DNA from: Cyathus striatus
Taxonomy: Eukaryota > Basidiomycota > Agaricomycetes > Agaricales > Nidulariaceae
Reading direction: 5' to 3'
DNA length: 64,000 nucleotides
NCBI GenBank assembly: GCA_025738555.1
Contig: JAOVFP010000011.1
Location: forward strand, 1,116,001-1,180,000
Below, one piece after another: positions 1 to 64,000 of the stretch (the stretch's first letter is position 1; the number at the start of each line of letters is the position of its first letter). Position numbers and translations under genes: made by a program. Below the pieces are notes generated by a model. It saw only the letters and a program-made list of their open reading frames with translations, did no database searches and was not told the DNA's origin.

Positions 1-1229
1 AAATTGACATGGGCATTTATATGTTACATACATTGGAACATGAATTGAAAATGATGTAAGGAAAGAACCATACAAATTCCTTTTCATGTATTGATTTACA
101 TTCTTCACTTGGAGAGAATAACTACTAGCATGTATGAGTGTTGAGCTCTAATTATAACATCAGTGTATATTCCCTCTTCATGTATCAAAATCATAGGAAC
201 TTATGTGCAAAAGGCAACTTTTGCACACATAAATATGATTCAGTCATAAATAAGAGATGAAACAAATGATAAAATAAAATAAAATAAATAAATCATTGGG
301 TATTGCTCATAGCACCTGCTTCACACTTTCGACATGATAGGGGAACAACTGTGTCCTTGAATTTTTAATTTCTCAGTCACTATTGTTTCCATTTGTATGT
401 ACTTGGGTGTTCAGATATCATTCAGCTCCTAACATAAAGTGAGCTATTTGATTACCTCCCTGAAATGGTAAGACAGACCTTCATAACATATCCTTCCCCC
501 TACACCAGTCTGCACCATAACTTTTCAACATTCTACTACCAATTAGCCCAACTCCATTAACACTCAAGCTCATTCTCAGTTCTTTACTTCTCCAAGGATC
601 ATTAGGTGTTGAGCTAGTAGTGATGGACTCTGATGATTGACAGACCAGACGGTCAAGCTCAACTGTATTCTTCTTGGATAACATTTGCTCACCTCTAAAC
701 ACAATTCTGTCAGAAAACTTAAGTAGTGTGAAAAAAGGACAAAGTTATATACCTGTCACAATACCACTGGCATCCCCATACCCCACAGCTATCCCACACT
801 TGGACTTACATATGCCCACATGCTGTCATATCACTTTCACTCTCAACTTGGTCAAACTTCTCTAATATTACATATTGGTGTTTGAGATCCACCAAAGTGG
901 GCTTAATGAGGTGAACTCAACTCAAGACCATCTTGCACCTCCAGGGCCCTACTTCTCACAGCCATATCTTGGACCCCCAGCCCAGCTTCCTGGTCTCAGA
1001 GAACCTTCCTGCTGTCTTACAACTGATTGCAAAATGCTAGAGAATTCACATTCAAAACTCATTTTGCATGTTGTTTGGTTTTGGAGCTTGGCTCATACAC
1101 ATAGAGCTCAGCCCTACTAGCACCAAGCTAGTACATACCAAGTTCCTGGCACACTGCATTCATGCCTCTCCATGCATATTCAATCAAGTAAAAGTTGTAG
1201 CATTCTCAGTGTAGTTGGATGACATGGGA
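1..1229. other. AT-rich stretch without a recognised gene
   Basis: I find no coherent protein similarity here. Small open frames at 481-702 (minus), 674-865 and 875-1120 (plus) have no recognisable motif. The right edge (about 1130-1229) may hold the worn C-terminal end of the transposase that follows on the minus strand. Confidence 0.4.
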
Positions 1230-3215
1230 CAATAAGTGATATTGTCATTTATCTGAGATAGCCTGAATCATGATACCACCCCACTGCACTCTCTGAGGTC
1301 ATTGAGTCAAACATTGCTCACCACAACATTCCATATGGATCACACCCAGCTTCTCCTTGTAACTTGGCACAAGCAAAATCTTGACTTCTGCAAATCCAGG
1401 ACTTTATAGCAGAGAATTCCTGCTCAATTGGATCAAAGTCAGGTGAATAAGGGGGTAGGTATTCAAGACACATCCCACTATGAATCCATTATATTGGTGA
1501 TAATGTATTATTGTCTGATGTGCACTCACTGTCCTTCAATCATAGGCCTAAGATGAGGGGATTTGTGAATACTTGCATTATCCATTGTAATAACTGAGTT
1601 ATTGCCAAGGAATGGGTTCATGTTGTTAAGTAAGCCATTGATAAACTCATTAAATAGATTTGCAGTCCAGAATCACAGAATCACACCAAGATGGAGCACA
1701 CCATTGAGAGAAAGAGCAGGTATAACAGAGTAGCTGTAGACTAATTAGAATATAGAAAAGCAGTTACTGAATAATACTAAATTCACCATTTTCTGCAAGT
1801 AAAAAGTCCCTCCACCATGCATGCCAGCCCACTGGTACCCATCCCCATTCCCTCTTTGTTGTCACCCTGTTAACACCAGCTACCCAGGTCTATAGTTCTT
1901 AGTGATCTGAACTTGATATGCTACATGCCAGTCTTCATTGTGCTCAATGGCAGGTGCAGAGACCTAGACTACATTAGATCAGGAAGCAATAAGGCTCTGT
2001 TCAGCAAAATAATATGGGGTGTATTCTCAGTTTCTGAGAATGTAATCAAAGTCTCAGGCTCTATATTTGGTAAGACACTGCCACTAGTGGCAGCTGCTCG
2101 TCTGATTAGTGATACTGCATTGATCAACTGCATGCTTCTGCCTGGCATTTGTTCTTGCTCCCTCCTGGTGTTATTTTTGCTTTTCTCTTTGCCTCCTCAG
2201 TGTGGCCTCCTCAAAAATATTTTTGAGGAAATGGTCCAGATGAGGACAGCATGGAGTATTTTACAAAAGTATCTTTTAGTTTGTTTAGCTATTAAGTAAT
2301 ATAGTAGAAAATAAATAAATTTGAACATACTTTGAGATGGTTTCATTTGAGTGTTGAAACTTCTCACCAACATGATGGATACTCAGGCCAGTAACAGACA
2401 TATATAGAAATATTGCAGCCAATACTCAAATGAAACCATCTCAAAGTATGTTCAAATTTATTTATTTTCTACTATATTACTTAATAGCTAAACAAACTAA
2501 AAGATACTTTTGTAAAATACTCCATGCTGTCTCATCTGGACCATTTTTTCAAAAATATGTTTGAGGAGGCCACACTGAGGAGGCAAAGAGAAAAGCAAAA
2601 ATAACACCAGGAGCAAAGACAAATGCCAGGCAGAAGCAGGCAGTTGATTGATGCAGTATCACTAATCAAACTGGCAGCTGCCACTAGTGGCAGTGTCTTA
2701 CCAAATATAGAGCCTGAGACTTTGATCACATTCTCAGAAACTGAGAATACACCCCATATTATTTTGCTGAACAGAGCCTAAAGGCTGCAAAGTGTATGCA
2801 TTTTCATGTAAATCTACACAACTTGAGAGCATGACATGTTGTTAATATAGATACAAGCACATTGCATGCCTTTGTATAGTTCATTTTGAAGCTCCTCAAG
2901 GTATATATCAGGTGTCCTTTGAATGCAAGCCTTGAGATACTGTGGTGTGTATAAGCTACTATAACATAAACAACATGAGAGTAATGGGCTTACCACAATG
3001 TCAAGTGCAGTGAGAATATGGTTTCTTCCAACAAGAAATGCCTTTCTTTGAACAACACCCTCCTGATGATACAAGCATCAAAGCCAGTAGACAGTACTGA
3101 GGCCTACTTCATTTGACCTTGCAATGACTTGAGGAGGTAGATATTTGCATTGAGTAATGAGTTGTTGCATCACAGGTGTTGTGATATGTTGACACTTTCC
3201 TATAGCTATAGCCAT
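1230..3215 (-). pseudogene. decayed DDE_3 (Tc1/mariner-like) transposase, interrupted by a MITE
   Basis: Read on the minus strand, the pieces follow the order of fungal DDE_3 transposases. An N-terminal helix-turn-helix region starts at about 3213 (MAIAIGKCQHIT). Next comes an HTH-like segment at about 2870-2960 (YLKACIQRTPDIYLEELQNE), typical of the part that precedes the catalytic domain. After the MITE at 1993-2778 there is a segment at 1800-1880 (GWVPVGWHAWWRDF) and then IPALSLNGVLHLG (about 1690-1730). The second-Asp region is at about 1580-1660 (NPFLGNNSVITMDNASIHKS), followed by worn sequence where the final E box (PYSPDFNPIE in the family) would lie. Several stops and frameshifts make it non-functional. 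The family is recognised by motif order from memory, not by a search. Confidence 0.75.
1993..2778. mobile_element. fold-back MITE with TAA target duplication (Harbinger-like)
   Basis: Two nearly identical arms face each other (1993-2354 and 2421-2778) around a loop of about 66 nt. The outer ends are GGCTCTGTTCAGC and its reverse complement. The element is flanked by TAA on both sides (1990-1992 and 2779-2781). A 3-bp TAA/TTA duplication with GG-starting ends is the usual mark of PIF/Harbinger MITEs. It sits inside the transposase pseudogene. The open frames at 1913-2299 (plus) and 2532-2729 (minus) are the two arms translated and are not genes. Confidence 0.85.
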
Positions 3216-3376
3216 TTTAAGAGGGCAAGCATAGAGGATTAGATGTCCATGCAGTTACATTCTTCAGGTAGTGCCAGTGTTTATTTGCATGAGTCAAGCT
3301 CTAAAACCAAATACTGCACAAATGAGCTTTGAATGTGAATTCTCTAATGTTTTGCAATTAGTTGTAACTTCAATAT

Positions 3377-4947
3377 CAGTACTTTACACTCCCCCCCCAG
3401 TCTGTCTGGACTCAATATAGTCCGCATATTCCAGGTGGAGTCTGGTGGAGTCCAGCAGAGTCCTGGTGGAGTCCTGATAGAGTCCTGATGGAGTCCTGAA
3501 GGACTTTGTGTTCTGTAAGTCCCCCATTACTAGATATATATTTAAAGTGAAATTAAAGTGAAAAGAGTGATATAAATTATGAAAATTCACACAAAGATTA
3601 TGAGAAAAATAATTTATTGCATTTAATTTACATTTTCTATTTATTTTGTAGTATATAGTCCTCCCCAGCTGTCACCTGCCCCTGCCCTCATTTTCCCATG
3701 CTTCACCCTGTGTTCTCATCACTCCCACCCTTGTTCTTGATGTGATGCCCCCTCCTCATTGCACCCCTTTCATGGTCTTGACATGCCTGACTCCTCATCA
3801 ATGTGGTGCTCTGCCTCAATGTGCCCCCTACCCTCTTGATGCACCCACCTACTTCTTGATGTGTCCCCCTCCCTCTTGACATGTCCCCTTCCTTGTTGAC
3901 ATGGTGCACTCCTGGTCTCAACATGTCCCTCTTCCTCTCAATGTGCCCCCCTCCCTCTCAACATGTCCCCCTCCCTCTCGAAGCATCCCCCTCCTTGTTG
4001 ATGTGGCACACCCCTGGTCTTGACATGTCCTCCTCCCTCTCGGCATTCCCCCTCCTCGTTGATGTGGTGCTCACTCCCCCATACCCCTGCATCGTATAGC
4101 CCCTCCCCCCTCCTCATTGCGCCCTCTCTCCCTCTTGCACTCTCCCCCTCGTTGTGCTTCCTCTCTTGCCCCCCATGTCCCCATGATTCCTCTCTCATCA
4201 TCCTCCATCCCCTGTAGTTGTTGTCACCTGCATGTTGTTATTGTTCCCTCATCATGTCCTTGTCATTGTGAAGGAGGGGAGAGGAGGGGAGGAGCAAGAG
4301 AGGAGGCAAGGAGCAGGAGAGAAGGGGAGGGAGGGGGAGTGCAGGAGAGTGAGAGGGAAGGAGTGAACATTGTTGTGACCATTAGGTGGTTGTGACATGG
4401 CCAAGACAGGAGTTTCCAAATGTGTACAGTGTGCACATGTGAGTGCCCTACATATTGTGTAATATGCTTTTTAATTGTAACACCTTTGTAGTGTATCGGT
4501 TGCATGTGTAAGCATTTGAACTTGTGATTATGTAATACTTGAATTGGCATGAGTTTGAACTGCGCTGTGGACAATGTAGGTATTTATTTTTGACACAGTA
4601 CTAGTACTTATTGTAATATTAATTAATATAAAGTAAATGTAATCTAGCTATTCCAACATTCTGGCAGGAGTCCTGTTGAGTCCAGTCAGATCCCATAAGG
4701 ATTTAGTCCACCGGAATTCCTGTTGAATGAGCTGGACTCCCACTATTCAATGGATTCTGGGTGGACTCCTGGTGGACTCCTGGTGGACTCGAGATGGACT
4801 TGAACAGTACTTGATTTGACGAAAATGGCTGGACTTGCCACCAAAACACATTCAGCCAAAGTCCAGCAGGAGTCCATCAGGAATCTGTGGAATCCACAGA
4901 GTCCACCTGGAGTCTGGATGGAATGGAGGGGCAAGCATAAAGACCTC
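3377..4947. mobile_element. element D: non-autonomous hAT-like element with minisatellite cargo
   Basis: The left end reads CAGTACTTTACACTCCCC and the right end, reversed, GAGGTCTTTATGCTTGCCC. The flanks are TTCAATAT (3369-3376) and TTCAACAT (4948-4955), an 8-bp target duplication with one mismatch. Inside are GGAGTCC-type subterminal repeats at both ends (3408-3510 and 4660-4920, mostly inverted). Between them is a pyrimidine-rich minisatellite (3660-4260) followed by a purine-rich tract (4265-4370). Open frames in this part (for example 3703-3924, 3881-4217, 3938-4201) are low-complexity shadows. Confidence 0.75.
3660..4370. repeat. C-rich minisatellite switching to a purine tract
   Basis: Irregular units of about 20-40 bp built on ATGTCCCCCTCCCTCTTGAC run from about 3660 to 4260, almost without G. 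At about 4265 the plus strand changes abruptly to G/A-rich sequence (AGGAGGGGAGAGGAGGGG) until about 4370. Both lie inside element D. Confidence 0.8.
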
Positions 4948-5138
4948 TTCAACATGGCCAACATTAAACATATCTCCAGCCTGGAATATGGAATCCATCT
5001 GCTATCACCAAAAATGCTTAAAAAATGCTATCACTAACATCAAAAGGGCAAAAATGCAGTTATCCTAACATTTGCTCTTGCAATTGTCAGAAGATCGGTA
5101 TTAAGGATGCTTCCGGGCAAAAAGGGGGTGGAAGGGGG

Positions 5139-5975
5139 ATGTGTAGGAAGGTTAAGGAATAACTAAGTAGTGGTTAGATAACGTCTCTGGCTATGTACGA
5201 GGCAAATGCGCGATTCTCTATGAGTTTGCGGTTTCTTCTTACTAGACTCAAATCAAATTGCCAACCAATAATCTCGGAAAATACGCTTTATTTCACTACT
5301 CTACGTCAAGGTACTTTATAACAGAAGCTGCGCGGGGGATAGCTTCCTGTACATGGCAAAACTCGTCTACTATATATACTGCTGGAAATATGGTGGCTGA
5401 AGGTACTGTATAGCTACTGTATAGTTACATTCGGGGTACTAGGCATGGTAAACGACGTCACTGCAAAGGGAAGGCCGTACGCTCATGGAGCATGCTGGAT
5501 AGGGGGTTGAGCATCTGTCATAGGGAGTTGCGCAACGGGGAATATGGTGCCGTGCGCATTCCTTCGGTCGATACGGGATTGGCTATATGCAGATGTACTA
5601 AGAATAGCTCAGGTGTCGATCAGGGTTCAGGGTGCATCACTTAATCTAGCTATGTCTCGCTTTGCCAGTATCTCTGAGAGAAGTTGATCGGTTGACTCGG
5701 GACTTTGGGACTCGCCAAGGCGCCTGGAAAGGCGCCTCGTTATCGCTTGCTTCTCTTGGATATTGATCGCATCTTGTCACGTGACCTTCGTGCGTCGCTA
5801 GACGCGTTTCTGGCTGTTATCCATTTAGTCACTGAGTTTCACGCCGTCTTTATCTCTCCGCCTCTGTATGCAGTACTACCTTAGGCTTTATGTTAATAAT
5901 ACCCTTGGTGAGTGTACTTTTTAGTAGTACTATAACTGGCAGCTCGGGTCTCGACTCCAATCCTATGATCTAACC
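5139..5975 (+). repeat. CpG-rich long terminal repeat fragment with polypurine tract
   Basis: A polypurine tract (AAAAAGGGGGTGGAAGGGGG, about 5119-5138) is followed by TGTGTAGGAAGGTTAAGG, the usual arrangement at the start of a 3' LTR. A TATATATA box is near 5370. The block ends near 5975, where CpG becomes scarce again and the GH16-like pseudogene begins. Its last 45 bp (CAGCTCGGGTCTCGACTCC) resemble two diverged repeats at 8270-8370 and, reversed, at 51900-52010. No internal retrotransposon region adjoins it, apart from perhaps 40 bp before the tract. The exact 3' border is uncertain. Confidence 0.55.
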
Positions 5976-6102
5976 CATGTTTGTTACCGTTTGGTGAGTA
6001 CTCGTATACATAATAGAAAAGCTAAAATCGACTGCTATAGGTTGTGTACACCCGTCAGGCGTCTCATATTTTGCTAATGATAGTTCAAATTGTGTTATAA
6101 AC

Positions 6103-6950
6103 ATGCTCAGGCTCTCTGTGCTGCTCACATTAATACCCTGCCTAGCTTCTGCCACAATGTATGAGCTTGTCAAGAACATGGAACATTACTAGTTACCATG
6201 GCTTCACAGATGTTTGGGATTTTGCTGTAGAGCCTGATGAGAGTTTGTTCTTTGTGGTAAAATGATTGATTCACTATTGCTGAACACAGATTCCTTTGAC
6301 TTTTGATCAATCTGCAGAATACCAGATGTATGAGAATTCCATTATCAATGTAGCTTTAGTGCTGGTTCTGTTTAGCTTTATAGATTCAGCAACTGTGAGG
6401 AATGAGTTGTTGATGTTTTTTGACACCACTGGTCACACATTTATAAAAGTAGATAATACCACTAGCAGTCTATTCTCCCTTCTCAAATTGGTGTGCTGAT
6501 GAACTCACTGAAACTGGTGACAAAAGCTATGTTTCCCATTGGAATGTTTGGATTGTTGGTGTGTTTCATGCACCACATGAAGTAGGTTCTTCCTAGTAAA
6601 AAATGAGGTGAATACTGACACATATTCTATAGTGCACTGTACAGCCAATATTGTATGTTGCATAAAGACTCAGTTTTTGAAGGCATTGTAAATATTGACA
6701 TTTCAAGTTGGTCTATGGCTCCCACTCAAGTCAGTGGTAACTGGCCTAGTAGTGGGCAAGTATTTCCATACCTCTCACTGTACTTTTTTAATATTACCAC
6801 CACAGCAGTATCTTTACATTTGGAGGAGTAGATAAAGATACATCAAGCCAAATGAAGTTGTACATTGATAGTGTGGATAATTTTAATGGATCTAGCTTGG
6901 AATTGACCCCAGATCAAGTGTGAAAAGTGATATGGCAGCTTTTAATTTGA
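6103..6950 (+). pseudogene. GH16-like membrane protein pseudogene
   Basis: This is a worn copy of the gene family at 55-64 kb. It keeps a signal-peptide start (MLRLSVLLTLIPCLASATMY), a TGHTFIKVDNTT segment (about 6427-6465), a NSLKLVTKAMFPIG segment (about 6500-6545) and a SSQMKLY segment after the active-site intron (about 6843-6870). That intron keeps the donor GCAAGT at 6754, as in the intact minus-strand gene. Stops, frameshifts and loss of everything downstream of the middle of the domain show it is dead. Sequence just upstream (5980-6100) also resembles the upstream of the intact copies, so the duplication included flanking DNA. Confidence 0.85.
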
Positions 6951-6959
6951 TAGGGAATG

Positions 6960-8140
6960 GTTCAGTAAAAGATTACAAATCCATCAGAATGGAATGTACC
7001 TTGATGATCTTGGGCTTGAGAGCTGGGGTTAAGTCCCATGCCACTAGCTAAATGTGTAAATACATACCTATCAAGGGAATAAAACATAAATACAACATTA
7101 TAAAGATCAGAATGTACATACCTGATTGAGGAAACTATGTAGTAACAGTTATACTGGAATGATTCCCTTTGATAAATTAGACATACATCTCTTGTGAGAC
7201 AGTGGAAGGCTGGCACTATTGTGAGGTTAGAACATGTGGCACTAGGAAGGTAGTGATACTGCACTGGAGGGCACCTATATTTTACTGTGCATACTGATAA
7301 GACTAACTTTTAGAGAATGTTTATTTACACAGTTTTAACACCACCAACAAAGAAAATAAAGTTCAAGTTAGATTATATTTAGTTCGAGGGTGCAAGAGTT
7401 TCAAGTATAGTAAAATGAACAATGTATTTAATAGTAGGTAACACAATTGCTTTCAGGTACTTTCAGATTCAGATTTCAGACTTCATAATTGTACTTGGAA
7501 TGCCAATATCAAATTCAGATCATACTCTACTGCAAGAATGGAAGTACAGCTAGTGTGGTGCTCAAGATAATCTAAGGTATGTCTAGCTACTTATTTACTT
7601 AATTACATGGCAGTGGTCTCATGTGCAATAGGCTGGGTAAGGTAAATAGTATGTCATAATATCCTAGTGGAATCCTAATGGTCAAAGAGGTATGGTTATC
7701 CCTCCATATGAGAATCCATGAGGGCACACTCAGTTTCAGAGACACATCAAATGCTGTGCTGTGCTATTAATAGGCATGCATCAAGACATGTGCTAATACA
7801 TATGCTAATCTTGGCCAAGTACTTGGATATAACAGACACTGGTGTTTCTGGTACTGGCACATCTGATGGCACCACCCATTGTGCCACAGGTAGTATTTGG
7901 CACATGTTTCAAAGTCCTAGGGGCATGTGGTTTCCTACATGGTGGCAGTATTACACAGGAGAGACATATGGACATTCTGGCTTATTCGAGAGACTGTGCA
8001 ATAGCTATGCATTGCAGTATCTGGTGGGACCAGTGGCACAAAGAGCCCTCTAGTCTGAAGTATTTCCTTGAAGGTATATGATTGTCTATCCTAGTACTGG
8101 GTGTGTTATTCTGGGTACAGAGAAGTACTAATACATTCCA
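6960..8140. other. decayed sequence, no recognised gene
   Basis: The open frames 6962-7264 (minus), 7718-8053 and 7842-8081 (plus) overlap or stand alone, carry no motif I recognise and lie in CpG-poor DNA. The 7842-8081 frame (MFLVLAHLMAPPIVPQVVFG) looks protein-like but could not be assigned. Confidence 0.3.
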
Positions 8141-8204
8141 GAGTATTATTTTTGGGTTCTTTTCTTTATTGTATAGTTATCTAGTACATTGTAATTTATG
8201 TAGG

Positions 8205-8400
8205 AATAAATAGCCCAAATATATTGCCATTGTGTCAAATCCCTTGGTTCATATTGTGCAGATACTGTGACTGACAGCACAGGACTCAACTCCAGCCCTT
8301 GGACTCTTCCCTTAGTAGTGTTATTCAATTAGAATACTCTAGTTGGCAGCTCAGGACTTGCCCCAACTCTTGGACTCTTGGACTTGATTCACTAACTGTA
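8205..8400 (+). repeat. diverged interspersed repeat with CAGGACTCAACTCCAG motif
   Basis: Two half-copies (8270-8300 and 8340-8385) share the pattern CTGGCAGC-CAGGACTCAACTCCA-CTTGGACTC. The same 180-bp block occurs in reverse orientation at 51890-52070, and a CpG-rich version closes the LTR fragment at 5930-5965. It is probably LTR-derived. Confidence 0.6.
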
Positions 8401-8410
8401 TTACTAGTAT

Positions 8411-8467
8411 TATATGTCTATTATATTTCGAAAAATAGCCCTTATATTTTACTAGGCATATCAATAC
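8411..8467 (+). pseudogene. 57-bp Plavaka transposase fragment
   Basis: This stretch matches, in reverse complement, about 40693-40756 of the Plavaka transposase in this window. It covers the end of an intron and the start of the following exon (protein ILLGISI), so it is a genomic fragment and not a processed copy. No further Plavaka sequence adjoins it. Confidence 0.7.
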
Positions 8468-8469
8468 AC

Positions 8470-11400
8470 AAAAGTGAGCATTATTGAGCATGCCATGCTC
8501 AAGGCCAAATTTTTATGCTAAATAGTTGAGTGTGTCATGCTCACTATATATATAATGGTCACAATGGCTGATTTTATGAATCAAACCAAACACAAATCAA
8601 GTATATATAATAATATTGTACTCCTGTAGTCCTATTATTACTATAAATAAGGGTTTTAATCAAGATAAAGGCTCAGATATTGAAGAAAAAAAATTACATG
8701 CTTGAACATGCATACTCACATCACACACAGAGCTAGGAACTCACACAAATAGGGTCAAAGTTTCATGCACAGGGTCTGGATTTTCACACTCAAGGTCTGT
8801 TAATTCATGCTCAAGGTATCTAAACTCATACACATGGTATGAATACTTATATTGTGATATCACATACATGTGGGAGGACTAATAGTTAGTACAATAGATA
8901 CATATACTGTGCATCATTTCAATGTAGGTGTGGGGTTTGAGATTTGAACTAAGTAGTAGTAAGTTAATGGCCATGCACTTGAATAAGATATAATATTCAT
9001 GCTCACCAATTTTCTCAAGTTATAGGAAGTCAGCATGAGCATGGATATAAATGAACATCACACTCATGCTCAAGCAAAGGGAGATATGCATGAATGTGTA
9101 CTTAAATAATAGTATATTCATGCTCACTCCAAAATAAAAGGAATAAGTGTGAGCATGATAGAAATTCCTATCATGCTCATGCTAAAACTAGAGTAAATCA
9201 AGTATGATTGTGAATAAGAATCCCATCATGCTCAGGCTTGGCAAATTGTAGTAAGTTTGTTTACATCTGAGAAAAAAGAACAGTGTTTTATGCTCATGTT
9301 CAAGCCACAATAAATGTGAGTGAGGATTGAAATATACGTAGATGTATACTGTGAGAAAGTCATTACACTGCTCCATGGAATCAGGTAAAGTCCACCTAGA
9401 CTTTACCTGGACTTTATCTGGACTCTACCTGAACTTTATATAGAAAGATTGTAGAATTTAAATAGACTCCAGCTGGACTCCAGGTAAAACTCAGGTAGAG
9501 TCCAGAAATAACTGGAAGACACCTCGAGTCCACTGCACTTAGTCAACTGGGCTTCAGATAGTGATGTACTTAGTGCATGGGTTTAGATAACTTTAATATA
9601 CACTTAGAATAGTTTCCCAATTCCAGTGCAATTTTATATTCTAAGTTCCCAAGCTCAAAGATTTAATAAGTTTGAGGGCATACAAATATCAATTCTTTTC
9701 AAAGGTAAACTAAATTTAGAACAAGGTATATCTATTTTTAGTACACAGCAGGACTTCAATGATTCAATGATAAATGGTTCAGATTTTAATTCAAAACAAG
9801 TTCAGTTTTAAATTGGTACATCAAATTTGTATTCTATTTCTGTACTGTTCTGTCTGATACACCACCCTGTCTGTGGGGGGAAAGAATGCCTGTGCAGTTC
9901 CTGGTGTTTCTTTCCCTCCTCACTCATCTATATACAATTACTCAACACTTATTTTACAGTTCTCTATCTATGGTACTTTCCTACCCATATGGTAGCTTAG
10001 TTCTAGGTCTGGAGTGAGTCAACATGGAGCACCGGCCTATGTGTGTGCAGCCAATCATATGGCACTACCACATTCCTTATCTATTGCACTATTGCAACAG
10101 TGTGCACATGTGTATGTGCTTCCATAAGCACCTTCGTAATTCAGAAACCATGGCAGTGATGTGATGCATTCCCACTTGGCTTGCTGCTTCCTCAATAACT
10201 CATCATTGTGTCATTGCTGTGCCTGTTTCTTCCATGCATTACATTCTCTACATCAGCATCTGATAATCTACCGCTATCACACCCCTTCTGGTACCCAGTT
10301 ATTGGGTCTAGAGCTCAGGTACATTGTCAAGTTGTCATTGTACTGTTTCCATTCTTTATCCTTTGTTCTGAGTACATGTCATGCTGTTTTTATAGGGTCT
10401 CATCTGATACTTTTGGGTCAGCTATAGCATGTTGGTTTTATAAAATAAAATAAGTATAGTATTTGTTTAAAGGTTTTTAATTCAGTTACTGAGGTGGAGC
10501 ATATTTTTATAATAGATGTTATATCTCTTGATAGTTTATGGGAGGCGACACAGGACCTCAGTCCCTCCCCTTGGTGTCCAACTCAATGCCTCAGTTCGAA
10601 ATCTCACAAGTATGAGATATAGAAATTAAATAAAGTATGTGCTATTCATTTACCTGTGTATCAATAGACTTCATCTGGACTCAATGTAAACTTCAAGTAG
10701 TATCCAACTACTATTTTAGATACTTTAAAAATTATTATTATACACAAATAACAACAAATACAAACTGGATTTTACTTGGACTCTACCTGGACTTGATCTG
10801 TACTAAGTAGATGAAGTGTGACACTATGTGTTGAGTGTGACATTGAACTATGATGACTGCAATACTGTGAGACCACACAGTGTGGTACACTCAATGCAGT
10901 CAAGTCCAGATAGAGTTCAGGTGAAGTCCAGGTAATGTCTCAGCTACTTAGTTCAGGTAGAGCCCAGCTGGAGTCCAGGTAGAATAGACACAAAATTACT
11001 CAATATCAACTAGTAACTTGAATGTAATATTAGTAAATGTTCACACTCATGCACAATTTTATGATAAATATGCATGAGTGTGTACTTGAATATAATATTT
11101 ATGTGCTACTCAGATAAACAATAAGAACATGATGTAGTACAGCACACATGTTTGGAATAGATAAATTATTGGCAGTATATTACTATACACTCACTTATAT
11201 ATTTCTACATGCTCATATACATATTATTCACACTCACAATCAAGTTACTGGAAATATTTGTGAGTGTGAAATAATATACTTCTTATCAGTAAATCAGTGA
11301 GAATTAATATCAATACAACACCCATGCTGTTACATACTGATTCCTTCCTACTAGGAAATGGATGTGGAGATGCCCAGAAGGTGTGGAAGAACTATAACAG

Positions 11401-12170
11401 AAACCTGAAGTGAGTATGGGTGTGGAAACATAGAGCAGGAGTGCAGGAATGAACTATGGCTTCAGTGTATGTGCTGCGCCACCTGGATATCTTCAGGGAA
11501 TGGTTTATATTTCATGACAGACAATATTCAATGAAAGGAAACATTCCAGAGTATAAGAAGAGGCTTTGCCACTACACTAGGCAGTGGGAGAGAAACCCAA
11601 AGGAAAACTCAGAGTGGGTTTCAGACTTAAGAGTAGAAAGAAGTGTACAGAGTTGATACAAATACTATAGCCTACTACTACATGTAGGAAGCTATATATA
11701 CAAACTAGAATCAGGCAAATACGAATGCAGAAGCATGTAACTAAGGACAAATTAAAGGGATAGGTAAAAGATAAAGACTGGGCAAAGTGGAGTAGGGGCA
11801 CAAATAATGAGTTCAGAATGAAGAGAAAAGAACTAAACTATATTGACCATAATGAAACATATAAGTAAGAATGGAAGGGAGGAGTATTGCTACAATGATG
11901 TGGTAAGGCTGTCATAGGAGAAACTATATATCTGAGATACTTGATAGAAAACCCAACAGGTTCCAGGTATGAACCCAAGTGGGAACATCAGGAAGTATAA
12001 ACCCATAGCAGGTACAGACTGAATATGTTGGAAGGTCGTGTGTGAACCTTCAGTAGTGTCAGCACAATGTATCTGGGCATGGATGTAATGGTATCCTCCT
12101 TTTGGGGCTGAGCCCATGAGGTCATACTGCCTGTGAGAAGATATAACTAAAAATAATAAAAGAAATCCTA
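8470..12170. repeat. TE-derived repeats (GAGCATGA/GTGTGA and GGACTCTACCTGGACTTTA families)
   Basis: 8690-9350 and 10990-11330 are built from CACTCATGCTCA / GAGCATGA words that recur at 28560-29210, 32230-32380 and 36250-36960. 9380-9520 and 10670-10980 are minisatellites of ACTTTACCTGGACTCTACCTGG type in both orientations. 9880-10460 holds an open frame (10161-10453, two overlapping frames) with no recognisable motif. 11340-12170 has nothing I can assign. Confidence 0.5.
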
Positions 12171-12234
12171 TTGGTCAGTGAATATTCAAATAAGAGGAAC
12201 TATGTGCATCAAGATGTGAATGTGATCAAAGTCC

Positions 12235-15200
12235 TCAGGGGATGGGGACCAGAATCTGGACCATTTCACATATGGCACATGGCTTGCCATGTTGGCATAG
12301 GCATTCCAGCCTACAATTGTCAATATCAAGGAAAAATTCCCTCCTCAATGGTGAGTTAGAGAAGTGGGCATCTAGGCAGTTCAGCCCGAATGGGTAGGCA
12401 TGGTCAATCCATGCTATGGGTATGCCATTTGTAATCAGTGTTGAGATGACATTGGATATACCAATGTTATGAGTGGAGATGGCAGGGCAATCAAACTGTC
12501 TACTCATGAAGTCAGGTCCCTGCTGTGGTGAGAACGGGGAATTGGGGTGGGAAGTGTTCCACACTCCAATTTATTCCTGATATTGATTGGGTTAAGCCAG
12601 CAGGGAAGCAAACTTGTGGAGGAAAGTGACTCTTGCTTTCCATGCAGTTGGCCTGATAGCCCTCCCTGGCAAGTATCCAAAGATGCTATGGCAGCATACT
12701 TGGAACACACAATTTACAGCTATCCCTATGGATGGGTTGGAGCTGCCAGGGTGGCCATGGTGCAAGATGTACTGATGGTGGAGGTCTACCATCAGTTGAT
12801 GTTCAGGAGGGGGCATCAACATCCCTGCTCTGCCAGTTGCTGAAGAAGAGACCCTCCTCATGAAGGATGTTTGGGGCCTCTCAATTTTGGGGAGGCTGGG
12901 GTTATAGGATATATTGAGGGGAGCAATTCCCTCTGTAAATCATGGATCTCATAAAACATAGTGCATAGTGCAGTCCCTGTGCTATGGGAGGAACCATCTT
13001 GCCATAGTTCTGAACATGCTGAGTAGCTCATGGGCCTCAAAGTGTATATCCTGGTCATATTGCAGGCCACTGATCATGTCTGCCAGGATATCCACTTGAA
13101 GTGGGTTCATAGAGAAACCTCTCAGTGCAACATTATACAATACCAACCACAGTTGGTATGCCTGAGGGCCTCTGAGCTCAATGTGAGGAGAACTTGTCAC
13201 TTAGCCACATGTTTCAACTGACTATCAGAGAGTCAGTTGATAGTCAGTTGAGACTCTCTGAGAGTAGATTGAGAGTCAGGTGAGAGTAGATTGAGATTTT
13301 TAGCCTGAAATGACAGTCAGATGAGAGTTAGGTGAGAGTCAGGTGAGAGTTAGATGATAAATTTTCACAAAACTGAAAACTCTCTCACTCAGGTCTCAAT
13401 AGTAATCTGAGACTAGATTGATAGGACTCTCATTAGACTATCAGTGATAGTTGTTTGTTGAATAAGCAAGTTGTCAATACGTTATTGGTGATCAATGTGA
13501 CAAGAGAAAAGTGTGACATGTTGGAAAATGTTGGAAAAGCATGACATGTATGACATGTTGGAAATAGCGTGACATGCTGGAAAATGTTGGAAAAAGTGTG
13601 ACATGTGTGACATGTTGGAAAATGTTGGGAAAAGCGTGACATGTGTGACATATTGGAAAAAGCTGGAAAAAGCGTAACATGTGTGACATGCTGGAAAATG
13701 TTGGAAAAAGCATGACATGTTGAAAAAGTGTGACATGTGTGACATGCTGGAAAATGTTGGAAAAAGTATGACATGCTGGAAAACTAAGCCATATCTAGAC
13801 TCTATTGTCACACATGTGTGTGAAAGTGTGACATGCTGGAAAACTAAGCCATATCTAGACTCTATTGTCACACATGTGTGTGAAAGTGTGACATGTTGGA
13901 AAATGTTGGAAAAAGCGTGACACGTGTGACAAGCGTGGGAAAAGTGTGACATGTTGGAAAAAGTGTGGCAAGTGTGATGGCTATGATATGTGACAGTTTT
14001 CCAACATGTCACATTTTTCCCACGCTTGTCACACATGTCACGCTTTTTCCAACATTTTCCAACATGTCACACATATCACGCTTTTCCCAACATTTTCCAG
14101 CATGTCACACTTTTTCAACATTTTCCAACATGTCACACATGGAGTTAGGTGAGAGTCAGGTAAGAGCCAGGTTAGAATCCAAGCTAAGCCCAATACTAAT
14201 TTCAGGTCTCAACTGACTCTAATGAGACTCAGTTGAGAGTCAAATGACAGTCAGATGAGAGTCTAACCTGACTTCTGAGACTTAGTTGAGAGTCAGATGA
14301 GAGTCAGGTGAGACTATCAATACTTATATGAGAGTCAGTTGATAGTCAGTTGATAGTCAGTTGAGACATGTGTGGGAGTGACACATACAGAATGTGAGAT
14401 GCTTTCTTGGCCATTTGTCCCATGAAGGCACAGTTTGACCTTCATGACACATATATTGATGGGCTGATCATTCCTGAGAACCAGTTATCTCATTCAACCC
14501 ATTCCCTCCTTGGTTCCACAACTCCTAGGATGTCAGGTATATGCCCTTGGATTGTCTTTTCTCTCAACTCCCACTTCACCTTCTTGTTCTCAAATTGTTG
14601 CTTGACAACCTCATATCTCCTTGTTCATGGACCTTTTGTTGTTCTGATAGTCTGTTGAGGTCAGAAGACATGGGGGGGTTGTCAGATTCCGATTTATCAT
14701 CCTGCAGGGTCAGATCAATGTTGTAGAAGGGGGCTGGATCCTTTCTCTTCAGTTTGGGGGGCTTAATTGGCCCTGGCACTACAATGCAGGTTCCATGTGA
14801 CCTGCTTTGTTGCGTCAGAGGGCCAGGACTTGGTCCTTCACCATGTCTGGATATTGGCACCATGTTGGAAGTGGTAGATCCACTTCCTGATGCCTGGGAT
14901 GGTATCCTTTGGTTTTGTCACACTGGGAGGTTCTTTGTCATTTGTTGCCTGGGGGATGGAGGTCAGGGTGATTCGTTCCTGTAGTTGAGTCACCTTGTGT
15001 CCAGTAGCCCTATCCTATCTTCTGGATCATACCTCATAGGGGGTGGTGGTTATCCCTTTCATGTCTCCCTTCACAGCTTCCAGGTATTTTGGATCTGAGG
15101 TGCTTCACCTCATTCTCCAAGTCATCATTTCGCTCTTCTATATTGGACACCCATTCTTCCAACTTAGAATTGCATTGGCAGAGCCAGTCTACTTCTTCAT

Positions 15201-15690
15201 TCAGCTCATTGATTTGATAGAGTGGGGTCATTACTGTAAATCATACCCTGTCTGTCATATTATTGTCATCCTCAAGGGTTGTGCCCTCTCAGTCAGTTGC
15301 ATGTTTTTTCCTTTGTCCTTTTTCTTCCCTTGCTGTTGTGGTTGCTCTGTGTTGGCAGCAGGTTCTGGTTGGGCTTGGGATTCATCAACTTCCATAGCCT
15401 CCTGTGGCATTGGTGCACCATAGAGTGCCCTTGGTTGTGTGGCTTGTGAGGCCCATCCCAGGCCCCACATACCATGCAGTGTCAGTTGTGGGTTGTAGAG
15501 GCCATTGCATGGTGGTGGATATCCACCACTGTACATTGCTGGCATGTTTGAGTATGGTATGTATGGGGTTCTTGAATTGATCATATTCATCAAGGGGAGA
15601 TGGGGTGGTGGTTGGATTCACCCACACTAGGGGAGCCTGGGGAGGGGGAGTATATTCCTGATGAGAGTTTGACATTGCAGTGTGTAGTGG
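12235..15690 (-). pseudogene. decayed gag-like or accessory ORF of the chromovirus, split by element C
   Basis: The minus-strand reading starts at about 15687 (MSNSHQEYTPPPQAPLVWVN). It passes a Pro/Gln/Lys-rich part (about 15290-15590), a heptad-rich coiled-coil segment (15100-15231, LNEEVDWLCQ...IEERNDDLENEV) and a part resuming beyond element C (13188-14390). Across the element the frame is continuous once one copy of its 8-bp target duplication is removed (QMAKKAS-HIELRGPQAYQL). Further pieces continue to about 12235 (DCPAISTHNIGISNVI, ITNGIPIAWIDHAYPFG). Several frameshifts and stops are present. Length and composition resemble a retroelement gag, but it lies downstream of the integrase and chromodomain, where a gag is not expected. 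It may belong to an adjoining element or be an extra 3' ORF. I recognise no zinc knuckle. Confidence 0.5.
13188..14390. mobile_element. element C: non-autonomous hAT-like element with TGTGACATGTTGG arrays
   Basis: The flanks are exactly AATGTGAG on both sides (13180-13187 and 14391-14398). The ends are GAGAACTTGTCACTTAGCC and, reversed, CTGTATGTGTCACTCCCAC. The subterminal zones are tandem GAGAGTCAGGT / TCAGTTGATAG words (13205-13440, 14140-14365). The core is a minisatellite built on TGTGACATGTTGGAAAATG, in one orientation at 13500-13970 and in the other at 13990-14140. The element can therefore form a giant hairpin. Long open frames at 13433-14036 (minus) and 13965-14216 (plus) are the satellite translated. 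Confidence 0.88.
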
Positions 15691-16266
15691 GGGTGTGGGA
15701 TATGAGAGAGGGGAAGGTTTCAGGGTGTATTAAAGGGGGAAAGGGAGTAGGGGGGAAAAATTGGATGCACATGTGTTTGTGGGTGCATATGTGGCTTTGT
15801 TTGGCAAGGGCTTTAGATGCATCATCATGCCAGTAGACAAGTCCACTAGTCACATTGTTACCAGCCTCTTGGCCAGCTGGGTGTGACAATGAACACCCTG
15901 CAATTCAAGGTAATGGTTGAGTGCTGCAAGGTCCTTGCACTCACAGTGGGGTTCCCAGGTAGTATCACCTAGGGATCACTGTACCTTGTATTCAAGGGAT
16001 TTGGAGTCCCTCCATCAGTGGCCGAGGATTTCCTTGATGAGCCATTTGGTAGAAGGGTTAGAGCTGAAGTCATACAGTTCCTGCTTCAAGCTGTTGGGAA
16101 ACAACATATCATTCAATGTGATGTATAGCCTCAATAGCTTGACATGGAATGATGGGTGGATGTGCCACACCATGAGGGCAGGTGGCAGTTCCAATGTATA
16201 CATTGAAGTGGCAGGGCTAGTCTTGATGACTCTATAGGGGCTGATGTATTTGGGGTGAAGTTTGTG

Positions 16267-18659
16267 CTGTCATGGGTGAAACTTGATTAGTCATAAACAC
16301 ACACATATGGTTATATAGCCCGATGTCCAGAATCCACATTATCCAGATCTTTCCAAATACACTACCAAATAATTCTCATGAGGCACTACTTCTCTAGAAA
16401 CAAACATATGGAAACACAAGCCAATACCCCACTTCTTGGTGACCAATAATCAATACTGTTAAAAATAGGTCACTATTGTTCCTCACACCCATTGTTCAGA
16501 ACAATGCCTATGCATTCACTTACCAAGGACATGCCATTTTTTCTAATAATAGGACTCTATTGTTCTTTTGCACCCATTGTGCAGTACAATGTCCTCCTAT
16601 TCACCCATTGTCTTCATGTCCATTGTTTGTTGGGATCTATAAATAGAATTCCATTGTTCATCACCAGAACAATGTAATGCTATTTCTGTTACCATTGTTC
16701 AAGACCTGACTCATCTCCTCAAACACCATTGTTCTGCACAGCCTCTACCTTAAGACAATGGATCTACCATTACCAAATTTGAAGGACAATGCAGGATTGG
16801 CTTTTGATAGGATTAGTCAGCAGTAGGAGGAAAAGAGCATAAAAGGAGAGAGGAATTGAGCCTTAGACAGTAGTTTTATCCATTACCAAATAGCCTGCCA
16901 CTAGCTAGGATCTTACCTGTTCATCCCCAGTAGTTATTCTTACACATTAGATACAGAATCTATTGTGCTTTTCTTCAGTTCTATTAGTAATGTAAACGAC
17001 ACAGCTCAACTCACTGTATAAATATATTCACACTAATCTCAACATAACTCAACTCAACTCAATGTAACACAGCTCAACTCAATGTATCAAATCTCGATGT
17101 CACTTTTATCATATCTATTCAGTAGCAGCACATACTAGTTTATGTGCTGCAGCCACCAAGCTACAGTCAGAAACAACCAAGGCTCTCAACTTTGTTTTGA
17201 CCTTCACCACAGCACCAATCTTTATATTGATACACTAGTAAATGTAAATGACGTACCCTATTTTATTTTCTTTACATCTCGATTTCGAGATGCCAGTACT
17301 GAGTGCGTCGAGAATGGAAACAGCGGGGAGGGGCTGAGTTCCCGCGCCGCCTCCCATAAGTTACTAAGGGATTTAAACAAATAAACTATTAAAACATATA
17401 AAACTCCGCATTAGTACTGGTTTTAAAACAATTTAAACAAATACATACCACTTTCTTTCAAAAATACCGAAGTCATTTAGCACTTACTAGCACCAGATAG
17501 ATCCCATATTCATTATGACGAGCCCTCAGAATAATAGAACAACCAGGAATGCGCACAGTGTTGAGACAGAACCCAGACCCTAGAACGAGTCCAGAACATG
17601 AGAACTCGAGCAAAGCTATGCAGACAATGCATTAGCTAAGCACGGAATGACGCCGATAGACCATGCGCAACCCATGCGCAGATCACGAAGAAGAGAAAGA
17701 TAGTGGGGCAAGTACGCGACGCAGCGATGGCGTTTTGTTGCAATACTAACGCGCCACGCACACTTGATGATATAAGCAACGCCCGAAATAGAAACAGATC
17801 GACGCGCTGCCCGTACGGGCGCCCATTGCGACATAGACACGCGTGCGCGCGCGCATGCAATTGGCTGCAGCAATGGCTGGGCTAGAGCCACGGAGAAACC
17901 TAGGAATAAAATTAGTAATTAGTATAGACCCAATTCGTAGCTAGATATGTCCGTAAATGTATATAGATGAGCGATGGGGGAATGAAACGGCAGGAACTGC
18001 CAGGCATTCTTCCCTCCCGCAGATAGGGTGTGTAAAGACGAATCAGACGAGAATCAGAATTAGTTACGAGACGTTTAGATACCGAGAACTACGTACCGAG
18101 TTTGCTGAATTGAATCTGAACATTTTGACTTTGAAACACTTTGACGCGTGAACGAGAATAGCCCGAGTTTAACTTGTTCTATTTTTAATCTGATCTAAAT
18201 TTGGACTTGAATATTATTGCACCCCTCGAACTTACTGAATCTACACCTCGGGATATTAAGTTTATGATTGTATTTGGAATTGCTATTCTAAGTATTAAAT
18301 AAACTAACTACTTTCGTCGCGAGACTCAACAATATACAGCCTTCATTGTACATACAAGCTTTCCTAGTGTTTCTAGCAGTTGTTATTACCCTATACAGCT
18401 TTAGCCATATACTCTAGAAACTCCCACAGTTCATCTCTTATTTACAGCCTTCGCTGTACCATACCAGTCATGGGCCAAGCTCTAAGCAAACCTAGCAAAG
18501 CCCCACAGTTCATCACCCATTTACAGTCTTTACTGTACATCCCATATCATAGGAGTTTGCAGGAATATATACAATCAGTATCCCTTGACCCCCAGGTGCT
18601 AGGTATGAATAAAGTCACTTCCTGCCGAACACCTAAGGTATCTATTACCTTGAACAACA
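16267..18659 (+). mobile_element. LTR-like element copy 1 (1.28 kb plus a younger insertion)
   Basis: It starts CTGTCATGGGTGAAACTTG and ends CTTGAACAACA, flanked by GTG on both sides (16264-16266, 18660-18662). Removing it with one GTG restores the integrase frame (GRA-HKL). Copies are at 50701-53119 and, more diverged, 38190-39453. It has a TATA-like box (GCATAAAAGGAGAGAGG, about 16838), many ATTGTTC/GAACAAT words (16460-16790) and small hairpins of TACAGC-GCTGTA type. This looks like an LTR with promoter, but a 3-bp target duplication is shorter than the 4-6 bp usual for LTR elements. The insertion at 17228-18331 is described separately. Confidence 0.75.
17228..18331. mobile_element. CpG-rich insertion (probable solo LTR) nested in LTR-like copy 1
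   Basis: Comparison with copy 2 at 51570-51590 gives the empty site: copy 2 reads straight through CTTTATATACAGCC. In copy 1 the same site is split by 1104 bp that start TGATACACTAG and end CGAGACTCAACA, with ATAT on both sides (17224-17227, 18332-18335). TG...CA ends and a 4-bp duplication fit an LTR retrotransposon relic. It is full of CpG (for example ACGCGTGCGCGCGCGCATGC near 17838) while its surroundings are nearly free of it, so it should be much younger. Open frames inside (17616-17891 minus, 17703-17885 plus) are not recognised. Confidence 0.8.
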
Positions 18660-19278
18660 GTGTGCCCTTCCCTTGGGGAGGTTTAAGTTTTGGTGGAAAG
18701 GTATACTAGGGGTCCTTCCAGGATGCAGGGCTCATTGCTGTGTTTCTTTTTGGCATATTCTGTCTGGAACATGCAATGTGTAATAATGGCATCATGGGCT
18801 TCAGCCAGGTTGGCCAATGCCTGTTTGGCATATGCATATACCCCCCAGTGAGCAACTCCATTGCTCTGTATTTCTTTGAGTACTGATGGGAGATATCCCC
18901 TATTAAGTTTGAATGGCACATATCCCATAGTGCTGGATACACTAGCATTGATAGCAAATTTGGCTAGGTTGATCTTTTCAATCCAGTCCTTCCAGTCCAG
19001 GTGGACCATAGTGTGGAAGATCTGTCCAGCACTATGATTCATGTGTTCTGTTCACCCATCAGTCTGGGGGTGGAATAATATCAACATGAGGAGCTTAGCT
19101 CCCAACAGGTGATGTAATTCCTTCCACCATTGGGATGTAAATTTTGGGTCTTGGTCACTGACTATAGAGCTGGAGAGGCCATGTAGGCATACAACCTCCC
19201 TGCAGTATATCCATGATAGGTCTGTTGCCATCATGGTAGTGTGTACCAGAATGAGGTGCACCATACTTGTCATGCAGC

Positions 19279-20674
19279 GAGCACTTTATGCTCACCCCCT
19301 GTTACACGTGGAATCCATGTGAATTCCACCTGTTCATGTGTACTACACTCCACCTCAAATGTATTCAAATCAGCAAATTTCCATTCAAATTTGCAAATTT
19401 TGTACACATGAAGTACACATGTAGTGCACATGTAGGGGTGAAATATCAAAATTCCACATGGAATTGCAAAGTGAAGTTCACAAGGAATACACATGAACTA
19501 GTTACACTTGTACACTACACATTGTAGTTACTTATAATACACTTACTCACCACTACCACAACAAAAATGAATGTTTTAGCATAATGATACAAAGAATTGT
19601 TACAATGTCACACTTGTAGTTATGGCACTTTTCCTACTGTCATCACATTGTCACACTTGTCTCACCATGTCACAGTTGTCACACACTGTGACAGGGGACA
19701 AATGTGATAGCTACAATAAGTGTGACAAGTGTGACAACTGCAACATGGTGGGATGACTGTGACATGACAGGATATGTGTGACACTGTGCATTACATGTGA
19801 CAAATGTGTATTGAGTGTGACGAGTATGTGTTAAGTGTGACAAGTGTGTGACAAGTGTGATATTATATGTTGAGTGTGTCAAGTGTGACACTGTGTGTCA
19901 AGTGTGTCAAGTGTGACATCATGCATCGAGTGTGACACCATGTGTCGAGTGTGACACCGTGTGTCGAGTGTGACACCATGCATCGAGTGTGACACCATGC
20001 ATCAAGTGTGACACTACATCAAGCATGACACCGTGCATCAAGTGTGACACCATGCATTGAGTGTGACACTATGCATCAAGTGTGACATAGTGGGATGACT
20101 GTAACATAAGGGACAAGTGTGACAACATGTGACACTGATACTGTGGGACAAGTGTAACAACTGCAATAATTTCAAGAATGGCAGGAAATGATATACACGG
20201 AGGGTGGGAACAGAGGGGAATGACACATATGAAGGGTGAGAATAGCAAGAAACAATATGCATGGAGGGCAGGAACAGGGAGGAACAACACATATGGAGAG
20301 TGGGAATAGCAAGGAATGACATGCATGGAGGGTGGGAACAGGGGGGAACAATGTGCATGGAGAGTGGGAAAGATGGGAAACAACAAGCATGGAGGGTAGG
20401 TATGGCAGGACAACAACAAGCACTCCATGTGTAATCCACATAGAATCCACTTAGAAAAGTACACATGAAGTACATCTTAAGTACACCTTTCAACTGTTAT
20501 TTTCATCAAGTTATAAGAAAGGTGGAATCCATGTGTACTCCACATGGTTCCATGTGAATTTCACATAGAATATGTGTACTTTTTTCCAGATATGTGGATT
20601 CCATGTGAACTTCACATGGAAATGTGTACTACACGTGGAGTACATGTGTATAGGTGGGTGTGCGGAAAGTACTG
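19279..20674. mobile_element. element E: non-autonomous hAT-like element with TGTGAC satellite
   Basis: The flanks are CATGCAGC on both sides (19271-19278 and 20675-20682). The ends are GAGCACTTTATGCTCACCC and, reversed, CAGTACTTTCCGCACACCC. The subterminal zones carry TCCATGTGAATTCCAC words. The core is a TGTGACA-type satellite (19610-20160, units such as AAGTGTGACACCATGCATCG) followed by a GGAGGGTGGGAACAG minisatellite (20170-20415). Excising the element with one duplication copy rejoins the integrase frame exactly (VCCM-TSMVHL), which proves it is an insertion. Long minus-strand frames at 20038-20493 are satellite shadows. Confidence 0.92.
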
Positions 20675-20989
20675 CATGCAGCAGACAATGACCCAGAGGT
20701 AGTTGCTACCTTTGGATTCCAGGAAAGGGCCAACAAAGTCCATGCCAATGGGTGTGAATGTATCATCAGTTATGGTTGGGGGTGTGGTTGCCAGGGCTTT
20801 ATGGAAGAGGATGTCCATGAGCATGATTGCTTCATTAGGGTGCCTTGTGAGTGGGTGGGTGTCACCATGGATTCCATCTCACCCACATCCTACATTTCCT
20901 GGGCTTCCATGTCTCTTATCTCTTGTCATTCCTATAGGCATTTGGAATGCCTTGTTTCCATTGCTCATAGAGCATGTAGTTCAACAATG

Positions 20990-21140
20990 TGGTCCCACAG
21001 TTCATGGTACTGCATGTGTATGCACAGGTCAAGCAGCCATTGCTCAAATGTGTGGTATAATGCTTTGATTCCCAAGAAGCATGTTATTACTTTATTTTCA
21101 CTTCTTGGGGCATAGCACCCTTCTGGTAGCTTTAGCATAA
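20990..21140. other. right edge of the chromovirus remnant
   Basis: Minus-strand reading gives protein-like pieces (HELWDHIVELHALWAME, about 21010-20960) that may be the region before the integrase, but no motif is firm. Confidence 0.35.
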
Positions 21141-22020
21141 GTGTCAGCCAATTTGGATCATAAAAAGCCCAGGTTTTATGAAAAAGTGATCACAAAATCC
21201 CTGACTTCCATGATCACTTCTAAAATCTAATGGTATTCACTATTATTAATGAATGTATGAGTGATCAAAGGTGATCATTGGATGTTATAATAGTGCATGA
21301 TTGATATTAAAGGGCATATTGACTACTAATGAATACTAATGAATGTGAAAGTAATCATAAGTGATCATGGTATGTTATTACTAGTGTATTATTGTGTATA
21401 ATGACTACTAGCTTATACTAATGAACATGAAAGTGATCATAAGTGATCATGGTATGTTATATTAGTGTATTATTGTGTGTTATGACTACTAGTTAATACT
21501 AATAATTGTTAAAGTGATCATAAGTGATCATGGTATGTTATAATGGTATATTATAGTGTATAATGACTACTGGTAAATACTAATCAATATGGAGGTGATC
21601 ATGCATATTTCTCACACCTGTCATGATCATCATATTTGTCACACATTTTTCAACCAGTCACATTCATCACATTTGTCACAGTGTTCCAGTGTGTCACACA
21701 TTTCCCACTTGTCATGACAATCACACATATTCCTGCACCTCACACATTTCTCACATGTCATGCTTGTCACGCATATTCCTGTGCCTCACATATTTCCTGC
21801 ACTCTACATATGTCACACAGTTCGCACACGTCACAATTGTTACACATATTCCTGCACATCATATTTGTCACGCTTTTCTTCATGTGTGTCATGCACATCA
21901 CATGTGTCACATACTTATATTTGTCACACTTTGCACAACTATCATGTATTTGATGGGTGTTACTCATCATGCTCTTTGCATATTTTACATTTGTCACAAT
22001 TTTCACAGCTCAGTGATGTA
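21141..22020 (-). repeat. TGATCA array plus TGTCACA array (partial relative of element F)
   Basis: It starts GTGTCAGCCAATTTGG, the same end as element F reversed. Next are about five copies of an 80-85 bp unit containing AAGTGATCATAAGTGATCATGG (21180-21600). A TGTCACA satellite follows (21610-22010, CATATTCCTGCACATCACATTTG). The order mirrors element F at 26559-28051 in the opposite orientation. I could not find the other end or a target duplication. Confidence 0.65.
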
Positions 22021-23820
22021 ATTTGGCCTTTGACATTAACAACATATCTAAATTTGAAAACTATGTTAAGTGGAGGATACTCAGCATATCACCTGTCATG
22101 GTCTACTAGCCCATTATGGTTTTCATGTGTATCATATTTTTGATGTATATCACATGTCAAGTTTGTCATGTTCTCAATTTGTATTTCATTTGTCACATTC
22201 TGACATATTTTAAATGCTCACTCACTTATCACATATTTCACATGCAACACAAGATTTTGTGGACCTATTATGACATGTAGAATATTCCAAGTTTTACTTA
22301 ATTTTGTTTCTGATATTTGCTCACACATGTGGAGCCTGAAGCCCAGTCAAAAGTCCATCAAAGGACTAGCTATTGCTAGATAGGCATAGAAAAAGGAGAA
22401 TACTTAGATTTTTTTCTAATGTGCTCAAAGCTCATCTAGGCTAGTATAATACCTAGAAAATGTTAGATTTCTCTATATGCAATATCTAGTGACATATAGT
22501 GACATATAGGTGCACCATAATCTCATCTATGTATTTATAGTTGTATTATTGAGGCTATTACTTATTGAATATACTTTGATGAGGGATATTTAAACTAATA
22601 AAAAATGTATGTATTATGTATGTAGCTAGAGATACAAATTAGATTTACCTATGGACTAAATCACTACTACTACAGTGCTACTACTATATACCACACAAAT
22701 ACACTAATGCCAGTAATACTATCCACTATGTGGTTAGCTGCTTAGCATTGGTGACAAAGCATATACCTAGAGCCAATGTATTACATACCAGCTGCACCTA
22801 AAATCAAACACACACACCCACTCCCACTGAAAGTGATGTTCCTGCATCTGCTCATTTGATTCCTTCCAATGACAATATGATGACCACAATACTGAAAAAA
22901 CATCTGAGTCAGTATAGAAGGCATGATTTATGGAAAAGAATGTGGTACTTACAAGTGTTTATTCCTCCTGGCATCAAAAAATTCAGATTCTGCTGTATAT
23001 GAGAAACAATAAATCTGAAAGAGAAAGGGAGGACTTAACAGAAATGTGCAAAGTTGCATGCAGTGTTGGTGGGAGAGAAAGAAAGAAATTCATCATTCTG
23101 CAAGAAGTGCTATGGTTATATTAGAGAAATGATGAACTTACATTTACCAAAGTCTTTCGCATCATTGATGGACCTGATTTTAGTTTGGTTATGAGTCAAG
23201 AATTTGAGTGTGTGTAATACCAAGAATTCATTTTAATTCTTGACTATATGTTCCTAAATGACAATAGATAGTGTATAGAGCCTAGATCTCACTATGTATC
23301 ATTAGATACCAGTAGATGGACTTTTCACTGGGCCTGAAGGCACAGTAGAAAGGAGCATTATGATGTACTGAACACTTAACACTCAGGGAGAGAAGCTGGT
23401 CACATATGTCTGGTTACCTGTATATCTATACCATTGTTGAAGTTGTTACAGAACAAAAGTATCCAAAATTACACAGTAAATGATTAAAGGAAAGGAAACA
23501 AATTTGTTCTTGTTAAATTGAAGGTTATGACATGGGATGTGACAATTAGTAAATTATGGAAGTGTAACAGTAATAAGCAACTAGAATGAAATATGTAGAG
23601 TGTGTATGTAAGTCCATTGTCATTTTACAATTAAGACTAGAGATGTGATATAATGGCATTGAACATTTTCATATTGAGCAATTTGGTGATAGACCTACAC
23701 ATGGACAAAAGATGTGAAAGAATGGTGAAATATGTGATTCTACATCACATCAAACTTACACATCTCAGTTATTAGATGATCATGATTCTTGTGTAACCAG
23801 GATGGATGAAAGGCGACATA
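22020..23820. other. CpG-poor sequence without recognised genes
   Basis: 21950-22065 matches 25050-25135 and part of 26130-26200 in reverse orientation, so this is old repeat DNA. Nothing in 22090-23820 could be assigned. Confidence 0.4.
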
Positions 23821-23823
23821 TTA

Positions 23824-24691
23824 CACAGTGTGGATTTTTGGCCCACACTGTGTAGTTGGAGAAATCCACACATTGTTAAGTTAGACCCACACTATGTTAA
23901 GTATAAATAATAATAATAATATTGGGCTGTCACACAAATCTCAGTTAAGGGTGGCATTTTTGTCATCCTACTGGCCTTGTGTCTGTTCTTACTATGTTAT
24001 ATACTGACAATGAAAATTGAGCCATGCTCTCTGGCCTTCTCACACCTTGCATATGATCATATGATTATGGATTCTGTGGCTGGAGATTCAAGTGAGCTAC
24101 AAAGGAAGGAGCTTGTTTATATTCAATTATATGTATGCTAGTTGGCCATATTTGGCAATGGCACAAGTGTAGCAATGATTAAGTAGATTAGGAAATATAT
24201 AATCCTGCTCTGGCATTATTTCACTATGAACATACTGAGAAGTGTGCCTTTCAAGTCCATTTACATAGCCACTTACACAACTTTCAAAATACAGATTAGC
24301 TAGGCAATGTTTAGAGGTAAATAATATTCTCATACAGAGAATACACACCACTTTCCCTGTATGGAGAAGTCATGTCTATGTGAAAAAGCTCTGTGTACTA
24401 TTGGCAATCTTGAAGTCAATTCTCTTGCCTTCATTGTGCTTCAGTGCTTGTAGAACTACAAGCCTTTTATAGTACTTATCAATTATATTCCAATTGATTT
24501 CGTCGAGTTCTTTTGATGGTAAGCCTTACAGAAAGGTGGATACTTATGTGCAGGATATAGATTCTTATTTTATATTAATTACTTATTATCTTAATAATTC
24601 AAATTCTTTCTTAAATGCTCTTCAGCTTGATCTTATCACACAGTGTGATAACCTTATTTCCATACCGTGTGGCCTGGACTTCCACACTGTG
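23824..24691. mobile_element. candidate Tc1/mariner-like MITE
   Basis: The ends are CACAGTGTGGATTTTTGGCC and, reversed, CACAGTGTGGAAGTCCAGGC, flanked by TA on both sides (23822-23823, 24692-24693). TA duplications are the mark of Tc1/mariner elements. The interior encodes nothing recognisable; the minus-strand frame at 24127-24351 has no motif. Confidence 0.6.
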
Positions 24692-25314
24692 TAATGTGTT
24701 ACTTCTCATATCTCCCCTTGTGTAACTATTGGTTATACTGATATTGTCAATACACATTATTAAGTTGTATCTGCTTACTCTATATGACTACATGATAGTT
24801 TGATTTATTGATACAGAAAGGTAATGAAAACTATCTTCACTCTTATTGATATTGTGTCACAATCAGTTTCACTTCTACATTGCCATATGTGTTCACATCT
24901 CTGACATATATTATTTGTACTTATACTTAGACATCATGACTTCATCTTTGAGACAAGCATATGACTACTGGCAGGATTAGCCAGGTAACTACTCAGACAG
25001 CATCAGGAAGTGGTCCATGCACATGCTATTGCTGAGTATTCCCCACATACCATAGTTTTCAAATTTAGATATGTTGTTCATGTCAAAGACCAAATACATT
25101 ACTGAGCTGTGAAAATTGTGACAAATGTAACATACAGTCATCCACTGCTGATTGTTACAATACATTAAAAAATTACTTACCACATTATGATATGCCATTC
25201 TTATGCAAACAAAGTATTCTATATTGTACTTAGATATGTCATTTATGTATTACAAGCATTTTACAAAGAGAGATTAAGATGTTCATTTGTTATATGAAAT
25301 TTCCCAGACCCTGT

Positions 25315-25840
25315 CCTATTTTGACATTATTGGAAGATGTTACATGGCAGTGTCCTGGCTAGGTCACGCCACATGTGAGATTCCCCTAATTCCGATGTAT
25401 CACTATCTCCATTGCCAATATCATTCCACTTGATGGCTAAGTGTCATAGGACACAATTTAATCAGTTTTCTTGTTTTGAAAGTCACTGCAGATTTTGCAG
25501 AGACTACAATGTGGCACCCTTTTGGCATCTTTGACTCGAATTGGTAAGCAATCAGAGCATGTGACATGAGATCATCCTTCTTGTGGTGAAAGATAATCTC
25601 TTTCTCTTGTTCAGATCTGGCATATTCAGTCATGGTAGATTAATAGTCACAACTGTAGGTGTGCAGAGAAGATATAAAGTAAAGTACAAGACCAAAAATG
25701 CGACCTGTATACCATTTATAAAGGTCTGATCCATTGCAATGCCCTTTTCATGTGCTTTGGGTTTGCATTGCTGAGGCATTTTAGCAGGATCAGCTTCATG
25801 AAATGCGAAGCTGGCTATATTTAACTTATGTACACACATT
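25315..25840 (-). pseudogene. unrecognised minus-strand coding remnant
   Basis: Two frames in the same direction could be exons of one gene: 25630-25839 (contains MPQQCKPKAHEKGIAMDQTF) and 25421-25633 (MTEYARSEQEKEIIFHHKKD ... MPKGCHIVVSAKSAV). A plausible intron (GTCGCA...CTACAG, about 52 nt) lies between them, but the joined frame meets a TGA at once. Amino-acid use looks like real protein. I do not recognise the family. Confidence 0.35.
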
Positions 25841-26558
25841 ATGAGTAAAACAAGTCCATAATGTACTTACAATGTGAACTTTGCATGTCTACATAGCCTC
25901 AACAAAATTTCACCCACCTTTGTGATCTTGAAATTTGTGAAATTGTTTTATGTACCATACATTAACACAATAATATTTCTCTCAAATTAATACATGCATA
26001 TACAGAACACTACTATGAGATGAAGTTGCAAAAAGAATTAAGTGTTTAGCTAGCATGGTTGAGGTGGGAAGTCAATTTAATGCCCTGTTTGTAACAGGTT
26101 GTGATAATGTAACAACTAGGAGTGGATGACTGTATGGAAAGAGCATGATGAGTAACATATATAGAACATGTAATGTGAATCAAAAGAGTAACACCCATCA
26201 AATCAGCACCCATATTCTCCAGAACATAAATCTTCTCATGTATCATTGGACTTCAGCCTGGTTTGTTTACTGTAAATGTCATATGTAGAGGATGAAATCT
26301 TGAATTCCAATGGAGGGACCATGAGATTCCAGTCAGAATAACAAGTAGATTGACATTACTATTGGGTACAACTGTGTGTTATTATTGGAGAGAAAAATAC
26401 AAGATAGAAGGTGAAAGGAAATTGGAAGTGGAAGAGGATGACAGGATATGATCAGCATAATGGACTTTGAGTATTGTGTAGATCAGTGTACTTACCAGGA
26501 ACTAATGGTCATAATCATCACACAAATTCAGTCACCAGTCACAAAGTGTCACTCAAAG

Positions 26559-28051
26559 GCATTAGTCAATCAGATGGTTAGAAAGTGAGATCCCAAATAT
26601 GATCCACAAATTACCTTATAGGAGAATCCAAACCACTCTATAACCCAACCACCTTAAAAGGTAGTTGAATTGAATAGTTGTTATCTACAATTATTGCAAT
26701 AACAGACATTGTCCTAAGGCGTGACAAACGTGCTAAAGCGTGACAAGTGTGAATGCATAGTGTGGGAGAATTGTGACAGACATGATGTGCATGAAAATTG
26801 TGACAAATGTGTGACGAACGTGATGCGCGGGAATATGCGTGACAGACGTGAAGGGCGGGAAGAATGTGACAAATGTGATGCGTGGGAATATGTGTGACGA
26901 ACGTGACGCGAAGGAAATATGTGACACGGATGTGACATGCAGGAAGTATGTGACAAATGCGAAGCACAGGAATATATGTGACGGATGTGACACACAGGAA
27001 ATATATGACAAATGCGAAGCGCGGGAATATGTGTGACGAGCGTGACGTGCGTGAAGTATGTGACAAATATGAAGCGCGGGAATATGTGTGACGAACGTGA
27101 CGCGCGTGAAGTACGTGACAGATGTGATGCGCAGGAAAAACACGAGGCGCGGGAATATATGTGACCAGCATGACGCGCGTGAAGTATGTGACAAATATGA
27201 TGTGCGGGAAAATATGAGGTGCGGGAATATGTGTGACCAACGTGACACGCGGGAAGTATGTGACAAATGCGAAGCGTGGGAAATATGCGAAGCGCAGATC
27301 AACTAGTAATCAGTAATAGCAATACATAAATGAGTGCCAATGATCACCTCCTAATATTCATTAAATGATCACTTTTGAGTGCCCTCATTCTATACTAATA
27401 CTATCCCCTAGTAATAAACCACAATACATAAATGAGTGCCAATGATCACCTCCTAATGCTCTCAAAAAGATCACTTTTGAGTGCCTCCATACTATACTAA
27501 TATAATTCCCTAGTAATCAACAACAATACATAAATGAGTGCCAATGATCACCTCCTAATATTCTTAAAATGATCACTTTGAGTGTCCCCATACTATACTA
27601 ATATAATCCCCTAGTAGTCAATACCAATACATAAATGAGTGCCAATGATCACCTTCTAATATTCTTCAAATGATCACTTTTGAGTGCCTCCATACTATAC
27701 TAATATAGTTCCCTAGTAATCAACAACAATACATAAATGAGTGCCAATGATCACCTTCTAATATTCTTAAAATGATCACTTTTGAGTGCCTCCATACTAT
27801 ACTAATATAGTTCTCTAGTAATCAACAACAATACATAAATGAGTGCCAATAATCACTTTTGAGTGTCCTCATACTATACTAATATAATCCCCTAGTTGTC
27901 AATACCAATACATAAATGAGTGCCAATGATCACCACTCCATTACATTTACTGAATATGCCTTATAAAAATGGCACTCATTTTTTTGGTGGAGAATCAGGA
28001 TCACTAGCACTCATTTTTCCTGAGCAATTTGCAATCAAATTGGCTGACACC
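26559..28051 (+). mobile_element. element F: two-array element with imperfect 8-bp duplication
   Basis: The left end is GCATTAGTCAATCAGATGG and the right end, reversed, GGTGTCAGCCAATTTGATTG. The flanks are ACTCAAAG (26551-26558) and ACTCATAG (28052-28059), 7 of 8 identical. Inside are a TGTGACA satellite (26710-27300, CpG-rich units such as GAACGTGACGCGCGTGAAGT) and a tandem repeat with period of about 101 bp (27310-27940). Its left 120 bp also occur reversed at 33115-33235. All open frames at 26638-27306 come from the satellite. Confidence 0.65.
27310..27940 (+). repeat. tandem repeat, about 101 bp x 6
   Basis: The unit begins near AATACATAAATGAGTGCC and contains AATGATCACCTCCTAAT and CCATACTATACTAATAT. 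Copies start near 27330, 27428, 27528, 27629, 27730, 27831 and 27908; the last but one is shortened. Units are contiguous and have no spacers. Confidence 0.9.
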
Positions 28052-28059
28052 ACTCATAG

Positions 28060-29290
28060 CTCAGGGTTTATACTGAATTTGGTACATTGCAGGCCAACTG
28101 GGTGCTCATAATAAATATGTTTATTTACTGTACCATTATGAATAGATGTGGCTATAATAGAAATTTAGATGATTGAAACTCATACTGAAAACTAGTTTAG
28201 TTGGAAACACTATTTTATACCACACACCTCACATAGAATATACAGATGACTCTATAATTTGTGAATTGGGCAGTTCTATCATATAAATTCAATGTTATGC
28301 TATGGGCAGTGCATTACATAGCAATTACTGTAGAGTAAGAATATGGAAAGCCAGACAACCACACTTGACTATGTCAAAGTATTTGAGCTCCAACCTTCAG
28401 CTCAGCAGCTTGCCACTAATATTCAGTTCAACTTCTTGGTTCTTTGTTCACATACTGAATATTAAATCCTAACCATTAATTCAAAGATCCACATCATAGA
28501 TACATAATCTGATCTGTAGACTAAAGTTCCAAAAATAAAATCTCACATACTTTTCTCTGTATATAAAATTGAGGTGTTCATGCTTAAGTTTGAATTTTAC
28601 ACTTATTTTTCTTGCATTTGCTATGCTAAATGGAAGCTCCTGATTTTTCATGCACAGAGTTAGGTTTTCATGCTCAGGGTTATGGTTTTAATGCTCAATA
28701 TTTCTGAGTGTGAAAAGTGAGCATGAAAGTACAGCATGAAAACACTGATCATTTACACAGGCCTAGAAATGCACAGGGCATGTTTATAGTTACATTTAGT
28801 ATAGTTTGACTGTTAGCATGAATGTTTGAGCATGAACATAGGTAGACATGACAGTGCTTAAGTTACATGTACTATGCATGACTCAGCAAGGTGCAGCAAA
28901 AGGACATGGAACTCAATTTATGAGGCATATATACTTGTGCATAATTGAGTGATAGGTATGAGCTCACACCCATATTCAAGTAAATCACATGTGTGAGCTG
29001 TGTGAATATAAATTATACATTTGCACTCAGTGTAAAGTAATATGTGTGAACTAGAAAAAAAATTCCCATGATGCTCACAGTTATACTTAATTAAAATAAA
29101 TTTGAGCATGAACATGATTTTTTTCATATTCAAGTTCATGCTTAAATTAAAGGATATGAATGCTGTGCATGAGCATGAGCACTGAGTGTGAATGTGAATA
29201 AAATATTGACACAAGTTGCTGATAAACCATACTATGACACTCTGTTTGATTAAAAATCACTGTACTGTAGCATTTGACTTTTGGGCTTTT
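28060..29290. other. AT-rich repeats with GAGCATGA words, no gene
   Basis: 28560-29210 carries many GAGCATGAA / TTCATGCTCA words shared with 8690-9350 and 36250-36960. The minus-strand frame 28918-29214 is derived from these. 28060-28560 shows nothing assignable. Confidence 0.5.
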
Positions 29291-29302
29291 TTAAGCCAAT
29301 CT

Positions 29303-30033
29303 ATGGCACATATACTGGGTAATGTTTGACCATTTTTTGACCTGATTCTATCACATGTTTTCCTGAAGTGATAAAAAAAAGATACATGTTATATTTTACA
29401 TACTGAAAAGTGTTACATGTTGTAAATTCAAAAATATTACATGTTTTTTTTAATCCTTACAATAGTTGTACATGCTGAATTTTGAGAATAATGCATGTTT
29501 TGATTTATGCATCAAAAATGTCTATTATCAACTTATTGTCAACTTCAACTGTGTCTGTGCAACACACTGCTGCTCTCCCATCACTTGTACCACTGTTATC
29601 TATTGTGCAAAGTGAAGCTTCCTGGTCAGATGAATCTTGATTGCCCTAGCTGAAGCAATGGCAGAGCATCATCAGGCTCTCAGGTCAAAGATTTCCAGGA
29701 GACTGGTGAAAGGGTTATTGTGTGAGGGGGGGTGAGTAAATATTTACCTAATGTGATATACAGCATGCATCTATTATTAATGTCAAGAAAAACATGTAAC
29801 ACCATTAGAAACATGTATCTATTGTTAGTTTTCAACATGTACCACTTCTGAAAATATGTACCAACTGACAATTATAAACATGTAATGTTTATACTCTGAA
29901 AACATGTATCAAATTTGTTCAATAAGTGTCAAAAGGTGTAACAAATTCATGGACTTTACCCAAACATGTATCAGTTTCACCCAAAATCACCAAACATGTA
30001 TTGCTTTTTAATGTTACCCAGTATATGTGCCAT
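29303..30033. mobile_element. fold-back hAT-like MITE with AACATGTA words
   Basis: The 20-bp ends ATGGCACATATACTGGGTAA and TTACCCAGTATATGTGCCAT are perfect inverted repeats. The flanks are GCCAATCT (29295-29302) and ACCAATCT (30034-30041), 7 of 8 identical. The left half carries TACATGTT words and the right half AACATGTA words, so the whole element folds back. No coding capacity. Confidence 0.8.
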
Positions 30034-30041
30034 ACCAATCT

Positions 30042-30540
30042 TTATATTTTCGATATTAATATATATTTTATAATATACATAGACTGTTATGACAATAATG
30101 CACTGGTAGGAAGTATCATTTACATGTTGTTTTGCATGTGAAGGTCATTTTCCCACACATACTCTGCATGTGGAGACTCTCCAATAATACACTTGCTAGG
30201 CAGTAAGATAAATGCATAGATATTATATAAAAGTGAGTTAATACACTTCTATGGTGTATATAAAGACTTCACATTGCAAATTTTCAATGCATTCCACCTT
30301 CATTAGGTCAATCAACCCAGAGAAGTAATAGAATGTTAAAAAAATCTGATATTATACTTACTAAACAATAGTGTTTAACCCGCTTTTTATGATATTCATG
30401 ATGTATCTGTTTATAGTACAGGCCTAGCAAATATTGTTGAAGTCTCCACACATTAAGAAAGCATGGGAAACAACTTTTATACCTGAAACAACATGAAAAC
30501 AGAGACTTTGAGAGCAGTTTAAAGGGTCAAATATCATTAC
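30042..30540. other. no recognised feature
   Basis: AT-rich unique-looking sequence between two elements; no open frame worth reporting. Confidence 0.4.
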
Positions 30541-30547
30541 AAGTGTC

Positions 30548-31921
30548 GAGGTCATTACACTGACCCACAGTCTCAGTAGAATCCAGTGAGATTCTCATGA
30601 GATTCTCTGATACTCCAGTGAGAATCCAGTGGTATTTCTGAGAGTGTGGAGAGAGATTAGTGAGACTTTGGTGAGACTACACTGAGAAAATGAACAATTT
30701 CATCTCACTAAAATCTCAGCAAATTCTCATTTGGGTGAGAATCTCTTAGAGTCCAGTGATACTATAATGAGATGAATCTCAGAGAGTCCAATGAGAATTT
30801 AGTGAGAATAAGTCACTGGACTCTCAGTACAGTCTCTAACATTTAACTCTGTTGTTACAAATTCCCACACAATATTTCATAAGATCTCTCTGCACCAAGC
30901 TGTACCTAGACTTTATTGTCACAGTGATAACATGTTTCCCACAGTCATTACACTTGTCACACATGTGTGAAAGTGTGACATCTTGGAAAAAGTGCAACAT
31001 GTGTGATATGTGTGACATATCATAGACATCACACTTGTCACACTTTTCCAATATTGTCCAATATGTCACATGTCACACTTTTTCAACATTTTTCAACATG
31101 TTGGAAAATGTTAGAAGAGGTGTGGTGCCTAAGCTGTACCTAGACTCTATTGTCACATATGTGTGAAAGTGTGACATGTTGGAAAATGTTGGAAAAAGCG
31201 TGACATATTGGAAAATGTTGGGGAAGAAGTGTGACATGTGTGACAAGCGTGGGAAAAATCGTGACATGTTTGGAAAAGTATCACATATCATAACTATCAC
31301 ACTTGCCACACTTCTCCAAACATGTCACACTTTTCCCACGCTTGTCACATATGTCACACTATCACACATGTGTGACAAGTTTGATGACTGTAGGAAGTGT
31401 GAAAGTGTGACATGTCAGAAAATGTTGGAAAAAGTGTGACATGTTGGAAAAGCGTGACATGTATGACATATCATAGCCATTACACTTGTCACACTTTTGG
31501 TGTACTGTTACATTGTGACAAGATGTGTCACATTTTTTCCAATATTTTCCAATATGTCACACATGTCACACTATGCTTTACTTCAACATGTCACACATAT
31601 CACACTTTTGATAATATGTCATACTTTCACACATGTGTGACAAGTGTGATAACTGTGGGAAACATGTTACAACTGTGATAATAGAGTCTAGGTACAGCTT
31701 AGGCACCTAAGTTCAGTGGAGTTCAAGTAGAGTCCAGGTACCCTACTGATAGTGTAGTGAGACTCTCACTGGATTCTTGATAGTCTAGTGAGAGTTCAGT
31801 GGAGTCTCACTGAACTCTCGATAGTCTGGTGAGAGTTCAGTGAGACTCCACTGAACTCTCGATAGTCTGGTGAGAATCCAGTGAGAGTCCAGTGATAACT
31901 GTGGGAGAGTGCAACATACTG
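30548..31921. mobile_element. element A: non-autonomous hAT-like element with TGTGACATGTTGG arrays
   Basis: The flanks are exactly CAAGTGTC (30540-30547 and 31922-31929). The ends are GAGGTCATTACACTGACCC and, reversed, CAGTATGTTGCACTCTCCC. The subterminal zones are GAGTCCAGTGAG / CTCACTGGACTC words (30580-30830, 31690-31890). The core is the TGTGACA minisatellite in alternating orientation (30950-31660). It is closely related to element B, lying in the opposite orientation. Confidence 0.92.
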
Positions 31922-31929
31922 CAAGTGTC

Positions 31930-33110
31930 CCTAAATTTCATCATAACAATAAAATAGGGTTAAATTGACCTAAAAGCAATGTTATTTCATGGTATGTTTT
32001 GTTTAGCAGTATTACCCATGCTTAATAAGAACCCTTACATCACAGCAACTTAATGTACATGTAAATGTTGGCTTGCCATCTGTGTCTCTGGATATAAATA
32101 AATTATATATATGATGAGAATGAGAGAATAACACTGAAGAGAGTCTAAAGGTGGATGGATGCATTGTAATATTTCTGTGCAGCACTTCAACTGAACATGG
32201 GAAAGGCATGGAAATGAGCAGCAAGAAAATTCCAGGCACACACAAAAGTGAGTGTGAGTTGAGCATGCACACTCAGGGTCAAATTTCCACACTCACCTAT
32301 TGAGTGTGAAATTTCAATCCTGTGTGTGTGAATATCCTATACATGAGTGTGAATAATCCTTATATGAGCATGAACCAACTTGAAGAACACCAGGGGGTTT
32401 TATATATATTTCATTGTTATTGTCCACTTTATGAGTGTATAATGATTTAAAAGGCATACCAATGATCCAGAGTGTTTAGATATGACTTAGATTGTATAAA
32501 AATGATTCAGAGAGTGTACAAATGATCTACAGGTTGTAAAAATGACTCAGAGAGTGTAGCAGCAATTCAGACTAACAGTTATAAAGCTATAGAGCTAGAG
32601 AATGGAGTATATTGAATAGTAGAAACAGGGGAACTTTATAATGAAGCAGGGGGCTCAGAAAAATACAGGAAGCTTTAAAATGAAGCAGGAAATTTCAGAA
32701 CAAGGCAGGGGGATTCACAGTGAAGCAGAGACCCTGGGAAATTCAAAATGGGGCATCACAGCGAAGTAGGGAGCTTCAGAATGAGAAAGGGAGCTTAACA
32801 ATGAAGCAGGGAAATTCACAACAAAGTAGGGAGCAATACAGAATAGAATACTACCTATCACACTCATTCATATTTGCATAGTATAACTGTGTGTTAGCAT
32901 TATATTTACACTCATACTCAATGTCCTTTAACTTGAGTATGAGTGTGATTGGTATTCCTATTTACACTCACAAATGACACTCATTCATATTTGCATAGTA
33001 CAACTATGTGTCAGTATTATACTTACACTCACACTCAATGTTCTTTAACTTGAGCATGATCATGATAGGTATTCTATCATATCTGTAATACTTATTTACA
33101 CTTGCACTCA
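31930..33110. other. old repeats, no gene
   Basis: 32230-32380 holds CACACTCA words. 32620-32840 is an irregular minisatellite (GAAGCAGGGAGCTTCAGAATG). 32870-33110 is a two-copy repeat of about 125 bp containing TGAGTATGAGTGTGATTGG. No convincing coding sequence. Confidence 0.5.
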
Positions 33111-33114
33111 ACAT

Positions 33115-33235
33115 TCCCACTACCTTTTAAGGTAGTTGGGTTATAGGGTGGTTTCGATTTCCCTATAAGGAAATTTCAGAAATCGGGATCAGGATCTCAC
33201 TTTCAGGTGATTTGATTGGCTGACACCCTAAAACC
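33115..33235 (-). repeat. terminal fragment related to element F
   Basis: It starts with the palindrome CTACCTTTTAAGGTAG and ends GATTGGCTGACACC. It matches 26540-26675 in reverse orientation, so it is one end of an element F relative. Confidence 0.7.
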
Positions 33236-33805
33236 CTTTGCCCTATGATGCTGTGACCAGTGTGACATGCCCATTTGTATTACACATTTGAGTTACCTTG
33301 TCTGTGTGACACACCAATTACTATTTAATAAATTCTGTTTCTTTCCTACTCTTTTGTATTATCTTCCTGTATTGTTCTTCATCAGTACCCCCACCCCTAC
33401 ATATTTATTGGCTATTTGCTACTCCTTATGAGCATCTGAGTATTCCATTTGTTATGTACAAATCTTTTTTTGCCACTTGATTTTTCTGATGTTATTTCTT
33501 TGCAGGGCTTCAACTGTTCAATGTTTGGAAGAATTCATAGCATTGTGCACTTGGAATTGCTCTTTGGACTCTCTTTCAAGTACTAAACAATTACAAGTAG
33601 GTTACTGTATTCTAATCATATCTATATTACTAAAATATCTCCACAACACAAGTTGTTGTTTAGAATTGTAAACCATCTGCCCTATTTGTCCACATCTATC
33701 AATCATTTGAATTATATATTGAATAATCATGGCATTGTCACTGACCAAACTATATCATTTGTTGATCTTTTGAATTATATATTTCTGGGAGAGTACTTGT
33801 CTTAC
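33236..33805. other. no recognised feature
   Basis: The plus-strand frames 33477-33671 and 33653-33934 have no motif I recognise. Confidence 0.35.
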
Positions 33806-33813
33806 CTATACTG

Positions 33814-35013
33814 CAGTATATTGCACTCTCCCACATTCTCACTGGACTCTCACTACAGTCTCAATAGTCTCAGTAGAATTCATATAGTAATAGAAATAAA
33901 TATCTTGAGTGATAAGTGTGACACCATATGCTGAGTGTAATGCTGTGTGCTAAGTGTGACACTATGCTAATTCCACTGGACTCAAGCAACTGGACTCTAC
34001 CTAGACTCTATTGTCACAGTTGTAATGTGTTTCCCACAGTCATCATACTTGTCACACATGTGTGAAAGTGTGACATATTGGAAAACATGGGAAAAGTGTG
34101 ACATGTTAGAAAATGTTAGAAAAGCGTGACAAGTATGACAAGCATGGGAAAAAGTGTGACGTGTTTGGAAAGTGTCACATATCAAACAGCGTGACATGTT
34201 GAAAAAATGCGTGACAAGCGTGGGAATGTGTGACAAGTGTGGGAAAATTTTGACATGTTGAAAAAGTGTGGCAAGTGTAATAGCTATAACATGTCACACA
34301 TGTCACACTTTTCCCACACATGTCACGCTTATTCTAATATTTTCCAACATGTCACGCTTTTTCCAACATTTTCCGATGTGTCACACTTTTTCACACATTT
34401 TCCAACATGTCACACTTTCACACATATGTGACAAGTATTATGACTGTGGGAAACACATTACAACTGTGACAATAGAATCTAGGTACAGCTTAGGCTTGCT
34501 TGAGTTCAGTAGAGTTCAGGTAGTGTCAGTACACTATGTCACATATATTACACAGTGTCACACTCAGTACTATATGACATGTGTGATACACGAGAAAAAT
34601 GTGACATACATAATATATGGGAAAAGTGTGACTATCTATAAATCCAATAGTGCTAATTTTATCACTGCAAGAAAAGTGTAACATATGTGACACATGAGAA
34701 AAATGTGACATATGTGACATATGGGAAAGGTGTGACTATGTATGACATATATGATCACATATGAATCCAATAGTGCTAATAATAGTTCAATACTCAGTGG
34801 GTTTTCTCAGTAGATTCCCATTGTACTCTCTGAGAGTCTCACCAATGGGAAATCTCACTGAACTCTCAGTAAAGTCTCACTAGACTCTCTCCACACTCTC
34901 GATATTCCCACTAAAATTAATGGTAATTCTCACTACAGTCTCGAGACTCTCACTGGACTCTCACTGGACTCCAGTAAGAGTCCAGTGAGACTGTGGGTCA
35001 GTGTAATGATCTC
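33814..35013. mobile_element. element B: non-autonomous hAT-like element with TGTGACATGTTGG arrays
   Basis: The flanks are exactly CTATACTG (33806-33813 and 35014-35021). The ends are CAGTATATTGCACTCTCCC and, reversed, GAGATCATTACACTGACCC, the same pair as element A with ends exchanged. The subterminal zones are CTCACTGGACTC words. The core is a TGTGACA minisatellite with an inversion near 34270. A shorter array of ACATATGTGACA type lies at 34540-34760. Confidence 0.92.
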
Positions 35014-35021
35014 CTATACTG

Positions 35022-35590
35022 TAACTCTTTATTCTCAAACTGTCTAGTCTCAAATTTATTTTGAATACAAAACTATACATTCTGCCAACAAGTATTTATA
35101 ACTGTTTTAGCTTAGCAGTAGATCCAAACAATTCTACAGACTCCATTGTGCTTGTGTGCATTAGCATTAGATCATATTTGCAATTGTTTACATCACATTT
35201 ACACATTATGTCTTACCTATACTATACCTCTTTATTCTCAAACTGTCTGGTCTCAAATTTACTTTGAATATAAAACTATACATTCTGCCAACAAGTGTCT
35301 GTATTAGTTTTAGCTTAGCAGTAGATCCAAACAATTCTACAGGCTACATAATTTGTTTGTACACATCAGCATTAGTTCATATATGCACTTGTTTACATAA
35401 CACTTCCTTTGAATGCACTATGTCTTACCTCTTTATTCTCAAGCTGTCTGGTCTCAAATTCACTTTGAATACAAAATTATACATTCTGCCAACTAGGATT
35501 TGTATATATTTTAGCTTAGCAGTAGATCCAAACAATTCTACAGGCTACATAATATGCTTGTATGCATCAGCATTAGTTCTTACAGTAATC
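35022..35590 (+). repeat. tandem repeat, about 203 bp x 3
   Basis: Three copies start near TCTTTATTCTCAAACTGTCT (35027, 35229, 35433). Their open frames share IKLYILPTS and FSLAVDPNNST, giving plus-strand frames at 35061-35267 and 35264-35605. The AT-rich unit has no recognisable motif. It abuts the right flank of element B. Confidence 0.85.
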
Positions 35591-35909
35591 TCTCACAGGG
35601 CATGAATGTATTCATTAAGGCTAAACTTATTCAGTCTCTTGACAAATCCTCATAGTTCAGGGTACTTTCTTTCAGTAATGTTTAATCTTTTTGATATTAA
35701 ATCAGTATTCTCATTAATTCAGACCTATCAATTTAACATCAATGACTTGCACATCTTTTAGATATTCCTTACTCACTCTTTTTTATTTGTACTCTCATTT
35801 ATCTTCTGTTCAACAACTGTCACACTACATTGCTAATACACTAATAATTGTTGGCACAACACATAATATTTGGTATTGTTAGGTAGTGGGCTCTGCTGCT
35901 TGTCTTTAT

Positions 35910-36480
35910 TCTTTAACTTGAGTGTGAGTGTGATTGGTATTCCTATTCATGCTCACAAATATTAAACTTGTACTTGTTAGATATTCTGAGTTGCACAGCC
36001 TCTGGTTCAGACCTTGGTAGGACATTGGTACTCTTGGTAGGACTTAGGTACCCTTGGTGGGACTTTGGTACCCTTGGTGGGACTTTGGTTGGACTTTGGT
36101 AGACACTTTCAGCATATAAACACTCTGTATCTTAGTAGTTGTTAACAAGTTTCCTCCCCATCTGTGTCTGTGTCTGTGTTTGCATTTGTGTTTGAGTCTT
36201 TGCTCCATCATTATCTTCTATTCTCTCATATCACTCCTTCTATTTTTGTTACTTCTGACAGTACCCAATGTCCTTTAACATGAGCATGAGCATGATTTGT
36301 ATTCCTATTCACACTCACAAATATTACACTTGCACTCAATGTCATTTAACTTGAGCATGAGCATGATTGGTATTCCTATTCACACTCACAAATATTACAC
36401 TTGTACTCAATGTTGTTTAACTTGAGTGTGAGTGTGATTGGTATTCCTATTACTCACTTAGGTATGAGCATGATCAGTAT
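35910..36480 (+). repeat. minisatellites: CCTTGGTGGGACTTTGGTA and a 70-bp GAGCATGAG unit
   Basis: 36010-36110 holds about four units of 22-23 bp (TTGGTAGGACTTAGGTACCC type). 36260-36450 holds three units of about 70 bp (CAATGTCCTTTAAC...GAGCATGATTGG...CACTCACAAATATTACACTTG). The latter also occurs at 32870-33060 and 35910-35970. Confidence 0.8.
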
Positions 36481-36489
36481 TATTATTAG

Positions 36490-37690
36490 TTCTCACAGTT
36501 ATATATATATTTAAGAGTGAACATGAATATAAGTATTATAGTAATGCTTACTATTAATTAAAATGGGTTTGGACATGTACATGAAGTGAAGACATATTCA
36601 CATTCATACATTGAAGTGTGGCCATATCTATATATTTATCAGTACTTACTACTTTTCCTCCCACATGTAAGTGGAGCCAAAATATAAATGTAACATATTA
36701 TTTTTTAGTGAGCATGAAGTAAAGACTTTGAGTGTGAGTTGACAGACCTTGAGTGTGAAAACTCAGACCCTGTGCATGAAATAAAATCTTGAGTGTGATG
36801 TGTGCATGCATGCTCAATCCATGCTCACACCTTGAATGTGAAAAATGAGTGTGCATGCACATGTTTGAGCATGAAATATAAAAAATATAAAAATTATTCT
36901 TCAATATTTGACTTCATATCTTGATTAAAAATGTCACTCACACTCACAATATGATACAGTCATACAAAACAAGTATGTACATTTGATTTATACTCTGTTT
37001 GACTCACAAATAGGCCATTTAGAACTAATATAAATACCTTGAGTATGACACACTCACTTATTGAGTGTGAAAATTTGGCCTTGAGCATGGCACACTCAAT
37101 CACACTTACTTTTGTGTGTGCCCAGAATTTTCTATGTGCCCATGGGAAATACTGTTGAACATAACATTTCATGAAATAAAATAGCTTCCTGATTGATTTA
37201 AGACTATATTATTGGTATGATAACACTTTACAACATTTATTTATACATAAGGATAAAAATATTCAACAAAAATGCTGAAAACTGAAAAATAACCATATGC
37301 TATGGTGCCTACTTTACAACAGCAACTGAACTATGGCACAGTGATTCTTTACATTGACCCACACACATATATGGATTAGTAAGTTATCATGGTTTTATAC
37401 ATTGACTCTAAATATATTGCTATATACAGTCATCCACCATGTGACACAACACCCCCATATGGTGCAACAGTGTGAAGAACTTTGCATGTAACTAATAGAA
37501 ATCATGATCTATTTTGTTCATTCCTTTTCTGTTTTATACAAGTAATATGTGTTATATATTTCTATCTTATATAAAATGCTTTACAGTGCACAATGCTTAC
37601 ATCAAATGCACCAGTTTCTAAAAAGAAGATGTCTTAAAGGATGGAAGGGAAAAGACACAGTGAACCTGAGCAACAGAATATGCTAATAAA
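36490..37690. other. AT-rich old repeats, no gene
   Basis: GAGTGTGA / GAGCATGA words dominate to about 37110. 37200-37690 shows nothing assignable. The minus-strand frames 36698-36904 and 36960-37172 come from the repeats. Confidence 0.45.
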
Positions 37691-37699
37691 GGGCATAAT

Positions 37700-40600
37700 T
37701 TAATGTCAGTGGCCATCACATCCATGTAGCAATAAGTACATGCCTTGAACTCTGTGGATCTGTCTGTTTTCAAAGTCCACAAGAGCAGTATCAAACTGGG
37801 CAGGTATTTTCATGTTATCCTTACCAGTGTGAGATGGCTTAGCATGAATTGAGTCAGCCACATTCTGAGTGGAAGCATTAACAGCAAATGGATCCCTGCT
37901 GAAAAACTTGATTCAATGATAAACAGAGACCATTTGACAGAGCATTGGAAGTCAGCAGCTTGTGTTTCGATTTCCTGAGGTCTTTTAAATTCAGGGTGTT
38001 GGAATTGCACAACCATTCAAGCAAGTGCATTCCCAAAGTCTATTGCACCATATTCCTCTTGTAGAATTGAGAAGGAGACACCTTGGCGAGAAGGATGTTT
38101 CATCATCTTCAGTATGTATTGTCAGGCATAATTTTTGATTATATATAATATATGCAAATGCACTGTATACCACAATTAAAGAAATTGCACTGTCATGTCA
38201 CATGACCAAACATTTCACACCATCACATGATACAATACACTACTAATCAAATATACCCAATACCATACATGAATAAACCAATACCTTACATGAACAAATA
38301 ACTTTAAATCACTATTAAACATCATACACATATCAATAATTAATCACTTGCACAAACAATGCACTAACAAAGGATAATATGACACTCTTTCATTGTGTTA
38401 TTCATCCATTGTATGAAGACAATGAGAGACTATTTATATACAACTCCATTGTTTTCAATCCTATTGTTCATAACTAATGAACTGCATTGTACTATTCACC
38501 TGTTGTTGAAGACAATGAGAAAACTATTTATATACAACTCCATTGTTTTCAATCCTATTGTTCATAACTAATGAACTACATTGTGCTATTCACTCATTGT
38601 TTGAGGACAATGCAAAACTATTTATATATGACACTATTGTTTTCACTGTCATTGTTCACACAATGGCAGATAGGTATCTATTGTTCACTACTTCATTGTT
38701 ATAAAAATGGATTCCTATTGTTCTTTCCCAGAACAATGTAGCACTTTATTTAGAACAATGTAATTCATTACACATTGTTCTAACATAAGCTATTGTTCTC
38801 TGCTGACTAACCCTCAAATACCATTGTCCTGTACAGCCTCAGATCTAAAATCTACACTTGCACACTACTTGTTTTGGAGAACAATGTAGGATGGTAGAGT
38901 GGGAATTGAATTACTAAGCAGGTTGGGAAAAGGTATATAAGGAGGGCAGTTTGGCAGTAGATAGATAGCTACTCACCCCCCAGTAGTCTTACTCATTTGT
39001 CATTAGTCATTATTTATTAGTACAGTTTTATCAGCACAGCCAGTCCAGTCAGAAATAGTATCAGTATCAGTAACAGTAAACAGATCAGTAACAGTCATGG
39101 TATTAGTCAGAAGTCACAGTCACAGTCAGAGTAACAGTAACAGAATAATAAGTAGATCATAGGTCAAGTTCTAAGCAAGTTGAACATTGATCTATACAAC
39201 ATACACATTATAAATAGCATTAGGTCTATAGTGTGTACTATACCCCTTTCATTATACTTGACATTGTATACAGCCTTGCTGTACAATATCCTTCACACTC
39301 AGTTCTATACAAATCATACAGCTCTTGCTGTACAAGACCATCCACCAAATTCCCAAGAATATCCTTGCTAAATATTTCCTGATACTCAGGTGTTGTAACA
39401 CAAACAAAGTTGATTCCTGTTAGCACCTTAGATTAACTTAATCTTAAACAACAGCATGGCTGAACAAGGTGTGGGATAGGTAAAGGCATGTGGGCTGGCA
39501 AAACAGGTTGATGTAAAAAGCAATGCTGAAAGAAATTATTGTGTTGGTAGACCCATTCTTTTCATTCAAGCCATAATGTCATTTGGGTGAACTTGTTCTT
39601 TCCATTGGTTGATCTGAAGGCATCCTTAGTGAGATCAATATGGAGACATTCCATATATTGTGTATCTGTATTGTCAGTTGATCTAAATAGTTCAATAAAA
39701 TAGTGGTAATGTTGCACATAGTGAAGCTTGATAATATTGAAGTGAGAACATATCTTGAGATCAACAAATATACCTTTGTTGTTGTGAAAGTCTCAAGAGC
39801 AGCTTCAAGGAGATCAAGTGCTTCATCAGAGTGTATTGGGTATCTAGCAAGTTGTATAAAGTCAAGAAGAGCATGTACAGCTTGTACAAGTTGGTGGCTA
39901 GAGTGTTTTGGTTGATCTTGAAAACAAACATCAATGACAAAGGCTAACAAGAAGCAGGATATTTGATCATGCTCTGTTCCTGTGACCTGGGAAATATTTG
40001 AGATTCCCTTCATGAAAAGATGAATATGGTGACTTGGGGGAAGCCAGTGACATCTTGCATCAAATTTCCACATCACCAATGGTGGAGCAGACCCAAGTGA
40101 TGACAGAAAAGTTGATGTAGAATGTCAGGCACAATGGAACTATAAATGTTGACAAATGAAAGGTCTTTCCAAAAAGGATACACATTAGGTTTAATTCCTG
40201 CCTTGGTGCAGGCCTTCGTAAATTTAATAGAACCTTCTGCAGTGGTATGTAAAGCAGTATGAATCTCTGTATCATCCCAAGGAGGTAGATAGGTTGGCTG
40301 CTCCCTGATTCCTTCTCAAGGAGCTGGGCAAGACAGACATAAACCATATTTAATACATGCTACCATAACTTGCTCTGGATAGTCAACAATATAAGCTGCA
40401 AAGATCAGGTAGCATTGTCTAACTGCTCTGTCACCACTGGTAAGCTCAATTCCTTCACAACTAGCTACTTGCAGTGGCTGCAAAATGAAATTCATGCAAG
40501 TGTGAAATAGGTTTGAGAGAGTGTGTCAATGAGAAGAATCATTGGACATGTGATCCAGCTTTGATGTCAGAAGATAATCAAGGAGCACTTGCCCATGCTG

Positions 40601-41340
40601 AGAAGATTTTTGCCTTAGGTGCTTTGGTAAGTTACCAATCGTCATGTAGACCGGATACACAGTTTTATTATGGAATGTCATCAGCTGGGTCTTGTTGGAT
40701 GATATAAGTATTGATATGCCTAGTAAAATATAAGGGCTATTTTTCAAAATATAATAGACATTTATGTAGAATTATATGATAGAATGCTATGAAATACAAA
40801 GCACATACCCTGTTAATTGTAAGAAGTTCCAAGAAAGCAGTAGAACTCAGTCCATGGCATTTTGCCCACTTTGCAATCTCCCAGTCAAGTTGTGAGTTAA
40901 ATGGAGCCCACAAGTTTTCATTACTTGGAATGTTGCTTTTGTAGACTTCATCTAAGCAGTTAGACTTGCACAGTATTGCCCCAGGTTTGGATGTAGGATA
41001 GACATCAGAGAAGTGAACAATATGAGGGTGTTGTGTATGTGTGCATTCCTCTGCAGCAATGAAGGTTGCTTGTTTGTGACATATCTGAGCCTGAGTAGTA
41101 GTAGAGTTAAACTCATCTTCCTCATTGTCATCTTCATTGACTGCCTCAGAACCATCCCAAACCAGCTCCCAGTCAAACTCCATAGCAGCAGTGGCAGCAG
41201 TATTAAGGAATTCCTCCTCATCAGATCCATCTATACCCCCCCCATCCTCCCCTATGTCTTGTCCAAATGCATTATTACCATAGTCACCTGGTGTTCCAAA
41301 TGTATCACCTTCAAAAAGTATCAGATTCTGGTTTAAATTA
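37700..41340 (-). pseudogene. decayed Plavaka transposase (CACTA-like), split by an LTR-like element
   Basis: Minus-strand pieces in order: an N-terminal acidic part and the family segment WAPFNSQLDWEIAKWAKCHG (about 40930-40870); an intron; ILLGISILISSNKTQL (about 40735-40690) with YPVYMTIGNLPK; then CHWLPPSHHIHLFMKGISN (about 40050) with TGTEHDQISCFL, RYPIHSDEALDLLEAALETF (about 39850-39790), and worn sequence to about 39480. After the LTR-like element at 38190-39453, the C-terminal part follows with GMHLLEWLCNS and KIPAQFDTALVDFENRQ-like sequence (about 38030-37730, in another frame). Plavaka elements are typical of Agaricomycetes. Many frameshifts and stops. Terminal repeats were not found. 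Confidence 0.85.
38190..39453 (+). mobile_element. LTR-like element copy 3 (1.26 kb)
   Basis: It starts CTGTCATGTCACATGACC and ends CTTAAACAACA, flanked by GCA (38187-38189, 39454-39456). The architecture matches the copies at 16 and 50 kb. ATTGTTC/GAACAAT words lie at 38390-38830 and a box AGGTATATAAGGAGGG at about 38931. CAGTAACAGT words lie at 39030-39140, and hairpins of TACAGC-GCTGTA type at 39269-39283 and 39318-39333. It splits the Plavaka transposase. The body is diverged from copies 1 and 2. Confidence 0.75.
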
Positions 41341-41349
41341 CAGTCATGT

Positions 41350-43160
41350 TCAACACTGTGTGTCCAGGCCTCTTGCTGAACTTGTAAGTCATGGTATTGA
41401 CAGCAGAATGGGTTCTGACTTTGTCAGATGTGAGAAGCATAGCCATAGCATGTCAAGTTCTTCATGTATATTGTTGAGTTGCCATGGTGAAATACTGAGT
41501 AAAGAAAGCTACAAGTTCAGAAATTGGATAATTACCAAGTGATAGAGAAGAGAGGCAAAGACCACCAAAGAGTATCTGCCACTAGTGAGCCCACAATTTG
41601 GCACCATCATACAGAAGCAATAACTCACTGAACATGTTCACTTCTGCCCACCAACCACCTTCTTCTTGCCCTGTCCACTCTCTACTTTGCATTTCTCAAA
41701 GCTCACTCTGATTTGAATCCCATTCTTATCATGCCTTCTAAAAAAGCAAACATTGTCTCATAAGCAAAATGAGGTCCTTCAAGAGTTATCTGACCACAGG
41801 ATGGTAAATGATGTGGCTGATAGAGAGGTCAGTACATTTGCTATTTTCATAAGGTTATAAGTTTCAAACTCATGACTGTAACATTCAGGTTCATGAAAGG
41901 CAAAGGAAAATGCACTTTCAAATCCAGGTGAGCCACCTGTGCTTGAACCTGCCAATATTGAGTGCCAACTAATAGGGAGTTGACTTAGTGTGGTTACTAG
42001 ACAGCAATGGAGAGCCTAAAGTTCAGAAGGTTCAAGTTAAATGAAAGTGTGATGACAGAGAAGGTATGTTTGACTTGCCTATGAGACAGAACTTGTGCTG
42101 AGTTGACATCCAGAGTCAGAGAGTGAACCACAGGAACTTGAAGAACCAGTTGTTGTAAAGAAAGTGATGCCAGTGAAGAAGAAACAGGCAACAGGCATAG
42201 GTGGAAGTTGTAAGGTGGATGGAGGGGGAAAGAAACCAACCCAGTGTTTGTTTATGCTTGATCATATTGAATGTGTTGACAACTTTCTGAATTAGGTCAA
42301 CATTCAAGGTCAGTTATTGTTGAGAGTGATGCCGAACTTGAAGACAATGACATCCAGCATGAGACACCACCTAAGGCCCATCATCCCCAGACTCACAGTA
42401 TGTTACCACTGCCACATGACACTAATGTAAATTTTCGGATACAGATGCTATTAATAAGTTCCTTTGAAGTCCAGTGATCATCAACCAAGTGGCATGCATG
42501 TGAAGAGGTCTGTTATGACACAGCACCAGCCTGAAGCCCCCAACTCTGAAGAGGAAGATGTGGAAGAAGCAGAAGAAGCAGATGAAGACAATCATTCACA
42601 ATGAACTGACTCTCAATTGTCTGAAGAGGAGGATTGGAAAGTTATTTCTGCTGCTGAACTTGACACAGCACTAGAGGTATGTTCACTATCATTTTCTCAA
42701 CATATTATTTCTCACTATGTGGTTCCCAGGTACCTATCATTAGAGAACCACATTATTCAGCACTAGCTGTCAATGCCCATTCTTCTCATGATATGCATGA
42801 CCTATTTGCTGATCCTGATGAAGAAGTTGAGATATTCCCATTAGTTCAGACCTGGCATAGCAGGTCATCATCAGCAGTTCACTCAGTACCTCAAATGTTT
42901 AAATATGAAGCCAACTACAATTCCAAAGACATCCAAGAAGTACCAGTTAAGTGATTATCAAAAGTCTTGAAACACAAGCCCAAAAACAATACACATGCCA
43001 CTCCAAAGAAATTGGTAAGTTGTAACCCCTTCCCATTGCTAGTATAACTTACTATGACTCTGTTCATGTGGCATTTCTGAGAGAGGTAGGGCTGCACAGC
43101 TATCAAGTCATTTGCAGTTGTTCCTTGAGTGGTGTCAGCTAAAATTTCCAAAAATTGCTA
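41350..43160 (+). pseudogene. possible coding remnant, acidic, unassigned
   Basis: The plus-strand frame 42679-42954 (DMHDLFADPDEEVEIFPLVQ) and acidic codons at 42540-42600 (EEDVEEAEEADED in one frame) suggest a worn protein gene. A donor-like GTATGT follows at 42677. No family recognised. 41350-42400 shows no feature I can support. Confidence 0.3.
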
Positions 43161-43418
43161 GGCTTAATTGATTGGAGTGTCTATTTTGTATGGGTAACAA
43201 TCATAAACAATCATTGATTCATTATAATTTAATACTATTGTAGGATCTTTTAGGTGATCATAAACAATCATTTTTTTGTTCTGATTGAATACTACTATTA
43301 GTGGGAGTCAGAGTTGCTAGTTTTACACTGGTTTTGATCTTGGTTATGACCTTTGGTTTTTGACAGGCCAAATTGTGGGAAATCAAAACCAGAACCAAAA
43401 CCAACTAAAACCAGAAAC

Positions 43419-43454
43419 AACCTGAAAAGCAGCTCAGGAGCTGCTTTTCAGGTT
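43419..43454. repeat. perfect 17-bp hairpin in the Harbinger left end
   Basis: AACCTGAAAAGCAGCTC, two bases (AG), then its exact reverse complement. Imperfect pairing of AACCAAAACCAG words extends the stem outward to about 43381 and 43490. Confidence 0.9.
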
Positions 43455-43638
43455 GGTTCTGGTTTTGGTTCTGGTTTTGATTGCACTCTGTTCTCAACAC
43501 CTCTTTGCACTTGGGTTAAATACATATTATTATTTTATTTTATTTAAAATCTTGCATATTTACATCTGTTATATTCAATTGCCTAGTAGCCAAAATACTT
43601 TTCACTTGTTTTTTCATCCCACCATACTCATTTGGATA

Positions 43639-44953
43639 TGGCAAAAAATCTAGGTCTTCCATTTCCAATTCTCTACTTGTCTCAAAGAAGCCTCAGGCTC
43701 AAGCTCAGAAGCCATCAGCAAAGAAAGCTGCCTTAATGGCTCAAGAAAAATCCTCTGCCATGCCTGTCACCATCATCAAAGAAGAAAAGAAGCCAGAAAT
43801 TGTACAAACAGAGTAAGTCATGATGTGATCATGAGTGGTGATAGGCATGCTAACTATATGTACACAGCTGGAATGCAAATGAATGTGCCAAGACCTGGCA
43901 CTTATTATCTCACCTGATAAGCAATATGGACATGAAGAATGGCTTGTTCCCACTGCCTGGTGCTCACCCATCTTCAAAGCATGGAGGTGGTTCTGTGAAA
44001 GCAGATTGGCACTGGAAATTGGCCATCCTTATGTTCAAAGACCATCAAAGCTACATTGAAGCCTTTACTGCTGCACTCACAACAAACACTGCATCTCCCC
44101 ATAAGCTATGGGTAGATAGGATGCATTGATTGAAGAGCACCCCAATTTAAGGCCAGTTGGGCTTGGGAATAGTGGTACACAGATTTATATTGATATCCTG
44201 CAACCTGTGCATGAGCAGGATGCCATCATGGATGATGAAGATGCCGAGGGCAGTGAGGAAGAAACAAAGGAAGAGTCTCAGCTGACCAACACTGGTAACT
44301 GGTCTAACTCTAACTCTGAAGAGCTTCCTACTGCAATACTGTCCCAAAGTTCTCAGGCTGTCACTCTCAGCATTACTGAGCACACATCCACTGCCTCTAA
44401 GTGCAAGCTTGATGTTGATGAGGTGCAAGTTATGACTTCTCCTGTACTTGGTTTGAAGACCCCTGCTCATCTCAGCACATCCAAGCCTGCACCTACTTCT
44501 GTATCCATTGGAAGATCCAAAAAGTCTCGAGCTGGTGGTGATTTTATAACAGTGGCCCAGGTGGAGGCATCCATGTGAGAGAAGGAACTGGATGTAAAGT
44601 TGAGACTGGAAAAGATACAGGTTGAAGTTGAAGTGAAGGCCAGAGTTGAAATTGCAGATAAATGTTTAAAAGTCATGTGTCTCAGAGAGGCAAGGAAGAT
44701 GGAGAAGGATCACCAGTGGCATGAAATCAAACTGGTGAAGCTTAGTAGGGATTCTAATCCCACCAACCTCACTGCTAGTTCATCGACCTCAGCATGTTTC
44801 AATTCTTACAGTGGTTCTCACTTCCCTAGCAGTGATGGCCTGGAACCCAAGTTTGAAATGTATGCAAGCAGCTCAGTTCATGATTCTGACCATCCAATTT
44901 ATAGTACAATTGCACAGCTACTTCTGAGCTATCACATTGACCTAGTTGACTAG
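43639..44953 (+). pseudogene. Harbinger accessory protein, putative DNA-binding (W-rich domain, coiled coil)
   Basis: A Lys/Ala/Gln-rich start (KKPQAQAQKPSAKKAA) is followed by an intron (GTAAGT at 43813 to CAG at 43868). The core domain comes next: WNANECAKTWHLLSHL, LFPLPGAHPSSKHGGGSVKA and WHWKLAILMFKDH (43870-44075). It resembles a family very common beside basidiomycete transposons (W-x-x-x...T-W-x-L-L...LFP-G...SGG-K). One frameshift lies near 44120. The rest is Ser/Thr-rich, with a charged helical segment (EKELDVKLRLEKIQVEVEV) after a TGA at 44576-44578 that sits where Arg is expected. PIF/Harbinger elements carry a Myb/SANT-like protein that helps the transposase; I infer the same role here. 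Confidence 0.6.
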
Positions 44954-44959
44954 ATTGTA

Positions 44960-45780
44960 GAACTACATTGTAGAATTTAAATTGAATATAATAAATTTGC
45001 TGCTCAGAACTACTGCTATTGAAGAGGTGGTAAGTCGGTTGGGTGTTCCTAGTCAAAGAATAATAAACAAGTCAATCGAGACATCCATCCGATCTGGGGT
45101 GTTCTAAGGTGAAGGAGAATTGATTAGATTTCTGTAGAATAACTACAGGGATTTATATACTGGAAAAACCAATAAATCTAAAATAAGTAAGAGTAAATAT
45201 ATTGGATGGAGTATGTAAAAGGAAAAGTGTGAAACATTAGAAATAAATAGGAAACTCAGTAAGATAGTCCAATGTGTTGAGGTTTGCAAGGAGACAAGTT
45301 TTCCAAACATCAGGGTCTGGTGTCAGTGCCAATATCAGAGCTATTTTGAGAACTTGCAGTGTCGCAGGGGATTGGTGTAGTCAGGACGGTGTATGAAGAA
45401 GTATATTTTGAGGAAAGATTGAAACGAGTGAGCAGGGATGGTGATTGAACAGAGAGCATGAGCAGAATGTGTATGAACATGTCAATGATGCATGATGCAT
45501 GATTACATAGTCACAATTGGAACGTCTTCAGATGTCCGAGATATCATGTTTCGCATCACAAGCACTTTGCCTGCTCTACACTATCTAGTGTATTGACAAG
45601 CCTTCATCTCGGTGGTTGACACATTGATGGTTCACATGCAACTGCCACCATGTCATTCAAACATGTCTTTCCTTCACCCAGCCCCCCAGCTTGGCCATTC
45701 TTGTTCTCTCTCATCTCTCGTCTTGCCTTACAGTGGTGGAATTCAATGTGACCACTGATAGTAGTGGGTGGATGGCATAG
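44960..45780. other. no recognised gene (inside the Harbinger element)
   Basis: The sequence between the two convergent element genes has moderate CpG. The minus-strand frame 45604-45786 has no motif. Confidence 0.4.
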
Positions 45781-45789
45781 CTGCATATG

Positions 45790-46290
45790 CTTACCTGGTG
45801 TCTACTTTTGTCTGGCTGTATCTTGGGATTGAGTGCACCGATGTGCGTCATTCTTTTTGCTCATTAACGTACTCACCTGTACGTTTCCATAGCCCTTTCC
45901 ATCGTTCCGATCTGACCATTTTCTAGCTCACTATACTTGCTGCAATCTGGACCTATGTTTGGGACCTATGTTTGGATCTTTCTGGCTGTATCTTGGGATA
46001 GAGTATGCCGATTTGCATCGTTCTTTTTGCTCGTTAACGTACTCACTCATACATTTCCATAGCCCCTTCCATCGTGTCAATCTGACCATTTCCTAGCTCA
46101 CTATACTTGCTGCAATCTGGACCTATGTTTGGGACCTATGTTTGGATCTTTCTCGCTGTATCTTGGGATAGAATGCTCCGATTTGCATCGATCTTTTTTC
46201 TCGTCAACGTACTCATCCGTACGATTCCATAGCTCCTTTCGTTGTTCCGATCTGATCATATTCTTGCTCGCTATACTTGCTGCAAGCTGA
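45790..46290 (+). repeat. tandem repeat, about 170 bp x 3, CpG-containing
   Basis: Copies start near CTGGCTGTATCTTGGGATTG (45812), 45984 and 46152. Each contains CGTTAACGTACTCA-like sequence, GCTCACTATACTTGCTGC and GACCTATGTTTGGGACCTATG. It lies just beyond the 3' end of the transposase within the element. Confidence 0.85.
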
Positions 46291-46546
46291 ACCTATGTTT
46301 GGGCAATTACGGAGTTGCATCGCATTTTCTCCGGATCTACTTCAGGTTGTGCATAGCCCTGGTCAAGCCCTTTCCAACGGCCCCACATACAAGACTCCAC
46401 GTCAAGTTATTGTTGCGATATTCGATTTTTTGTATATTGCAGGTGGCTTGGGTTGGACATGGGTACGAAGGTGGTGTGGTTGCACTAGGTGCACTATTTT
46501 TCTATTATTTCTCAGGTGTACTATGAAATGGTGTATATCAATTACT

Positions 46547-48208
46547 TTAATATGAGTACTCATCATCACTGTCCATGTCTGCTTCCATTCTCTCCTTCCA
46601 AGCCTCAAACAGTAGTCTTTTCAGTGTTTCCCTTCTTTCCTTTCCTGCAGCAAGAGCCCTGCCACAACAACCACCACACCTGCCATTTCCATCCCCCACA
46701 GGCTGTTCACCATCTCCATCAGTTGCCGGCTCTGTGGACCTTCCAGTGCAGATGAAGGGCTCTGTCTCTGAGCCAATACTTAAGTACCCATGCAACTCTG
46801 CCTCAGCCTCTGATGCAAAGTTATGCACAGCTACACATGCTACCAGCCAATAGGTAGCAACTTTATGAGCCTTCTCACTATTGATTTGGATACGAAGCTC
46901 CTTGAGGCTCTGGAAGTGGCCTTTAAGACACCCAATAGCATGCTCAGACCTGATGCAGATTTCGGAAAGTTGATGGTTGAACTTCTCATTGTCAGGCTCA
47001 TCACACTCAGGCTTTTGTATGGTGCAACAAGCCATGCTTCAATCTTGTGTATCTGTTAGCCAATTGTATTACTAAAGAACTGGATACACACTGGATATGC
47101 TGAGTCAGCTGATATAAATTCATCTCCTACAAGATACCTGTCATGTTCTTTGTAGAATTTAGTTTGCTGCCATGCACTAGCATCATGTGTGCTCCCAGTA
47201 TAGCAATACCCAATATTCATAATGTGTAAATTGGGAAGTGATACAACCTGTAACAAAATCAGAAAGTGAGAATTTTAATTAAGTTGAACTTACTTGTAGA
47301 TTCAATGAGTAGTTGCTTTTATGGTCAAAGTAACTTTCACCATACCAGTAAGGATGCTGAAAAAGGGGAACTAAGATGCCATCCACTATGCACCATCCAT
47401 TGCTCCATGCAGGACAAGAATTCTTCTCTACCCAAAATTTGGCACACCTTATCTCTTCCTGTGTAGGGGGCCAAATGTTCTCATCAATAAATGATGGGTG
47501 TAATAGTGCAGCCAAAACACATTGTGTAACATGAACAACAGTGCCCTTCCCACAGCCTGCCCACTTTGCAATCTTGTCAAGCCCTGCGGCATTACCATAA
47601 TGTCCAAATCAGTAAAGCACAATAGCAAGTTGGTCTTCAACTGGCATTTGCTGATTTGATGAGTTGTTGGAGAAAACAGGATCATTGATAATGTGCAGGA
47701 CTAGCTGGTCAAATGTGAGTGGTGAAACTCATAATTCTTGACAAAAATGATCAGGCCTTTGCTGTTTGAATACTTGAAGGATATGGGGTAGTGTTGCTGG
47801 TCCTCGTGGATAGCCTCCTCTAGTTCTCTGATACCGATAATCATACATATTTTCAAGTTCTTGGCATACATATCAGAGATGAGGCCATGTTTTAAGGAAC
47901 ATTGGGAATGTCAAGTTTTCATCTGCATTAGATCTGTGGGGCCAATCCTCTCCATCAGTGATATCTCTATCACTTGCAAGCTTAACCCCACCCTCATCAC
48001 CTGAGTCTCCAAGAATAGTGGCAATCATGTCATGTTCTTCTTCACTGGTGTCAAGCTCAGTTTCTTCTGAATCAGAGTCATTGGTAGATGAGGTTGTATT
48101 TGAATCTGTACTTGAATCACTACCAGAACTCTGACTTGCAACATCAGTACTGGTATTTGATGATAAAGATGATGAGGAGGAGGATGAGGATGAAACAAAC
48201 ATCACCAT
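46547..48208 (-). pseudogene. PIF/Harbinger transposase (DDE_4 / HARBI1-like), recently inactivated
   Basis: A Ser- and acid-rich N-terminus (47873-48208) precedes a helix-turn-helix region (FGHYGNAAGLDKIAKWAGCG, about 47610-47550). The catalytic part has the first Asp in CIVDGILVPLF (about 47390), an intron (donor GTAAGT near 47292, acceptor CAG near 47249), IGYCYTGSTHDASAW (about 47200), the second Asp in VGDEFISADSAYP (about 47120-47085) and the final Glu in SEHAIGCLKGHFQSLKELRI (about 46950-46890). Damage is light: TGA codons at 47730-47732 and 47609-47611, both where the family has Arg, and one missing base near 46996. A second intron (GTGTGT to AACAG) near 47040-47085 is likely. It belongs to the element at 43301-48615. 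Confidence 0.85.
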
Positions 48209-48615
48209 TTCATCCCTTGCAATGTGCTGAGATAATTGGAGAATTCCATCCTCTAGCTGTCTATGATGTTGGTGAACTCATTCTTGCTTCTGTTTCAACT
48301 TGTACAGCTCAGTAAATGATACAATGAGCTCCCACTCCCTTGCTTGATGACAAGTATAGCAAGTTATGATAGAGATCCAGAATTTTTTTCTCAGGTTACT
48401 ATGATTACTAATTGAGACAGAAGAAATAGTATATTCATATGATTATTGAGAAGCAGAGACAAAAGAAAGCATAAACCAAGGTGCTGAACCAAGTGTAGGT
48501 TGGGGTGGTCAGACTTAAACCAGGTTTTAGGCTGGTTTTCACATGGTTTCAAAATCAAATCCAACAACATAACCAAGATCAAAACCAGTGCAAAACCAGC
48601 CACTCTGACCCCCCC

Positions 48616-49240
48616 TATTGTATTAATGTTTTAGGTGATCATAAACAATCATTGATTGTTTGTAATTGAATATTACAATTGTATGAATGTAGTAAATGAT
48701 TGATTAGTACTAATTGGATATTGCTATTGTATCAATGTGTCATGTTGTTCCTTGCATCACATATGTCACATATTTCCTGTGCCCCACATTTTTCCCATGC
48801 TTCACACATTTCCCTGTCACACATTGTTCAAGCGTCACATTTATCACTCTCTTCCCACGCGTCACATTTGTCACATTTTTCCCACATGTCACGTTTGTCA
48901 CGATATTCACAAGCGTCACGTATTTCCCGCGCTTCACATCATTCCCACGCATTACATGTGTCACATTTTCACATGCATCACATGCCCCAGCCATCACACA
49001 ATTCTTGCACATTTGGCGCATCACATCATTCCCACACGTCACATATTGTCACGCTTTAGTGTGTTTGTCACATGTGACATTTATCATATTTGTCATGTTT
49101 TTGTGATTGTTATGCTAGTACAGAGTAAATACACTTTGGAAGCACATCACATGTCACATTTTTGAGGTGTGTCATACATCTCAAGTACATCATGCTTGCA
49201 TATGTATGATGATTGTGACATGTTGATGGGGTTCTAATAG
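48616..49240. repeat. AATCATT tandem repeat and TTTGTCACA satellite
   Basis: 48616-48720 continues the repeat into which the Harbinger element inserted. 48750-49090 is a TGTCACA satellite (CACATTTTTCCCACGCGTCA), reverse in orientation to the arrays at 26.7 kb. All frames at 48700-49165 are shadows of it. Confidence 0.8.
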
Positions 49241-50530
49241 GTGTATAATGAAAATGTTCCTATACTTTTTACAACCAACACATCAGAGCACCAAGTGATG
49301 CCACATTAAACCCCCAGCTCAGTAATTGACCTGATGACTGTCAGTCTTTGATTCAGACCCTTTTGACAGATGGGTTCTGATCCTGTCAATGACAATGCTG
49401 CACATGACTATAGAGAAGTAATAATAAGTATTTTCAGGTAAGAGAGAAGAAAAGGCAAAGTGGCCCTTCAGTGGATAATAAACTAAAGAAGGGAAAGCAA
49501 GTAAGTAAAGGCCACTGTGCAAGAAAGTATAGAGAAGTACAGGAGGCAGTTTGTTATTGTAAGATATAATGACTCTACTTATACATGTAGTAAGTAATAG
49601 TAAACTACATTTAATGTCAGTAAGTGATATGTATAGAATATAAGCTAAAAGTCTCACCTCAGTGTTATTGTATGATATAACAACTGAGGTGCATATCTAT
49701 CTAATGGTATGTATATATATGTATATAAGAGTGGTGTCATAGTTGTATGTTTTCTAACCTTTCTTCTGCACTATCCAGCCTTCTTGACTTACATAGATCT
49801 CTTTCTTCCAGTTCCCCTTCTGCTCTTCTGACTAAAGGTTGCAGAGTTCTTATGTTATCTTACTCATCCAGTTTGTTATCTATTATCCACTAAGCCCTCT
49901 CTATTGTACTCCAAGTATACCTTGCTCTCAGCATTCAATCCAATATCCTTAGTTTCTCCTTGGTACATATTGTATTCAGTTATTGCTCTACCTTCCACCT
50001 CTATCTTATTATCATTATCAACTAGTGTGCCACTATTCCATTTGCTCACCAGTCATTGGTAAAGCCCTATAGTATTTAAGTAGCACATCTTTGTACTAAA
50101 CTACTCAGTTCAAATATCAACTAAGTTATAGTCTTTTCTACTTGTCTTTAAGTTCTACTCACCTCTGACTTAATTGTTACTTCCTATATAATGACTCCAC
50201 ACTCTGCACTCCTGTCCTTCAAAATACCTGGACCTCAAGAATGTTAAGGGGCACAGCATATAAGCTGAAGCTGATAGTCCTTCCTATCTGCACTTTCCTT
50301 ATCTGTAACTGAGCTAATGTCATATTCCTCACCTTAGCTCTGTGAGCTTACTCAAGAAACTGGTCTTGACAAGCAGCCATGATATAAAGGTATAAAGATA
50401 AATATAGAAAAGGGGAGAAAAGGATGAATGGGTTAATTAAAGAGAGAAAGGGGGAATATGCATACATGCATTTATGGTGATACAAACAGTAAGTCCATGT
50501 CATATCAACATATTCATCATTCTTTCACAA
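49241..50530. other. no recognised gene
   Basis: The minus-strand frame 49319-49657 (hydrophobic, MRLLAYILYISLTDIKCSLL) has no motif I know. The remainder is AT-rich with stops in all frames. Confidence 0.4.
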
Positions 50531-50539
50531 TTGTTATCT

Positions 50540-50697
50540 GTAATGCATGGGAATGATATGAAGTGCAGGAAATATGTGATGCTTTTGAATATCATGACAA
50601 ATGTGACATGTGGGAAAAATGTGACAAATGTGCAGTGTGGGAATATATGTGACAAATGTGCTGCTTGGACAATGTGTGACAGGGAAATGTGTGAAGT
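50540..50697 (+). repeat. short TGTGACA satellite
   Basis: Units such as AAATGTGACATGTGGGAAAAA abut the LTR-like element copy 2. Same family as 48750-49090, opposite orientation. Confidence 0.75.
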
Positions 50698-50700
50698 GCA

Positions 50701-53119
50701 GTGTCATGGGTGAAACTTGATTAGTCATAAACACACACATATGGCTATATGGCTCAATGTCTGGAATCCATGTCATTCAGATCTTTCCAAATACACTACC
50801 AAATAGTTCTCATGAGGCACTGCTTCTCTAGAAACAAACATATGGAAACACAAGCTAATACCTCACTGATACTGTTAAAAATAGGTCTCCATTGTTCCTC
50901 ACACCCATTGTTCAGAACAATGCCTATACATTCAATTACCAAGGACATCCCATTGTTTCTAATAATAGGACTTCATTGTTCTTTTGCACCCATTGTGCAG
51001 AACAATGTCCTCCTATTCACTCATTGTCTTCATGCCCATTGTTTGCCAGGATCTATAAATAGAATTCCATTGTTTAAGACCTGACTCATCTCCTCAAACA
51101 CCATTGTTCTGTGCAGCCTCCACCTCAAGACAATGAATCTACCATTACCAAATTTGAAGGACAATGCAAGATTGGTATTGGATAGGATTAGTCAGCAGTA
51201 GGAGGAAAAGAGCATAAAAGGAGAGAGGAATTGAGCCTTTGACAGTAGTTTTATCCATTACCAAATAGCCTGCCACTAGCTAGGATCTTACTCACCTGTT
51301 CATCTCCAGTTTAGATACAGAATCTATTGTGCTTTTCTTCAGTTCTATTAGTAACATAAACAACACAGCTCAACTCACTGTATAAATATATTCACACTAA
51401 TCTCAACATAACTCAACTCAACTCAATGTAATGCAGCTCAAGTCAATGTATCAAATCTCAACATCACTTTTATCATATCTATTCAGTAGCAGCACATATT
51501 AGTTTATGTGCTGCAGCCACCAAGCTACAGTCAGAATGAACCAAGGCCCTCAACTTCATTTCAACCTTCACCACAGCACCAATCTTTATATACAGCCTTC
51601 ACTATACATACAAGCTTTCTTAGTGTTTCTAGCAGTCACTTTTACCCTATACATCTTTAGCCATATACTCTAGAAACTCCCACAGTTCACCTCTTATTTA
51701 CAGCCTTTGCTGTACCATACCAGTTATGGGCCAAGTTCTAAGCAAACCTAGCAAAGCCCCACAGTTCATCTCTCATTTACAGTCTTTACTGTACATCCCA
51801 TATCATAGGAGTGATATGCTGACTTTTAAAATATATCTATTTTATTATTATTATTGCATTTATTCAAATATTCATATTAAGCCTGTGCAAGGGCTGCCCC
51901 ATGAGTACAAGAGTTGGAATGAGTCCTGAATTGCCAACTATAGTATCTTCTACAAGATACCTTACTAAGGGATGAGTACAAGGACTGAGGTTGAGGCCTG
52001 TGCTGCCAGCCAAAGTGTCACACTGATACAAACCAAGGGTATTGATAAATATATCATATAGCTTCAGTCCCTTGCACTTATTTTAATATATTACACTCTT
52101 TTCATGGTAGCCACAAAGCTACTTATTTTATTATTATTCTATGATGAAGCTGCTGTATTACTCTCATACACCTTGAATGGTGCTCCAGCACAAAGTCCAA
52201 CACATCACATGTGGGCTTATGCAATTCTCCAGAATACATTATAACCAGGCTACATGGGCCGGCATTGCTCCATCTGTAATTTTAGGAAACTCATCACATA
52301 ATGCTGGCATCAGAACCTATGGATTGCACTATGTACATGTGCATAACCACATGAACAGCAGTGCATGAAACTGCCAAGTATTGTACATAGGCCATCACAT
52401 ACTATTGATACACACATCACAAAGAGCTGTTAACTCCGAAATTCCTTGTAACCACATGTTTTAGCACATGTACCAGGCTAGTACCAATGCCGCAGTGTTT
52501 GAGGCCCTTCTGGAACAAGGTGTAACCATATGGTTTGCCATATGGGGGGGGGGGTTCTCCACACCTTAGGGAATGTATGAACAGTCTTAGAAATAGCATA
52601 TGCAATCTATTTACATCTACTATATACTATTTACTGATACAAATAACATAGGTAGGATTTTAGTATATAATTTAGGGATAGTAGAAGAAGTAAAACAAGT
52701 ACTGCATGAGCTGTCTTTCATTCTCAAAGTAGAGTAACATTCTGAAATCAGTATCCGAAGTTTTGATTAGAATTTGAAGTACCAAGTACTATTGAATTGA
52801 ATTGAATATTGGTTATCCAAGTTTTTGAACTAGTACTGCAATTGAAGTAAAACCCAGTCTTAGAAATCAAGCTATAGTCTTTAAAGTTGTTCTATTTCAT
52901 TATTGCTAACCAGATACCCTTCATACTAAATATAACTAATGTAAATATCTATTTTATGTTGGTGGTGCTACTACTGACATAATAAAGTACTACTAAAAGT
53001 TAGTCATATCAGAAGTTTGCAGGAATACGTATGATCAGTATCCCTTGACCCCCAGGTACTAGGTACAAATAAAGTTACTTCCTGCCAAACACCTAAGGTA
53101 TCTATTACCTTGAGTGACA
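50701..53119 (+). mobile_element. LTR-like element copy 2 (1.22 kb plus a 1.2-kb insertion)
   Basis: It starts GTGTCATGGGTGAAACTTG and ends TTGAGTGACA, flanked by GCA on both sides (50698-50700, 53120-53122). It is closely similar to copy 1 at 16267-18659 throughout, including the promoter-like GCATAAAAGGAGAGAGG (about 51213) and the hairpin TACAGCCTTTGCTGTA (51699-51714). It lacks the CpG-rich insertion of copy 1 but carries its own at 51812-53011. Confidence 0.8.
51812..53011. mobile_element. 1200-bp insertion nested in LTR-like copy 2
   Basis: Copy 1 reads through CATATCATAGGAGTTTGCAG near 18548; copy 2 is split at this point. The insert starts TGATATGCTGACTTTT and ends AAAAGTTAGTCATATCA, an imperfect inverted repeat. 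The flanking bases GGAG and GAAG are too diverged to fix the duplication length. It contains, reversed, the repeat block seen at 8205-8400. A stretch near 52545 reads GGGGGGGGGGGTT. No coding capacity recognised. Confidence 0.7.
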
Positions 53120-53329
53120 GCACAAAGTCCTACAAAGGTTAATGCTGCAGCTTAAATTGCAGTGTATCTTCTAGGCACTGGCACAAAGTGTGTGCAGTGT
53201 GTAGCCAGCCTTTTCAACAATGAAGGGGCTTATATTTTTCCTGGGGAATGAACTGCAGCCTCTGTAAGTTAACACACTCACATTTAATTAACATACACTC
53301 ACAATATCATGACTAGAAATGGGTGCCAA

Positions 53330-53690
53330 ATACAAGCAATTCCTATCTCAATCCAGCCATATTGGAAACCATCAAATCAAGTTTTTTCCAGCTTCCTTTA
53401 TTGGTTGGCTACAAAGCTGTAATGAAGCATAACAAGAAGATTGAGAGGAGTGATGAGCCCAAGCTCCCCATCACCATGGTTGCCCTGGGAGCAATTGTGG
53501 TATGTACTTCTTTCTTTTTTGGTGTATAGGTGTACTGTGTGATGCTGATATTTCATTAGGTGTATGCTGCTCTCCTCGAATGGAAGGATGGAATCAAGGT
53601 TTCATGATCATTTTATGGTAGCATTTTCACCACAACCTACCAGGACCATGTGGAGACACTTGAGGCCTTATGAGGCAAGTACCCTATTGT
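53330..53690 (+). pseudogene. DUF6532 domain fragment
   Basis: The frame reads NPAILETIKSSFF, then EPKLPITMVALGAIVV (53458-53505). After an intron-like gap (GTATGT at 53499 to TAG at about 53559) it continues VYAALLEWKDGIKVS, a TGA, then FYGSIFTTTYQDHVETLEAL. The order (helix, E-x-P-x-x-M-V-A-L, A-A-L-x-E-W, Y-x-D-H) matches the DUF6532 family, widespread in basidiomycetes and of unknown function. It lacks its N-terminal part and has a stop, so it is a remnant. Confidence 0.6.
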
Positions 53691-53699
53691 GTTTCATGT

Positions 53700-55220
53700 C
53701 ATAATGCATGCACTCTATAATGGGGTCAGGTTGGTCTTGGTCATATTATTGTTCTGACATGCTGCTGACAGTTTCCATTCATTATTTCTCCATAGTGATC
53801 AACCTGTCACTATTCCAAAGAAGGGTGCAAATCAGCTTAAGATTATGGATCTCCATAAATATTTGACTATGCAATAAATAATGTAGTTCATTTCATCCTT
53901 CATTGTCATAGTACCACCCTTGTCATAGTTATGATATTAGCTTGCTAACTATATTTTCCTAATGCTATGACAGTAGTGCAACAAAAGGTGGTTAAATTGT
54001 ATTAATTCATAGCTTAAATCACCTAAATTAAGGCTAATGGCACCTTATTTCAGCCTTATTTTTAGGAATAAGTACAGGAGCTCAGCTAATTTACCTAAGA
54101 TGCCTAATAGTACTTTTTTGGACTAAAATTCCCTTAAATCATGCTATTTTCAAACTAAATTGTCAAATTTTGTAATGTGAGTATTTGCTGATGCAGATGT
54201 ATGTTTGCAGATGTATGTTTGCATATCGATGCCTGCAGATACACAAATCATATAGAGCTATGTAAATTTGAAGTATCTTCTTCATGCTCAGGGTTGCGAT
54301 TATCACACTCAGACCCTGACACTCATACTTGGGTGTGCATGGTAATTTCTGGCTGCCCCACTTAAATGTATGACAATCAAAGTTGTAGGGATAGCTCAGC
54401 ATTTTATATACAGAGAAAAGAATGTGAAATTATATTTTTTAACATAAGTCTACAAGTCAGATAATGTATCTACAATATGGATCTATAAATTAATGGTTAG
54501 TATTTAATATTCCATACACAAATGAAGAACCAAGATGCCAAACCGAATACTAGCAGCAAGCCGCAGAGCCAAAGGCTGGAGCTCAAATACTTTGACATAG
54601 TTGAGCATGGTTTTCTGGCTATCCATAGAATAATACTGCTAGGCAGTATCCTCTCAAGGAAGAAATAGTGCACCTTCAGATCCTAGTGAGCTTGCATTTG
54701 AGGGGGAATATGAAGCTGGTATTCTCTGAGTGTAGGTACAACATTTATGTACGATGTAACAAATGAAATGTCATGTGAACAACAGTGTGTAAGTAATGAG
54801 GTACAGAGATGAAAAGTAATGAAAACCGCATTTTGCGGTGCAGGCAGAACACATGCCCCACACTACAATGCCAACTTGCTACCTGAACTTCCTACTCCAT
54901 CTCACTCTCCTGTGTCCTTTCATCTTCTTGGCTCCTTCCCCATTCTACAGTTTAACTCATATTTCTACCACAACATATTATGAAATGTTTTAATATTATA
55001 CCACATATTTCTTTTATCAAGCTCTTTCACGTCCATCACTTACTATGTGTTGTGCTACAGGGTATCGTAGGTACAGGCTAGCAGTAGACTTGACACCCAC
55101 TGCCCTTGCACAATTACAACATATGGATAAAGCAGAGTGCATACATCCATCAAGTGATGTTTGTCATCACAAAGAGCGATAAATGTGTAGTAAAGAAATT
55201 CCACTCAAGTAACATTTTCA
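53700..55220. other. transition from repeat DNA to gene cluster
   Basis: No gene recognised. 54260-54340 still carries GAGTGTGA words of the old repeat family, and 54530-54600 resembles 28360-28420. CpG becomes frequent from about 54800. Confidence 0.5.
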
Positions 55221-57103
55221 TCATCTACGTAATAGGTGGGCAGTGATGTCACCCCTGCCAATCTCCCTAACTTCCTCTGCTAACCGCCTTCTCAGAATAT
55301 TATTCTCCTCCAGTAATTCCGCCACTTCTGCGTGTGCAGCAGCAGCACCAACTGAAGGCGGCCTGTTTCCCTCTGCTGCACCCAACTCCACAGTGTTGAA
55401 GGCCACAGCTCTCTCTCTAATAGGCGATTTCGATCGCAGTAGTGCATGCATAGGAGTATGCACCATATCGACATTACTTTGCTGCATACCGTAAAATGGC
55501 ACAGGAACTGGCAACTCCCCTTCCAATTTCCAAGTAGTTTTCTTCCAGCGCTTGTAGACTAACAAAACTGCTGCTACAGCTGTAACAAAGCCGCATATAC
55601 TGCCTATAGCAATCACTATTGTCACACCTTTGGATTTTCTGGAATTTGATTGTTTTCCTGAGCCACTATTTGTAGTAGCAGCAGCACTACTGGTCAGACT
55701 GGTACTTGAGGATTCAGTAGGAGTACCATTGTTAGCCGCAGAGGTGCTGTTAGCCCCAGCAGTCTCATGTGACTGGAACACTTGGATTGATCCTATCTCA
55801 AAATATGCCTCTGCAAGACCAGAACCATTTCCGACGACAGCATTCGAGATATCTTGATCTGCAGAGCAAGTTTGGTTGGGAAGCTGGATACTCACAACTA
55901 CACAGAAGTGAGTACTACCAAGACCAGTATTACTATACACTCACAGTCACAAAGCATAATTTCAATAATAAGAGACTGGGGCAAAAAGACTTGACTGAAG
56001 CCTTGAGATCCGCAAATAGATGCTGGCCAATTTGCTACCGGAATGCCAATGTCTGTCGTATTAATACTCTCAGGGTTCAAAATGGAACTTGGAACGTTGT
56101 TGCGAGGAAAGAACCATATGCTACACTTGCGGGTCAGTGATATACATGGTAATATTTACGTGGAGTGATCTTACGAAACTCCAGTGGAAGCAAGTTCGGT
56201 AATATATACACCACCTCCTCCGTTATTAAATTCCGGACCATGCGAAGGAAAACCAGCATTCGTAATGATACACCCTTGAAAGGCATCACTGCAATCCGTC
56301 GTATTAACAATTGATGCTTGATTCTGGTTAAGGTTTGAGCTGGGTGCTTTACACTTTTCTCCGGTGTACAGCCTCATTTGGCTTGATGCATCTATATTTA
56401 GTGCTTCAAACGTATTGATGCCACTGTAATGAAAACATGAAAAAAATGCAACGCGATGAACAGGAATACTTGCCCGCCTTTATTCCACCCACCACCGGCT
56501 TGCGTCGGAGCTATCGACCGACTTTTAATATCAATGTAAATATAGGATTTCATAACTGAGTCTTTGAACAACGTACAATACTGGCTGTACCCCGCACTGG
56601 AGCATAAGTATATGATGTTAGTAATTGTGTTGCACATGTCCAGATAAACTGACTCCGTAAGGTACATGGAAGATGTCAATAATCCAAACACTTCCCATTG
56701 GATAGGCGGCTTTTGTCATAATTTTGACGGAGTTCCTCTTATAGGTTGTATCTGGAATATTAGTGGTATTATCTACTTTTATAAATAAGTGGCCAGTGAC
56801 GTCGTCAACAGTCATTAACGACTGATCTATCGCAGATTGTTGATTCACATAACTACGAAGAATCAGCGCAAGCTAAACGAGAAATGACATTCACATACGA
56901 CTGGTATCCTCCATCTGAAGCATCACCTAAAAGAGTCAAATTTCAGCATTAGTGAATCAACGGTTTTAGCTGGAAAAAATACTTTCTCCGATGATATCCC
57001 ATTCATAAAAGAAATCATTACCGGATGTGCTCTGCACAGCCGCATATATTGCGGCAGATACCAGGCCTGGTAGTAATGCAATGAATGCAGGGAGCCAGAT
57101 CAT
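55221..57103 (-). CDS. GH16-like, receptor-like membrane protein without catalytic nucleophile (gene 1)
   Basis: Exons on the minus strand: 57103-56983, 56926-56899, 56852-56654, 56596-56577, 56521-56474, 56423-56175, 56120-55945, 55897-55221. All phases agree and give 505 aa. Residues 1-18 are a signal peptide (start MIWLPAFIALLPGLVSA). The GH16 (laminarinase-type, concanavalin-A-like) fold follows: IKVDNTT, NSVKIMTKAAYPMGS, FHVPYGCGVQPVF (family CGTWPAFW), GPEFNNGGGGVYITE, FFPRNNVP, GIPVANWPASIC and AYFEIGSIQVFQ. The active-site motif is GGINTFE (residues 139-145) where the family has GEIDIIE, so the nucleophile Glu is Gly and the Asp is Asn. Then come a Ser/Thr stalk (about 324-370), one membrane helix (about 372-394), and a 111-residue tail with a coiled coil (about 471-492). 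Intron 5 uses a GC donor (GCAAGT). Role inferred: glucan binding or sensing at the cell surface. Confidence 0.9.
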
Positions 57104-57311
57104 TTCGATAGGATAACGACTATCGCTGGTAAAAGAATCGTGGATTATATATGAAGGGTCAAGCTTTCTGGACTTCTGTTGTTTATGTTGTTCTTTGATT
57201 CATATTGAATTCAACAAGATGAGGATAATTCATCAATCTGTTGCCATTATGATTTTTGATCATCATATTTTCACCGGATTACCACTGACAATAACCATTA
57301 TGGTTGAGCAC
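57104..57311. promoter_or_regulatory. upstream region of gene 1
   Basis: This is the 5' flank of gene 1, in ordinary CpG context. A TATATAT motif lies about 45 bp upstream of the start codon (57146-57152). No other motif could be assigned. Confidence 0.4.
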
Positions 57312-57319
57312 AGCTGGTA

Positions 57320-58116
57320 GTACTAATGTTGCCTCCGCTCAGCTCAGCTCCCGCTCGGCTCAGCGCCGCTTACTGTCCCTGTAGGATAAAGAGCTCAGCT
57401 CTCCTCGGCTCAGTGAGCTGAGCTACTCGAGCAGCTTCTCGGGCACTTATATTACAATAGTTAAGTAGGCATATAGACAGTTCTCATCCTTATGTTAGTC
57501 CCTTAGCTTAACACCCTGAGTCCCCAGAATATATATCAACATATTTCAAGTGCGATTTGGTACATATTTAAACTGGAATTAAGTGTTTATTCATCCAGAA
57601 GAGACTAAATAAAAATGTCTATATCCTCAGCTACTGCAAACTCATTCGCATTTTCCATCTCCAATTCAAGCATCTGCTCCTGTTTACCTAGTCCCTCTGT
57701 AAAGTTAAGTGCATACCCAGATCGTATATGGAATTTGAGCATTTGTCATGGCTCCTTGAGCTCGGGTAAAATTTGATTGTGTCTCAGTGTCATCGTCTCT
57801 TTCCCTGATGAGAAAACACATTCGCATGGAACCAAAAAACTCTGTATTGGAAGAAAATCTAATGCTGGCGAAAACACTGTTGGGGTACCGCAGTTGGTTC
57901 TCTGGTAAGTGTAAACTTCATCTCATTTTAATTTCAGACATCATGTAACTATGTTCCCGCAAATGCCCAGGAGCGGTTACCTCAAGCTCGCTCGGAACTG
58001 TCAGCTCAGCTCAGGATTCAGAACTAGTCAGCAGGAGCCATGAGCGAACTCAGCTCAGTGAGCTGACAGCTCCGCTTAGCGGTTCAGCGGCTCCGAGCTG
58101 AGCCAGCGGCAACACT
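57320..58116 (-). mobile_element. hAT transposon relic with 8-bp target duplication
   Basis: AGCTGGTA stands on both sides (57312-57319 and 58117-58124). Near the ends are ATGTTGCC and GGCAACAC with mirrored AGCTCAGCTCC words (57340-57430, 57990-58105). The minus strand encodes the C-terminal dimerisation region of hAT transposases (about 57905-57615): FSPALDFLPIQSFLVPCECV, FSSGKETMTLRHNQ and LKEPWQMLKFHIR. The rest of the transposase is missing, so it could move only with help. It lies between the divergent genes 1 and 2 and has high CpG, which suggests a fairly young insertion. Confidence 0.85.
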
Positions 58117-58124
58117 AGCTGGTA

Positions 58125-59440
58125 CCCAATGTCACTATAAGTAATACATTAATATAAGTAGTTTTAAATAAAAGTAGGTAAGTCATCGTCAACATGTTAG
58201 TGTTTATAACCCCATTACAGTTGAAGCATTGATCGAATGGGAGAGGTAATGTATAATTGGCATTGTTGATGTTGATGTTACCAATCGCAAAGACAGCAGG
58301 GTTTATGATCTTGAGAAGGTTCGGAACACGTAGATGGCTATGGGTTCAGATTAAGCACTTACACTGCTGTTTTTATCAGTCAGCTAATAAATCAGTGACG
58401 GAGAACGAATATATCAACAATGAACGCGTAACGCAGGGATAAGCACCATCAATGCTGGACTTCCAAGTATCTTTGCGATATTTGCGCAAAAATCGTGGTG
58501 CTGCAGATTCTCGACCGTATAACGTCAAAATTTCTGTATAATGTCAGGAAAGTTAGACTTCTACAGATTATCAGACATGCTATCTTCGCATGACGTACCA
58601 GGTGCTACCAGAACCTCTCACTGCTTGCGCCATCTCTTCTGTCGCCATCAATACGGGCATAACCATAACTTCCATTGTGAGGTCAGAAGCTTACAATGTC
58701 GAATCTGTATCTGTGTAAAATTAAACTGTATGAAGAAGTCATGTCATCTGACATGAACCAACGTGAAAGAACAAAAATCTTGTCTATAATTAAATAATCC
58801 TGTGTCCCTTATGATGGATAACATCAACGCTCACAGCCGCTGCAACATGCTTGGCAATCACGTTCCTAAATACAGACGACAGGAAAGAACTCCTCTACCG
58901 CTTTCATGGAACCCAGATAGAGTCTGAGAGCGTCCTGAACCAGAGCTCAGTGGTGAACAATTCCACTCTCACTTGCTACGCATCGTTCTGGCTAATCAGC
59001 AGGTATAGAAGTAGCTGACATAAATAAGAAATTGTATGCGATTTGCCGAAAGTCCATTCCACTATGGTTATTATAAGGTATTGTAAAGGGTGGTTAGTGA
59101 TATAGAATGTGAATACTAATAAGAGTGTAACAAGCACTGATATGGTGGCAGGCGGAATTGAATTTCTTCCCACGATCCGTTTAATTGTTAGCGAGTCATG
59201 TTTTCTGACGAGCAGTATACTAAGTAATGTACATCCTTCAGAACGGATGACGAAAGCTAATGTCTTAATGTTTTGGTTCAAGTCCATCTGATATATCGGA
59301 AGTCCTTCCTACCTGGGATTCTGAGTGAGTACACTTATTGCTTCCGCCGATACGTCAATCTGTAGTTATAATTGACACAAATAATTCAATGATACAGATA
59401 CATCACACATTTGCTGTAATTACTGCAAGTTATATATAAA
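58125..59440. other. intergenic region between genes 1 and 2
   Basis: CpG is normal here. The minus-strand frame 58976-59287 (103 aa, two hydrophobic stretches) and the plus-strand frame 58541-58756 (Cys/His-rich) have no family I recognise. Either may be chance. Confidence 0.35.
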
Positions 59441-59446
59441 AATCGA

Positions 59447-61510
59447 GATATTGCCTGTGTTGAGTTCACAAATAGAAAGAATATGATCAAAATATGATTC
59501 TACAAAAAAAAAAAAGTTCATAGTTACTGGAAGTGATCTAAGGATTGCAACCAGCATCATCGAAGATACATCCACACAGGACTTAATGAGTAGCGAGTTG
59601 TTGATCAACAAAGAAGAATCACCACCGTGCTATAGTTTAATCATTTACCTCAGAGCTTGTAATGCGAATCTGCGATGTTGCGATGCCATTCTCTTCACAT
59701 ATATACCAGGATACTCACTAACAATAGTTCGTATGCTGTCGACATGATCTGGCTCTCCGCATTCACAATACTATCACCAGGCTTGGTTTCCGCCACAATG
59801 TATGGGCTCGTGCAGAATAGCACCAGTATTAACTTCTTCGATGATTGGTATTTTGTCAACGAAAGTATTGTCTTTCGCCTAAATTGATTCGTCACTACTA
59901 AAAGCTGATTCTATTTAGCTGACACTACAGATCTAGGATACCAGTCGTACGACTCAGGTCCTAATTTTTATTTATGTTATACTGATTCCTCGTAGCTATG
60001 TGAATGAACAATCCGCGACAGCCCAAGCGTTAATATCTACTGATAACGATACTGGTCACACGTTTATAAAAGTAGATAACACCACTTATATTGCTCCGCG
60101 AAGTGGCGGTTGGAGAAATTCTGTCAAAGTTATGACAAAAGCTGCTTTTCCCATTGGAAGCGTTTGGATTATTGATCTATTCCATGTACCATACGGAGTA
60201 AGTTTTTCCTAGCATACGTGACACACCCTAAAACTTTTGTAATCCAGTGCAATGTACAGCCAGCATTGTTCGTCGTTCAAAGATTCAGCTCTGGAAGTTT
60301 ATATTTACATTTACATTTAAAGTCGGTCGGTAGCTCCAACGCAGGTCGGTAATAGTTGGCCTAAAGGCGGGTGGGTATTTCTATTAGTCTCACCGCATTT
60401 TTTAATACTTTCATTACAGAGGTATCAATACGTTTGAAGCACTAAACAAAGATGCATCAAGTGTAATGAGGTTGTACACTGGAGAAACGTGTAATGCGTC
60501 TAGCTCGAACCCTAACCAAAATCAAGCGTCGATTGTTGACACGACAGATTGCAGTGATGTCTTTAGAGGGTGTACCACTACGAATGCTGGTTTTCCTTCT
60601 CATGGTCCGGAATTCAATGACGAGGGAGGCGGTGTCTACATTACCGAACTTGCTTCCACCGGAGTTTCGTACGATTAATTTGTGTTGATACTACCACATA
60701 TATCATTAACACGTATTTTTAGTATATGGTTCTTTCCCCGCAATAATGTCCCGCTCTCCATTTTAAACTCCAACACTATTAACACGACAGATTTTGGCAC
60801 TCCAGTAGCAAATTGGCCAGCGTCTATTTGTGGACCTCAAAGCTTCAGCCAAGTCTTTTTGTCTCAGTCACTAATTATTGAAGTTATGCTTTGTGGTTGT
60901 GAGTGTATAGTAATCCTATTCGCAATTGTGCTTACTTATGATTAGACCTGAGTAAGTCAACCTCATCATACTGGCAAACATGCGATCAGGATAGCTTCTG
61001 TTCCGTTTATGGAGATGGTTCCGATTTTTCGGATGCATATTTTGAAATAGGATCAGTCTTAGCGTTCCAGTCAATCGACACTACTAGCAGCGCTTCAACT
61101 AACATTGGTACTCCTACCGGCTCCCCAGGCAGTACAAATAACCAAGGAGAGAGATCAGATGCTAACATGCACAAAGGCACGACAATAGGAGCTGTGATAG
61201 GTGTCGTATGCGGCTTCCTTATTATTGTCGTGGCAGCATTTTTAGTTTATAAGAGGCGAAAAAACCCTTCAAATTCTGAAGGGGACCCACCAATCTCTGT
61301 GCCATTTTTCACTACTGGGCTCGGTAATATTGATACGGTTCATAAGCCCATGTATGATCCGCCACAACCGAAATTGCCTGTTGGGGATAGAACTGCAGCA
61401 GAATTGAACACTGCAGAGTTGGTTAAGCAAAGGGAAAGAGGATACCTTCAATCTATGGTGCATAATCCCATGCATGTGCCACCACAGCCAAAAATACATA
61501 TTCGGGATTG
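59447..61510 (+). repeat. tandem duplication unit, first copy
   Basis: The stretch from TTCACAAATAGAAAGAAT (about 59465) through gene 2 is repeated from GTGCACAAATAGAAAGAAT (about 62247) through gene 3. Upstream DNA was therefore duplicated along with the gene, with a spacing of about 2.8 kb. The sequence AAATAGAAAGAATxTGATC, 260 and 640 bp upstream of the two genes, is the best conserved non-coding part. Confidence 0.7.
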
Positions 61511-61511
61511 A
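59744..61511 (+). CDS. GH16-like, receptor-like membrane protein without catalytic nucleophile (gene 2)
   Basis: Exons: 59744-59864, 59919-59946, 59996-60197, 60248-60267, 60323-60370, 60420-60668, 60723-60898, 60946-61511; 469 aa. Seven of eight exon lengths equal those of gene 1 or differ by three. The signal peptide starts MIWLSAFTILSPGLVSA. The fold segments are FIKVDNTT, NSVKVMTKAAFPIGS, CNVQPAF, GPEFNDEGGGVYITE, FFPRNNVP and AYFEIGSVLAFQ. The active-site motif is GGINTFE (residues 140-146) in place of GEIDIIE; the final Glu remains. The membrane helix is at about 360-383 (IGAVIGVVCGFLIIVVAAFL). The tail repeats an H-x-PM-x-x-PPQPK motif twice and ends at a TGA; similarity to the gene 1 tail continues in frame past it (EGNRP). 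Intron 5 has a GT donor (GTGGGT). Role inferred as for gene 1. Confidence 0.9.
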
Positions 61512-62908
61512 GTTTTGGACATGAATATAGCAGAGTTGGATGTGACAGAGGGAAATAGGCCAATGACGTTCGAGGTGTTAGAAATACGACTGGTGTCATA
61601 GCAACTTGGCTAGCAGTGTACTACACATATGTACATATTGATATACACGATGCAGCAGTTCCCTTAATATACGTTCGTTTTCATGACTTTAAATGTTCAC
61701 ATTAACTAAAATTACACTTTAAGGGTCTATTCGTGTGCAAGGAGAAGCCCTCCAGTGAGTTGCGATTATATACCGTCGCAAATAATATATCACACATTTG
61801 CAGTTATTGTCTACTGTAAGTTATGTATCGAAACTAAAGGTTCATAAGTTTTATATTTTCTCAATAATCCAACTTTTACTGAGTATAAAATGTGCTTATA
61901 TTATAATTGACCTGTACCAGCTCTTTTCTACTACAAAAGCATTTGCTTTCTACCATTAAATATATAGTTACATAGTGTACATCACATAACAGATAATGTA
62001 TAGAGATATATGTATACTCATGCATAATATAGATAACTCTATGAAAACTTGACCATAAAATATGTAGTCTATAGTGCTCTATCCAACAGCACAGCATGCT
62101 ACACGGTGGTATGTGGTTCATATAGAGTTGTATGGCCTAGCAGGTGATCGGCATAGGCTACCGAGCTTGGTACTTGGCTCTGTAACCGGATCAGTGTTTC
62201 GGAGTCGGACCTGTTTCCTGATGTATATAGCTGAGCCTGTGTCGAGTGCACAAATAGAAAGAATTTGATCCCACGAATAAAGTTAAGGTTCTTGGAATAG
62301 TAACTGGAAATGATGTAGCACCTCAGACAAGCCTAAATCGGGTCAGTATAAATATGGTACTCCTTGATTTCCTTAATAATTAGAATATGCTGTAAAGTAT
62401 ATAAGGTGTCAGATTGTTCCAATTGTTTCGTACCGAATTTACATGTGCGACATGAACCGAGCCTCCGAAAATTTTCCGATTGGCCTAGAAGGCCTAGAAC
62501 GGATGAGATTATGGATCTTATTGTAAATATCTTGCATGGATCAGACGGTTATCCTATTGTTGTGCATGTTCAAAATTTGCTCAAAAATCGGACATTTAAT
62601 ATATTTAAATAACTATTCTAATTGTTACATACATCGGATTGTACCATATTAAACGATCCGATTCACCCTTGTCTGAGGTGTAGCCTGTAGGGAGTGGAAC
62701 CGGCGGTGTAATCACTGATATTCACACAGGATGTACACATGAACAGCGTGCTGTTCATCATTATCGGAAGACGATCAGCAACTATCACCCTTCTATGTTT
62801 TTATAGTTTGCAACATATTTCGTAATGGGATGTTGCAATGCCGGTCGTCATTCATTCATTATTCAAATATAATCCACATGCTAATAGTATAGTCATCACC
62901 CTGTTGAC
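61512..62908. other. intergenic region between genes 2 and 3
   Basis: The first 90 bp continue the tail coding sequence of gene 2 in frame after its stop (61512-61601). From about 61730 the sequence resembles the region upstream of gene 2 (CACACATTTGCAG, AAGTTATGTAT). The small frames 62074-62268 and 62364-62612 are not recognised. Confidence 0.5.
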
Positions 62909-64000
62909 ATGCTCTGGCTCCCTGTATCTTTTACCCTACTCTCGGTCCTGGTGTCCGCGGCAATATATGAGCTCGTTCAAGATAGTAGAAATACCGGCGA
63001 GAGTTTCTCCGATGCATGGGAGTTCGTTACTACAAGTATTTCTTTCTAATAAAACGATTGATGAGTCGTCATTGCTGAATACAGACTCTTTTAGCTGATG
63101 GTAAAGATCAAGGAGAACAGTCGTACGAGAATCCCTTTTTCGTTTAGCTTTCATTGATTCCTTATAGCTACGTGAATGCACAAGATGCTTCGTCCAGATC
63201 ATTAATGTATACCGATATGGCGATTGGTAGCACATTTATAAGGGTGGATAATATCAGTGCCATTTCTTCAGATGATGTCGGCGGGAGGGGCTCGGTCAAA
63301 CTTATGACAAAAGCTACTTATCCAATGGGAAGTCTTTGGATTATTGATCTCTTCCATGTACCATACGGAGTAAGTTTAACCTTTGTCCTGAAATACGCAA
63401 AACATTTACTGATATCTTATGCTTATTCTCCAGTGTGGCGTACAGCCAGTATTGTACGTTGTTCTAAGACTTAGTTTTGGAAAGCCATATATATATTTGA
63501 CATTTCAAGTCGTTCTTTGGCTCTGAATGATAATTGGCCTAATGGCGGGAAAGTATTTCTGTTCACTCCGTTGTATTTGTTTTTTTAATGTTTTCATTAC
63601 AGCGGTATCAGTATATTTGAGGCAATGAACAAAGAAGCATCAAGCCAAATGAGCTTGTACACAGGAGAAAAGTGCAATGCGTTTAGTTCGAACCCTAATC
63701 AAAACCAGGCATCGATTGTTAACACGACGGATTGCAGCGATCCAATACAAGGTTGTATCACTACCAATGCTGGCTTTCCTTCGTATGGCCTGGAATTCAA
63801 TAACGGACAGGGTGGTGTGTACATTACCGAATTTACTTCCACTGGAGTTTCGTAAGATTAATTTGTGTAAATATTACCGTATATATCACTAATTCTAGTA
63901 TTTGTAGTATATGGTTTTATCCCCGCAAAGATATCCCTAGTTCCATTGTAAATGCCCAGAGTATTAACACGACGGATTTTGGCACCCCGGTAGCAAATTG
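62909..64000 (+). CDS. GH16-like, receptor-like membrane protein without catalytic nucleophile (gene 3, partial)
   Basis: Exons: 62909-63035, 63095-63122, 63168-63369, 63434-63453, 63510-63548, 63603-63851, 63908 to beyond the window end. The signal peptide starts MLWLPVSFTLLSVLVSA. The fold segments are FIRVDNI, GSVKLMTKATYPMGS, FHVPYGCGVQPVF, WPNGG and then GGVYITE. The active-site motif is GGISIFE (residues 139-145), again without the nucleophile. Intron 5 would need a GA donor (GAAAGT) at the place where gene 1 has GC and gene 2 GT. Using the nearby GTATTT instead shifts the frame into a TGA six codons into the next exon. The gene is therefore either spliced unusually or newly inactivated. 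Stalk, membrane helix and tail lie outside the window. Confidence 0.8.

What the first reader, a model, noticed from the sequence alone, without database searches (positions are those of the whole stretch)
55221..64000. Cluster of GH16-fold membrane proteins that have all lost the catalytic nucleophile
Three paralogues keep the fold signature, signal peptide and cysteines. In two, the single membrane helix and cytoplasmic tail are visible. The E-x-D-x-x-E active site reads G-I-N-T-F-E or G-I-S-I-F-E. Losing the same residue in every copy while exon phases stay intact points to a non-enzymatic role, such as binding beta-glucan at the hyphal surface and passing a signal inward. This would be a fungal lectin-type receptor-like family, expanded in tandem and with pseudogenes, as seen in recognition gene families. 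The motif loss is seen; the receptor role is inference.
Basis: partly seen in the sequence, partly recalled or inferred. Interest (0 to 1): 0.9.

Follow-up and report, generated by a model that had tools for sequence, protein, structure and literature searches.

The report
Enzyme-dead GH16 membrane protein family
A bird's-nest fungus carries dozens of copies of a sugar-cutting enzyme that has lost its cutting residues and gained a membrane anchor with an inward-facing tail shared by other surface proteins, which looks more like a set of sensors than a set of enzymes.

Summary
All three copies carry a Lam16A-type GH16 ectodomain whose E-x-D-x-x-E site reads G-I-N-T-F-E or G-I-S-I-F-E; nucleophile Glu and the Asp are gone. 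The genome is Cyathus (C. striatus or very near). Of 48 GH16-like loci I modelled 41: 5 keep the Glu, 31 lack it, 5 are too damaged. Of 82 database relatives 75 keep E/D/E, 6 lack the Glu (all C. striatus), 1 has a gap. The E-less proteins form one clade (100/98), and only they carry a membrane helix plus long cytoplasmic tail. Most of the ectodomain core is under purifying selection (dN/dS 0.15-0.31), whereas about 75 N-terminal residues are hypervariable, unlike in E-keeping relatives. The helix and tail (coiled coil, PPxY) also occur at 28 of 62 tail loci without GH16-like exons, behind other ectodomains in 8 of the 12 I looked at. Cleft Trp and His are mostly lost in the expanded clade, so plain beta-glucan binding is not supported there. 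Best reading: a lineage-specific set of sensor-like surface proteins; ligand and signalling are inference. Window copies A and B have damaged tail ends; copy C has a doubtful splice donor.

The parts
55221..57103 (-). Copy A, 8 exons: 57103-56983, 56926-56899, 56852-56654, 56596-56577, 56521-56474, 56423-56175, 56120-55945, 55897-55221; 505 aa with hydrophobic N-terminus (signal peptide by eye), dead GH16 ectodomain, Ser/Thr-rich linker, one membrane helix, tail
   Evidence: hand splicing reproduced by spliced alignment for all eight exons; relatives
56420..56422 (-). Copy A codon GGC at the place of the nucleophile Glu
56424..56473 (-). Copy A intron 5 with a GC donor (cgg|GCAAGT...ACAG)
55554..55628 (-). 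Copy A membrane helix, followed by basic residues (approximate limits, read from the sequence)
   Evidence: the homologous helix is modelled in P0004 at residues 353-384
59744..61511 (+). Copy B, 8 exons: 59744-59864, 59919-59946, 59996-60197, 60248-60267, 60323-60370, 60420-60668, 60723-60898, 60946-61511; 469 aa, tail cut short by an early stop
60421..60423 (+). Copy B codon GGT at the place of the nucleophile Glu
61176..61253 (+). Copy B membrane helix (approximate limits, read from the sequence)
62909..64000 (+). Copy C, exons 62909-63035, 63095-63122, 63168-63369, 63434-63453, 63510-63548 (or to 63560), 63603-63851, 63908-64000 (cut); the rest lies in G000:C11 beyond the window (L028) and has helix, coil and PPPTYY end
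63604..63606 (+). Copy C codon GGT at the place of the nucleophile Glu
63549..63602 (+). Copy C intron 5; the donor at the place used by the other copies is GA (cgg|GAAAGT); a GT 12 bases on also keeps the frame, so splicing here is doubtful
6428..6867 (+). Decayed copy of the family (several frameshifts)
   Evidence: C11:1122428-1122867; L025

Best explanation
A family of receptor-like surface proteins, so far seen in Cyathus only, made from a secreted, GPI-type beta-glucanase. Early in the E-less clade the Lam16A-type ectodomain lost its nucleophile and the neighbouring Asp, and a single membrane helix and a cytoplasmic tail (conserved PFFSTRQGNINVVHNPMH block, coiled coil, PPxY end) replaced the hydrophobic end. 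The disulfide-held jelly roll is kept as a scaffold; the N-terminal part, which changes fast between copies, would set binding specificity; the Ser/Thr-rich linker would act as a stalk through the wall; the coiled coil would let tails pair; PPxY would recruit a WW-domain ubiquitin ligase (Rsp5 type) for uptake or signal shut-off. Shown by sequence: loss of E and D, one clade, helix and tail, constrained scaffold, hypervariable N-part, tail shared with other ectodomains. Inferred: ligand binding, tail pairing, ligase recruitment and signalling. Where the variable residues lie on the surface was not mapped.
Against: No ligand, expression or interaction data. The N-part excess is not significant as positive selection: strict count on the three youngest pairs gives dN/dS 1.74, one-sided p = 0.054, and 0.73 over the eight pairs, so relaxed constraint is possible. 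Window copies A and B lack the PPxY end and C has a doubtful donor. 17 of 31 copies depend on a GC donor at intron 5, with no RNA evidence. No Pfam domain in the tail. For the deepest E-less pair (L036, P0053) no helix was seen; L036 has only a tail fragment downstream, so the order of the two losses and gains is not settled.
Confidence: 0.52

Rival explanations
1. Cell-wall integrity or adhesion proteins (Wsc/Mid2-like): the dead GH16 domain holds the cell's own wall glucan, the Ser/Thr stalk transmits mechanical stress, and copies differ by drift rather than by ligand choice.
For: Single helix, Ser/Thr-rich stalk and short tail as in Wsc/Mid2 sensors (architecture recalled); weak Mid2 (PF04478) match, E = 0.0028 and below its cut-off, to a tail-sharing protein with another ectodomain. 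The E-less group L041/L042/P0004 keeps the cleft Trp and His. A nucleophile-disabled Lam16A mutant holds laminariheptaose (PDB 2wlq title).
Against: No WSC or Mid2 family match in A or B. The expanded clade lost cleft Trp and His. Dozens of copies with a hypervariable N-part fit a repertoire better than one wall sensor.
Confidence: 0.22
2. Mostly functionless expansion: duplication in a repeat-rich region multiplied a damaged GH16 gene; most copies are on their way to pseudogenes.
For: Fragments and decayed copies (L022, L023, L025, L032), stops in L010 and L015, frameshifts in L031 and L049, missing 5' parts in L016 and L017, damaged tails of A and B, GC or GA donors.
Against: Most core segments at dN/dS 0.15-0.31 and tail 0.33 even between close copies; Cys kept; PPxY kept in 25 of 31 tails.
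Confidence: 0.15
3. Decoys: membrane-held dead glucanases that shield or sequester wall glucan or bind glucanase inhibitors of rivals or predators, with the tail serving only turnover through PPxY.
For: Dead GH16 fold with a possible uptake motif in the tail; loss of catalysis with scaffold kept.
Against: Does not explain why the same tail is used with other ectodomains.
Confidence: 0.08
4. Still an enzyme, using the remaining Glu or another mechanism (for example transglycosylation without the usual nucleophile).
For: The third acidic residue is Glu in 29 of 37 E-less rows and Asp in 5.
Against: Glu and Asp are lost in all 37; the third residue is Gln or Lys in 3; the His and Trp of the cleft mostly go.
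Confidence: 0.03

Closest known systems
Fungal laminarinases of the Lam16A type (PDB 2cl2/2wlq; PtLic16A 3wdt; GH16_1 by recall)
   Different: Nucleophile Glu and Asp lost; cleft Trp and His mostly lost; one membrane helix and a cytoplasmic tail instead of a secreted or GPI-type end
Arthropod beta-glucan recognition proteins (betaGRP/GNBP)
   Same: GH16 homologues without catalytic residues used as recognition proteins (passages of PMC6403176); [quoted passage not shown]
   Different: Those gained an N-terminal region or carbohydrate recognition domain (passage of PMC6403176) and have no such helix and tail (recalled); here no extra domain was found, and helix and tail are present
Fungal Wsc/Mid2 cell-wall sensors (recalled)
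   Same: Single-pass, Ser/Thr-rich stalk, short cytoplasmic tail
   Different: Other ectodomain; no Wsc or Mid2 match in A or B
Rv0315 pseudo-beta-1,3-glucanase of Mycobacterium (PDB 4wzf)
   Same: Catalytically dead GH16 fold by its PDB title
   Different: Bacterial; separate loss and no such tail family by recall

Membership tests
GH16, Lam16A type (as fold and homology) | beta-jelly-roll of fungal laminarinases | tested here: met
GH16, Lam16A type (as enzyme) | E-x-D-x-x-E catalytic motif | tested here: not met
   Asp absent in 37 of 37 rows without the Glu, present in 80 of 80 rows with it; rows were sorted by the Glu
GPI-type fungal GH16 | hydrophobic C-terminus with no cytoplasmic tail | tested here: not met
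   tail after the helix in the E-less full-length copies; hydrophobic end seen in E-keeping L018, L040 and L054; ends of L048 and L053 not resolved
betaGRP/GNBP | GH16 domain without catalytic residues | tested here: met
betaGRP/GNBP | extra N-terminal glucan-binding domain | tested here: not met
   ectodomain aligns with GH16 from residue 32 of P0004 on, just after the N-terminal hydrophobic helix; no Pfam family in A or B
betaGRP/GNBP | belonging to subfamily GH16_4 | tested here: inconclusive
   nearest solved relatives are Lam16A-type, but no GH16_4 structure existed for comparison according to PMC6827312
Wsc/Mid2 wall sensors | WSC or Mid2 domain | tested here: not met
   A and B: no Pfam family at 1e-3; B at E up to 10 gives only other sub-threshold helix matches
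Wsc/Mid2 wall sensors | tail binding a Rho GEF (recalled) | not testable with these tools
   -
Membrane recognition receptor | signal peptide, ectodomain, one helix, cytoplasmic tail | tested here: met
   sequences and hydrophobicity by eye; helix 353-384 and coil helix 461-484 in the P0004 model; no topology predictor was run
Membrane recognition receptor | binding face diversified by selection | tested here: inconclusive
   N-part hypervariable against core and against the E-keeping control, but dN/dS above 1 only at p = 0.054; not mapped on the surface
Membrane recognition receptor | ligand and downstream signal | not testable with these tools
   -

The most novel reading that the evidence does not exclude
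Cyathus has a modular cell-surface recognition system: one membrane-helix/coiled-coil/PPxY tail, found at 62 loci, serves several different ectodomains (dead GH16 with a hypervariable part, an NGTWHD-type domain, the P0045 type and a cupredoxin-like one), much as animal and plant receptor families reuse one signalling end. It would be a non-LRR class of fungal surface receptors for kin, rivals or bacteria.
Probability: 0.33. Interest if true: 0.9.

Novelty: new variant of a known kind. Interest (0 to 1): 0.74.

Why it matters
A review of fungal innate immunity notes that fungi do not seem to have extracellular LRR receptors (passage of PMC9119436), so what fungi use at the surface to sense neighbours is open. 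A dead-enzyme ectodomain family forming one clade, with a constrained scaffold, a fast-changing part and a tail shared with other ectodomains, is a concrete, testable candidate. It also gives a single-clade case of an enzyme turned membrane protein, with enzyme-type relatives in the same genome as controls.

Tried and rejected
Alternative splicing restoring Glu: rejected, since the codon lies inside exon 6; in copies A, B and C the GT four bases downstream of the exon 5 end would throw exon 6 out of frame (read). Copy C can keep the frame with a GT 12 bases on, still without Glu.

Neutral decay: rejected as a full account. Proven positive selection: not reached. General homogenisation of tails by gene conversion: not supported, tail dS was below ectodomain dS in only 90 of 210 pairs.

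Wider distribution: three protein searches, limited to relatives sharing short words and, to the 7993 best candidates, found the tailed E-less form in Cyathus only. Pfam scans of A and B gave no family, but the E-keeping relative P0010 gave none either, so this says nothing about GH16; accession PF26113, which the database lists for the relatives, is not in the library offered here. The model of P0045 without an alignment was too poor to use (mean pLDDT 36). 'Cupredoxin-like' for L055, L056 and L059 is a label recalled from a motif; Pfam and PDB searches of the L059 piece gave no support.

Literature: searches listed nothing by title or abstract on a membrane-anchored, catalytically dead GH16 family in fungi; two searches returned no paper, the others a capped list. 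Of cited papers I saw passages only (PMC11186289, PMC10197012, PMC9119436, PMC6827312, PMC6403176); the PPxY/Rsp5 papers only in the listing.
Full report
What is there. The window is G000:C11:1116001-1180000 of a 107.45 Mb, 24-contig genome. Its nearest named relatives are Cyathus striatus proteins. On the ectodomain tree the E-keeping gene L040 lies 0.004 changes per column from C. striatus P0005, L053 0.024 from P0052 and L042 0.048 from P0004, so the host is C. striatus or a sibling. The C. striatus AH 40144 assembly is 91.2 Mb (passage of PMC11186289).

Three genes lie at 55221-64000. Hand splicing and a spliced protein-to-genome aligner written for the task agree on the eight exons of A and on all but the exon 5 end of the part of C inside the window; B has the same plan. 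Each has a hydrophobic N-terminus, a GH16 ectodomain, a Ser/Thr-rich linker, one membrane helix followed by basic residues, and a tail. Copy C is complete only outside the window. The catalytic strand reads GGGINTFE (A, B) or GGGISIFE (C): nucleophile Glu and the Asp are gone, the third Glu remains. The Glu codon sits inside exon 6, so no other exon 5 end restores it.

Genome-wide. Merging by eye gives 48 GH16-like loci, fragments included, 16 of them on C11. Five keep Glu (L018, L040, L048, L053, L054); 31 have lost it (Gly, Ala, Ser, Ile, Val or Thr instead); five (L021, L022, L023, L025, L032) were too damaged to count. Several of the 31 have stops, frameshifts or missing ends (L010, L015, L016, L017, L031, L049). 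The E-keeping L054 also has a stop in its model.

Relatives elsewhere. In 82 database proteins (P0045 left out because it has no GH16 domain, P0084 because it is a short weak hit), 75 read E/D/E, six lack the Glu and all six are C. striatus, and P0065 has a gap there. C. striatus also has E-keeping ones (P0005, P0052, P0073). P0001, P0002 and P0004 carry a helix and a tail of 118, 110 and 126 residues; of 45 E-keeping proteins of the first search, 33 end within five residues of their most hydrophobic stretch and none shows a strong helix followed by a long tail. A search with the P0002 tail found only Cyathus proteins.

One clade. A tree of 55 ectodomains built without the catalytic columns puts all 37 E-less rows on one side of one branch (100/98), with E-keeping Cyathus proteins next to them. 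Helix and tail occur only on the E-less side, so loss of catalysis and gain of helix and tail fall on the same branch or close to it. The deepest forks inside the clade are unresolved, and for one of them (L036, P0053) I saw no helix, only a tail fragment downstream of L036.

What was kept and lost. Rows were sorted by the Glu and other columns near-invariant in the 80 E-keeping rows were compared with the 37 E-less rows. Kept: the eight ectodomain cysteines (35/35 to 36/37) and scaffold residues. Lost: Asp 80/80 to 0/37, the Trp of G-x-W-P 79/79 to 5/35 (Gln in 24), a second Trp 80/80 to 21/37 (Arg in 15), and the His of L-H-T 79/79 to 10/37 (Tyr in 24). L041, L042 and P0004 keep Trp and His (sequences), so catalysis probably went before the sugar cleft. 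This weakens beta-glucan as the ligand of the expanded clade, to which A, B and C belong.

Selection. Pairwise NG86 dN/dS in E-less ectodomains has median 0.36 (275 pairs with dS under 1.2; pairs with dS of 0.03 or less left out of the median) and in tails 0.38 (246 pairs). The only E-keeping pair in range, L040/L053, gives 0.09 at a high dS of 1.41. Summed over eight close pairs (seven for the N-part): N-part (about 75 residues after the signal peptide) 0.73, core segments 0.15, 0.31, 0.29 and 0.23, the last ectodomain segment 0.54, linker 0.66, helix 0.34, tail 0.33. In E-keeping proteins the N-part diverges about as fast as the core (ratio 1.15, 1421 pairs); in E-less ones 1.75 (476 pairs), with mean N-part identity staying at 0.38-0.41 while core identity runs from 0.55 to 0.80. 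The GH16 survey says that variability within a subfamily lies in the cleft loops rather than the termini (passage of PMC6827312), so this is unusual. Pairs share history, so the Fisher p values (1.9e-6; 1.3e-5 for the three youngest pairs) are guides. Strict counting on the three youngest pairs gives dN/dS 1.74 with p = 0.054, and other pairs in that call range from 0.26 to 1.10: suggestive only.

The tail is a module. A composed 147-residue helix-plus-tail query matches 77 places, 62 loci after merging; 34 have GH16-like exons upstream and 28 do not. That 28 is an upper bound for separate genes: some are fragments, and the tail in L033 may belong to the broken gene L032, 5 kb away. I looked at 12 of the 28: five have an NGTWHD-type beta domain upstream (L037, L038, L039, L060 and the upstream gene in L034), three a cupredoxin-like one sharing the last exon with helix and tail (L055, L056, L059; label recalled), and four could not be told (L029, L033, L057, L058). 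P0045, a C. striatus gene model, has a further ectodomain type. These genes were not spliced in full. In the tail tree I had grouped P0045 with the NGTWHD type; their ectodomains differ and I now treat them apart. P0045's tail nests in a starred clade of GH16-like tails (95/89); the NGTWHD tails lie in an unresolved fork among GH16-like ones; cupredoxin-like tails form their own clade. So the tail has been exchanged between ectodomain types at least once, direction unknown. The usual end is a coiled coil followed by PPPTYY; PPxY is present in 25 of 31 E-less models. The P0004 model shows the helix (353-384) and a coil helix (461-484). HECT-domain matches are present in the genome; the link from PPxY to Rsp5-type ligases is recalled, with related papers seen only in a listing, and is untested here.

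Splice donor. At the exon 5/6 junction, beside the lost Glu, 17 of 31 E-less copies have a GC donor, 12 a GT and two (L019 and copy C) a GA, the last by my setting, since other readings keep the frame too; the five E-keeping copies have GT; other short introns in these models have GT in 199 and GC in 3 cases, of which one or more are alignment artefacts. The C. striatus model P0001 seems to read through this intron. Purifying selection downstream of the junction in pairs of which five of eight are GC copies suggests that the GC donor is used; RNA would decide.

Most likely working (inferred). A wall-spanning surface protein presents a variable part on a rigid dead-enzyme scaffold; engagement is passed to, or limited by, a common tail through coil pairing and PPxY-dependent ubiquitination. 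Rivals are a wall-stress sensor, a decoy, and largely functionless expansion. Window copies A and B, lacking the tail end, may be defective or decoy-like members.

Comparison. By homology these are Lam16A-type GH16 proteins (GH16_1 by recall); as enzymes they fail the defining motif. The principle of a dead GH16 as a recognition protein is known from arthropod betaGRP/GNBP, and about 9% of GH16_4 proteins, fungal ones included, and 1% of other GH16 have lost catalytic residues. The membrane-anchored fungal form with a tail shared among ectodomains was not found in the searches listed under Tried and rejected.

Noticed in passing
window 56424-56473 and 63549-63602; 31 paralogues: Clade-wide GC splice donor at one intron, 17 GC of 31 (plus two GA by position), against 3 GC of 202 other short introns in the same models.
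   Followed up: partly
L049, L050; P0045: The helix-plus-tail segment is duplicated in tandem inside one open frame, giving a second hydrophobic stretch in the tail.
   Followed up: no
L016 and L017 (C7:1154622 and C7:2697794): Two nearly identical copies lacking the first exons lie far apart on one contig, next to nearly identical upstream sequence, as if moved together by a mobile element.
   Followed up: no
L024 and L031 (C11:1095547 and C11:1309737): Recent duplicate pair (dS 0.03) about 214 kb apart; one member has frameshifts.
   Followed up: no
window 57330-57440 and 57960-58110: GCTCAGCTC-type repeats in both orientations between copies A and B, read by eye.
   Followed up: no
window 26638-27309 (-): Low-complexity repeat stretch open in three frames at once.
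   Followed up: no
L034, first 1.2 kb: A tail-bearing gene with an NGTWHD-type ectodomain lies directly upstream of a GH16-like tail gene.
   Followed up: partly
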